Positions 1 through 64,000 of a stretch of 64,000 bases of DNA are shown piece by piece. Each line of letters starts with the position of its first letter. Positions within the stretch are counted from its first letter, which is position 1. Below the pieces are notes generated by a model, which was not told the DNA's origin, ran no database searches, and worked only from the letters and a program-made list of their open reading frames with translations. The DNA is from Struthio camelus (taxonomy: Eukaryota; Chordata; Aves; Struthioniformes; Struthionidae). The position numbers and the translations under genes are program-made. The stretch covers positions 186,001 to 250,000 of the forward strand of contig NC_090980.1 in NCBI RefSeq assembly GCF_040807025.1, in the 5' to 3' direction.

Positions 1-860
1 GCGGTCCCCACGTCCCCATCACATGCGACGGCGCGTCTCGGGCTCGCATCCCCCTTGCAGGACGCGGTCCCCACGTCCCCATCGCATGCGATGACACGTC
101 TCGGGCTCGCATCCCCCTTGCAGGACGCGGTCCCCACGTCCCCATTGCACGTGACTGCAGGACACGGTCCCCACGTCCCCATCGCATGCGACAGCACGTC
201 TCGGGCTCGCATCCCCCTTGCAGGACGCGGTCCCCACGTCCCCATCGCATGCGACGGCACGTCTCGGGCTCGCATCCCCCTTGCAGGACGCGGTCCCCAC
301 GTCCCCATCGCATGCGATGACACGTCTCGGGCTCGCATCCCCCTTGCAGGACGCGGTCCCCACGTCCCCATCGCATGCGATGACACGTCTCGGGCTCGCA
401 TCCCCCTTGCAGGACGCGGTCCCCACGTCCCCATCACATGCGACGGCGCGTCTCGGGCTCGCATCCCCCTTGCAGGACGCGGTCCCCACGTCCCCATCGC
501 ATGCGATGACACGTCTCGGGCTCGCATCCCCCTTGCAGGACGCGGTCCCCACGTCCCCATTGCACGTGACTGCAGGACACGGTCCCCACGTCCCCATCGC
601 ATGCGACAGCACGTCTCGGGCTCGCATCCCCCTTGCAGGACGCGGTCCCCACGTCCCCATCGCATGCGATGACACGTCTCGGGCTCGCATCCCCCTTGCA
701 GGACACGGTCCCCACGTCCCCATTGCACGTGACTGCAGGGCACGGTCCCCACGTCCCCATCGCATGCAATTACACATCACGGTCCCCGTGTCCCCATCAC
801 ACGTGGTTGCAGGGCACAGTCCCCGTGTCCCCATCACGCGCGATTGCACAGCGCAGTCCC
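1..860. repeat. 63-bp minisatellite, MEGF8 intron 20
   Basis: About a dozen units of 63 bp (for example at 61, 124, 224 and 287) containing GGACGCGGTCCCCACG and TCGCATGCGA, plus shorter 41-bp variant units. It fills the intron at the window edge. Confidence 0.9.
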
Positions 861-978
861 CGCGTCCCCGCGCATCCCTTGTCCCCAACACGTCCAAGTG
901 CCGTGCACGGCCCCGGCGCCCCCCGCCCCAGCCCCAGCCCGCGGCCCCACGGCACGGGCCCCCCGCGGCCCCGCTCAC

Positions 979-3900
979 GTGCGGTTGCAGTGGGTGGTCC
1001 CGTCGCCGGCGTAGCCCCGGCGGCAGCGGCACTCGAAGGCCTGCGGCGTGTTGTGGCAGGCGGCGAAGGGGTGGCAGGCGGCCATGCCCAGGCGGCACTC
1101 GTCCACGTCGGGGCACTGCGCGTAGGCCCACAGCGCCGGCTGCCCGGGGGGCAGCCCCGGCGCCTCCCCCAGCGCCGCCGAGCAGTTGGGGTAGCCGCTC
1201 AGCCCCGAGAAGTCCCCCTCCAGGCACCTGGGGGGCCAGGCGGGAGCCGCCGTGGGGCGCGGGCCACCACGGGGGCGATCCGCTGCGGGTGCAACGCGCC
1301 GTGGGGCGCGGGCCACCACGGGGGCGATCCGCTGCGGGTGCAACGCGCCGTGGGGCGCGGGCCACCACGGGGGCGATCCGCTGCGGGTGCAATGCGCCGT
1401 GGGGCGCGGGCCACCACGGGGGCGATCCGCTGCGGGTGCAACGTGCCGTGGGGCGCGGGCCACCACGGGGGCGATCCGCTGCGGGTGCAATGCGCCGTGG
1501 GGTGCGGGCCACCACGGGGGCGATCCGCTGCGGGTGCAATGCGCCGTGGGGCGCGGGCCACCACGGGGGCGATCCGCTGCGGGCGCAACCTGCCATGGGT
1601 GCAACCTGCTGTGGGGCGCAGGCCACCACAGGGGCGATCCGCTGCGGGTGCAACCTGCCATGGGTGCAACCCGCTGTGGGGCACAGGCCACCACGGGGGC
1701 GATCCGCTGCGGGTGCAATGCACTGCGGGGCGTGCTGCGCCGTGGGGCACCATGGGTGCAATCTGCCACAGGTGCAATGCGCCATGGGGTGCGCCGCGCC
1801 GTGGGGCGCGAGCCACCACGGGGGCACCATGCTATGGGGCACGAGGCACCGCGGGTGCAAGGCGCCGTGGGGCGGCCCCCGGCCCCTCACCTGCCCAGCG
1901 TGGGGTTGTCGGCGTTGCCGCACCAGCCGCACTCGAAGTTCTGCAGACACTCGCGGCACGTGTTGAAGCGGGAGCAGTCCAGGCACTGGGGCACCGAGTG
2001 CACGCTGCGGGGTGCCACCGCGTCACCCCCTGCCCCACGGACCCAGGCGTCCGGGCCCCCCGCCCAGACCTCCTTGTCCTCCTCCCACCCCATGTCCCCA
2101 GGGGGTCTCCGTGCCTTGCTCTGCCCGAGGGGGCATCTCCGGGTCCCCCGGACCCTCCAAGGGTGCCCCTGTGCCCCCTCAGGCCCCCAGGACACCCCCT
2201 GGATAGTCCCAGGATGTCTCTGGCCCCCCTGGATGTCCCCTGGGTCCCCCCAGCCCCCCAGGGTGTCCCCTGGACCCCCAGAACATCCTCCTGTGTCCCC
2301 AGGATGTCCCCTAAGCCCAAGGATGTTCCCTGAGAGGTCAGGACGTGCCCGTCTCCCCAGGATGTCTCCTGACCCCAAGGACGTCCCTGTGCCCCCCAGG
2401 ACCCCCCAGGACATCTCCTGACCCCAAGGATGTCCCTGTACCCCCCAGGACCCCCCAGGACATCTCCCGACCCCAAAGACGTCCCTGCGCCCCCCGGGAC
2501 CCCCCAGGACATCTCCTGACTCGAAGGACATCCCTGCGTCCCCCAGAACACCCCAGGATGCCCCCAGGACATCTCCTGACCCCAAGGATGTCCTGGGGGC
2601 ATCCTGGGGGACACAGGGACATCTCCCGACCCCAAGGACATCCCTGCGCCCCCCAGGACGTCTCCCGACCCCACGGCCGCCCCCCGGCCCGGCTCACCTA
2701 TCGTACCAGCCCCGGCAGTCCCCGTAGGGGTACTTGGCCAGGTAGGCGGCGAAGAAGAAGCAGCTGCGGGTGGACTGGCACCAGGCGCACTGGCTCGAGT
2801 TGGAGAGGCACTCGGAGCAGGACCGGCGCCTGCGGGCAGCGTCAGAGCCCGGCCGGCCCCACGGCGCCCCGCGGCTGCCCCACAACCGCCCCGCGGCCCC
2901 CGGCCCCGGCACTCACTGGTTGCAGAGGCTGGGGCAGTGCTGGGGGGCGCGGATGGCCCCCGCCTGCCGGCCCCGGCGGCTGCACACGAAGTCCCCCTTC
3001 TTGCTGGTGTTCACCTGCCACTCGCAGAACGGGTCCTGGGGTGGGCGACGCGGGGGGCACGGTCGGGGCCGTGGGGCGACCCCCAGCCCGGCTCGGCAGG
3101 GCCGCCCCACGGCGGCTCCCGGCCCCTGAACCCCCTCCCTGGACCCCAAACCCCGCTCCCAGCTCCTCTTCCGGCCCCCAAAATCCTATCAGCGGTCCCC
3201 AAGTCCCTTCTCCAGACCCCCAGCTCCCTCCCAGTCCCTCTGCAGACCCCAAAGCCCCCTCTGCAGACCCCCAACCCCTCCCAGCCCCTCTGCAGACCCC
3301 CAGCCCCCCTCTGCAGACCCCCAACCCCTCCCAGCCCCTCTGCAGACCCCCAGCCCCCCTCTGCAGACCCCCAAACCCTTCCCAGACGCTCTGTAGATGC
3401 CCAACCTCCCCGTAGACCCCAGGACCCCCTTCCAGCTTCTCTGCAGACCCCAAACCCCCTCTCCCGACCCCAAACCCCTTCCCAGACCCTCTGCAGACCC
3501 CAAACCCCCTCTCCTGACCCCAAACCTCTTCCCAGACCCTCTGCAGACCCCTAATCCCCTCTCCCGACCCCAAACCCCTTCCCAGACCCTCTGCAGACCC
3601 CTAATCCCCTCTCCCGACCCCAAACCCCTTCCCAGACCCTCTGCAGACCCCAAACCCCCTCTCCCGACCCCAAACCCCTTCCCAGACCCTCTGCAGACCC
3701 CAAACCCCCTCTCCCGACCCCAAACCCCTTCCCAGACCCTCTGCAGACCCCAAACCCCCTCTCCCGACCCCAAACCCCTTCCCAGACCCTCTGCAGACCC
3801 CAAACCCCCTCTCCCGACCCCAAACCCCTTCCCAGACCCTCTGCAGACCCCAAACCCCCTCTCCCGACCCCAAACCCCTTCCCAGACCCTCTGCAGACCC

Positions 3901-6900
3901 CAAACCCCCTCTCCCGACCCCAAACCCCTTCCCAGACCCTCTGCGAACCCCAAACCCCCTCTCCCGACCCCAAACCCCTTCCCCAACCCTCTGCGAACCC
4001 CAAGTCCCCTCCGCAGGCCCCAAACCCCCCTGCTGGCCCCTCCGCAGAGGCCAATCCCCCTTCTGCAGACCCCCAACGCCCCCCCCCGGCCCCGGGGCTC
4101 ACGGCGGCGCAGGCATGGCAGTCGCGGTAGTCGTCGCAGAGGACGCAGTTGGCGGGCGAGAGCACGAGGCGGTGGGTGCCGGCGGCGCAGGGCCCCGGGC
4201 GCCCCGGCGGCTGCAGGCGGCCGTGGCAGGAGGCGCTGGGGGGGCACCAGCCGCAGCCCTGGTCGGCCAGGCAGGCCAGGCACGAGGGGTAGGAGGGGCA
4301 GCGGCCCGGCGACGACTGGAACGGCTCCAGGAAGAAGAAGGAGATCTCCTGGGGGGCGAACACGGGGCGCTGGTGGCGGGGGCCGGGACCGCACCCCCCC
4401 CCGCGCCCCAAAGCACGCAAACGCACCCCAAATCTCCACCCCGAGTACGCTGCCCCGGCAACGCACCCCAAAGCATGCCAGCGTGCCCCCCCCCGACCCG
4501 CACCCTCGGGAGACTATCCGGGACCCCGAAAACGCACCCCCAGAGGCCCCCTGCCCCAACCCTGCACCCCCCAGACACCCCCTGCCCCAACCCTGCGCCC
4601 CCCCAAGACCCCCTGCCCCAACCCGGTGCCCCCCAGACACCCCCTGCCCCAACCCTGCGCCTCCTAGAGACCCCCTGCCCCAACCCTGCGCCCCCCAGAG
4701 ACCCCCTGCCCCAACGCGGCGCCCCCCAGAGACCCCCTGCCTCAACCCTGCACCCCCCAGACACCCCCGCCCCAACCCTGCACCCCCCAGACACCCCCTG
4801 CCTCAACCCGGTGCCCCCAAGACACCCCCTGCCCCAACCCTGCGCCCCCCAGACACCCCCTGCCCCAACCCTGCGCCCCCCCGAGACCCCCTGCCCCAAC
4901 CCGGTGCCCCCCAGAGACCCCCTGCCCCAACCCGGTGCCCCCCAGAGACCCCCTGCCCCAACCCTGCGCCCCCCAGACACCCCCTGCCCCAACCCTGCGC
5001 CCCCCCGAGACCCCCTGCCCCAACCCTGCACCCCCCAGAGACCCCCTGCCCCAACCCTGTGCCCCCTAGAGACCCTCTGCCCCAACCCTGCACCCCCCAG
5101 ACACCCCCGCCCCAACCCTGCACCCCCCAGACACCCCCTGCCCCAACCCTGCGCCCCCTAGAGACCCTCTGCCCCAACCCTGCACCCCCCAGACACCCCC
5201 GCCCCAACCCTGCACCCCCCAGACACCCCCTGCCCCAACCCTGCGCCCCCTAGAGACCCTCTGCCCCAACCCTGCACCCCCCAGACACCCCCGCCCCAAC
5301 CCTGCACCCCCCAGACACCCTCTGCCCCAACCCTGCACCCCCCAGACACCCCCGCCCCAACCCTGCACCCCCCAGACACCCTCTGCCCCAACCCTGCACC
5401 CCCCAGACACCCCCTGCCCCAACCCTGCGCCCCCTAGAGACCCTCTGCCCCAACCCTGCACCCCCCAGACACCCCCTGCCCCAACCCTGCACCCCCCAGA
5501 CACCCCCTGCCCCAACCCTGCACCCCCCCAGACACCTCCTGCCCCAACGCGGCGCCCCTCAGACACCCCCTGCCCCAACGCGGCGCCCCCCAGACACCCC
5601 CTGCCCCAACGCGGCGCCCCGCAGCGCCCCGCGGGCCCCACTCACGCTGCCCCCCGGCACGCCGGTGCGGTCCCAGACGAGGGTGAGCTCGCTGCTCTGC
5701 CCGCTGCCCGAGCTGTTGAAGTGCCCCTCCACCTGCACCGCGTACTTGTTGCCCCACTCGGGGGCCGCGAAGAGCCGCTCGGGGCGCGGGCGCTGCAGGG
5801 GCCGCGTCTCCCGCTCCTGCTGCACGGCCCAGCGCCCCACCTCCTCCTGCGCGCAGTGGGTCAGGGGGACCCCTGAGCCCCTTGGGGACCCCAAAGAGCC
5901 CCCAGGGACCCCCAAACCCTGCTGGATTCGCACAAACCCACCAGGACCCCCGCACGGCCCAGCGCCCCACCTCCTCCTGCAGACAAGGGGACCCCCGAGC
6001 CCCTTGGGGACCCCAAAGAGCCCCCAGGGACCCCCAAACCCTGCTGGATTCACCCAAACCCACCAGGACCCCCGCACGGCCCAGCGCCCCACCTCCTCCT
6101 GCGCGCAGTGGGTCAGGGGGACCCCCGAGCCCCCGGGGACCCCAAAGAGCCCCCAGGGACCCCCAAACCCTGCTGGATTCGCCCAAACCCACCAGGACCC
6201 CCGCACGGCCCAGCGCCCCACCTCCTCCTGCGCGCAGTGGGTCAGGGGGACCCCCGAGCCCCCGGGGACCCCAAAGAGCCCCCAGGGACCCCCAAACCCT
6301 GCTGGATTCGCCCAAACCCACCAGGACCCCCGCACGGCCCAGCGCCCCACCTCCTCCTGCGCGCAGTGGGTCAGGGGGACCCCCGAGCCCCCGGGGACCC
6401 CAAAGAGCCCCCAGGGACCCCCAAACCCTGCTGGATTCGCCCAAACCCACCAGGACCCCCGCACGGCCCAGCGCCCCACCTCCTCCTGCGCGCAGTGGGT
6501 CAGGGGGACCCCCGAGCCCCCGGGGACCCCAAAGAGCCCCCAGGGACCCCCAAACCCTGCTGGATTCGCCCAAACCCACCAGGACCCCCACGGGCCTCAG
6601 CACCCCAGTTCCTCCTGCAAACAGGGGGACCCCCAAGCCTGCTGGGGACTGCCAACACCCACCGGGACCCCCCCAAAACCTTGCCGGGACCCCTAAACCC
6701 TCTGGGGACACCCCCACGTCCCAGAGCCCCATCTCCTCCTGCGCACGGGGCTCAGCGGACCCCCCCCAAACCCCCTGGGGGTCCCCCAAAGCCCCCCCCG
6801 GACCTCCCTGCACCCCCATACCAGCTCGGGGGAGTTGGGGTGGCGGCCGAGGCGGGCGACGACGTAGAGGCGCTGGATGCGGGCCCAGACGCTGGGGCCG

Positions 6901-9900
6901 GGGCCGGGGGCCGGGGGGGGCCCCAGCAGCGGGTAGATGAAGCCCCGGTAGACGAGGGAGACGTCGGTCTCGGCGCTGGGGCTCAGCGTGATGGTGGTGC
7001 TGCGCACGATGGACACCTGCGCCGGCACGGGGCACGGCTACCGCCGGCGCCCGCCCCACGGCGCCCAGCCCCACGGCGCCGCGAGGTGCCCCCCGCCGTG
7101 CCCCGCGGACCCCCCACGCTGCCATCTCCCCCCGTGGTGCCCCGCGGACCCCCCACCACGCTGCAATCGCCCCCCATGGTGCCCTGAGGACCCCCCCATG
7201 CTGCAATCTCCCCCCAGGCTGCAATCACCCCCCATGGTGCCCTGCGGACCCCCCTCACGCTGCAATCTCCCCCCATGGTGCCCTGCAGACCCCCCTGCAC
7301 TGCCTAGGCTCCCCCCACAGTGCCCTGCGGACCCCCCCACGCTGCAATCTCCCCCCACCGTGCCCTGTGGACCCCCCCACGCTGCAATCTCCCCCCACCG
7401 TGCCCTGCGGACCCCCCCACGCTGCAATCTCCCCCCACCGTGCCCTGCGGACCCCCCTGCAGTGCCTAGGCTCCCCCCACCATGCCCTGCGGACCCCCCC
7501 ACGCTGCAATCTCCCCCCACCGTGCCCTGCGGACCCCCCTGCACTGCCTAGGCTCCCCCCACAGTGCCCTGCGGACCCCCCCACGCTGCAATCTCCCCCC
7601 ACCATGCCCTGTGGACCCCCCCACGCTGCAATCTCCCCCCACCGTGCCCTGCGGACCCCCCCACGCTGCAATCTCCCCCCACCGTGCCCTGCGGACCCCC
7701 CTGCACTGCCTAGGCTCCCCCCACCATGCCCTGCGGACCCCCCCACGCTGCAATCTCCCCCCACCGTGCCCTGTGGACCCCCCTGCACTGCCTAGGCTCC
7801 CCCCACAGTGCCCTGCGGACCCCCCCCCATGCTGCAATCTCCCCCCACAGTGCCCAGCGGACCCCCCCATGCTGCAATCTCCCCCCACCGTGCCCTGCGG
7901 ACCCCCCACGCTGCAATCTCCCCCCACCGTGCCCTGTGGACCCCCCTGCACTGCAATCTCCCCCCACAGTGCCCTGCAGACCCCCCCCACGCTGCAATCT
8001 CCCCCCACCGTGCCCTGCGGACCCCCCCACGCTGCAATCTCCCCCCACAGTGCCCTGCAGACCCCCCTGCCCTGCCTAGGCTCCCCCCACCATGCCCTGC
8101 GGACCCCCCCACGCTGCAATCTCCCCCCACAGTGCCCTGCAGACCCCCCTGCCCTGCCTAGGCTCCCCCCACCATGCCCTGCGGACCCCCCCACGCTGCA
8201 ATCTCCCCCCACAGTGCCCTGCGGACCCCCCCACGCTGCAATCTCCCCCCACAGTGCCCTGCAGACCCCCCTGCACTGCCTAGGCTCCCCCCACCATGCC
8301 CAGCGGACCCCCCCACGCTGCAATCTCCCCCCACAGTGCCCTGCGGACCCCCCCACGCTGCAATCTCCCCTCACCGTGCCCTGCGGACCCCCCTGCAGTG
8401 CCTAGGCTCCCCCCTCGCTGCAATCCCCCCCCGGCGGCGCCCGGGACCCCCCCAGCACCCACCTTGTCGGGCTGGGAGTCGTTGCGGGGCTGCTGGTAGG
8501 TGATGAGGTGGAGGCCGGGCAGGAAGTTGGCGGTCTGGCAGTGCTCGAGGGCGGTGATGAAGACGGGCCGCGGCCCCCACCAGCCGTAGGTGCCCGAGAT
8601 CTGCCCCACACGGCAGCGGCTCTGCTCTGGGGGGGGGGGGGGGGGGGGATGGCAGGGGTCAGCAGCCCCCCGGCACAATCCCCGCGGCCCCCCCCAGCCC
8701 CGGCGCCCCGCGCTCACCTGCCACGGGCACGCAGGTGTCGTTCTGCACGCACCAGCCGAAGGGGCCGGGGGCCCGGGGGGAGCCCGGCGCGGCCCCCCCG
8801 AACGCCAGGCACGACTCGCAGTCCACCAGCAGACGGGCCAGGCCCAGGCAGCCGGTGCTGGGGCACTGGGTGGGGGGGGAAACAGGTCAGTGGGGCCCAG
8901 GCATCCGGGACCCCCCACCCCAGCATCGCTCGAGGGGAACCCAGGGGTCCTGGACCCCCATCCTGCCCCCCCATGGGCAACCCAGGGGTCCTGCCTCTAA
9001 TCCTGCCCCCGCCATGGGCAACCCAGGGGTCCTGGACCCCCATCCTGCCCCCCCTATGGGCAACCCAGGGGTCCTGCCTCTAATCCTGCCCCCCCACTGG
9101 CAACCCAGGGGTCCTGGACCCCCATCCTGCCCCCCCTATGGGCAACCCAGGGGTCTTGCCTCTAATCCTGCCCCCCCACTGGCAAGCCAGGGGTCCTGGT
9201 CCCACATTGCACCCCTGAGGAGAACCCAGGCATCCTGGACCCCCATCCTGCCCCATACAGGGAACCCAAGAGTCCTGGACCCCCATCCTGTCCCCTGGGG
9301 GTCCTGGTCCCCCATCGCGTCCCCGAGGGGGACCCAGGCATCCTAGACCCCCATCCTGCCCCATACAGGGAACCTAGGGGCCCTGGACCCCCATCCTGTC
9401 CCCTGGGGGTCCTGGTCCCCCATCGCGTCCCCGAGGGGGACCCAGGCATCCTGGACCCCCATCCTGCCCCATACAGGGAACCCAAGAGTCCTGGACCCCC
9501 ATCCTGTTCCCTGGGGGTCCTGGTCCCCCATCGCGTCCCCGAGGGGGACCCAGGCATCCTAGACCCCCATCCTGCCCCATACAGGGAACCTAGGGGGCCT
9601 GGACCCCCATCCTGCCCCCCACAGGGAACCCAGGGGCCCAGCCCGGCGCCGGGGCTCACGTTGCTGTGGGGCGCGGGGCTCTGGCACCCGCCGAGGCACC
9701 AGGCGCACTGCGGGTCCTTGGTGCAGGTGCCCTTCTCGGCGTAGAGCGAGCAGTAGTCGAGGTGGTACTGGGGGGAGAGCGAGGACGGAGACCCCCGGCG
9801 CCGCGGGGGGCCGGGGACCCCCCCCAGCACGGGGCAGGGGGACGGAGAGCCCCCAAGGACCCCACAGCATAGGGGCTCAGGGGAAGCGAAGGGCAGAAGG

Positions 9901-12900
9901 GACTGGCGGCCATGGGAACCTTGCAGATGGGAGCTGGGGGTCCTGGGGGTGGGCTGTGGGCCCCGGGGACCCCAAAGATGGGAGCGGGGTCCCCCCAGGT
10001 GGGCTAGGGACCCCATGGATGGGAGCTGGGGGTCCTTGGGGTGGACTAGGGACCCTGGGGACATCATAGATGGGAGCCCTAGGGACCTCCGGCTGCGTTG
10101 GGAACCCCATGGATGGGATCAGGGACCCACAAGCGGGCTGAGGACCCCACGAATGGGATCAGGGACCCCAAAGATGGGAGCAGAGATCCCCCAGGTGGGT
10201 TGGGAACCCCACAGATGGGAGCTGGGGGTCCTTGGGGTGGGCTGGGGACTCTGGGGACACCATGGATGGGAGCAGGGACCCCTGGACAGGCTGGGGACCC
10301 CATGGATGGCAGCTGGGGGTCCTTGGGGTGGGCTTGGGACTCTGGGGACACCACGGATGGGAGCTGGGGGTCCTCGAGGTGGGCTGGGGACCCCAAGGAT
10401 GGGATCAGGGACCCCCTGGATGGGAGCAGGGTCCCCTGGGCAGGCTGAGGACCCCATGGATGGGAGCAGGGGCCCCCGGGTGGGCTGGGGACTCCCCAGA
10501 TGGGATCAGGGACCCCCGGGTGGGCTGGGGACCCTGGTTGGGGGGGAGACTCACGTTCTGGGCGGGCACCTGGAAGACGAAGGCCGGCACCTTGTAGGCG
10601 AGGAGGTCGGCGCGGGGGGCCCCGCTGAAGCCCCCGGCCACCAGCAGCACGCTGCCCCGCAGCACCGCGGCCACGTGGGCGTAGCGGCCCTGCCCCGGGG
10701 ACCCCCGGGACCCCCGCTCTAGGGGGAGGGGGGGGGGACACGTCAGACCTGCTGGGACCCCTGTGTAGGCCCCCGGCGCCCACCGCCGTCGCCCCCGCTA
10801 CGGGGCGGCCCCCTCCGCCTCCTCACCGTGGGGCAGCCCGTGGGCCAGCTCGGCGCTGGGCACCCACTGGTGGCAGCCGAGGTGGTAGAAGAAGATCTCG
10901 TCCTCGTAGCACTTCTCCTCGTGGTAGTGGATGTGCACGTTCCCCCCTGCGGGGCCGGGCCGGGGGTCAGCCCCCCTCGCCGTGGGGCAGCGAACGGGGG
11001 CCCCCATTCACCCTGCCGCACCCCGACGGCGGAGGGCAGGTCCCTGGGGGAGACTCAGGGGGTCCCAGGATGCCACTATGAAGCCCCCATGGTGGGGGGC
11101 AGCAGTTCCCTGGGGGTATCTGGGATGGCAGGGGGGTCCCTGTGGGTCCCCACTCACTACAGACCACCATGCAGCCCCATTGGTGGGCGACAGCAGTGCT
11201 CTGGGGGATCCCCGGGGGGGCCCTGTGGGTCCCAGGGGTCCCCACTCACTGCAGATAACCATGCAGCCCCAATGAAGGGGGACAGCGGTTCCCTGGGGGT
11301 CTCTGGGGTGGTGACGGGGGCCCTTTGGGTCCCCGTGGCTCCCCACTCGCTGTAGACCACCATGCAGCCCCATTGGTGAGGATCAGGGGGTCTCTGGGGG
11401 GTCCGCGGGGTGGTGGAGGGTCCCTAGGTGGTCCCTGGAGCCTCCAACACGTCCCCACTCACCGTAGACCACCATGAAGCCTCAATGATGGGGTCAGGGG
11501 GTCCCTGGGGGGTCCTCGGGGGGGTCCCCATGCATCCCCACTCACTGTAGACCACCATGCAGCTCCAATGATGGGGTCAGGGGGTCCCTGGGGGGTCCCC
11601 AAGGGGTCCCCGCGCGTCCCCACTCACCGTAGACCACCATGTAGTCCCCGATGACGGTGGCGCTGTGGAAGGCGCGCTCCCGGGGGCCCCGCGCGGCGTC
11701 CCGGGCCCGCAGCGTGGTCCAGTGGCGCAGGTCCACGTGGAAGAGGTCGGTGGTGTTCACCCGCATGCTGAACCTGCGGCGAGGGGGACACGGGGGACGT
11801 GGGGCCGGGCCGTGGGGACACGAGGGATGTGGGGATGCAGGGATGGGATGGGACACGGGGACGGGATGGGACATAGGGACGGGGCTGTATGTGGGACAGG
11901 GACGTCCCTCCGGGGCACCCCACACACACAGGGTCCCCCCATGGCCACAGGTCCCACCAGCGTCCCCATGGGACTACTCCACAACCCCCCTAGTGTCCCC
12001 ATGGGGCCACCCCATGACCACAGCCCCTCCCAAGGTCCCTATGAGGTCCCACCATGGCCACAGCCCCCCCAAGGTCACCACGGGGTCCCACCATGGCCAC
12101 GCCCCCCCCCAAAGTCCCCATGGGGTCCCCCCATGGCCACAGACCCCCCCAAGGTCACCACGGGGTCCCACCATGGCCACAGCCCCTCCCAAGGTCCCCA
12201 TGGGGTCACCCCAGCCCCCATACCGTGCCGTGGAGGGCCGGTGCCCCCCGTAGACCACGAGGGTGCGGGAGGGGGCGTGAAAGACCATGGAGTGGCCGGC
12301 GGCCGTGGGGGGCTTCCCCCCCCAGGGCACCACCACCTCCCACCGCCACGTCTCCAGGTCGAAGCGGAAGAGCTGCGAGGAGAAGACGTCCTCCGCCGTG
12401 CGGCCTGCGGGCAGAGGGGCTCAGCGGGAGGGACCCCGGCGTCCGGGACCCCCATAGCCGCGAGCCTGCCCACCCCATGGACCCCCACAAAGCCAGCAGG
12501 GACCCAGGCGCCCGGGACCCCCATAGCCAGGCGCCGGGTCCCCCCCAAGGCCAGCAGGGACCCAGGCGCCCGGGACCCCCATAGCCAGGCGCCGGGTCCC
12601 CCACAAAGCCGGCAGGGACCCAGGCACCCGGGACCCCCATAGCCAGGTGCCGGGTCCCCCACAAAGCCGGCAGGGACCCAGGCGCCCGGGACCCCCATAG
12701 CCAGGTGCCGAGTCCCCCCCAAGGCCAGCAGGGACCCAGGCGCCCGGGACCCCCATAGCCAGGCGCCGGGTCCCCCCCAAGGCCGGCAGGGACCCAGGCG
12801 CCCGGGACCCCCATAGCCAGGCGCCGGGTCCCCCACAAAGCCAGCAGGGACCCAGGCGCCCGGGACCCCCATAGCCAGGCGCCGGGTCCCCCCCAAGGCC

Positions 12901-15900
12901 GGCAGGGACCCAGGCGCCTGGGACCCCCATAGCCAGGCGCCGGGTCCCCCCCAAGGCCAGCAGGGACCCAGGCGCCCGGGACCCCCATAGCCAGGTGCCG
13001 GGTCCCCCCCAAGGCCAGCAGGGACCCAGGCGCCCGGGACCCCCATCGCCATGCCCCGGCCCACCCCACGGCCCCCCGGGGGCTGGGAGAAGCCCCGGCG
13101 TCCTGGACCCCCGACACCCACCTCCGAAAACGTAGAGCCAGTCGTCGACGACGGCGGCGGCGTGGGCGGCCAGCCCGGGGGGCCGGGGTCCGGCCCGCGT
13201 GCCGTTGGGGGGCTCCAGCAGCCGCCAGCGGCCCAGGCGGGGGGCGAAGAGCCAGACGTCGCGGGCCAGCGCCCCGTCGGCCAGCTCGCCCCCGCTGAGC
13301 ACCAGGGCGTCGCGCCAGCGCACGGCCACGTGCGAGTGCCGCGGGGCCTGCGGGCAGGCGTCAGCGTTTCGGGGGGCGAGCGCAAGGAAAGGGGCGGGGG
13401 GCCCGGCCGGGACGCTCAGAGGGAAAAAGAGGGCGTTTCTAGGGAATTTCGCGCGGAGGAAAGGCACGCACCGGCGACGGGCTCAGCTCCAGCCGGGCCC
13501 ACAGGTTGGTGGTGAAGTTGTAGACCACGAGGTCGCCCAGCGCCGCGTTGAGGTCCAGCCCTGGCCGAAGGGGCCGTCGGCGCCCTCGTCCGGGCCCCGG
13601 GGGGCACCCACGGCCCCCGACCCTTCCCCTTCCTGCCCTCCAAGGCCCCATATAGCCCCCCCACAGCCTCATATAGCCCCCTTAGCCCCCCACGGCCCCA
13701 TATCCCCCCCACATACCCCTCTAGAGCCCCCCACGGCCCCATATCCCCCCCCACATACCCCTCTAGAGCCTCCCACGGCCCCATATCCCCCCCCACATAC
13801 CCTTCTAGAGCCCCCCACGGCCCCATTTCCCCCCCCGCATACCCCTCTAGAGCCTCCCACGGCCCCATATCCCCCCCCACATACCCCTCTAGAGCCCCCC
13901 ACGGCCCCATATCCCCCCCCACATACCCCTCTAGAGCCTCCCACGGCCCCATATCCCCCCACATACCCTTCTATAGCCCCCCACGGCCCCATTTCCCCCC
14001 CCACATACCCCTCTAGAGCCCCCCACGGCCCCATATCCCCCCCACATACTCCTCTAGAGCCTCCCACGGCCCCATATCCCCCCCACATACCCCTCTAGAG
14101 CCTCCCACGGCCCCATATCCCCCCACATACCCTTCTATAGCCCCCCACGGCCCCATTTCCCCCCCCGCATACCCCTCTATAGCCCCCCACGGCCCCATTT
14201 CCCCCCCCACATACCCCTCTAGAGCCCCCCACGGCCCCATATTCCCCCCCACATACCCCTCTAGAGCCTCCCACGGCCCCATATCCCCCCCACATACCCC
14301 TCTAGAGCCTCCCACGGCCCCATATCCCCCCCACATACCCCTCTAGAGCCCCCCACGGCCCCATATTCCCCCCGCATACCCTTCTATAGCCTCCCACGGC
14401 CCTATTTCCCCCCCCACATACCCCTCTAGAGCCTCCCACGGCCCCATATCCCCCCCACATACCCCTCTAGAGCCCCCCACGGCCCTATTTCCCCCCCCAC
14501 ATACCCCTCTAGAGCCTCCCAAGGCCCCATATCCCCCCCCACATACCCCTCTAGAGCCCCCCACGGCCCTATTTCCCCCCCCACATACCCCTCTAGAGCC
14601 TCCCACGGCCCCATATCCCCCCACATACCCTTCTATAACCCCCCACAGCCCCATATCCCCCTACCTCCCTCCTCGTAGCCCCCCACAACCCCATAGCCCC
14701 CCACGGCCCCGTATCCCACCCCACACAACCCTCTAGAGCCCCCATTGCCCCATATCCCCCCCCATATCCCTCCCCGTAGCCCCCCACGGCCCCGTATCCC
14801 CCCCCCGAGCGCCCCCGGGACCCCCGCTCACCCCCGAAGACGTAGAGGGCCCCGCTGTGGGGCAGGAAGGCGCCGGCGGCGGCGGTGCGGGGGCGGAAGC
14901 TGGGGTCGCCGTCGCTGACGTTGTACCAGCGCCCGCCGCCCCGGTTCTCGCCCAGCGCCAGGTCGCAGGCCTGGCCCACGAAGCCCGGCTGGCACTCGCA
15001 GCGCCCCGTGGCCTGCGGGGACGCGGGGGGCACCGTGGGGCACCGGGCTGGGGGGGACCCCGACTGGGGGGCACGGCAGCCCTGTCCCCAGCAGCTCAGG
15101 GAGTGCCTCAGCCCCATGCCTGGAGGGTTTGGGGGTCCCTGGGGGGTTTGGGGGTCCCCTAGCCCCATGCTTGGGGGGTTTTGGGGTCTCACAGCCCCAT
15201 ATCTGGTGGGTTTGGGGGTCCATGGAGTGTTTGGGGGTCCCCTAGCCCCATGCTTGGGGGGTTTGGGGGTCCCTGGGGGGGTTGGGGGTCCCCTAGCCCC
15301 ATGCTTGGGGGGTTTGGGGGTCCCTGGGGGGTTTCGGGGTCTCACAGCCCCATATCTGGTGGGTTTGGGGGTCCATGGGGTGTTTGGGGGTCCCTGGGGG
15401 AGTTGGGGGTCTCCTAGCCTCATGCTTGGGGGGTTTGGGGGTCCCTGGGGGGTTTTGGGGTCTCTCAGCCCCATATCTGGTGGGTTTGGGGGTCCATGGG
15501 GTGTTTGGGGGTCCCCTAGCCCCATGCTTGGGGGGTTTGGGGGTCCCTGGGGGGGTTGGGGGTCTCCTAGCCTCATGCTTGGGGGGGGGGTTGGGGGTCC
15601 CTGGGGGGTTTTGGGGTCTCATAGCCCCATATCTGGTGGGTTTGGGGGTCCATGGGGTGTTTGGGGGTCCCCTAGCCCCATGTCTGGTGGGTTTGGGGGT
15701 CTCGCAGCACCATGTCTGGTGGGTTTGGGGTTCCCCTAGCACCATGCCTGGAGGGTTTGGGGGTCCCCTAGCCCCATGCTTGGTGTGTTTGGGGGTCCCT
15801 GGTGGGTTTGGGGGTCCCTCAGCCCCATGCCTGGAGGGTTTGGGGGTCCCCTAGCCCGATGCCTGGTGGGTTTGGAGTCCCCGCTGGTCGCAGCCCCATC

Positions 15901-18324
15901 CCCAGCAGGTCCATGGCCCCCCAGCCCTGTCCCCGGTGGTCCCACCCCCTCCCTGGAGGTCTGTGGCCCCCCAGCTCTGACCCTGGTGGTCCCAGCCCAT
16001 CCCTGGTGGTCCGCGGCCCCCAGCGGTCCTAACCCTGTCCCCAGAGGTCCGTGCTGCCCCAGCCTCATCCCTGGTGGTCCCACCCCATCCCCTGGTGGTC
16101 CCAACCCTGTCCCCAGTGGTCCCAACACATCTCCTGGTGGTCCCACCCCATCCCCTGGTGGTCCCAACCCTGTCCCCAGTGGTCCCAACACATCTCCTGG
16201 TGGTCCTACCCCATCCCTGGTGGTCCCACCCCATTCCTTGGTGGTCCCACCCCATTCCTTGGCGGTCCCAGCTCCATCCCCGGTGGTCCCAGCCCCATCC
16301 TACCTGGTTGCAGGCGCCGTGGGCCTGGCAGTAGGCGGCGCAGTGGGGCTGGGCGCAGGCGGGCCCCCCCCAGCCGGGCTGGCAGGCGCAGCGGCCCTGG
16401 GGGTCGCAGGCCCCCCGCCCCGAGCAGCCCCGCGGGCACAGCGAGACGCTGTAGGTCGCGTTGAAGCCCAGCAGGTTGTAGTTGGCGTCGCTGAAGAGGT
16501 GCAACAGCATCTGGGGGGGGGGGGGGGGACAGCGGAGTCGGGGTGGGCACCCCACAGCCGCCCCACGGCCTCACCAGTGCCCCATGGCCCCCCATGACCT
16601 CCCTGGCACCCCACGGCTGCCCCACGGCCTCACCAGCACCCTATAGCCACCCTATAGCTGCACCCCCTGCACCCCACGACTGCCCCATGGCTGCAGCTGC
16701 ACCCCCCGCACCCCATGTCCACCCCCCAGCTGCACCTGCACCCCCTGCACCCCACGACACCCCCCCGGGCACAGCTGCACCCCCTGCACCCCACGTCCAC
16801 CCCCCAGCTGCACCTGCACCCCCTGCACCCCATGACACCCCATGGCTGCACCTGCACCCCCTGCACCCCATGACACCCCATGGCTGCACCTGCACCCCCT
16901 GCACCCCACGTCCACCCCCCAGCTGCACCTGCACCCCCTGCACCCCATGACACCCCATGGCTGCAGCTGCACCCCCCACACCCCCCACCCACCCCCCAGC
17001 TGCACCTGCACCCCCTGCACCCCACGACACCCCATGGCTGCAGCTGCACCCCCTGCAGCCCACGACAGCCCCCCGAGCGCAGCTGCGCCCCCCCGGCCCC
17101 CGCACCTTGCCCGAGGCGGCCTCGAGGGGGGCGGGCAGGGTGCTCCCGCTGAGGCTGGCGAGCAGGGGGCTGCGGGGGGAGTCCCCGTCGTAGACGAAGA
17201 GGTAGTCGTAGGTGCACTCCGTGTCCATGAAGGTGAAGGTGAGCAGCACGCGGTGCCGCGGGCTGGGCGCTGCGGGGCCGCGGGGCGTCAGGGGGGCCCC
17301 GACGCCCCCCACCACCACCTGCAGCCCTGGGGGGGGGGGGCTGTGGGGTGTTGGGGGGCCAGCTCTGTCCCCCCGAGACCACTGGGCACCACCCCGACCC
17401 ATGAAGACCTGGGGACAGGGCAGCCCTGGGGTGACTGGGGAGGGACTGGGGGCAATGGGGGGCCCTTGGGAGAGCCCTGGGTACTGAGGAGTCTCGGGGG
17501 GGGGCATAGGGGTACGGGGGTATCTCTAGGTGAAGCTATGGGGAACTGGGGGGGGCTCTAGGGGTGCCCCAGGGCTACTGGAGTGTCTCTGGGGGGGGCT
17601 CTAGAGGTATTGGGGGACCCCAGAACGCCATGGGGAACTGGGGTGACCCTGGGGGGGTGCAATGGGGGTACCAGGGAGACCCGACAAGGGGCTCTATAGC
17701 GGTACTGGAGTGTCTTGGGGGGGGCTACAGCGGTATGGGGGAACCTCAGGGTGCCCCAAGGGAACTGGGGAGTCTCTGGGGGGGCTACAGTGGTATCAGG
17801 GTGACCCTAGGATGTCCCAGGGGCACTGGAGTGTCTCTGGGGGGTGAAATGGGGCTACTGGGGGGAACCGGAGAGGGTCTACAGAAGTACTGGGGTGTCT
17901 CCGGGGGGGTTATCGGGGTGCTGGGAGACCCCAGAGCGCCCTCGAGGTACTGGGGTGTCTCCGGGGGGGTTATCGGGGTGCTGGGAGACCCCAGAGCGCC
18001 CTCGAGGTACTGGGGTGTCTCCGGGGGGGTTATCGGGGTGCTGGGAGACCCCAGAGCGCCCTCGAGGTACTGGGGTGTCTCCGGGGGGATGAGGGAGCCC
18101 CCAGGGGTGCCCCGGCGGCCCGTCCCCGCCTCACCTTCGATGAGCCACTCGCAGTTGCCGTTGACGGAGTAGTTGCCGGGGCCGTCGCTGACGTAGCCGG
18201 CGAGGCCGCGCAGCACCCGCCGCTGCCCCTTGCAGTCGCCGGCGCCGGCCCCGCGCACCCCGCTCAGCGCCAGGGCCAGCGCCAGCAGCGCCCGGGGGCC
18301 CCGGGCCGCCGGGGGGGCTGCCAT
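979..18324 (-). CDS. MEGF8: MEGF8, multiple EGF-like domains protein 8, N-terminal 1,114 residues (3' part outside window)
   Basis: Large type I membrane protein; the family works with MOSMO/MGRN1 to tune Hedgehog receptor levels and left-right patterning. Twenty coding exons, all phase-consistent: 18324-18135, 17269-17106, 16510-16304, 15012-14832, 13560-13472, 13347-13122, 12404-12224, 11773-11628, 10946-10827, 10718-10555, 9767-9660, 8865-8718, 8626-8463, 7016-6822, 5846-5646, 4348-4103, 3035-2917, 2829-2698, 2004-1891, 1227-979. Order seen: signal peptide (about 1-28), CUB (30-142, with [17 protein letters not shown]), two EGF-like modules (140-200), Kelch repeats (210-555), PSI-type cysteine modules (560-650 and 830-1030) and a calcium-binding EGF ([10 protein letters not shown], about 1065-1112). 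Exon 20 ends inside a Thr codon, so the gene continues below base 1. The first ATG precedes a signal peptide and the family-conserved GDCKGQR. Human MEGF8 is about 2,845 aa. Exon 15 may have alternative acceptors (see intron 14 array). Confidence 0.96.
1233..1870. repeat. 49-bp minisatellite, MEGF8 intron 19
   Basis: About 12 copies of a 49-bp unit containing GGGCCACCACGGGGGCGATC. It is nearly perfect at first and degenerates towards 1,870. Confidence 0.9.
2100..2690. repeat. About 49-bp minisatellite, MEGF8 intron 18
   Basis: Units with ACATCTCCTGACCCCAAGGA, best preserved from 2,400 to 2,680 and degenerate upstream. Confidence 0.85.
3140..4025. repeat. 50-bp minisatellite, MEGF8 intron 16
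   Basis: Units with CCCAGACCCTCTGCAGACCC repeat every 50 bp, very regular between 3,480 and 4,000. More degenerate copies precede. Confidence 0.9.
4540..5630. repeat. 30-31-bp minisatellite, MEGF8 intron 15
   Basis: About 35 units of ACCCCCTGCCCCAACCCTGC type, with small length variants, fill the intron up to exon 15. Confidence 0.9.
5847..6760 (-). repeat. MEGF8: 129-bp minisatellite carrying the exon 15 acceptor, MEGF8 intron 14
   Basis: Between the genuine acceptor (edge 5846) and about 6,760 there are roughly seven further copies of the acceptor plus the first codons of exon 15 (E-E-V-G-R-W-A-V). Four central acceptors lie 129 bp apart (CAGTGG marks at 6101, 6230, 6359, 6488). The unit is 43 codons and stays open on the minus strand. 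Confidence 0.9.
7060..8440. repeat. About 41-bp minisatellite, MEGF8 intron 13
   Basis: More than 30 units containing GTGCCCTGCGGACCCCCC and GCTGCAATCTCCCCCC occupy almost the whole 1.4-kb intron. Confidence 0.9.
8915..9640. repeat. Compound minisatellite, MEGF8 intron 11
   Basis: Units with ACCCAGGCATCCTGGACCCC and ACCCAGGGGTCCTGGACCCC, arranged in higher-order blocks from 9,200 on. Confidence 0.85.
9930..10545. repeat. Minisatellite, MEGF8 intron 10
   Basis: Degenerate units with GATGGGAGCTGGGGGTCCTT and GGGCTGGGGACCCC run up to exon 10. Confidence 0.8.
11047..11627 (-). repeat. MEGF8: Donor-carrying minisatellite, MEGF8 intron 8
   Basis: Five to six degenerate units, each repeating the 3' end of exon 8 with its donor (plus-strand CTCACCGTAGACCACCAT) followed by intron sequence. 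Examples are near 11,148, 11,240, 11,343, 11,457 and 11,540; the true exon edge is 11628. Confidence 0.8.
11925..12215. repeat. Minisatellite, MEGF8 intron 7
   Basis: Units with GTCCCACCATGGCCACAGCC and AAGGTCACCACGGG, period about 40-55 bp. Confidence 0.75.
12433..13060. repeat. 58-bp minisatellite, MEGF8 intron 6
   Basis: Ten to eleven units with ATAGCCAGGCGCCGGGTCCC and CAGCAGGGACCCAGGCGCC, highly homogeneous. Confidence 0.9.
13640..14810. repeat. About 41-bp minisatellite, MEGF8 intron 4
   Basis: About 27 units with ACATACCCCTCTAGAGCC and ACGGCCCCATATCCCC. Many units contain a TCTAGA site. Confidence 0.9.
15090..16300. repeat. Two adjacent minisatellites, MEGF8 intron 3
   Basis: 15,090-15,880 has GGGTTTGGGGGTCCCTGGGG / AGCCCCATGCTTGGGG units. 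15,900-16,300 has GTGGTCCCACCCCATCCC units. Confidence 0.85.
16560..17100. repeat. Minisatellite, MEGF8 intron 2
   Basis: Units with GCTGCACCTGCACCCCCTGC separated by CACCCCATGACACCCCATG. Confidence 0.85.
17500..18080. repeat. Minisatellite with three perfect 60-bp copies, MEGF8 intron 1
   Basis: Degenerate units run from 17,500. From about 17,889 three 60-bp copies with GTGTCTCCGGGGGGGTTATC follow without visible mismatch, a sign of very recent duplication. Confidence 0.9.
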
Positions 18325-18371
18325 GGCCGGGGGGCCGGAGGGGTTCAGCGCAGGGGCAGCCCCATGCCCGC
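18325..18371 (-). other. MEGF8: MEGF8 5' UTR portion of first coding exon
   Basis: A consensus acceptor (CTCGCAG on the minus strand) places the upstream edge of the first coding exon at 18371, leaving 47 bases of 5' UTR before the ATG. This implies at least one upstream non-coding exon; the best donor is at 19838. Confidence 0.6.
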
Positions 18372-18479
18372 CTGCGAGGGTAGGGGGGTGAGTGCGGCGC
18401 GGCTGCCAGCCCCACGGAGACCCCGTGGGGCCCTCTCTGCCCCCTAAGGGCCTGGGGGCCACATGGGGGGGGCCCTGCC

Positions 18480-19680
18480 CCATAGGGGCTCGCTAACCCC
18501 CAGAGGGATCCCTTAGGGAGCCCCTGCCCCATAGAGACCCGCTAACCCCACAAGGACACCTTGCCCCTTGGGGACCCACAGGGAATCCCTGCCCCACAGG
18601 GGCTCACTAACCCCATAGGGACCCCGTAGGGAGCCCCTGCCCCATAGGGACGTGCTAACCCCAAAAGGACCCCCTGGGGACCCCTTGCCCCATAGGAGCC
18701 TGCTAACCCCATAGGGACCCTGTAGAGAGCCCCTGCCCCATAGAGGCCCACTAACCCCATAGGGATCCCCTGCCCCTCAGGGACCCACAGGGAACCCTGG
18801 CCTATAAGGCCCGTTGACCACACAGGGACCCCATAGCAACCCCATTGGGCTCCCCTGCCCTATAGGGATGCACTAACCCCATAGGGACTCCAGGCCGCCA
18901 AGGGCCTGCTGACCACACAGGGTCCCCATAGGACAGGCTAACTCCATAGGGACCCATTAAACCCATAAGGACCTTGTAGGGGCCCCCCGCCCCACAGGGA
19001 CCCCCATAGAGCTCACTCACTGACCCCATAGGGACTCTGTAGGGACCTGCTGCCCCATAAGGGCCTGTTAACCCCAAAGGGACCGTGTAGAGACCCATTA
19101 AACCTATAAAGACCCTGTAGGGGTCCCCTGCCCCATAGGGGCCTGCTAACCCCACAGGGATAATCACTGGGTCTCTGTAGGGACCCACTGCCCCATAGGG
19201 GCCTGTTAACCCCATATGGACCCTGTAGGGATACCCTGACCTATAGGGGCACGCTAACCCCCATAGGGATCCCCCATCCCACACTGAACCCCCTACCCCG
19301 AGGGGACCCACTTGCCCCATAGGGATCCCCATAGGGGCACCCTCCCCTATAGGGGCCCCCTAACCCTAGAGGGACACCCTGCGAACCCACTCGCCCCATA
19401 GGAGCCCCACAAGACCTCCCTGCCCCATGGAGACCCCCCCGACCCTACAGAACCCCCCCCAGCCCACGGCCCCTTCCTGCAGGGCCTCTATAGGGCCCAT
19501 AAGACCCCCTGCGGGCGGCTATAGGGCCCCCTGCGCCCCCCACGCGGGTCCCTACAGCAACCCCCGCAGGGACCTATATAGGGGCGACCCGCAGGCGCCC
19601 CCAGACCTCTCTAGAGTCCCCGACACGGCTCCATAGGGGCCCACGGGAGGCCTATAGGGTCCATAGGTGCCCACCGGGGT
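18480..19680. repeat. Degenerate minisatellite, MEGF8 5' UTR intron
   Basis: Units mixing CCCCATAGGGACC, GCCCCTGCCCCATAG and GCTAACCCC, about 70 bp, decay towards 19,680. No gene is seen in it. Confidence 0.8.
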
Positions 19681-19837
19681 CTATAGGGGCTGCTCGGGGC
19701 CCAGGCGGGCTGGGGGGGCCTGGGGGAGGGTCCAGGGCCGGGGGGGGGGATGCGGGGTCCCCCTGGCCGCTGCAGGGCCCCTGTGGGTCCCCTATAGATC
19801 CCCTATAGACCCCCTATGGGTCCCCTCCTCCCCTCAC

Positions 19838-20270
19838 CCGCTCGCGGCGGCTCCTCAGGGCGGAGGCGGAGTCCCGGTCCCGGAGCAGCGAGACGAGAGG
19901 CCAGAGCGGCCGTACGGGGGGGGGGGGGGAGGGGGCGGAGCGAGAGAGGCGCCCTAGAGGAGCGGAGCAGCGAGGCGCAGTGCGGGGCCTAGAGCGGCGC
20001 CCTGAAGGAACGAGAGGACGAGCCAGTGACACAGAGATGGAGGCTAGAGCGGAGCCTCCTCGGAGGACCCGGGGCATCGCGGCGGCCAGAGCGGCCCGCT
20101 AGGCGAACGAGAGCGAGGCTAGAGCGCCCCCCCCAACTCCTAGCGCTAGCGGATCAGCGAGAGGCGGGCGCCGAACGGCCCAGTCCGCCACCGCACCAGC
20201 GAGCGGAGCGGCCAGAGCGGCCTGTTCCGGCCACAGAGCCCCCGCGGCGGGGAGGAGCAACTGCAGCCCC
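19838..20270 (-). promoter_or_regulatory. MEGF8: MEGF8 CpG-island promoter and non-coding first exon
   Basis: This CpG-dense, non-tandem stretch stands out from the repeats on both sides. A minus-strand donor (GCGAGCGG followed by GTGAGG) has its exon edge at 19838. It would splice over a 1.47-kb intron to the acceptor at 18371. The start site cannot be fixed; it probably lies between 19,950 and 20,270. TMEM145 ends only about 0.2 kb upstream, on the same strand. Confidence 0.55.
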
Positions 20271-20419
20271 TGGCGGCGGGCCCAGGCGTCCTGCTGCCCC
20301 CCCATCCCAGCCCCCCCCAACCCTACAGACCCCTACATCCCCCCCCAAGGGGCCCCGGCGTCCGGGCCCCCCGCTGCCATGGAGCTCCCTCCCCACCCCC
20401 GACTCACTCCACAGCCCCA

Positions 20420-21581
20420 TAGAAACACCAGAATCCTCTTTATTTTGGCAAAATCCTTCTCTCCAGAAATGGGGGGGGAGGGCAGACCTGGCCCCCTGGG
20501 GTGGGGGGGACCAAAGGGGGGCAAGAGGGCTGAACCCCCCTTCCCCAATATAGGGGGACGGGACACCCCACGTTCACCCTGCCCAGGGCGGGAGGTGGGG
20601 GCTGGGACCTTCCTGTGGGGCAGGGATGATCCCAATGGGGCCAGACTTGGGGGTCCCATGGGGCAGGATTTGGGGTCCCTCTGGGGCAGCACTGGAGGTC
20701 CCATGGGGCAGGATTTGGGGGTCCCAATGGAGGAGGATTTGGGGTCCCATGGGGCATGATTTGAGGACCCCACGGGGCGAGACTTGGGGGTCCCATGGGG
20801 CAGGATTTGGGAGTCCCAATGGGGGAGGACTTGGGGTCCCACTGGGGTAGGACTTGGGGACCTGTGGGAAAGGACTTGGGGGTCCCTTGGGGCAGGATTT
20901 GGGGATCCTAATGGGGAAGGGATTTGGGGTCCCACTGGGGCAGGACTTAGCAGTCCCACTGGGGCAGGATTCGGGATCTTTTGGGGCAGAATCTGAGGAC
21001 CCTGTGGGAAAGGACTCGGTGGTCCCTTGGGGCAAGACTTGGGGGTCCCATGGGGCAGGATTCGGGGGTCCCCCTGGGGCAGGATTCAAGGACCCCATGG
21101 GAAAGGTCTTGGGGGCCCCATGGGGCAGGATTTGGGGGTCCCTTGGGGCAGGATTCGGGGGTCCCCCTGGGGCAGGATTCGAGGACCCCATGGGAAAGGT
21201 CTTGGGGGCCCCGTGGGGCAGGATTTGGGGGTCCCTTGGGGCAGGATTCGGGGGTCCCCCTGGGGCAGTATTCGAGGACCCCATGGGAAAGGTCTTGGGG
21301 GCCCCGTGGGGCAGGATTTGGGGGTCCCTTGGGGCAGGATTCGGGGGTCCCCCTGGGGCAGGATTCGAGGACCCCATGGGAAAGGTCTTGGGGGCCCCGT
21401 GGGGCAGGATTTGGGGGTCCCACTGGGGCAGGATTCGAGGACCCCATGGGAAAGGTCTTGGGGGCCCCGTGGGGCAGGATTTGGGGGTCCCTTGGGGCAG
21501 GATTCGGGGGTCCCCCTGGGGCAGGATTCGAGGACCCCACGGGAAAGGACTTGGGGGCCCCGTGGGGCAGGGCCCGGGGGG
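20420..21581 (-). other. TMEM145: TMEM145 3' UTR with 93-bp minisatellite
   Basis: About 1.15 kb lies between the TAG stop and the minus-strand AATAAA at 20439-20444. From about 20,620 to 21,560 it is a tandem array whose clearest part (21,060-21,560) has a 93-bp period, each unit holding several GGGGCAGGATT sub-repeats. The mature mRNA would carry this variable array. Confidence 0.7.
20439..20444 (-). terminator. TMEM145: TMEM145 poly(A) signal
   Basis: AATAAA on the minus strand (TTTATT on plus), the only such motif downstream of the stop before the MEGF8 promoter. Confidence 0.75.
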
Positions 21582-31581
<10,000 letters not shown>

Positions 31582-31730
31582 CGCCGCCCGCGCCCGCGCC
31601 CGCGCCGCCCTGCGCGCTCCCGGCCCCGGCCCCGCCCCCGGGCCCCGGCCCCGCCCCCGGCCCCGCCCCCGGGCCCGCCCCCGGGCCCGGCAGGCAAGAC
31701 AGTCCAGGGACCCCGCCAGCCCAGCGCCCT
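31582..31730 (-). promoter_or_regulatory. TMEM145: TMEM145 5' UTR / core promoter region
   Basis: An extremely GC-rich stretch of GCCCCCGGGCCCC-type repeats lies directly upstream of the ATG at 31581. It ends where the 26-bp minisatellite begins. No TATA box is seen. The TSS cannot be placed more exactly. Confidence 0.45.
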
Positions 31731-32445
31731 CCTCCCAGTATAACCCAGTGCAACTCACCATCCTCCTCCCAGTATAACCCAGTGCAACCCAGTGCCCTCC
31801 TCCCACTGCAACCCAGTGCAACTCACCATCCTCCTCCCAGTATAACCCAGTGCAACACAGCATCTTCCTCCCAGTATAACCCAGTGCAACTCACCATCCT
31901 CCTCCCAGTATAACCCAGTGCAACACAGCACCCTCCTCCCAGTATAAACCAGTGCAACTCACCATCCTCCTCCCAGTATAACCCAGTGCAACCCAGCGCC
32001 CTCCTCCCACTATAACCCAGTGCAACTCAGCATCTTCCTCCCAGTATAACCCAGTGCAACTCACCATTCTCCTCCCAGTATAACCCAGTGCAACACAGCA
32101 CCCTCCTCCCAGTATAAACCAGTGCAACTCACCATCCTCCTCCCAGTATAACCCAGTGCAACCCAGTGCCCTCCTCCCAGTATAACCCAGTGCAACACAG
32201 CATCTTCCTCCCAGTATAACCCAGTGCAACTCAGCATCTTCCTCCCAGTATAACTCAGGGCAACCCAGCACCCTCCTCCCAGTATAACCCAGTGCCCTAC
32301 TCCCACTGCAACCCAGTGCAACCCAGCACCCTCCTCCCAGTATAACTCAGGGCAACCCAGCACCTTTCTCCCAGCATAACCTGATGCAGCCCAGCGCCCT
32401 CCTCCCAGTATAACCCAGTGCAACCCAGCGCCCTGCTCCCAGTAC
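31730..32445. repeat. 26-bp minisatellite between TMEM145 and TLR
   Basis: Some 27 units with CTCCTCCCAGTATAACCCAG. It separates the TMEM145 start from the TLR promoter region; no gene lies in it. Confidence 0.9.
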
Positions 32446-32449
32446 GGCC

Positions 32450-32846
32450 AGTTCAGAGCCCGGCCTGGCGCCCCCGCGCCCCCCTCCGCCAGCCCTCCCC
32501 GCCGGCGGCAGCGGAATCAAAACCGGGTGGGAAAGTCCAGCGGGAGGCGGGAGGGGAAGCGAAAGCGGCACGTGGGGGGCACGGGGCTGGGCCGGGCCGG
32601 GACCCCCTCGGATCTCCTCGGCCCCCTCCCACCGTCCTCCCGGCGCGGCCGGCCGGCTTCGCGGCCCGTCTCCCCGCCGGCGGCCCCGAGCGCCCCGGGC
32701 CGGCCCGTTCCCGAAGCGCCACGCGGCGGGCGGCTGCGACCGAAAGCGATACCCCAAAACTTCCCCTTTCCGTCCTCCGAAGATCAAACCGCCCGAAGGA
32801 GAAGCGAGGCAGAGAGCCTGCGGCACCGGCCCGGCGGCCCGGCAAG
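32450..32846 (+). promoter_or_regulatory. TLR21: TLR promoter and non-coding first exon
   Basis: A CpG-rich, non-repetitive segment ends in a strong plus-strand donor (GGCAAG followed by GTAGGC) after base 32846. The coding exon has an acceptor (GGGGCAG) ending at 33446, two bases before the ATG. This gives a non-coding exon 1, a 600-bp minisatellite intron and one coding exon, an arrangement common in TLR genes. The TSS is not determined. Confidence 0.55.
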
Positions 32847-32884
32847 GTAGGCACCGCTCGCCCTCCTCCCGCGGCCCGGAGCAG

Positions 32885-33410
32885 GAGCGGGGACCCAGGC
32901 GTCCCCGTCCCCGTCCCCGTCCCGGCTCAGGGCCCAGGCGTCCCCGTCCCCGTCCCCGTCCCGGCTCAGGACCCAGGCGTCCGGGCCCCCAGCCTACACA
33001 GGACCCAGGTGTCCCCATCCCGGCTCAGGACCCAGGCGTCCCCGTCCCCGTCCCCGTCCCGGCTCAGGGCCCAGGCGTCCGGGCCCCCAGCCTGCACAGG
33101 ACCAAGACGTCCCCGTCCCGGCTCAGGACCCAGGCGTCCCCGTCCCCATCCCCGTCCCGGCTCAGGGCCCAGGCGTCCGGGCCCCCAGCCTGCACAGGAC
33201 CAAGACGTCCCCGTCCCGGCTCAGGACCCAGGTGTCCGGGCCCCCCAGCTTGCTCAGGACCCAGGCGTCCCCGTCCCCGTCCCGGCTCAGGACCCAGGTG
33301 TCCGGGCCCCCCAGCTTGCTCAAGACCCAGGTGTCCCCGTCCCCATCCCGGCTCAGGACCCAGGCGTCCCCGTCCCCGTCCCGGCTCGGGACCCAGGCGT
33401 CCGGCTCGAG
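32885..33410. repeat. Minisatellite, TLR intron 1
   Basis: Units of GGACCCAGGCGTCCCCGTCC with CCGGCTCA spacers and GGGCCCCCAGCCTGCAC variants fill the intron before the TLR coding exon. Confidence 0.9.
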
Positions 33411-33447
33411 GCAGAGGCAGGACCGGCGTTCCCCGGCGCGGGGCAGG

Positions 33448-36294
33448 ATGTGTCCCCTCCTGGTGCTGTGGGGCTCGGTGCTGCTGGGCGCGCCGGGGGG
33501 CTCAGCCTACGGTTTCCGGAACTGCATCCAGACGGCGCGGGACGCCGGCAGCTTCCGCTGCATCCAGCGCTTCGTGCGGGACATCGGCAGCGCCGTGGCC
33601 GACCTGCCGTCCGGCGCCACGGCCCTCAACGTCTCGCACAACGCCATCCGCCTCCTGCCGCCGGGCGCCCTGCTCCACCTGCCCCGGCTGCGGCGCCTCG
33701 ACCTGGCCTTCAACCAGCTGCAGGCCGTGGAGCGCGGGGCCTTCTTGGGCCTCGGGGCGCTGGCCACCCTCGACCTGTCCCACAACCGCCTGGCCGGCCT
33801 GGCCGAGGACGTCTTCCAGGGCCTGGGCAACCTCTCCCGCCTGCTGCTGCACCACAACCTGCTCAGCACCCTGGACCCCGGCGCCTTCCAGTCGCTGGCC
33901 AACCTGCGCTCCCTGGTCCTCCGCGACAACCGCCTGCAGAGCTTCGGCGAGGTGGCGGCCGGCGTGCGGGACCTGCCCCGGCTCCGGGACCTGGACGTGT
34001 GCAAAAACAACTTGACGTCGCTGGGGCCCGGCCCGCGCCTGCCCGCCTCCCTGCTCGTCCTGCGCCTCTGCAACAACTCGCTGGTGGACGTCCACGGCGC
34101 GAGCCCCGACCTGCTGCACCGCGTCAAGCTGCTGGACCTGTCCTACAACAACATCTCCAACATTTCGTCCTTCCGCCGGGTCCACCTCCAGAACCTCACC
34201 TGGCTCCGGCTGCTGGGGAACCCGCTGGACATCTTCCACCTGCTCAACAACTCCGACGTGAGGGCCCGCAGCGTGGACTACTCCGGCCTGCGGCTCGGCA
34301 ACAAGAGCTTGAGCGAGGTGTGCAGGCGGTTGCAGGGCACCGGGCTGGGGCAGTTCCGGCTGCACCGGAACGGCATCCGGGCCTTGCGGAAGGGCGCTTT
34401 CGAGCTGTGCCCGCGCTTTGGCACCCTGGACCTCTCGTGGAACGAGCTGCGCTCGGTGGGGTGCGTGGCGGAGCTGCTGAGCTGGAGGCAGCGGCAGGGC
34501 CTGCAGAACCTGGTGGTGGAGCACAACCTGCTGAAAAACCTGCGGTCCTGCGAGGCGGCCCCGCACCTGCCCCACCTCTACAACATCTCCTACCGCTTCA
34601 ACCGCATCCTCATCGTCAGCCGCCACGCTTTCGGCTACGCCCCCAGCCTCCGCGTCCTGCACCTCAACATCAACAACATCGCCGACCTGCAGAAGGACGC
34701 CCTCCAGGGCCTGCGCAACCTCACCGAGCTGCGGCTCGACAACAACCTCCTCACCGACCTCTACCAGAGCAGCTTCGCCGACCTGGGCCAGCTCCAGACG
34801 CTCAACCTCCGCAACAACCACGTCTCCGTCCTCTTCTCCCACGTCTTCAGCAACCTGAGCCAGCTCCAGACGCTGGACCTGGGGGGCAACAACATCCGGC
34901 ACTTGACGGGCAAGTCCTTCCAGGGGCTGTGCCGCCTCCGTAAGCTCTACCTGGATGGCAACCACATCCAGGAGATCAGCAGCGACATTTTCCACCCGGT
35001 GCAGGCCACCTTGGAGGTGCTGGATCTGAAGGGCAACAACCTGCAGTATATCACGAAGCAGCAAAGCCAGCAGCCCCCCTTCATGTACCTGCACCAGCTC
35101 TACGACCTCAAGCTGCAGGCCCAGCAGCCCTACGGCCTCAAAATCATCCCCCACAAGTTCTTCCAGGGCCTCACGGCCCTGCGCACCCTCTTCCTGTCGC
35201 AGAACAAGCTGCTCTCCATCCCCTCCGACGTCTTCGACGACCTGGCCCAGCTGCAGTACCTGACGCTGGCGGACAGCAGCAACGGGATGCAGGACTTGCC
35301 GCCGGGCATCTTCAAAAACCTCACCCGCCTGGAGACCCTGGACCTGGAGAACGTGGGGCTCCACTCCCTGACCCTGGAGGTCTTCGGCAACCTCAGCCGC
35401 CTGAAGACGCTGAAGCTGGCCAAGAACGAGCTGCAGACGGTCAACCAGAGCGTGGCCCAGCGGCTGGGCGCCCTGCGCTACTTGGACTTGCGCAAGTGTC
35501 CGCTGAGCTGCACCTGCGAGAACACCTGGTTCCAGACGTGGCTGAACAACAGCCGGGTGCAGGTGGTGTACCTCTACAACTACACCTGCGACTCGCGGCA
35601 GCAGCCGGCCTACGTGTACAGCTTCGACACGCACGTCTGCTTCCTGGACGTGGGGCTCTACCTGTTCTCGGGCACGGCGCCGGCGCTGCTGCTCCTCATG
35701 GTGCTGCCGCTGCTCTACCACCGGGCCTACTGGCGCCTCAAGTACCACTTCTACATCCTCCGCAGCTGGGTGAACGAGCGCTGGCGGCGGCAGGAGGAGG
35801 AGCAGTACCAGTACGACAGCTTCATCTCCTACAACTCGGCCGACGAGGGCTGGGTGCTGCAGGAGCTGGTGCCCAACCTGGAGCAGGGCAGCGGCCGGGG
35901 CTCCTTCCGCCTCTGCCTCCACCACCGCGACTTCAGGCCCGGGAAGAGCATCATCGACAACATCGTGGACAGCATCTACAACAGCCGCAAGACCATCTGC
36001 GTCATCAGCCGCAGCTACCTGCAGAGCGAGTGGTGCTCCCTGGAGATCCAGCTGGCCAGCTACCGCCTCTTCGACGAGCTCAAGGACGTGCTGATCCTCG
36101 TCTTCCTGGAGGCCATCCCCAACGCAGAGCTCTCCGCCTACCACCGCATGCGGAAGGTGATGCTCAAGAAGACCTACCTCAGCTGGTCTCCGCAGCCCGA
36201 GGCCCAGAAGCTCTTCTGGACCAAGCTTAAAAAGGCCCTGAAAAGCAACTACACGGAGGAAGAACACTTTGAGGAGGAAGACAAGCTGCTGTAG
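33448..36294 (+). CDS. TLR21: Toll-like receptor of the TLR11 subfamily, probably TLR21
   Basis: An uninterrupted 948-aa receptor in a single coding exon. Order: signal peptide (about 1-20), N-terminal cysteine cap (FRNCIQ, FRCIQRF), about 25 leucine-rich repeats (45-690), C-terminal cap (CPLSCTCENTWFQTW to HVCFLD), membrane span (about 736-757) and TIR domain (about 787-935). TIR box 1 is YDSFISYNSAD; the BB loop RDFRPGKS keeps the signalling proline (P831); box 3 FW is at 923-924. All parts needed for MyD88-type signalling appear present. Mammals lack this subfamily except mouse TLR11-13; chicken TLR21, an endosomal CpG-DNA sensor, is of similar length. TLR22 or TLR13-like is the alternative and needs a tree. 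I start at 33448 because it begins a signal peptide directly after an acceptor; the frame is open further upstream only through minisatellite. Confidence 0.85.
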   Translation: MCPLLVLWGSVLLGAPGGSAYGFRNCIQTARDAGSFRCIQRFVRDIGSAVADLPSGATALNVSHNAIRLLPPGALLHLPRLRRLDLAFNQLQAVERGAFLGLGALATLDLSHNRLAGLAEDVFQGLGNLSRLLLHHNLLSTLDPGAFQSLANLRSLVLRDNRLQSFGEVAAGVRDLPRLRDLDVCKNNLTSLGPGPRLPASLLVLRLCNNSLVDVHGASPDLLHRVKLLDLSYNNISNISSFRRVHLQNLTWLRLLGNPLDIFHLLNNSDVRARSVDYSGLRLGNKSLSEVCRRLQGTGLGQFRLHRNGIRALRKGAFELCPRFGTLDLSWNELRSVGCVAELLSWRQRQGLQNLVVEHNLLKNLRSCEAAPHLPHLYNISYRFNRILIVSRHAFGYAPSLRVLHLNINNIADLQKDALQGLRNLTELRLDNNLLTDLYQSSFADLGQLQTLNLRNNHVSVLFSHVFSNLSQLQTLDLGGNNIRHLTGKSFQGLCRLRKLYLDGNHIQEISSDIFHPVQATLEVLDLKGNNLQYITKQQSQQPPFMYLHQLYDLKLQAQQPYGLKIIPHKFFQGLTALRTLFLSQNKLLSIPSDVFDDLAQLQYLTLADSSNGMQDLPPGIFKNLTRLETLDLENVGLHSLTLEVFGNLSRLKTLKLAKNELQTVNQSVAQRLGALRYLDLRKCPLSCTCENTWFQTWLNNSRVQVVYLYNYTCDSRQQPAYVYSFDTHVCFLDVGLYLFSGTAPALLLLMVLPLLYHRAYWRLKYHFYILRSWVNERWRRQEEEQYQYDSFISYNSADEGWVLQELVPNLEQGSGRGSFRLCLHHRDFRPGKSIIDNIVDSIYNSRKTICVISRSYLQSEWCSLEIQLASYRLFDELKDVLILVFLEAIPNAELSAYHRMRKVMLKKTYLSWSPQPEAQKLFWTKLKKALKSNYTEEEHFEEEDKLL

Positions 36295-36848
36295 GCGGCA
36301 GAGGCAGCCCAAAGCCTTCCTCCTCCTCCTCCCCCTCACTCTGCAGCCTCCGTCCCCTCCTCCCGGGAAGCATCCCGCTGCCGGGCCGGGGATTCGGAGG
36401 AGGCGCCGAGGAAGGGAGCGGGACGCCGCGGGCCGGGCGGCGCTAACCGCCGTCTCAGCCTTTCCAGGGTTCCCGCAGACCTCGACTAACTCGCCTCTGC
36501 CGTCCCCTGACGCAGGAGGCTGCTGCTACCGGCGCCCTAGAAAGGGGAAACGACTTTCCGCAAGCCCGTGGCGGCGCCGGGGACAGGACCCGGCCGGCCC
36601 CCGTCCCGCCAGCCTCAACCCTCCGGGCCGGGCAGCTGCCGCGTCCCCGTATAACCGCCCCCCCCCCCGAACCAGCACCCGCCGCTTCCGCCTCCGACGG
36701 GGCCCGGGGGACGCGGGGGAGCTGCCAGGGCTGCCCCCAGGCCGCCCGGGGACAGACGGCGCCGTCGGCGGGAGGGAAGGGAGCCGGCGTCGGGCTGGGG
36801 AGCAGCGGGGAGGAAGGGTCCGCGATGCCACCGTGGGGAGAAACAGCC

Positions 36849-36854
36849 TTTATT
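36849..36854 (-). terminator. PRR19: PRR19 poly(A) signal
   Basis: AATAAA on the minus strand (TTTATT on plus), 165 bases past the PRR19 stop codon at 37019-37021. Confidence 0.7.
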
Positions 36855-36960
36855 GAAGCAGGCGGCGGCCGGAGAGGAGGGAGGCTCCGGAGGGAGCGCT
36901 GGGGCTCGGCGCGAGAGCGGGGAACGCCCCGGCGGCGGCGGCGGCGGCGGCGGCGGCCAC

Positions 36961-36966
36961 AATAAA
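36961..36966 (+). terminator. TLR21: TLR poly(A) signal
   Basis: AATAAA on the plus strand, 667 bases after the TAG stop of the receptor. It lies beyond the PRR19 signal on the other strand, so the two 3' ends overlap. Confidence 0.65.
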
Positions 36967-37018
36967 ACACCGGCTTCCGCAGGTTCTCGCCTCGCCGCTC
37001 CTTTTGCCGCGGCGGGTC

Positions 37019-39587
37019 TCAGTACAGCTTCATTCGGGGGAAGACCCAGCCCTCGGGGCTGGAGTCACGCTGCAGGCACCCGCGCGCCGGGCGAGGCGGG
37101 GAGCAGCCGCGCTCCAGCGCCTCCGAGGGAGGAAAGAAAGACATGGGCAGGCGGCGGAGCGCGCGGAGCCGCTCAGCGTCCTCCGGGCCCAGCAGGCTCC
37201 GGCCGGGCCCCGTTTCGGGCAGCTCCCAGGCTTTGCAGTCCCACGGCGGGCAGCTCTCCGGGGTGCCCCGGTGCTGCCAGCAGCAGGCTCCATGCTTTGC
37301 GGGCGCCGGCAGCCTCCCGTGGCCCGGCTCGCGCGTCTCCCGGCAGGGCACGAGCGTCTCAAGGGGACGGTCCGGCCACCGCAAGCAGGAGCCGTGCCGG
37401 GGCGGGTCGTGCCAGGAGCGGAGCTGCCGGGAGGCGGCCCGGTGCGCGGAGCAGGGCCAGCCCGGCGCGCAGGAGAGCCGGCGCTCGGCCTGCTCAAACG
37501 CGCCGGGGCTCCAGACGCTTCCGAGGACGTCGGCCGAGGCCTGCAGGCGCGCGGGGCCGGGTCCCAAGTCCAGGCGCTGGGAAGCCCACGGCTCGGCGGA
37601 GGGACGCCGGCTCGACCCGTACTGCTGCGGCCCAGCCAAGGAGAGGCCGCGCGGGCTTGGGCTGCCCAGGTCCAAATCGCCCGCCGCGAGAGGCAGCCCG
37701 TGGCTCCAGCTGCAGCCCTCCGCTGTGTCCTCTCCAAAGCCCACGAGGGTTTTCTCCGGCCTGGTCCTGGACCTCCAAGCAGGCTCCGAGGAGGCCCCGC
37801 AGCACGGAGCAGCTCCGGGCGCAGCCCTGCACAGGAGGCCTGGCCCCTCCAGGGAGAAACGGGCTGGAGGGGAGTCGGGCAAGAGCTCGCCGTGGGGCAG
37901 AGCTCTCACACGCCGGCCCAACCCCTCCTGCCCTGGCGGCGATTCCCTGCAGGCTGGTCTCCTCTCTCCGTGGGCGGAAAAGAGCAGGGCAGGGCTCTCC
38001 GGGTATATGCCTCCTGCCTCCTCATTCCCCAGGGTCCAGGAGAAACGGCTCTGCGCGGACGCGAAGGACAAATAAACCGCAGTGAGGCTGGACCGGCCGG
38101 CCAGGCCGCCTCCTGCATCGCCAGCACGACAGAGGGCAGAGGAAGTGGCTGTCACCGCTACTTTCCGACCTCCCTCCCTCCCTCTTCTTTCTCCGGCTGC
38201 TGGCACCTCGCCCGGACGCGGGGCTGCAAGGACCTGGCTGCCTTGGTCGGGCTCCTCTGGGAAAGAGCGTGGGGTTGCGGCCCCACGGCGGTCCCGCCGC
38301 AGCTGGCCCTGCTCGCCTTTCCAGCAGCGGGGGAGCGCGGCTGAACGGAGCGAGGACTTCCCCGCTCCTGGGCAGGAAGGCACTCACCCTGTTTACCACT
38401 GTCGGCAGCCGGCTGGGGGTGCAGCTGCAGGCGGACGGCAGGTCCTCGTTCCTTCTCCACTTCCCATAAGTGTCCGGCTCGGAGTTCCTGCTGCTCCGCA
38501 ACCCCATAGCGAAGAGCAGCTCCTGTTCCGGGGTGCCGGGGCTCCCGACATCTGCAAGGGACAGAAAACGGGGAGTCGTGAGCCAAACCCACAGACCAAA
38601 CACCACCTGGGCTGGGAAACCTCGGGGGGCGAAGATGCGAGGAGCCAGGTGCCTGGCGCGCGTGCGACGGGGAAAGAGGGACCCCGCTCCGGGAGAAACA
38701 CCCCGGGGCAGGACCCGCGCAGAGCGGTGCGCCCCTGCCCGCTCCCGGCAGCCCTGCCGGGCACCCTGACCTCGCGGAGCGGCCTCGGCCGCCCGGGTCT
38801 TGTGGGCCAGAAGAGCGGAGAGGTCCGGGAAGGCGCGGTGCCTGTCGAGCAGGACGGCAAGGATGGCCCGACGCCGCTCGCTGATCAGGTCGCGGCCTGG
38901 AAACGCTGGCGTCTGGCCAAGCAGCGCTCGGAGTTTGCAAGCTATCTCCCTCCAGGGCAGGCCGGCTGCCCCGCGCTCCGGCCCCGGCGGGGGCACGTTC
39001 TCCTTGTCTTCTGGGGGCGTCGGTGTTTTGGCTCGGCTCGGGCCGGGTCCGGGGCGGCCCGGCACCGATTGCTCGGGTCGAGGCTCTCCGCTCCTGTCCT
39101 CCGTCCCCGGCTGCCCGTCGGGGAGGCGTTGCAGCGAGGGCTCCCCAGCGGGGCTGGCAGCGGCTGGGACCTCGACTTGCAGCTGCGTCTCCGTCCCGGC
39201 ATCCTTCCTGCCGGGGCTCGCCGGGGCGCTTTCTTGCCCGTTGCGGGGGCTCAGCAGCCTCTCGATATCGACGGACTTCACCTCCCTGTTAAACATGCCC
39301 AGGTGCTGGCTGAGGCGGCGCTGGGTGATGATAACCGGCTTGGGGGCTGCAACCGGGCTGGAGAGGGGCCGGGCGGCAGGGCGGCGGCAGCACCGGAGAG
39401 GCGGCAGCGTCCTCCGCAGCTCCAGCCGCCGGGCTCCGGCGTTTTGCCGGCCGAACTTGGCGGAGTCGCGCTCCCGTTTGGTTTTGCGGCGCTTGACGCG
39501 GCCGGGCCTAGCTCCGGCGGCGCGGGGTCCCTTCGGCGGGCGGGCGGCAGCCTCGGGGCTCCCGCTCCTCCCGCCGCGGCCCTCCAT
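37019..39587 (-). CDS. PRR19: PRR19, proline-rich protein 19 (meiotic crossover factor)
   Basis: In mouse, PRR19 pairs with CNTD1 to mature crossovers in meiosis. Three coding exons: 39587-38771, 38551-38388, 38050-37019; 670 aa. The family signature is RRLSQHLGMFNREVKS (residues 90-105) followed by VDIERLL. The basic N-terminus (VKRRKTKRER, 31-40) looks like a nuclear localisation signal; DKENVP at about 194-199 is a KEN-box-like degron. The exon 3 acceptor was chosen because it is the only one with a pyrimidine tract (TTTATTTGTCC) entering phase 0 of the 344-codon last frame. The protein is nearly twice the human length (about 356 aa as I recall), the excess mostly in exons 1 and 3; the last exon could be longer or shorter if another acceptor is used. 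Gene order next to TMEM145 matches human. Confidence 0.85.
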
Positions 39588-39790
39588 GGCGCCGGCGGCG
39601 CCCCTGGGGAAGGCGGCGGAGACGTCAGCCGGCCGGCCGGCGGGCTGGCGAGGGGAGAAGGGGCGAGGGGGGAGCCTACCTGCGGCCTGGGCAGGCGCGA
39701 GCCGGGCTGCGGGTGGCCTCCTCCACCAGCCGGCCGAGCCCCGGGCTGGGGCCGGCTCCGCGCGCGGCCCGGGCGAGAGCGGCTCGTTTA
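39588..39790 (-). promoter_or_regulatory. PRR19: PRR19 non-coding first exon and promoter
   Basis: Just above the ATG is an acceptor (CCTTCCCCAG on minus) with its exon edge at 39603. Upstream, a donor (GGCCGCAG followed by GTAGGC) has its exon edge near 39681. Together they imply a short non-coding exon and a tiny intron of about 75 bp in a CpG-rich promoter. Confidence 0.5.
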
Positions 39791-40009
39791 AGGGAACAAG
39801 CCGGGGGGAGCCGGGGGGAGAGAGGAGCTGGAAGGGAGAGGGGGCACCCCAGGCAGACCCTTCCTCTCCCTCTTTACCGCTCCCCCGGAGACTCCGGCGT
39901 CCCGTTCCTCGCAGAACCCGCAGGGAAAAGGAAGACGCGGGCAGCGGCCGGGAGGAAGGAAGCCCCCTGCGAGCAGAGCGGGCGCCGGGAGACCTCTGTT
40001 TCTGCGGGC

Positions 40010-40017
40010 TATAAAAG
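40010..40017 (+). promoter_or_regulatory. TATA-like element upstream of and divergent from PRR19
   Basis: TATAAAAG in a GGGC context at the edge of the PRR19 CpG region, on the plus strand. Nothing recognisable is transcribed downstream for 2 kb, only minisatellite, so its function is doubtful. Confidence 0.2.
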
Positions 40018-40139
40018 ACAACTCACTCGTGGCACCGTCTCAGCGGGTCTCCCCAAAAGACCGCGGACATCCCTAGAGACCCTCTGCCTCGGAGACCCCC
40101 GATATCCCGGCTCCGAGGCCCACGGTGCCCCCAATGTCC

Positions 40140-41830
40140 CTGGAGACCAAGGCCCCCGTTTCCCTCTTCCCTCAGAGAGCTCCGACACCCCCAGGGACCC
40201 CCCCAGTCCCCTCCAATGTCCCTAGGGTCCCCCATTTCCCCCCCATCACCCTCAATGTCCCTATGGCCCCCCAGGGACCCCCATTTCCCTCCCTGTTACC
40301 CCCAATGTCCCTATGGCCCCCTAGGGACCCCCATTTCCCTCCCTGTTACCCCCAATGTCCCTATGGCCCCCCAGGGACCCCCATTTCCCTCCCTGTTACC
40401 CCCAATGTCCCTATGGCTCCCCAGGGACCCCCATTTTCCCCCTGACACCCCCAATGTCTTCATAGACCCCCAGGGACCCCCATTTTCCCTCTGACACCCC
40501 CAATGTCTTCATAGACCCCCCCAGGGACCCCCATTTTCCCTCTGACACCCCCAATGTCCTCATAGCCCCCAGGGACCCCCCCAACCCCCCTAATGTCCCC
40601 ATGGCTCCCCTCAGGACCCCCATGTCCCCCCCGACACCCCCAACATCCCTATGGCTCCCCAGGGACCCCCATTTTCCCTCTGACACCCCCAATGTCTTCA
40701 TAGCCCCCAGGGACCCCCTCCAACCCCCGCAATGTCCCCATGGCCCCCTGAGGACCCCCATGGCTCGCCTGGGACCTCCATTTCCCCCCTGATACCCCAA
40801 ACGCCCCTGTGGACTCCCTCGGGACTCCCATTCCCCATCACCCCCAATGTTCCCCCAGTCCCCCCTGGCACCCCTGATGTCCCCTCTCAGGACCCCCAGT
40901 CCCCTCATCATCCCCAATATCCCCCCATTCCCCCCATGCCCCCTATCACCCCCCCATGTCCCCCCTCAGGACTCCCAGGCCCTCCCAACACCCCCAATGT
41001 CCCCCCAGAACCCCCAATGTCCTCCCATCACACCCAATGTCCCCCCTCAGGACCTCCAGTCCCTCCATCACACCCAATGTCCCACCCCGGGACCCCCCCA
41101 TCACCCCCAATGACCCGTCAGTCCCCCCTAATATCCCCCCCGGGACCTCCAGTCCCCCCATCACCCCCACTATCCCCCCCAATGCCCCCCTCGGACACCC
41201 AGTCTCCCCTATCACCCCCAAGGTCTCCCCCAGTGACCCCCCATCACCCCCAATCTCCCCTCCTCAGTCCTCCCCATCACCCCAATGACCTCCCGGGACC
41301 CCAATGTCCCCCTCTTTGCCCCCCGGGACTCTCAGTCCCCCCCCATCACCTCCAATGCCCCCCAGGACCCCCAATGTCCCCCTCATCACCCCCAATTTCC
41401 CCCCCCAGTCCTCCCCATCACCCCTAATGTCCCCCCCAGTGACCCCCCATCACTCTTAATCTCCCCCCCGGGACCCCCAGTCCCCCCCAACACCCCCAAT
41501 GTCCCCCCTGGGACCCCAATGTTCCCCCCAACGCCCCCTATGTCCCCCCCAGTGACCTCCCCATCACCCCCAATGACCCCCCAGCCCCCCATCACCCCCC
41601 ATCTCCCCCCCAGTGACCCCCATCACCCCCAATGACTCCTCAGTCCCCCCCAACGCCCCCCATGTCCCTCCCAGTCCCCCCCATCACCCCCCCAGTGACC
41701 CCCCCATCACCCCCAATGACCCCCTGGGACCCCAATGTCCCCCCCAACGCCCCCCATGTCCCCCCCAGTGACCCCCTCGTCACCCCCAATGACCCCCCCC
41801 ACGCCCCCCATCACCCCCCCGTCCCCCCCC
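40140..41830. repeat. 50-bp and degenerate C-rich minisatellites upstream of PRR19
   Basis: A 50-bp unit with CCCTGTTACCCCCAATGTCC is clear from 40,200 to 40,480, grading into C-rich CCCCCATCACCCCCAATG units to 41,830. No gene or conserved frame is seen in these 1.7 kb. Confidence 0.85.
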
Positions 41831-41849
41831 GCCCACCTCCACCCGCTGC

Positions 41850-42110
41850 CAACGGCCGGCGAGGCCCCGCCCCCTCCCCGCGCGCGGTGGGCGTGGCCTG
41901 CGCGGCCGCGCGCCAGAGCGGCCGTTAAACAGCAGCTGCCCGCGGCGCGAGCCCGCTCGTGGGCGGGGGTGGGGGGGGGAAGGGGGGGCCGCGCTCGTCT
42001 TTCCCGCGCTGCCCGCGGATTGGCCCGCGGCCTGCGGGCGCCCGCGCCGATTGGCTGAGAGGCTTGGGCGGGGCGGGGCGGGCAGGAGGAGAAGGCGTCG
42101 CAGCCCTGAG
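41850..42110 (+). promoter_or_regulatory. CpG-island promoter with two CCAAT boxes and a first-exon donor
   Basis: Non-repetitive CpG-rich DNA with two inverted CCAAT boxes (GATTGG at 42018-42023 and 42049-42054), 31 bp apart. It is followed by GC boxes and a strong donor (CAGCCCTGAG then GTGAGC) after 42110. This is the arrangement expected for a housekeeping-type plus-strand gene with a short non-coding first exon. The gene is not identified. Confidence 0.5.
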
Positions 42111-42169
42111 GTGAGCGGTCGCGTTGGGCTTGGCCTGAGGGAGCCCCGGCGGCGCCGGGGGGGCCGCGA

Positions 42170-43050
42170 CCCCAATGAGCCCCATGGCCGGCAGGGCCGG
42201 CACCCCTTGGAGCCCCAGCACTGAGGGGACCGTGACCCCGACGAGCCCCATGGCCGGCAGGGCTGGCACCCCCAGGAGCCCCAGCACTGAGGGGACTGTG
42301 ACCCCGACGAGCCCCATGGCCGGCAGGGCTGGCACCCCTTGGAGCCCCAGCACTGAGGGGACTGTGACCCCAATGAGCCCCATGGCTGACAGGGCCAGCA
42401 CCCCTTGGAGCCCCAGCACTGAGGGGACCGTGACCCCAATGAGCCCCATGGCCGGCAGGGCTGGCACCCCTTGGAGCCCCAGCACTGAGGGGACTGTGAC
42501 CCCAATGAGCCCCATGGCTGACAGGGCCAGCACCCCTTGGAGCCCCAGCACTGAGGGGACCGTGACCCCAATGAGCCCCATGGCCGGCAGGGCTGGCACC
42601 CCCAGGAGCCCCAGCACTGAGGGGACCGTGACCCCGACGAGCCCCATGGCCGGCAGGGCTGGCACCCCCAGGAGCCCCAGCACTGAGGGGACTGTGACCC
42701 CGACGAGCCCCATGGCCGGCAGGGCTGGCACCCCTTGGAGCCCCAGCACTGAGGGGACCGTGACCCCGACGAGCCCCATGGCTGACAGGGCTGGCACCCC
42801 CAGGAGCCCCAGCACTGAGGGGACCGTGACCCCGACGAGCCCCATGGCCGGCAGGGCCGGCACCCCCAGGAGCCCCAGCACTGAGGGGACCATGGCCCCC
42901 CAAGCCCCATGGCCAGGAGGGCCATTGTCCTGGGGAACCCCAGCACCGAGGGGGCCACAACTCCACTGAACCCCATGGCCGGCAGGGCTGGCACCCCCAG
43001 GAGCCCTAGCACTGAGGGGACCGCGATGCTGCCGGGCTCCACAATTGAGG
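42170..43050. repeat. 66-bp minisatellite in intron of the unidentified 42-46 kb locus
   Basis: About 13 units with AGCACTGAGGGGACCGTGAC and ATGGCCGGCAGGGCTGGCAC, period 66 bp (22 codons). Because the period is a multiple of three, long open frames appear on both strands. They begin just after a splice donor and look like a by-product. Confidence 0.9.
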
Positions 43051-43363
43051 GGACCCAGCTGAACTCCAGCGCTGCGGAGACCTGGCTAAGGCACCCAGCG
43101 CAGGGGGCAACCACCCCTTGGAGCCCGCTGCGCCAGCCCCACAGCTGAGGGAAGGCACCAGGTTCCCCAGGCCTCCAGTCCTCTGCTAAACTCACCCGCA
43201 GAGGGTCTGGCTGCCTATCCCTGAGGTGTCAGTTTGGCTCGCGAGTGCCAGCCCCGGGGAAAGAAGCTCTCTGGTTGAAGCACAGGGCTGAGAAGCGAGG
43301 AAGGAGAGGATCCCGAAGCGAGGAGCTGTGATGGGAGCCAACAGAGTTTTCTCTTTTTTTCAG

Positions 43364-43526
43364 GAAATTGAAAGAGGACAGCAACGCCCGCTTTGCCTCC
43401 TTCGCTCCCCAGTTAGGCAGAAGTCAAGTCTGAAGAGATGCCTGTCTACTTTCCTGAAAGACAGCAGGCAGAGATGGTAGCCTTGAAGAAAATGAAGTGA
43501 AACTATGACTTCACAAGTGAACTAGG
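43364..43526 (+). other. Candidate exon of unidentified plus-strand locus
   Basis: A textbook acceptor (pyrimidine run CTCTTTTTTT then CAG) ends at 43363. The following sequence has short open frames, for instance a 20-codon one from the ATG at 43439 (MPVYFPERQQ...), and no obvious homologue. The 3' edge is uncertain; a GTGCAG donor candidate is near 43526. Confidence 0.3.
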
Positions 43527-43916
43527 TGCAGGCAGGTGGAGAGGAGACCAGCGACAATGCAGATGGCGCACCACCTGGCAGAAGCAAGCAGAGCTGAGGC
43601 ATTTCGCTTTTGCCTCCCTGAAGCTTCTACTTTCTGTTTGGGTGGGGGAAACTCGCCAAAAGGGTAAAGTTTGCACCGCTGGGTAAGAGAGACCCAGCTC
43701 TCGGTGCCCTGGGATGCGGCCCACCCTCTCGGTGGCATGCATCTGTCTGGGTATGGTGGCCTCGAGCCTTCCAGGCCCTTCAGGTGCCACCCTGCCGGGG
43801 TGAAGTCCCACAGCCAGGACAGCAAAGCCCCCGGGGTGTGGGAAGCAGTTTCCCTGTGACAGGGTTTGGGAAGAGCTCATGTCCCACGGGCTCATGTCCT
43901 GAAGTTTCCTTCTTAG

Positions 43917-43996
43917 GTCTCCCTCTCCCAAAGCCTGCGTTTACGTGTCGTGGCTGGCAGCCCCAAAAGCCCAAGCAGCTGGCGAAGAAAAGGGAG
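43917..43996 (+). other. Candidate 80-nt exon of unidentified locus
   Basis: The acceptor TTTCCTTCTTAG precedes 43917 and a weak donor GTGGTT follows 43996. One frame is lysine/proline rich (QPQKPKQLAKKRE). It does not join in phase to the next candidate exon, so it is either alternative or not real. Confidence 0.2.
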
Positions 43997-44532
43997 GTGG
44001 TTTTGCTTTGAGGCACGTGCGCATCCTTTCTTGGCGATGATGAGGCAGGAAGTATGCAGCATACATGAAGAGCTTGCAAGGGTCTGAACCATACCGTGAC
44101 ACTTGTTTTACCACAAGAGTTTACGCTTTCAGGCGTTTCGTACCATTTCGAAGCCAAAGGTGGTAATTTGCTAGCGCTCTCTCCGTCTGTCATGGGAACA
44201 CCTCAGAATAACATAACGGGCAGCACAGAGCTGTTTCTTACGCAGCCACATGTGAGCTCTCTAACGTCTCCCGCCTGAGCAGCGCTGCCTTTCCCTGCCT
44301 TAAAAAGCGACACGGCGCAGCTCAACCGGTTCATCTGTAGTGTCTGCGCGAGTCACCTGCCCCGCGCTGATCTCCGCGGGCGCGTGCGAAGCCCCCCTCG
44401 TCCCCAACGCCCGTGATCCTGTCACAGCCGCTGAAAACGTGTAAGGGCTGGCGGCCCCTGGCACTGTGATACTAATCATTTCAGCACTCTTTTGTCTTGA
44501 CGCATTTGGGAACACATTCATCTTTCTTACAG

Positions 44533-44612
44533 CTACAGTCAAAACCTCGAGGCCACAATATAAATCCACGGCTCTGAAAAAGTGGAAGAAGAAAGGGCAA
44601 AACATCACGCAG
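44533..44612 (+). other. Candidate 80-nt exon of unidentified locus
   Basis: A very good acceptor (ATCTTTCTTACAG) and a very good donor (CAG followed by GTAAGAAT) flank 80 bases. One frame is open and basic (RPQYKSTALKKWKKKGQ), ending in phase 0. That frame continues into the 45,326 segment as Q-K-E-A-T-E. I do not recognise the peptide. Confidence 0.4.
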
Positions 44613-45325
44613 GTAAGAATACTTGATGTATTTTCTTCTCTTTCTTTTGCTAACGAATCTCATTTCTGAGGTGAAACACGCTGTTCACTGAGCAATGTCT
44701 CAGCAATAGCCTCGACGTGAGTAGCCCAGTCTGTGATGTAGTCGGGGCCCAAATTACTAATGACACTCATAAATTATATAACGATTATCATCTAGTTAGA
44801 ATAATTAAAGCCAGAATCCTCACCCACTGATTCAAACAAAAGTCTTTGCTAGCAATAAAATGGATATAAAATACTTAAAGGGGGCAGGGAGAAGAAATTA
44901 TGTCAAAAACCTAGAAAAGCTGAAATCTGACAAAATCATTATTATCTCTGGTTTCCTGGCCGCAGCGTGGAGAGGAACAATTCACTTCCATCCCAGTTCC
45001 TGAAGGTGGTAAATTGGAGGGCTGAGGCATCTAACAAGGGCCAACCACAAACTGCTTGTGTTGGACGCTCCCTCTGCTGGTTACCAGAGCGCCTTTCGTT
45101 GGCAAAGGCATGGGAAATTTTGTTCTGAAATAGACTTCTCCTCCCCACAAAAGGGAAAAACTCCTGTAGCCGTTTGCACAACGATTTTGGAAACATTGAC
45201 AACTGGGTTTGTTAAATCAAAAATGTTCTGGAAAAATCCTGCAGCAAATTATTGTTTCGTTAAAAAACAACACTTTCGCATACAAAGTAGTTTACTTTAG
45301 GAAAAAAAAAAAAAAACTTTTACAG

Positions 45326-46290
45326 CAGAAGGAAGCTACAGAGGCACCCGCTGAGAAGGAGGATTCCCAGCATACAGCAGATCCTGAGAAAACAGATGAA
45401 ACTTCCCCCAGGGACACAGCCGATCCTGACCCCGGCCTTCGACACGGTGAGCTGGTGCGTGCAGGGTTCTTGTCCGCGCTCTCGCGGGAGCCCTGAGAGC
45501 GGGGAGCCGCCAGCCTGCGAATTCGGGGGGCCGGGCCGGGCTGCTGGCGGGTCCCCTGAAGGTTAACCGCGCGCCCCAACGACCGCCAGCTGTTTCCGCG
45601 GGCGAGCTCTCCGCGCTGGCCGCGGACTCCTTCCTCTTAAGGAAATGTAAATCTCACTCCCCGTCGGCTACCTGTCCTCGCACCTGCCCGCACCCCAGCT
45701 TCCTCCACGTTCAGGCAGACGCGACCAAAGAAACGTCCTTGTCGCCACCCCCCGGCCCGCGGATCCCTCCGTGACCTGGCTGCAGTCCAGCGCAGCGACG
45801 GCCACAGCCTGACATCTCATTCCCATTGTGCTGGCTCCTGCATTCCCGCACGGCAGCGTGTCGGAGGCTGTCGGCACGGAGCCGAGCTGATGCTGAGCCA
45901 GACACAAATGCAAGGGGACAGTGTCACTGCTTAGTCAATTATAATCAGAAGGTATCAGTATCAGGATTAGGCTGCTGCGGTTTTCCATGCCTGGCTCCAA
46001 GAAAGAGCGCAGTGGCTCATCTTTCTCTGTGCATTCACGTTCCGTCGGAGGCCTGGGCTCTTATTTACTCTGCGGCTACAGAGAATTAGGCCCAAATATG
46101 TCACTGCCCGTTTATTTCTGTAGCTCTGCTGCGGCAGCAGCTAAGCAGCCCTGCATAGCGCGCTCTCTAGACGCACCCAGGGGAGCTGTTTCTGAAGCCA
46201 CTGGACACAGCACCCAAGTTAACGCGTACAGCTTATGAAAGAGAGAAAAAAGCGTGCCTCAAAATCAATAAACCACAGGGTAGCAATTAC
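45326..46290 (+). other. Candidate terminal exon of unidentified locus with poly(A) signal
   Basis: An acceptor (AACTTTTACAG) precedes 45326. The frame continuing from 44,612 is acidic and open to a TGA at 45494-45496 (EATEAPAEKEDSQHTADPEK...). An optional donor (CACG then GTGAGC) lies after 45446. Plus-strand AATAAA at 46267-46272 would end the transcript. There is no recognised family and no in-frame upstream ATG has been fixed. Confidence 0.35.
46267..46272 (+). terminator. Poly(A) signal of the unidentified 42-46 kb locus
   Basis: AATAAA in an A-rich context on the plus strand, the first such motif after the candidate terminal exon begins at 45,326. Confidence 0.35.
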
Positions 46291-47600
46291 TTATGTAAGC
46301 CTTACAGTTTCCTGGGGCTTTTCCTCCTCCCCTGACGTGGCCTCGACGCCCCCAAGCGCCTAAGGACGCAGCAGTGATGGCTGTCCCCTCTCCGCGCGCC
46401 CAGCACCTCGTTGCCTCGGGCGCGCTGGTGTCCACGGAAGGAGGCGCCGCGGTGCAGGGCCAGACGGCCCGTTTCTGTCCCCACCAAGGCCCTGCTCCTC
46501 CCTTCCCCTTCTAGCCTGCCCGGGTTGCCTTTCTGCGTCAGCAAACGCTCAGTCCGCAGCCCCCGGGCTTCAGCAAGGACCCGGCGCGGCGGGAAAGCGC
46601 AGCGGGAGAGAAGCGCCCTTCCCGTGTTGCCCGGGAGGTGAAACCGGGCTGTCCCGCGCCCCCAGGCTGGGCTGGGAGTCGGGAAGGAGGCTGACACCTC
46701 GCCCGGGGCAGTTTGGGGCCGTGCGAAGGAGGGGTGACCGGGAGGACGGGGCAGCGGCCGCCCTTGGCCCGTGCGAGGAGCCCCCCCGGCTCTGCTTTCT
46801 GTCACAGCGCTGCCTTCCGCGGCCCGCAGAGGCCTGACAGGAAGCAGAGGAAGTTTCGTGCTCTTCAGCTCTCTCCTGCTCTGTGTTTATCTTCATAACA
46901 AATGTTTTATTAATATCCCCACATCGCTGTTTCTCCGAGCGTGTCTGGAAGACGGTGGCGGGGAGGGGCGGCACCGCGGGCTTGCCGAGGGAGGCGCGCG
47001 TTTGATCGTGGAAGGTGTTTGGGAGGAGGCAGCGGCGTCCTGGGGCGGGCGAGGAGTCCCGCCCCAACGCAGAGGGGCTCAGCTTTGGGGAGCCTCGTTC
47101 TAACACCGGCTCAGGCCCCCGGAAGCGGGATCGCCCTGCCGGCTCCCAACCGCCCGATTCCTCCCGGCCGGGGTGCGGGGCGGGAGCGCGACGCTCGTCC
47201 CGCGCGGCCTGCCGGCTGCACCTCGTGTGCTGTAACTGCCCCCGGGGCGGGGACAGGTACATCCATCTCGGTGGCGAGGAGCAATCGGGTCTAACTGGGG
47301 GAGGCGAGTCCCCGGCGCCCCTCTCGCAGGCGGTTTTTATCTTGGGGTGCGTTTCGGTGCGCGAAAACCCAGGAGCGGCTGGCACAGGCCTCCTCCCTCG
47401 GGCAAGGGGGAGAGAAACCATTTACCTTCGAGACCCAGGGCGCGGAAGCGCAAGCGGAGGAAGTGCCCTTTGCTCGTGACGATGGCCTTCACTAAAGCTC
47501 TGGCCCGTTTTGGCTCCCTGCGAAGTCATCCCAGTTTCCCGCAGAGTCACAGGGACGGGCTCGTCCCCGCAGACGCTCCAGCTGGGGCCTAAAACAGCCG
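46290..47600. other. Spacer without recognised gene
   Basis: Mixed, moderately GC-rich, non-tandem sequence. Long open frames exist on both strands (283 codons on minus, 46570-47421) but show no domain, family motif or plausible splice structure. An AT-rich island lies near 46,880-46,930. Confidence 0.5.
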
Positions 47601-47760
47601 GCGCCTTCGGTGGGCTAGAAAGAGGGGCGGCGCGGACTGGCAGCGCTCGCGGGGAAGGCGGCGGCGGCCCGCGGGCGCTGGTTCTGCTCTCCCCCGCGCA
47701 GCCCGCGCGCTCCGGGCGCACGGGGAGGCAGCAGCGGAAGCGGCGCTCCGCCACCGGTGG
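47600..47760 (+). promoter_or_regulatory. CpG-rich promoter-like segment with first-exon donor
   Basis: A dense CpG cluster ends in CCACCGGTGG followed by a perfect donor GTGAGT at 47761. It reads on plus, towards the 3' end of CD79A, so any transcript would run antisense to CD79A. No downstream exon is recognised. Confidence 0.35.
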
Positions 47761-48080
47761 GTGAGTCCCCTCTCCCGGGGAGACGGAAGGGGCAGTCGGG
47801 GTGGGAGAGGAGGCGAGCTTTGCTTTGCTTTCTTCGTTTGGGGAGCGGCTGCTCCTCGTTCACTGCCGGCACGAAGGGGAAGGGGGAGGGACACGGAAAC
47901 TCCTGCTGCGGCCCGCGGGGCGCTGCCGACCTGGAAAGTCTGAGACGCGCCGGCTCGAGGCAGGGCTGAGCGCGGCGGCCGGGAACAGAGCGGCTCTATT
48001 CCCGCACGCCCTCCCCCGGCCCCGTGCAGCCCCCTCCGTGTCGCACGGACTCCAGGACCCCCCGTCAGCAGCTCGTCAGC

Positions 48081-48086
48081 TTTATT
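48081..48086 (-). terminator. CD79A: CD79A poly(A) signal
   Basis: AATAAA on minus (TTTATT on plus), about 310 bases after the TGA stop. It gives a short 3' UTR of non-repetitive sequence. Confidence 0.75.
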
Positions 48087-48396
48087 CCTGGTCGAGCCGC
48101 CCGGCCAGCAGAGCACCTGGGGCCGGAGCCACAGTCAGGGGAGGGGAACGCCAAGGGAACCGCGTGGTTGAAGAGCGGAGCGAAGCCGTGGGGGACTCGA
48201 GCCAAAGGGGACGATAACGGGCGTCTGTCGCTGCCTGGTGCTGCCGGGAGCTGGCTGCGCCGGGCGCCGATCCCGGCGCCAAATTGCCCCCGTCTGTGGG
48301 AAGCCGGAGGGCGAGAAGAGGCCGGGGGGCTGGCGGGAGGCGGAAGGGGGTGACGCGCGGGCACGGCGGAAGGCCGGAGGCGAGGGCCCCGGCCCC

Positions 48397-50736
48397 TCAC
48401 GGCTTCTCCAGCTGCGTGTCGCCGGCGCAGAGGCTGCCCACGTCCTGGTACGTGGGCTGCAGCCCCCGCGAGATGTCCTCGTACATGGAGCACTCGTCCA
48501 GGTTCAGCCCCTGGGGAGGCAAAGGGACGACGGGGTCAGCGAGGCCGCGGGGCTCGGCGGATACGGGGCGGGACGGCGCGCGCGCCGCCGGCGGGCTCAC
48601 CTCGTAGAGGTTCTCCTCCTCGTAGGCGCTCTTCTTGAGCTGCAGCAGCCGCTCGTTCGCCCATCGCTTCTGCGGCGGCCGAAAGGGGCAGAGCTCAGGC
48701 CGGGGCTCGCGGCGCGCGGGGCATCCCGCCGGCGCCGGGCCGCCCCAGACCCACCGCCGCTGCCCCCAGACCCGTCGCCGCCGACCCCAGACCCACCGCC
48801 GCTGGCCCCAGACCCGCCACTGCCGCCCCCAGACCCGCCGTCGCCGCCCCAGACCCGCCGTCGCCGCCGACCCCAGACCCACCGCCGCTGCCCCCAGACC
48901 CGTCGCCGCCGACCCCAGACCCACCGCCGCTGGCCCCAGACCCGCCACTGCCACCCCCAGACCCGCCACTGCCGCCCCCAGACCCGCCGTCGCCGCCCCA
49001 GACCCACCGCCGCTGGCCCCAGACCCGCCACTGCCGCCCCCAGACCCGCCGTCGCCGCCCCAGACCTGTCGCCGCCGACCCCAGACCCACCGCCGCTGCC
49101 CCCAGACCCGTCGCCGCCGACCCCAGACCCACCGCCGCTGCCCCCAGACCTGTCGCCGCCGACCCCAGACCCACCGCTGCTGGCCCCAGACCCGCCGCCG
49201 CTGACCCCAGACCTGGCACTGCTGACCCAGACCCGCTGCTGCCGCCCCAGACCCACCGCCGCTGCCGCCCCAGACCCGCCACCGCTGCCCCCAGACCCGC
49301 CACCGCTGCCCCCAGACCCGCCACCACCGCCCCCAGACCCACCACCACCGCCCCCAGACCCGCCACCACTGACCCAGACCCGCCGCCGCCGACCCCAGAC
49401 CCGCCACCGCTGCCCCCAGACCCACCACCGCTGCCCCCAGACCCGCCACCACCGACCCCAGACCCACCACCACCGCCCCCAGACCCGCCACCGCTGACCC
49501 CAGACCCGCCGCTGCCGCTGCCGCCGCATGCTCTCGGGGCGGGGGGTGGCCGGCGCCGCTCGGGCGCGCGGGGGGCTCACCCTAAAGAGGAGGAAGAGGC
49601 CGGGTCCCACGGCGCAGAGCAGGAGCAGGATGCCCTCCGCCATGATGATCCGGTTCTTAGTGGATTCCTTGATGTTCAGGAAGGGCACGGCCATCGGGTC
49701 TGCAAGGGGGCGCCGGGGGCGGCCGTCAGCTCGGCCCCGAGCCCCCCTCGCCCGCCGGAGGGGCCGGCCCACCCTCCCCGCGCCCCCCACTCACTGCGCA
49801 CGCGCAGGTAGGTGCCGCACGACCGCCCGGCGGCCCAGCCGGCCTCCACCTTGCAGAAGTAGAGGCCGGCGTCTTGCTTGTCGACGTGGCGGAAGGTCAG
49901 GGTGACGCGGCCGGCTTCCAGCAAGAGGGAGCGGCCGCCGTAGCTGGTGTTGACGGGGGCGAAGGAGGCGCTGCAGTTCTTGTGGGGGCAGACGCGGTTC
50001 CAGGTCACCGTGGCGTCCTTGGGGGCCTTGAACACGCACTCCAGGCTGACGCGGTCGCCCACCGTGGCGGTGCGGGACGTGGGCCCGGCCTCCACCACCA
50101 CGGAGCATCTGCCGGGGCAGCACCGGCCCGCCGCCACCGTCTGGTTGTTCTCCACCAGGATGGGGGTCAGGGCCAGGCGGGACGGGGGCGGCGGCGGCGG
50201 CAGGGAGAAGGGGCAGCTGCTGCCGTTGCAGGTCCGGTTGGCCGCGGCGGGCGCCAGCCAGAGGCACCCTGCGGGCAGAGCGCGGGGTGGGGGGGGCACC
50301 TCAGGGCCCGGCCAAGCTCGCCGGGAGGCGGCGGGGGGCCTCCCCGGCGCCAGCAGGGCCCCGGCCCCGCGCGCCCCCCGCCCCCAACCCCCCTGGGGCC
50401 GGTTTCGGTTCCTCTTTTCGGGCCGTGTTGACAGGAAGCAAAAGGGACGGGCTGGGGCCGACGCTATTCCGGGGTGCCCCGGGGGGGGCAGCGGCGGGGG
50501 GCCGGCGAGGGGGCCGCGGGGCCTTTCCCCTCGCGGCGCCCCGTTGCCCCCCGCCGCGGGCTCGCGGGCCGCCGGCTGCGCCCCAGCCCACCCGCGCCGT
50601 GGGGGCGAGCGTTTCGGGGCGGGCTGGCCCCCCCCCAACCACCCGCTCCGCGCCCCCCGCCCGGCCGGGCCCTACCTGAGAAGAGGCAGAGGACGAGGGG
50701 CAGCGGGGCGCCGCGCCGGCCGGCAGCACCCGCCAT
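48397..50736 (-). CDS. CD79A: CD79A, B-cell antigen receptor alpha chain (Ig-alpha)
   Basis: Signalling partner of membrane immunoglobulin with CD79B. Five exons: 50736-50676, 50268-49795, 49699-49581, 48669-48601, 48510-48397; 278 aa. Visible: signal peptide (1-20), Ig domain (about 75-178) with its cysteine pair in SLECVF and LYFCKV, stalk and membrane span [15 protein letters not shown] (about 193-215), and cytosolic tail. The ITAM is YEGL (Tyr240), seven residues, YEDI (Tyr251), then a third tyrosine in TYQDV (Tyr262), spacing as in human; the end DTQLEKP is also conserved. The extracellular part is about 50 residues longer than in human (226 aa), with a proline run (PPPPPP) and extra cysteines (TCNGSSC, CCPGRC) that could form further disulphides. 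The gene is divergent from ARHGEF1. Confidence 0.96.
48750..49525. repeat. 21-24-bp minisatellite, CD79A intron 3
   Basis: About 35 units of CCCAGACCCGCCACTGCCG type fill the intron before the membrane-span exon. Confidence 0.9.
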
Positions 50737-51035
50737 GTCGCGCCGGCGGCGTGGCACGGCGCGGCGGAGCGCAGCCCTGCGCGCCTGCTGCGGGCTCTCT
50801 GCGCCGGGCCCCGCGGCAGGAGATGCGCCCCGGCGCCCCGCGCCCGCCCCTGCCCGGCACCCGGGGGGCCGCGGGGCGCCTGCGCGGCGGGCCGCCTCCA
50901 CGCCCCACCCCGAACGCCGGCCCAGCCCGGGGATGCCCTACCAGCCCCGCTCAGGGACGGGGACCCACGCGGGTCGCCCACCCCGGCTGCGCTCCGGGGG
51001 GTGGGGGCACCGGGGACGACTGCCCCGCCGTCCTC
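50737..51035. promoter_or_regulatory. CD79A: CD79A promoter side of the divergent CD79A/ARHGEF1 spacer
   Basis: GC-rich, non-tandem sequence upstream of the CD79A ATG. No TATA box is visible. Start sites cannot be placed without transcript data. Confidence 0.4.
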
Positions 51036-51902
51036 CTGTCGTGTCCTGTCGTGTCGTCGTGTTGCGTTGGGTTGTCGTGCCGTGTCGTTGTGTCGTGTCG
51101 TGTTGGGGTGTCGTGTTGGGTTGGGTTGTCGTGTCGTGTCGTTGTGTTGGGTTGTTGTGTCGTGTTGGGGTGTCGTGTTGGGTTGGGTTGTCGTGTCGTG
51201 TCGTTGTGTTGGGTTGTTGTGTCGTGTTGGGTTGTCGTGTTGCGTTGGGTTGTCGTGCCGTGTCGTTGTGTTGTGTTGTCGTGTCGTGTTGGGTTGTCGT
51301 GTCGTGTCGTTGCGTCGTGTTGTCGTGTCGTGTTGGGTTGTAATGTTGTGTCGTTGTGTTGGGTTGTTGGGTTGGGTTGGGTTGTCGTGCCGTGTTGTTG
51401 TGTCGTGTTGGGTTGTCGCGTTGGGTTGGGTTGTCGCGTCATGTCATCGCGTCATCGTGTCGCGTTGCATCGCGTCGTCGTATCACCATGTCGTCGTGTC
51501 GCGTCGCGTCGTCGTATCATCGTGTCGTGTTGTCACGTTGGGTTATCGTGTTGTGTTGTGTTATCATGTCGTGTCGTCGTGTCATGTCGTCGTGTCGTGT
51601 CGGTGTGTCGTCATGTCGTGTCATGTCGTGTCGTCGTATCGTCATGTCGTGTCGTCATGTCATGTTGTCGTGTCATGTGTTGTCGTGTCTTCTTGTCGTG
51701 TCGTGTCGTATCGTGTCATCGTGTTGTGTCGTGTCGTGTCGTGTCGTGTTGTCGTGTCGTGTTGTCGTGTCGTGTCGTGTTGTGTCGTGTCGTGTTGTGT
51801 CGTGTCGTGTCGTGTCGTGTCGTGTCGTGTTGTCGTGTCGTCTCGCGTCGTTGTGTTGTGTCGTGTCACGTCGTGTCATGTCGCGTCGCGTCGTGTCGCG
51901 GC
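51036..51902. repeat. CpG-bearing pentanucleotide island (TCGTG)n
   Basis: About 870 bp of TGTCGTGTCGTG with GTTGGGTTG interruptions. The plus strand is almost pure G/T plus C within TCG; A is nearly absent. It lies between divergent CD79A and ARHGEF1. Confidence 0.95.
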
Positions 51903-52199
51903 GGCACGCGGGAGATGTGGGACCTGGGGGTGTGCGAGCAGGGACAGCGGGGCCGGGGGCGCTGGGGGCGCAGGGACCCCCGGGGCAGCGATGCCCAGGG
52001 GTGCTGGGGGTGCGGGGGAGCGATGCCCGGGGCGCTGGGGGCGCAGGGACCCCCGGGGTAGCGGGGCTGGGGCGCTGGGGGTGCAGGGACCCCCGGGGGC
52101 AGCGATGCCCAGGGGTGCTGGGGGTGCTGGGGGGTGATGCCCAGGGGTGCTGGGGGTGCGGGGGAGCGACCCCCGGGGCGCTGGGGGCGCTGGGGGCGC

Positions 52200-52371
52200 T
52201 GAGGGGCAGCGGGCCGGGACTCCGCGGCCCCGGGCGGCAGGAGGCGGTTCCCGGCCTCGCTCCTCCCGCAGGAAGCGCCGAGAGGAGCGGACGGCCCGGA
52301 CCGGCCGCAACCGGCAGCGGGTTCCCGCTCCCCCGCTCCCCCGCTCCCCCGGCCCGGCCCGACCCGACCCG
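52200..52371 (+). other. ARHGEF1: ARHGEF1 non-coding first exon (5' edge uncertain)
   Basis: The strong donor GACCCG then GTGAGTGTG follows base 52371, after a CpG-rich promoter-like stretch. The next acceptor with a downstream Met codon is at 54617, so intron 1 is about 2.2 kb. The 5' edge given here is a guess. Confidence 0.5.
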
Positions 52372-52378
52372 GTGAGTG

Positions 52379-52450
52379 TGCCGAGCCGAGCCGAGCCGAG
52401 CCGAGCCGAGCCGGACCGGGCCGGGCCGAGCCGAGCCGAGCCGAGCCGGG
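52379..52450. repeat. Pentanucleotide repeat (CCGAG)n
   Basis: About 14 near-perfect 5-bp units begin eight bases after the ARHGEF1 exon 1 donor. Confidence 0.9.
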
Positions 52451-52544
52451 CGGAAGTGACCGTTTCCTGCCTCCGGTTCTGGCGTCGTGTCGGTCCGGCA
52501 GCGGCTGCGGCAGCCGAACGGCGCCGTGGGGAGGCGGCGGGAGG

Positions 52545-53110
52545 GTGTGTGGGGGGCCGGGGGTGCCTGTGGGGCCGGGGGTTATGTGGGGCCAGGGGAC
52601 GCGTGTAGGGCTGGAGTGTACGTGAGGCCAGGGGACGCGCGTGGGGCCGGGAGCTATTCAGCCACGGGAGCTGTGTGGGGCTGGAGTGTACATGGGGCCG
52701 GGGGATGTGTGTGGGGCTGGGGTTATGTGGGGCCAGGGGACGCGTGTGGGGCTGGGGGTTATGTGGGACCAGGGGATGCGTGTACATGGGGCCAGGGGGT
52801 TCCTGTGGGGCCAGGGGATGCGTGTGGGGCTGGGGTGTACATGGGGCCAGGGGGTTCCTGTGGGGCTGGGGTTATGTGGGGCCGGGGGATGTGTGTGGGG
52901 CTGGGGTTATGTGGGGCCGGGGGATGCGTGTGGGGCTGGGGTTATGTGGGGCCGGGGGATGTGTGTGGGGCCGGGGGATGCGTGTGGGGCTGGGGTTGTG
53001 TGGGGCTGGGGTTATGTGGGGCCAGGGGACGCGTGTAGGGCTGGAGCGTACATGAGGCCAGGGGACGCGTGTGGGGCCACGGGAGCTGTGTGGGGCAGGA
53101 GATGCGCGGG
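52545..53110. repeat. Minisatellite, ARHGEF1 intron 1
   Basis: Units with GTTATGTGGGGCC and GGGGACGCGTGTGGGGC, roughly 30-60 bp. The rest of the intron to 54,616 is GC-rich unique sequence without a visible gene. Confidence 0.85.
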
Positions 53111-54616
53111 GGGCCAGGGGCAGCCGTGCATGTGGGGCAGGGCTCTGCTAGGCCGGGGCCGTGGGGAGACGCGTGCGCGGGGGGCAGCTGGGCGGCTCCG
53201 TACAGGGTGGAGGCCGCGTCGGAGGGGCGCGAGGGGCGCCCGGCCGTGGGGCGCCCCACTGCCAGGGCTATGGGGCTGCCCCCACGGTGGAGGCGGGGTG
53301 TCCCCTGCCCCGGGGGGGGGCACCGCCTCTCGCCCCTCCCCGGCATCGCCGCCCCTCCCGGCGGCCCTGCCATGCCAGGAATCCCGGAGGCATTTGGGGC
53401 CTCGGTGACACCCGTGGCGTGTGTGTCCCCCCCCCGGTGTCCCCCACGCGCCCGGGGGGCGCCCCGCTCCCCGGCAGGGCCGGCCCCCCCCCGCGGCCCG
53501 CTCCGGACAGCTGGAGCCTGGACACCGTCCAACGGGGACAGGGCAGCGGCCGAGGGCGCTGCCAAGCGGGCGGCGGGGCTGTGGGGCAGAGGTGAGGGGC
53601 GCCGGGGGGCAGCGCCGCCGCCGGGGATGGGGGGGGCTCGGGGGGCCCTGGGGCCGCCGCGGGGCAGAGCCCGCCCCGGTGGGGGGCCGCGGGGCAGGAC
53701 CGGGGGGCCCTGCCAGCGCGGGGGCTGCGGGGCAGGTGGGGGGCCGCGGGCCGCGCCGTGGGGCGGGGGGAGGCTGGTGCCGTCGCGTTGCACATCACTT
53801 CCTGCAGGAAGCCTTGCTCTCTCCGTAAATAATCTGGGGGCCGTTGCTTTGTTTTAGAGCCCGAGGAGCCGCCTTTCCGCTGCGGGGCGACGGGGAGGGG
53901 GCGCCCCGAGGAGCCCAGGTGTCCGGGTCCTGCCCCCCCCCCCCAAACTTCTTGGGGCCGTACTCCGCCCCCCCCCCCGACGGGCAGGGGTTGCCACATT
54001 TCCTGCCCGTCGGACCCGTGCCACCGGCGCCCGCTCGGCAAGAGGTAGGTAGAGGGGCCGCGGGGGGTGGAGCGCGCGGGGAGCAGCCCTGGACCGGCCC
54101 CGGAAGGCGCCGAGCCCCCGCACGGCGCGCACCTGCGCCCCCCGCCCCGCCGAGGGGGGCGTCCGAGCGGGCAGGAGCGCGGGCCGCGGCTCCTGGGGGG
54201 CGCGGGGAGAGGGTGGGCCGGGGCGGGCGCGCGTGGGTGGGGTGGGGTGGGTGGGGCGGGCAGGGCCCCCCCCCTTTCCCCCCCCGCCGCCACCGCCGGG
54301 CTCTCAATGGGGCTCTTTGTGCCGCACAGAGCCCCATTGACGGCCCGGCGCCACCCCCACCCCGAACGTCGGAGCCGGGGGGGGGGGGGGCGGGGAGAGC
54401 CCGGCTGCGGGGAGCGCGTCCGGCCGCGCGCCCCCGCCCCTCGCCCGCGCGCGCCCCCGCACCGCGCGCCCGTATCCTGCTCGCCGAGAGGGATGGGCCC
54501 CCGCGGCTTCCTGCGCCGCCGTTGGAGGGGGCGCCCTCGGGCTCGAGACCCAGCAAACTCGTCTCGGTCCCCGGGCTCGGGGCCCGTCTCCCCATGACCC
54601 CCTCTCTCCCCGCCAG

Positions 54617-57600
54617 GCGCGACCCCCCGAGCCGGCCGACGGGGCCCCCCCCGCTCCCCGGGGGCAGCATGGAGCCCGAGGAGGCGTTTAACGGGGTGAG
54701 TGCGGGTGCTGGTGCTGGTGGGGGGGTGACGGGGCTCCCCCGCCGCCGCGACCCGGGCGGATTTCCGGGGCGGAGAGGCGCCCTGCGAGGCTGTTTGCGC
54801 TCGGGGGCGCCCCGGAAAGCCGCCCCCCCCCCCCCGCCCCGACCCCGTTTCTCCCCGCTGCCCCCGACACCGCGTCTCTCCCCAGAGCCCGGCGGCGGGT
54901 GCTCGCGGCGGGTCCGTCGTGGCCATCATCGGCGCCGAGGATGAGGACTTTGAGAACGACATCGAGCCGGTGAGCGGGCGCCCGCGGGAGGGCGCCGGGG
55001 GTGAGGGGGGGCCCCGCAGGAGCCTCACTCTGCCCCCCCCACCCCGCAGAACCCCGACGACCAGAACAGCATGTTCCAGAGCCTGGAGCTGGTCCGGCAG
55101 CACCCGGCCTATCTCATGGCCTTCCTGCAGCACGTCGTCCTGCAGTTCGACTCCTGCCCCGTGGTGAGCGCCGCCGGGGGCGGCTCGCGGGCCGGGGGGG
55201 CGGGGGGGGGCCGCACAGGGACCCAGGCCGGCGCCTGGGCTTGCAGAGGGCCCCCTACCAGCGTGCGAAAGCCCCCCGGGGGGTGCGCGCGCGTAAGCGG
55301 CTGCGCGGCGCGTCCCCTTGAATAACCTCTTCTCTCTGTTCCCCCCTCCCTGCTGGCAGGGGCTGGAGCTGAGGTAATACCCTGGGGGGCTCGGGGGGGG
55401 CGCGGGGTGCAGGGGGGGCGCAGGAGGGGTGCAGGGGGGGCAGGGGGCCCTGCCGTCAGCCTGTGCACGCCCCCCCCCCAGCTCTGCTACCTGCACGTGG
55501 ACATGCTGCGCAAGATGAACCCCAAGGAGGGCAAGAAGCAGTTCCTCGAGTTCTGCCACTTGTTCCTGGACAAGGCCGGGGTGAGTGACGCCCCCAGCCC
55601 CTCTGCGCCCCACGGCTCCCCCTCCCGCGGGGCTTTCAGAGGGGTGCGGCGCCCCCCCGCCGCCCCTCGCTGACCCCCCTCTCTCGCAGCTCCTGCGGGT
55701 GCCTGTCCCCCACCAGGTGCAGTTCGAACTGGGTGAGTTAACTCCCCCCCCACCCCAGCGCGGGGGTTTAGGGACGCGACTCAGCCCCTCGGCTTCGCTC
55801 CCAAACCCACGCCTGCACCCCACGGCGCGCCCCGTCCCCCCTCGGCTCCCCCCGCTGCACCCCACGGCGCAACCCCAGCCCCCCGGCACCCGCTGCTCGC
55901 TGTCCCGGCCTGGGCCCTTCCTCCTCCAGCCGCACCCAGCTGGCCGCGGCTGGCGAGAAAGGCCGGAAGCGCCTGGGAAGCCCCGGCCAGGGTGAGCTCA
56001 TGGGGCTGCGGCTGGGAGGGGGGGTCGGGGGGGGGGACAACGTGACGCAGCTGCATGGCACCATCTCCCGGTGCTCGGGGACGCTGCAGGCGGCCCCCAA
56101 ACGCTGCCCTGCGCGCTCCGGCGCCGCTTCCCCAGGGCCCCCTCGCCTGCGCCCCTCTCCCTCCCGCCCAAGTCCTGCTGCGTCCCCCGCAGGGGCCTGG
56201 GAAGAGCCCCCGACGCCCCGGCGGGGCACGGGGCGCCCCGAACCCGTCCCACCCCGCGGGCGCCCCGCGCTCTGCCCTGAACGGGGGCCCGGGCTGGCGC
56301 GGGCCGGGCTGCCTGGGGGCGCAGCCGGAGGCAGCTCGCGGCCCCCTTGCCCCGCAGACCGCACGCGCCCCGAGCTGCTGGCGGACGACGTGCAGCGCCG
56401 GTACCTGCAGGAAATCCAGGCCTTCCAGGAGCCCGAGATCTCCCGGCAGCTGGAGGACTTCAGGTGGGAGGAGGCCGGGGGCCGCGGCACGGGGGCGGCA
56501 GGCGCGTCCCGCCGGCGCTGACGCCCCGTCCCCCAGGTCCAAGCGCCTGATGGGCATGACGCCGGGGGAGCAGGAGCTGACCGAGCTGGAGTCCTACCAG
56601 ACCCGGGACGTCGGCATCCGGGAGGCCAAGGAGAAGCAGCTGGCGGAGGTGCTGCTGGCTCGGCTGGAGGAGATGCAGTGAGTGGGACGCCTCGGGGACA
56701 GGCGCGTGGGCGGGCGGGCGGGCGCGCGCTCCCCCGCGGCCGGCACCCCCGGCGCCGGCGCAGCCGCGCGCGGTTCGGGGCCGTGGGGGGGCCCTCGTCG
56801 GCCCCCTCTGCAGCGGAGGTGGGCGCTGCGGTTCGGCTGCCGCGGTGCCGCCGCCGCGTGCCTTTTGCGCGTGCGCCGACTCTTTCCCAAGCTCTTTACC
56901 CCCGCGGCCCAGCCGGAGACCCCCCCCCCCAGCTGGGCACAAGCCCCCCGCCGCCCCCTCCGCCTCCCGGCTGCCTGGCAGCCCCCTTCCTCCTCCGCGC
57001 GGCCCCAGCGCATCTGGCGCCCCTCCCCTGCCGGGCGCCCGTCCCAGAAGCGCAGATCGGAGCCAGCTGCGGCGGCCCGGGAGGGGAAGACACCCCCTTT
57101 CCGCCTTCCTCCCCCCTTTTCCTGGGTATTGCTGACGATTGCATCAGCCCCGGCGCGGTATAAACCCCCCGTCCCCCCCCTCCAGCCCAGTCTGTCCCAG
57201 CCGCTCCGTCCCAGCACACACGCACGCCTGCTCACCAGAACATGCTCCAGCGCCCGGCACCGACACCGACGGGCAGATATGGGGCTGGCATACCGGTGAG
57301 GGGGCCGCCGGAGGAGCCCCTGGCCGCGGCGGGGGGGCCCGGCGCCGGGGCGCAGCCGGGTGGGGGGAGCGCGGCGGGGGTCGGGGCTCTCCGGACGCCT
57401 GGGCTCACGGCGCGCTGCTGCTTCTTGTTTTCCCAGCCTCACGATATCTTCCGACGAGGAAAAAAGGTGAGAAAAGCGGGCGGGCGTTCGGGGGCGCCTC
57501 GGGGCGGGGGGCTCTAGCGACCCGTGGGGGTCTTTGGGGATGCGGGGGGGGCGTGTGCTCCTGGGGTGCTCTGAGGATGCCGGGGCTGCATGGGGGCGTT

Positions 57601-60600
57601 TTGGGGGCCGTCTGAAGGTGCCGCGGCTGTTGGAGCGGGGAGGGGAGGAGGAAGCGTTCGCAGCCCCGCGGGGCCGAGGCGGCAGCGGTCGAAGGGGCGC
57701 CCTGAGCCCTGCCGAGCCCTGCCCGCCCCGGCTTCCCTCGCCTGCCCCCTCAGCCTCTCTCTTCCCCCGTCCCAGCTCTGCCATCTTTGGTGCCATCGTG
57801 ACCTACATGAAGTACCTGGGGGTTAAAACCAAACTCAGCGACAGCAAGAAATCGAAATCCAACTTCTTCCGCAAGAAGGTGAGACGCCCGGACGCCGGGG
57901 TTCCCTCCTCGCGCCGGGAGGGGCCGGCACGGCCGGGAGCCTCTCCGGTTGTCTCTGACGTGCCCCCCGCCTGCCTCGCCCCACAGATCTCGGGGATCAA
58001 GAAGCCCGAGGAGCTGCAAGCAAAGTCACGGAAGGGCTTCAGCCTGCCGGGGGCTGCCCTCTGGAACCGCGACACCCACAGTAAGTGGGTTCCTCCCCAC
58101 TTCCTCCTCTTTCCAAGATCTTCACGCCCCCAGTTTCTCCCCACAGCTCCCAGTTACGCGCCTGATGCCGCCGGCGGGGCGGGGGCCGGTCCTGCTCCAA
58201 GCCTGAGGCTCCGCATGGGGACGTGTCGTGGGGCCGGGGGGCGCAGCCCCGTCCCTTGTCCTTTAGGCCCCTCAGCTCCCCCCGTTCTTCTCTCTTGCAG
58301 ATTCCGATTTCAGGCAAAGCAAAGTCCCTGAGGGCGAAGGTACCCCCTCCCGTCCCCCCCACATGCATGGGACCCCGAATCTGTCCCCCCCCGGGTCACG
58401 TCAGCCCAGCCGGGGGGGTCCTGGACCCGTAACCCCATTAACCCTCCTCTCCCCTGCGTGTGCGGCACCGACGGGGGGCAGAGAGCTGGGCTGCCCCCCG
58501 TAATACACTAATCTGTCCCGCCGTCGCCACCCGCCGGCCTGCATGCAGCCAGCTCGGTCCCCGTCCCCGCCACCGTGTCTCTGCCGTCCGTCTGCTCGGC
58601 GAGGGGGGCTCTGAGCCCGGCCACCGGGGGTCTCGGGGCGCGGGGGGGGGTTGGAGCCCGGCCGCCTGGGCGCTCGCCCTGCCCTGGCGGAGGGCTGGAT
58701 CCGGAGGGCTCAGGACAGTTGGCCCGCGCCGATTGAGGAGCGTGCGAGGGGTCTCCCGAGTCCCCCTCCTGGCGTGTTACTAACCCCCCCCACCCCCCCC
58801 GCCAGCGGACAAGGCGACGCACCCGGACAGGAAGGGCCCCAGAGCGTCAGACAAGATTGACAGTGGCGCCGCGCGGCCCAAAGCGGGGGCGGCCGGGACC
58901 CCCGCCTCCGACCCCCCCAGCGTGGCCGTGACCATCAACCCCCCGCCGGGGGAAGGCGCCGAAGGCGATGCAGGTGAGGGGGCTGCCGACTGGGCCGGGC
59001 CGGGGGGGGCTCTTGGCGCCGGGGCGGGGGCTGTTCCCCCCCCCCCACACACACTCATCTCCCTCTTTCCCTCCTCCTCCTCCTCCTCCCTGCAGGTTTG
59101 GACCCGCCAGGCCCCACCGAGCTGGGAGACACCCCCCCGCGAGGCTTCTGCCCCACAGAGCCCCCCAGCAGCGAGCAGCACCCCACAGAAGATGGGGCTG
59201 AGAGTGAGAGGTGAGGCAGCCCCCCCACCCCGCCCCGTTTTCCGCTCCCCTCTCCGTGCTGGGGGCGCACAGGTGCCCCGGCCTCCGCCTCGGCCTTCCT
59301 CTCCGGCCCCTCGCTTCGGCTGCTGACGGGGTGGCCCTGCTGCTGCGCCCCCTAAATTAGCAACTACCCCCCGCCTCCGGGCTGAGCTCTGCGGGGAGAG
59401 GGCGAGCTGGGGGCCCGGACGCCTGGGCTCCCTCTCCTTCCCTCACCGCTTCCGCCTCCACCTTTTCCCGGCTTTGCTGCTGCCCACCGCTCCCCTCGTA
59501 ACCCTGCTCTTGTCCTGCTCTTTCTCCCCAGAAAACGGATCAGGTTGGTGATTCCCCAGCCCCACCTTGCATGCTTGGGGGGCGCAACGGTGCCGGGGGA
59601 CATTAACTTAGCGACACCCACAAGCTCAGCTAAGTACCGGGACCCCCCTCCGCCCCCGGGCGGCTGCGCCCCCGGCGCAAGTGTCGGACGGGGGACGCCG
59701 CCTCCTGCCTCCGCTGCCTGCCTCACGTGGCCCCCGCTGACCCCCCTGGCTCCCCCTGGGGCCCTGCGGCCCCCGGGGCTCCCCCCAGGCTCCCTGGGCT
59801 GTTGCATGGCTCGGCGCCCCCCCCCGAATCAGGTGCATGCCCCCCAGGCGATCTCACGCTGTCTCTCTCTCTCCCCTCCGTGCATGTGGTCCTGTCCGCT
59901 CCCTCCCCGCACGCTCTAACCCTCCCCGCCGGGCTCCTCTCCGCCTCCGCTCGGCTCGCGGGGCGCCTGCCCTCTCCGTGCGCGCGCGTGTGCGCGCCGG
60001 CGGCTCCCCCCGACCCGCGCCGCCCCCCGCCTGCCCCCCGCCTGCCCCCCGCCCTCTGTGCCTCTCTGTGCTGGGTGTGCGCCTCTCCCCGCTCCGTCCT
60101 CGCCCCGCGCGGGGCTTGGCGGCTCCCGGCTCCCCCCGCTCCGTCTCCGTCTGCGGCCCCGCCGCCGCCTCCGCGGCCCCGTCCGCGCCCGGCCGGGGCT
60201 CCCCTTCCCCACGCCCCGTGTGTGCGTGGCCTGCCCGCCTCCGGCTTTGCCGCTGCCCGTGTCCTGTCCGCCCTCCCCGGGGCTCCGTCCCCTGTCGCGT
60301 CCACGTCCCGTGGCTGGTGTCCCGCCCCCCCCCCCCGCCGCCCCCCACCGCAGGCTGCCGGGGAAGCTGGGGCGCTCGGAGAGCCTGCGCGTGTACGAGC
60401 GGAAGCGTTCCCAGCGCGGCTCGGCCAAGGGCAAGCAGCCGCGCTCCCGCAGCGACGTGGACCTGGAGGCGGCCGCCCGCGCCACCGAGCTGGAGGAACG
60501 GCCCTCGCTGGCCCAGGGCCGCCAGAGACCCACGTAGGTGGCGGGAGCCCTGGCCCCGGCGTGGCGCGGCGGGGGGAGCGCGTGTTCCCGGGCAGGGCAG

Positions 60601-63600
60601 GACGCGTCCCGGCCCCGACCCGCGCGCTCTGAACCCCGCCGTCTCTCCCCGCAGCCTGGAGCCGGGGGGGCCGGGGGGGGGCGAGCCCCCGCAGTCCTTT
60701 CTGCCTCCCCAGTCTGAGGAGACTGAGCCGCGCGTTTCGGAGCTGGAGCTGGACCCGCCGACCTGGCGCCAGCTCGCTGCCCCCGACGCCCTCCTCAGGC
60801 TGAAGAAGAGCGAAGTCAAGCGGCAAGAAGTCATCAACGGTGAGGCCAGCGCCCCGGGAACCCCCCCGCAAGCCGTTCCCCCGGTCCAGCAACCCCCCCA
60901 GCCCCGTCCCGCTTCCGGCGGCGCTGATCCGCTCCCCCCCGCAGAGCTGTTCCTGACGGAGCACGCCCACGTGCGGATGCTGCGCGTCCTGCTGGAGGTT
61001 TTCTACCAGCCCATGCTGAAGGAGGCCTTCTTCGACGAGCAGGAGCTCTCCAACATCTTCCCCAGCCTCGAGGACCTCGTGGAAGTCCACAGTGAGTGGC
61101 CGGCGGGCGGGGAGAGCCGTCCTCGTGGCGGGGGGCTCACCCCCTTCCTCTGCCCCCCCCAGCCGTCTTCCTCGACAGCCTGAAGAAGCTGCGGGAGGAG
61201 AGCAACTACGTCATCTCCGAGATCGGAGACGTGCTGCTGGCCCGGGTGAGAGGGGGGCCGGGCGCGGGGGGCTCGGGCGGGGGGCCCGCCCGGGGGGCTC
61301 ACGCGGGCGCCTTTCCCCAGTTCGAGGGCACGGAGGGCAGCTGGTTCCAGAAGATCTCGGCGCGGTTCTGCAGCCGCCAGTCGTTCGCGCTGGACCAGCT
61401 CAAGGCCAAGCAGCGCAAGGACACCCGCTTCAGCCAGTTCATCCAGGTAACGGCCCCCCCGGGGCGCCCCCGCCCCTCACCCCGCTTGGCCAGGCCGGGT
61501 CCCCCAAGCCCCCCTTCGGCCTGCCCCTGCCCCAGCCGCGGCGGGGGGATCTGAGCCCCCTCCCCGGCCCCTTCCCAGCGCTGTCCCTGTCCCCGGCTCC
61601 CCGCGGGGCTGTACTGCTTGCCAGCACTGTCTCTGTCCCCTCCTGTCCCCTGGCCCCTTCCCAGCGCTGTCCCTGTCCCCTCCTGTCCCCTCCCCAGCGC
61701 TGTCCCCGGCCCCTCCTGTCTCCTGTCCCCTCCCCAGCGCTGTCCCTGTCCCCTCCTGTCCCCTCCCCAGCGCAGTCCCCGGCCCCTCCTGTCTCCTGTC
61801 CCCTCCCCAGCGCTGTCCCTGTCCCCTCCTGTCCCCTCCCCAGCGCTGTCCCCAGCCCCTCCTGTCTCCTGTCCCCTCCCCAGCGCAGTCCCTGTCCCCT
61901 CCTGGCCCCTCCCCAGCGCAGTCCCTGTCCCCTCCTGTCCCCTTCCCAGTGCTGTCTCTGTCCCCTCCTGTCCCCTGGCCCCTCCCCAGCGCAGTCCCTG
62001 TCCCCTCCTGGCCCCTCCCCAGCGCAGTCCCTGTCCCCTCCTGTCCCCTCCCCAGCGCTGTCCCCAGCCCCTCCTGTCTCCTGTCCCCTCCCCAGCGCTG
62101 TCCCCGGCCCCTCCTGTCCCCTTCCCACCACTGTCTCTGTCCCCTCCCATCCCCTGTCCCCTTCCCAGCGCAGTCCCTGTCCCCTCCTGTCCCCTTCCCA
62201 GCGCTGTCTCTGTCCCCTCCTGTCTCCTGTCCCCTCCCCAGCGCAGTCCCTGTCCCCTCCCGGCCCCTGTCCCCTCCCCAGCGCAGTCCCTGTCCCCTCC
62301 CGGCCCCCCGCGGCCCCCCGCCGGCCCCTCCCCAGCGCAGTCCCTGTCCCCTCCCGGCCCCTGTCCCCTCCCCAGCGCTGTCCCTGTCCCCTCCCGGCCC
62401 CTGTCCCCTCCCCAGCGCAGTCCCTGTCCCCTCCCGGCCCCCCGCGGCCCCCCGCCGGCCCCTTGCCAGCGCTGTGGGGCGCCGCAGGAGGCGGAGAGCC
62501 AGCCGCGCTGCCGCCGGCTGCAGCTGAAGGACATCATCCCCACGGAAATGCAGCGCCTCACCAAGTACCCGCTGCTGCTGCACAACATCACCAAGTGCAC
62601 CGGTGAGGGGGGCCGCGGGGCGCGGGGGGCCGTGGGCCGGCTCGGGGCCGGCGGCGGGGGGCCGGGCAGGGGGCTCTGCCCGCCCCGACCCCTCTCCTGC
62701 CCCCCCAGAGGCCGCGGGCGAGCGGGCCAAGGTGGAGCAGGCGGCCGAGTGCTGCCGGCAGATCCTGAACCACGTCAACCAGGAGGTGCGGGACATGGAG
62801 AACCTCATGGTGAGAGACCCCCCGCTCCCTCCCCGCGGCCCCCCGCCCGGCCCCGCGGCGCCTCTGCCCCTCACTCCCCCCGTGCCCCCCCCCCGGCAGA
62901 AGCTGAAGGACTACCAGCGGCGCCTGGATCTCTCCAACCTGAAGCAGAGCATGGACCCGCTGCTGAGCGAGTTCAAGGTGAGCCCGGGGGCTGCTGTGGG
63001 GCTGCGGGGGGGGGTCGCCGGAGGCGGGGGGGGTCCTGCCCCGCTCCTAACCCCCCCGCCGCCCCCAGAACACGGACATCACCAAGAGGAACCTGGTGCA
63101 CGAGGGGCCGCTGACCTGGCGCGTCACCAGGGACAAGGCCGTGGGTGAGCTGGGGAGCAGGGGGTGCGTGGGGGGGGGTCGCGGGGTGCCCGCTCCCCCC
63201 CTGACCCCCCCGCTCCCCCCCCCCAGACGTGCACGTGCTGCTGCTGGACGACCTGCTGGTGCTGCTGCAGCGGCAGGAGGAGCGCCTGGTGCTGCGCTGC
63301 CACAGCCGCACCATCACGCCCACGCCCGACGGCAAGCAGATGCTGAGCCCCATCATCAAGCTCAGCTCCGCCATGACCCGCGAGGTGGCCACAGGTGGGG
63401 ACGGCCCCGGGGGTCCTGAGCGCGGCGGGCCGGCGGGGCGGGGGGGTCTCGGGGCCCGTGGGCGGCCGCGGAGCCCGCGCGTGGGTCGGGAGGGGGCGCA
63501 GGGCCGTTGCCGGAGCCGAGGGGAGCGATGGGGGTGGGGTGCGCCCGTTCGGGGACCGGCGTGCGCCAAGGGGGGGGGCCGCGGCGCCCCCTCTGACCCC

Positions 63601-63932
63601 CCCCCCTTCCCCGTTCGATGTCCCCCCCCCAGACCACAAGGCCTTTTACGTGATCATCAGCTGGGAGAACGGGGCCCAGATCTACGAGCTGGTGGCGCAG
63701 ACGGTGTCGGAGAGGAAAAAGTGAGGTGGAGGGGGGGGGCTGCGTGCCGGGGCTGGGGGGGGGCTGCGTGCTGGGGCTGGGGGGGGCCGGGGCCCGGCGG
63801 GGGGCTCACTCCCCCCCCCTCTGCCCCCAGCTGGTGCGCCATGATCAGCGAGACGGCCGGCTCCCTCAAGCTCCCCGGATCCCATCGGGCCAAGACGGCG
63901 CGCGGGGGGCCGAACCCCCACAGCCCCATCTA
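54617..63932 (+). CDS. ARHGEF1: ARHGEF1 (p115-RhoGEF), all but the C-terminal end
   Basis: RGS-containing exchange factor that turns G12/13 signals into RhoA activation. The ATG is at 54669, after 52 bases of 5' UTR. Coding exons: 54617-54695, 54886-54969, 55050-55163, 55482-55580, 55690-55732, 56358-56463, 56537-56677, 57437-57466, 57776-57878, 57987-58080, 58301-58339, 58806-58973, 59096-59210, 59532-59543, 60354-60533, 60655-60839, 60945-61091, 61163-61245, 61321-61446, 62488-62602, 62709-62809, 62900-62977, 63069-63144, 63227-63394, 63633-63720, 63831-63932. About 875 aa are here (human 912). Order: acidic start IIGAEDEDFEND (22-33); RGS-homology domain (38-240, RSKRLMGMTP, NFFRKK); variable Pro/Ser linker with GRSESLRVYERKRS; DH domain (508-704, HVRMLRVLLEVFYQPM, LKDIIPTEMQRLTKYPLLL); PH domain (730-860, HEGPLTWRV, KAFYVIISW). 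The last exon probably splices on at TA/GTGAGG; an in-frame TAG sits across that junction if it is not used. Confidence 0.95.
57138..57295 (+). promoter_or_regulatory. ARHGEF1: Candidate internal ARHGEF1 promoter and alternative first exon
   Basis: In the intron between coding exons 7 and 8, ATTGCATCA (57138-57146, the C/EBP-ATF composite sequence known from the CHOP amino-acid response element) lies 12 bases before a TATA box (TATAAA, 57159-57164). About 115 bases on, an ATG (57279) opens M-G-L-A-Y-R and ends at a GTGAGG donor after 57295. The phase left over (two bases) matches the coding exon 8 acceptor exactly, so the product would continue in frame into SSDEEK and the DH/PH domains without most of the RGS domain. 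An upstream ATG at 57242 is in another frame. Confidence 0.4.
59532..59543 (+). CDS. ARHGEF1: ARHGEF1 12-nt microexon
   Basis: Acceptor TTTCTCCCCAG and a GTTGGT donor flank 12 bases. The exon keeps phase between coding exons 13 and 15 (ends AG, begins G) and would add a basic K-R-I-R stretch. Skipping it also preserves the frame, so it is probably a regulated cassette. Confidence 0.5.
61620..62480 (+). repeat. ARHGEF1: Acceptor-like minisatellite, ARHGEF1 intron between coding exons 19 and 20
   Basis: More than 20 units of CCTGTCCCCTCCCCAGCGCT type, each with a pyrimidine tract ending in CCAG. The same motif, in mutated form (CCTTGCCAGCGCTGTGG), lies just before the genuine acceptor at 62487. 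Confidence 0.9.
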
Positions 63933-64000
63933 GTGAGGGGGGGCGGGGGGGTGCGCCTCGACCCCGCCAGGGGATCTTTTGGGGGGCAGGCAGAGGTTTT

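Follow-up and report, generated by a model that had tools for sequence, protein, structure and literature searches.

Tandem copies of the exon 15 splice acceptor in intron 14 of an ostrich MEGF8-type gene resemble avian exon stuttering

Results

Intron 14 of a MEGF8-type gene in the ostrich, Struthio camelus, contains seven upstream copies of the exon 15 acceptor on the minus strand, in agreement with an initial annotation of the same DNA that had proposed extra exon 15 acceptors in this intron. We consider it highly probable that these copies are stuttered exon-border sequence, a frame-blind by-product of local tandem expansion that splicing mostly ignores. Coordinates refer to the window, the whole 64,000-nt stretch of DNA that was analyzed, and the following features define the locus:

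6822–7016, minus strand: coding exon 14, an open frame between AG/GT borders; length 195 nt, both ends in phase 0, donor GTATGG
5646–5846, minus strand: coding exon 15, 201 nt, acceptor 5847/5846, donor GTGAGT
5847–6821, minus strand: intron 14, 975 nt, 79% tandem repeat
5822–6618, minus strand: 129-nt minisatellite with the acceptor and 25 nt of exon 15, 6.2 copies (Tandem Repeats Finder)
5952–5976, minus strand: exon 15 edge copy 1, offset 130 nt, frameshift; acceptor tail different
6074–6098, minus strand: exon 15 edge copy 2, offset 252 nt, in frame, open, 84 codons
6203–6227, minus strand: exon 15 edge copy 3, offset 381 nt, in frame, open, 127 codons
6332–6356, minus strand: exon 15 edge copy 4, offset 510 nt, in frame, open, 170 codons
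6461–6485, minus strand: exon 15 edge copy 5, offset 639 nt, in frame, open, 213 codons
6590–6614, minus strand: exon 15 edge copy 6, diverged (17/25 ungapped), offset 768 nt, in frame, TGA at codon 6 (6599–6597)
6714–6738, minus strand: exon 15 edge copy 7, diverged (21/25), offset 892 nt, frameshift

The real exon 15 acceptor lies at 5847/5846 with 5846 as the first exon base, and the upstream acceptors lie at 5976, 6098, 6227, 6356, 6485, 6614 and 6738, all on the minus strand. Exon bases 1–25 are reproduced exactly in five of the seven copies (5976, 6098, 6227, 6356 and 6485), and the diverged copies at 6738 and 6614 retain 21 of 25 and, ungapped, 17 of 25 of these bases. The 27 intron bases upstream of the acceptor are identical in four of the five exact copies, and at the nearest copy, 5976, upstream intron identity with the real acceptor covers 4 bases only. 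Tandem Repeats Finder called a single array at 5822–6618 (period 129, 6.2 copies, 95% matches, score 1420) that reaches 25 bases inside exon 15. An exon boundary has thus been amplified together with its splice signal, as the annotation had suggested, and for this reason the array is not purely an intronic repeat. From 6738 down, the blocks between successive acceptors measure 124, 129, 129, 129, 129, 122 and 130 nt. Of the four 129-nt blocks, three have the same sequence, with which the remaining one agrees at 121 of 129 positions. The exact 129-bp spacing that had been described holds across five successive copies (6614–6485–6356–6227–6098) and breaks down next to the exon, where the blocks are 122 and 130 nt long.

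We compared these copies with chance expectation in two screens. In exon stuttering, the edge of a coding exon recurs as direct tandem copies in the intron next to it. The published screen counts blastn-short matches that span 20 nt or more, reach 42.1 bits, lie in the proximal intron and exceed a shuffled control (Hron et al. 2026, PMC12954441). Applied here on the plus strand only and with our own gene model, its settings gave six matches of 20 nt or more when 20 exons were compared with 19 introns. Five of the six score 50.1 bits, and all five are exon 15 in intron 14, proximal and starting at exon base 1; they exceed both the published threshold, which belongs to the authors' own control, and the maximum of 38.2 bits over 20 runs of our shuffled control. 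In a second screen of 38 exon edges of the MEGF8-type gene, for which five acceptors without a clean AG were moved by 1–3 nt (that of exon 8 excepted), two edges were marked, the exon 15 acceptor (score 25.0 versus a null maximum of 16.5 in 100 resamples) and the exon 8 donor (local-alignment score 16.0 versus a null maximum of 11.0 in 100 resamples). The acceptors of exons 11 and 12 were unmarked, each being reached by one of 100 resamples. For the neighboring TMEM145-like gene, ten peptide cores provided 20 edges, reduced to 18 once the first core was dropped as a wrong-frame duplicate, and none of the 18 was marked, although the 3′ edge at 24281 still stood above its null (11.5 versus 11.0); this screen is weaker than that of the MEGF8-type gene, its core edges not being exact exon edges.

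The marked exon 8 donor is a second case of a copied exon edge in the same gene:

11158–11657, minus strand: exon 8 3′ edge and donor copied into intron 8; last exon base 11628

At least five donor copies are present (11546, 11463, 11351, 11250 and 11158, minus strand; the pattern used may miss others), and GC replaces GT in the copy at 11351. Their offsets of 82, 165, 277, 378 and 470 nt leave remainders of 1, 0, 1, 0 and 2 on division by three, and in the stuttering screen as run here these copies fall under the published threshold. Together, the exon 8 donor and the exon 15 acceptor indicate a process that copies both types of splice site and ignores the reading frame.

The gene looks like a MEGF8-type gene, with the reservation that attractins have much of the same architecture. 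Pfam matches in the joined exon cores comprise CUB, EGF, the ATRN/LZTR1 Kelch propeller, PSI and EGF_CA, an architecture that we take to be that of MEGF8, and exon 15 presumably resembles its counterpart in human MEGF8. The adjacent gene on the same strand, with a Pfam match to GPR180-TMEM145_TM, fits our understanding that TMEM145 adjoins MEGF8 in other vertebrates:

22491–28493, minus strand: TMEM145-like gene, upstream of the MEGF8-type gene and among arrays; Pfam match

Exon 15 starts at residue 747 of the joined cores, after the propeller (243–531) and before the best PSI stretch (976–1008). Exon borders are our own reading; those of exons 14 and 15 are clean, and the acceptors of exons 8, 9, 12, 13, 17 and 18 and the donors of exons 17 and 19 are not clean AG/GT sites. 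The joined exons lose frame after exon 6, so a border near exon 6 must be off. A PDB sequence search with exon cores 14–16 returned nothing meaningful (best E 0.25), and Rfam gave no match in the window at gathering score.

Repeats dominate the introns of this gene. Tandem repeat makes up 78% of the MEGF8-type introns (14,008 bases) versus 3% of the exons (3,338 bases), and arrays occur in 16 of the 19 modelled introns. The contig is 443 kb long, in an assembly whose contigs range from 225 Mb to less than 1 Mb, and six samples of it have a GC content of 65–79%. Among 18 samples taken across the genome, four on contigs C1, C5 and C10 have 34–43% GC, and five on C32, C33, C35, C37 and C38 are repeat-rich with 66–77% GC; four of these five (C32, C33, C37 and C38) were placed near sequence matches to the window and are not a random picture of their contigs. 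Among the 44 matches listed for the window, the window itself is 100% identical and the next best is 65% identical. Like bird dot chromosomes as described in PMC9974502, the contig is GC-rich and repeat-rich, but at 443 kb it falls far short of the chicken dot chromosomes, whose average is given there as 4.0 Mb; it may be a fragment of a chromosome.

Other parts of the window vary in repeat structure. Intron 15 contains about 35 copies of a 31-nt unit (4537–5624), an array that starts about 20 nt past the exon 15 donor, and intron 13 holds a layered array of about 1.2 kb (7210–8393) with periods of 40, 82 and 244 nt. Within exon 3 (16304–16510, minus strand), 50 bases lie inside a tandem-repeat call. 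The stretch 43024–48738 is without arrays at the score used, with a GC content of 51% at 44–46 kb, and eight open reading frames between 43.5 and 48.1 kb matched no Pfam family.

We then followed the reading frame through the copies. Four of the seven are in frame and open, two cause frameshifts (5976 and 6738) and one carries a stop (6614), so that three of seven are broken for coding and the units of the array do not all keep frame, as those of a coding minisatellite would. The putative inserts from the in-frame copies are 84, 127, 170 and 213 residues, or 84+43k with a step of 43; the earlier expectation of inserts in multiples of 43 residues from every upstream acceptor is contradicted by all seven copies, just four of which are in frame and open at all. 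Each insert would be read partly in one frame of the unit and partly in another, because the phase changes at the 122-nt block and returns at the 130-nt block; exon 15 is entered in frame only because 122 and 130 add up to 252. Of the open frame described earlier, with the acceptor CAG read as Gln, the part from 6485 to the exon stands; CAG is not read as Gln in the 122-nt block, and the copy at 6614 contains a TGA. At 975 nt, a retained intron 14 would by its length alone keep the exon 14 frame, but that frame runs into a TAG at 6695–6693.

An open frame is expected from sequence of this composition. The tandem unit is stop-free in five of six frames and the stretch 6485–5847 in four of six, and the opposite strand has open frames of 480, 406 and 436 amino acids over much of the region. 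In simulations, a given frame was open in 72% of 5000 first-order random 129-nt sequences of intron composition and in 54% of shuffled units. Periods divisible by three occur in 16 of the 47 arrays in the window (non-overlapping, with a minimum period of 10, copy number of 2.5 and score of 150) and in 8 of 26 in the MEGF8 part, which is chance level. Openness is therefore no evidence of coding, since the unit is open in five of six frames, the antisense frames are long and the periods are at chance. A coding reading of the array based on its open frame was dropped after this six-frame check and array-period count. Two joined copies of the unit matched no Pfam family.

To compare splice sites we used small models built from 16 acceptors and 18 donors, all from this one gene. 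Four copies score 4.0, equal to the real exon 15 acceptor, and the copy at 6738 scores 4.1; because four copies match the real site over 27 intron and 25 exon bases, a local score cannot separate them from it. When no site contributes to the model that scores it, the real acceptor is fourth lowest of 16 and lies on the weak side, and the exon 14 donor scores 1.7, second lowest of 18. A stronger statement, that this acceptor is the weakest of the gene, was dropped: the other 15 had been scored by a model made from themselves. In each of the four open in-frame copies, a CTGAC resembling a branch site lies upstream, its A at a distance of 15 nt; the best donor-like site in the copies scores 6.7 (GAG/GTGGGG), and the coding strand of intron 14 holds 12 G4-type motifs.

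The exon measures 201 nt from the real acceptor versus 453–840 nt from the in-frame copies, and its flanking introns, 14 and 15, have lengths of 975 and 1297 nt. For human alternative sites, exon definition is expected in introns longer than about 250 nt, with the site closest across the exon favored, and the overall upstream preference among 3′ sites is significantly reduced in the long-intron class, as described in the report PMC9225289. Exon definition would favor the real site here, as both introns exceed about 250 nt and it pairs across the shorter exon; the upstream preference works the other way. By this analysis the copies are likely to be mostly ignored by splicing, and leaky use of a copy is possible.

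Discussion

The order of events that we favor begins with local tandem expansion on a GC-rich, repeat-filled chromosome of the dot type, which would have taken in the border of intron 14 and exon 15 and multiplied this border, together with its acceptor, along the intron. The youngest expansion is probably that of the three identical 129-nt blocks, and the outer copies may have decayed afterwards, acquiring the stop and the frameshifts. Such an expansion would be blind to reading frame and splicing and presumably neutral. The real acceptor is probably still the main one in use, because no other pairs with the exon 15 donor to give an exon of 201 nt, and exons starting at the in-frame copies would be 453–840 nt long. 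Individuals may differ in copy number at the array.

We weighed three other readings of the locus. Copy number could set protein length if distal in-frame acceptors were usefully spliced and placed 84, 127, 170 or 213 residues after the propeller, and the four in-frame, open copies are locally identical to a real acceptor that is itself on the weak side (fourth lowest of 16), each with a branch-like CTGAC whose A lies 15 nt upstream. However, openness and a period divisible by three are what composition predicts, frameshifts or a stop spoil three of the seven copies, the nearest one being among those frameshifted, two joined units have no Pfam match and the process seen at exon 8 ignores frame, and we regard such a function as very improbable. 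We give similarly little credence to a related conjecture, in which a self-copying acceptor used at a low or tissue-specific level would make MEGF8 alleles of one species differ by 43-residue steps (84+43k), a length polymorphism written in an intron. The copies might instead have a regulatory role, either as decoy acceptors or, being G-rich, as splicing regulators, and so adjust how often exon 15 is included or how much MEGF8 is made. In its favor, the tandem acceptors score equally, the copies contain donor-like sites and the coding strand of intron 14 carries 12 G4-type motifs; with arrays in 16 of 19 introns, though, intron 14 is not singled out, and this role too appears most unlikely.

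Least probable of all is an assembly artefact in which copy number was inflated or collapsed in a difficult GC-rich repeat. The three identical 129-nt blocks would fit such an error, and some local variation in stuttering introns can be technical (PMC12954441), but neighboring blocks differ in sequence and in length (122, 130 and 124 nt), so the array predates any assembly error and doubt attaches to the count of identical blocks alone. Frame-blind stuttering of the exon border remains our preferred reading. Silent copies would make the locus a natural experiment in how the spliceosome picks out one acceptor from four more whose flanks (27 intron bases, 25 exon bases) are identical to its own, and would leave a single gene that displays stuttering on both the acceptor and the donor side. 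Used copies would mean that an unstable chromosome writes length variation into a large multidomain protein.

Our literature search found nothing that joins MEGF8 and minisatellites, and none of the literature matches listed brings MEGF8 and dot chromosomes together. The closest known system is exon stuttering on avian dot chromosomes, reported for 115 chicken genes and 236 introns, 190 of them on dot chromosomes (PMC12954441). According to that report, the source lies at most one base from the exon border in more than 90% of cases, the exon part spans 20–187 nt in 1–44 copies, and stuttering introns have heavy simple-repeat cover, leave exons intact and vary in length between individuals; potential alternatively spliced transcripts are mentioned. 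The ostrich locus is alike in that an exon edge and its splice site are repeated in the adjacent intron, with exon bases 1–25 as the source and five copies over the published threshold (seven in all), and in its small contig with GC-rich, repeat-filled introns and largely repeat-free exons. It differs in that one assembly is described here and MEGF8 is not named in the main text of that report, from which the terms RNA-seq, isoform and reading frame are also absent. Intron gain by tandem duplication of exon (proto-)splice sites, as presented in PMC2891723, likewise creates extra splice signals and possible alternative forms, but that duplication occurs in coding sequence and makes a new intron, whereas here an existing intron has been enlarged and its acceptor copied. 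An ordinary intronic minisatellite shares the regular period of 129, the 6.2 copies and the 95% matches, but does not, as this array does, enter a coding exon by 25 nt with its acceptor. Judged by these sequence features, the locus is best filed as a further case of the exon stuttering already described.
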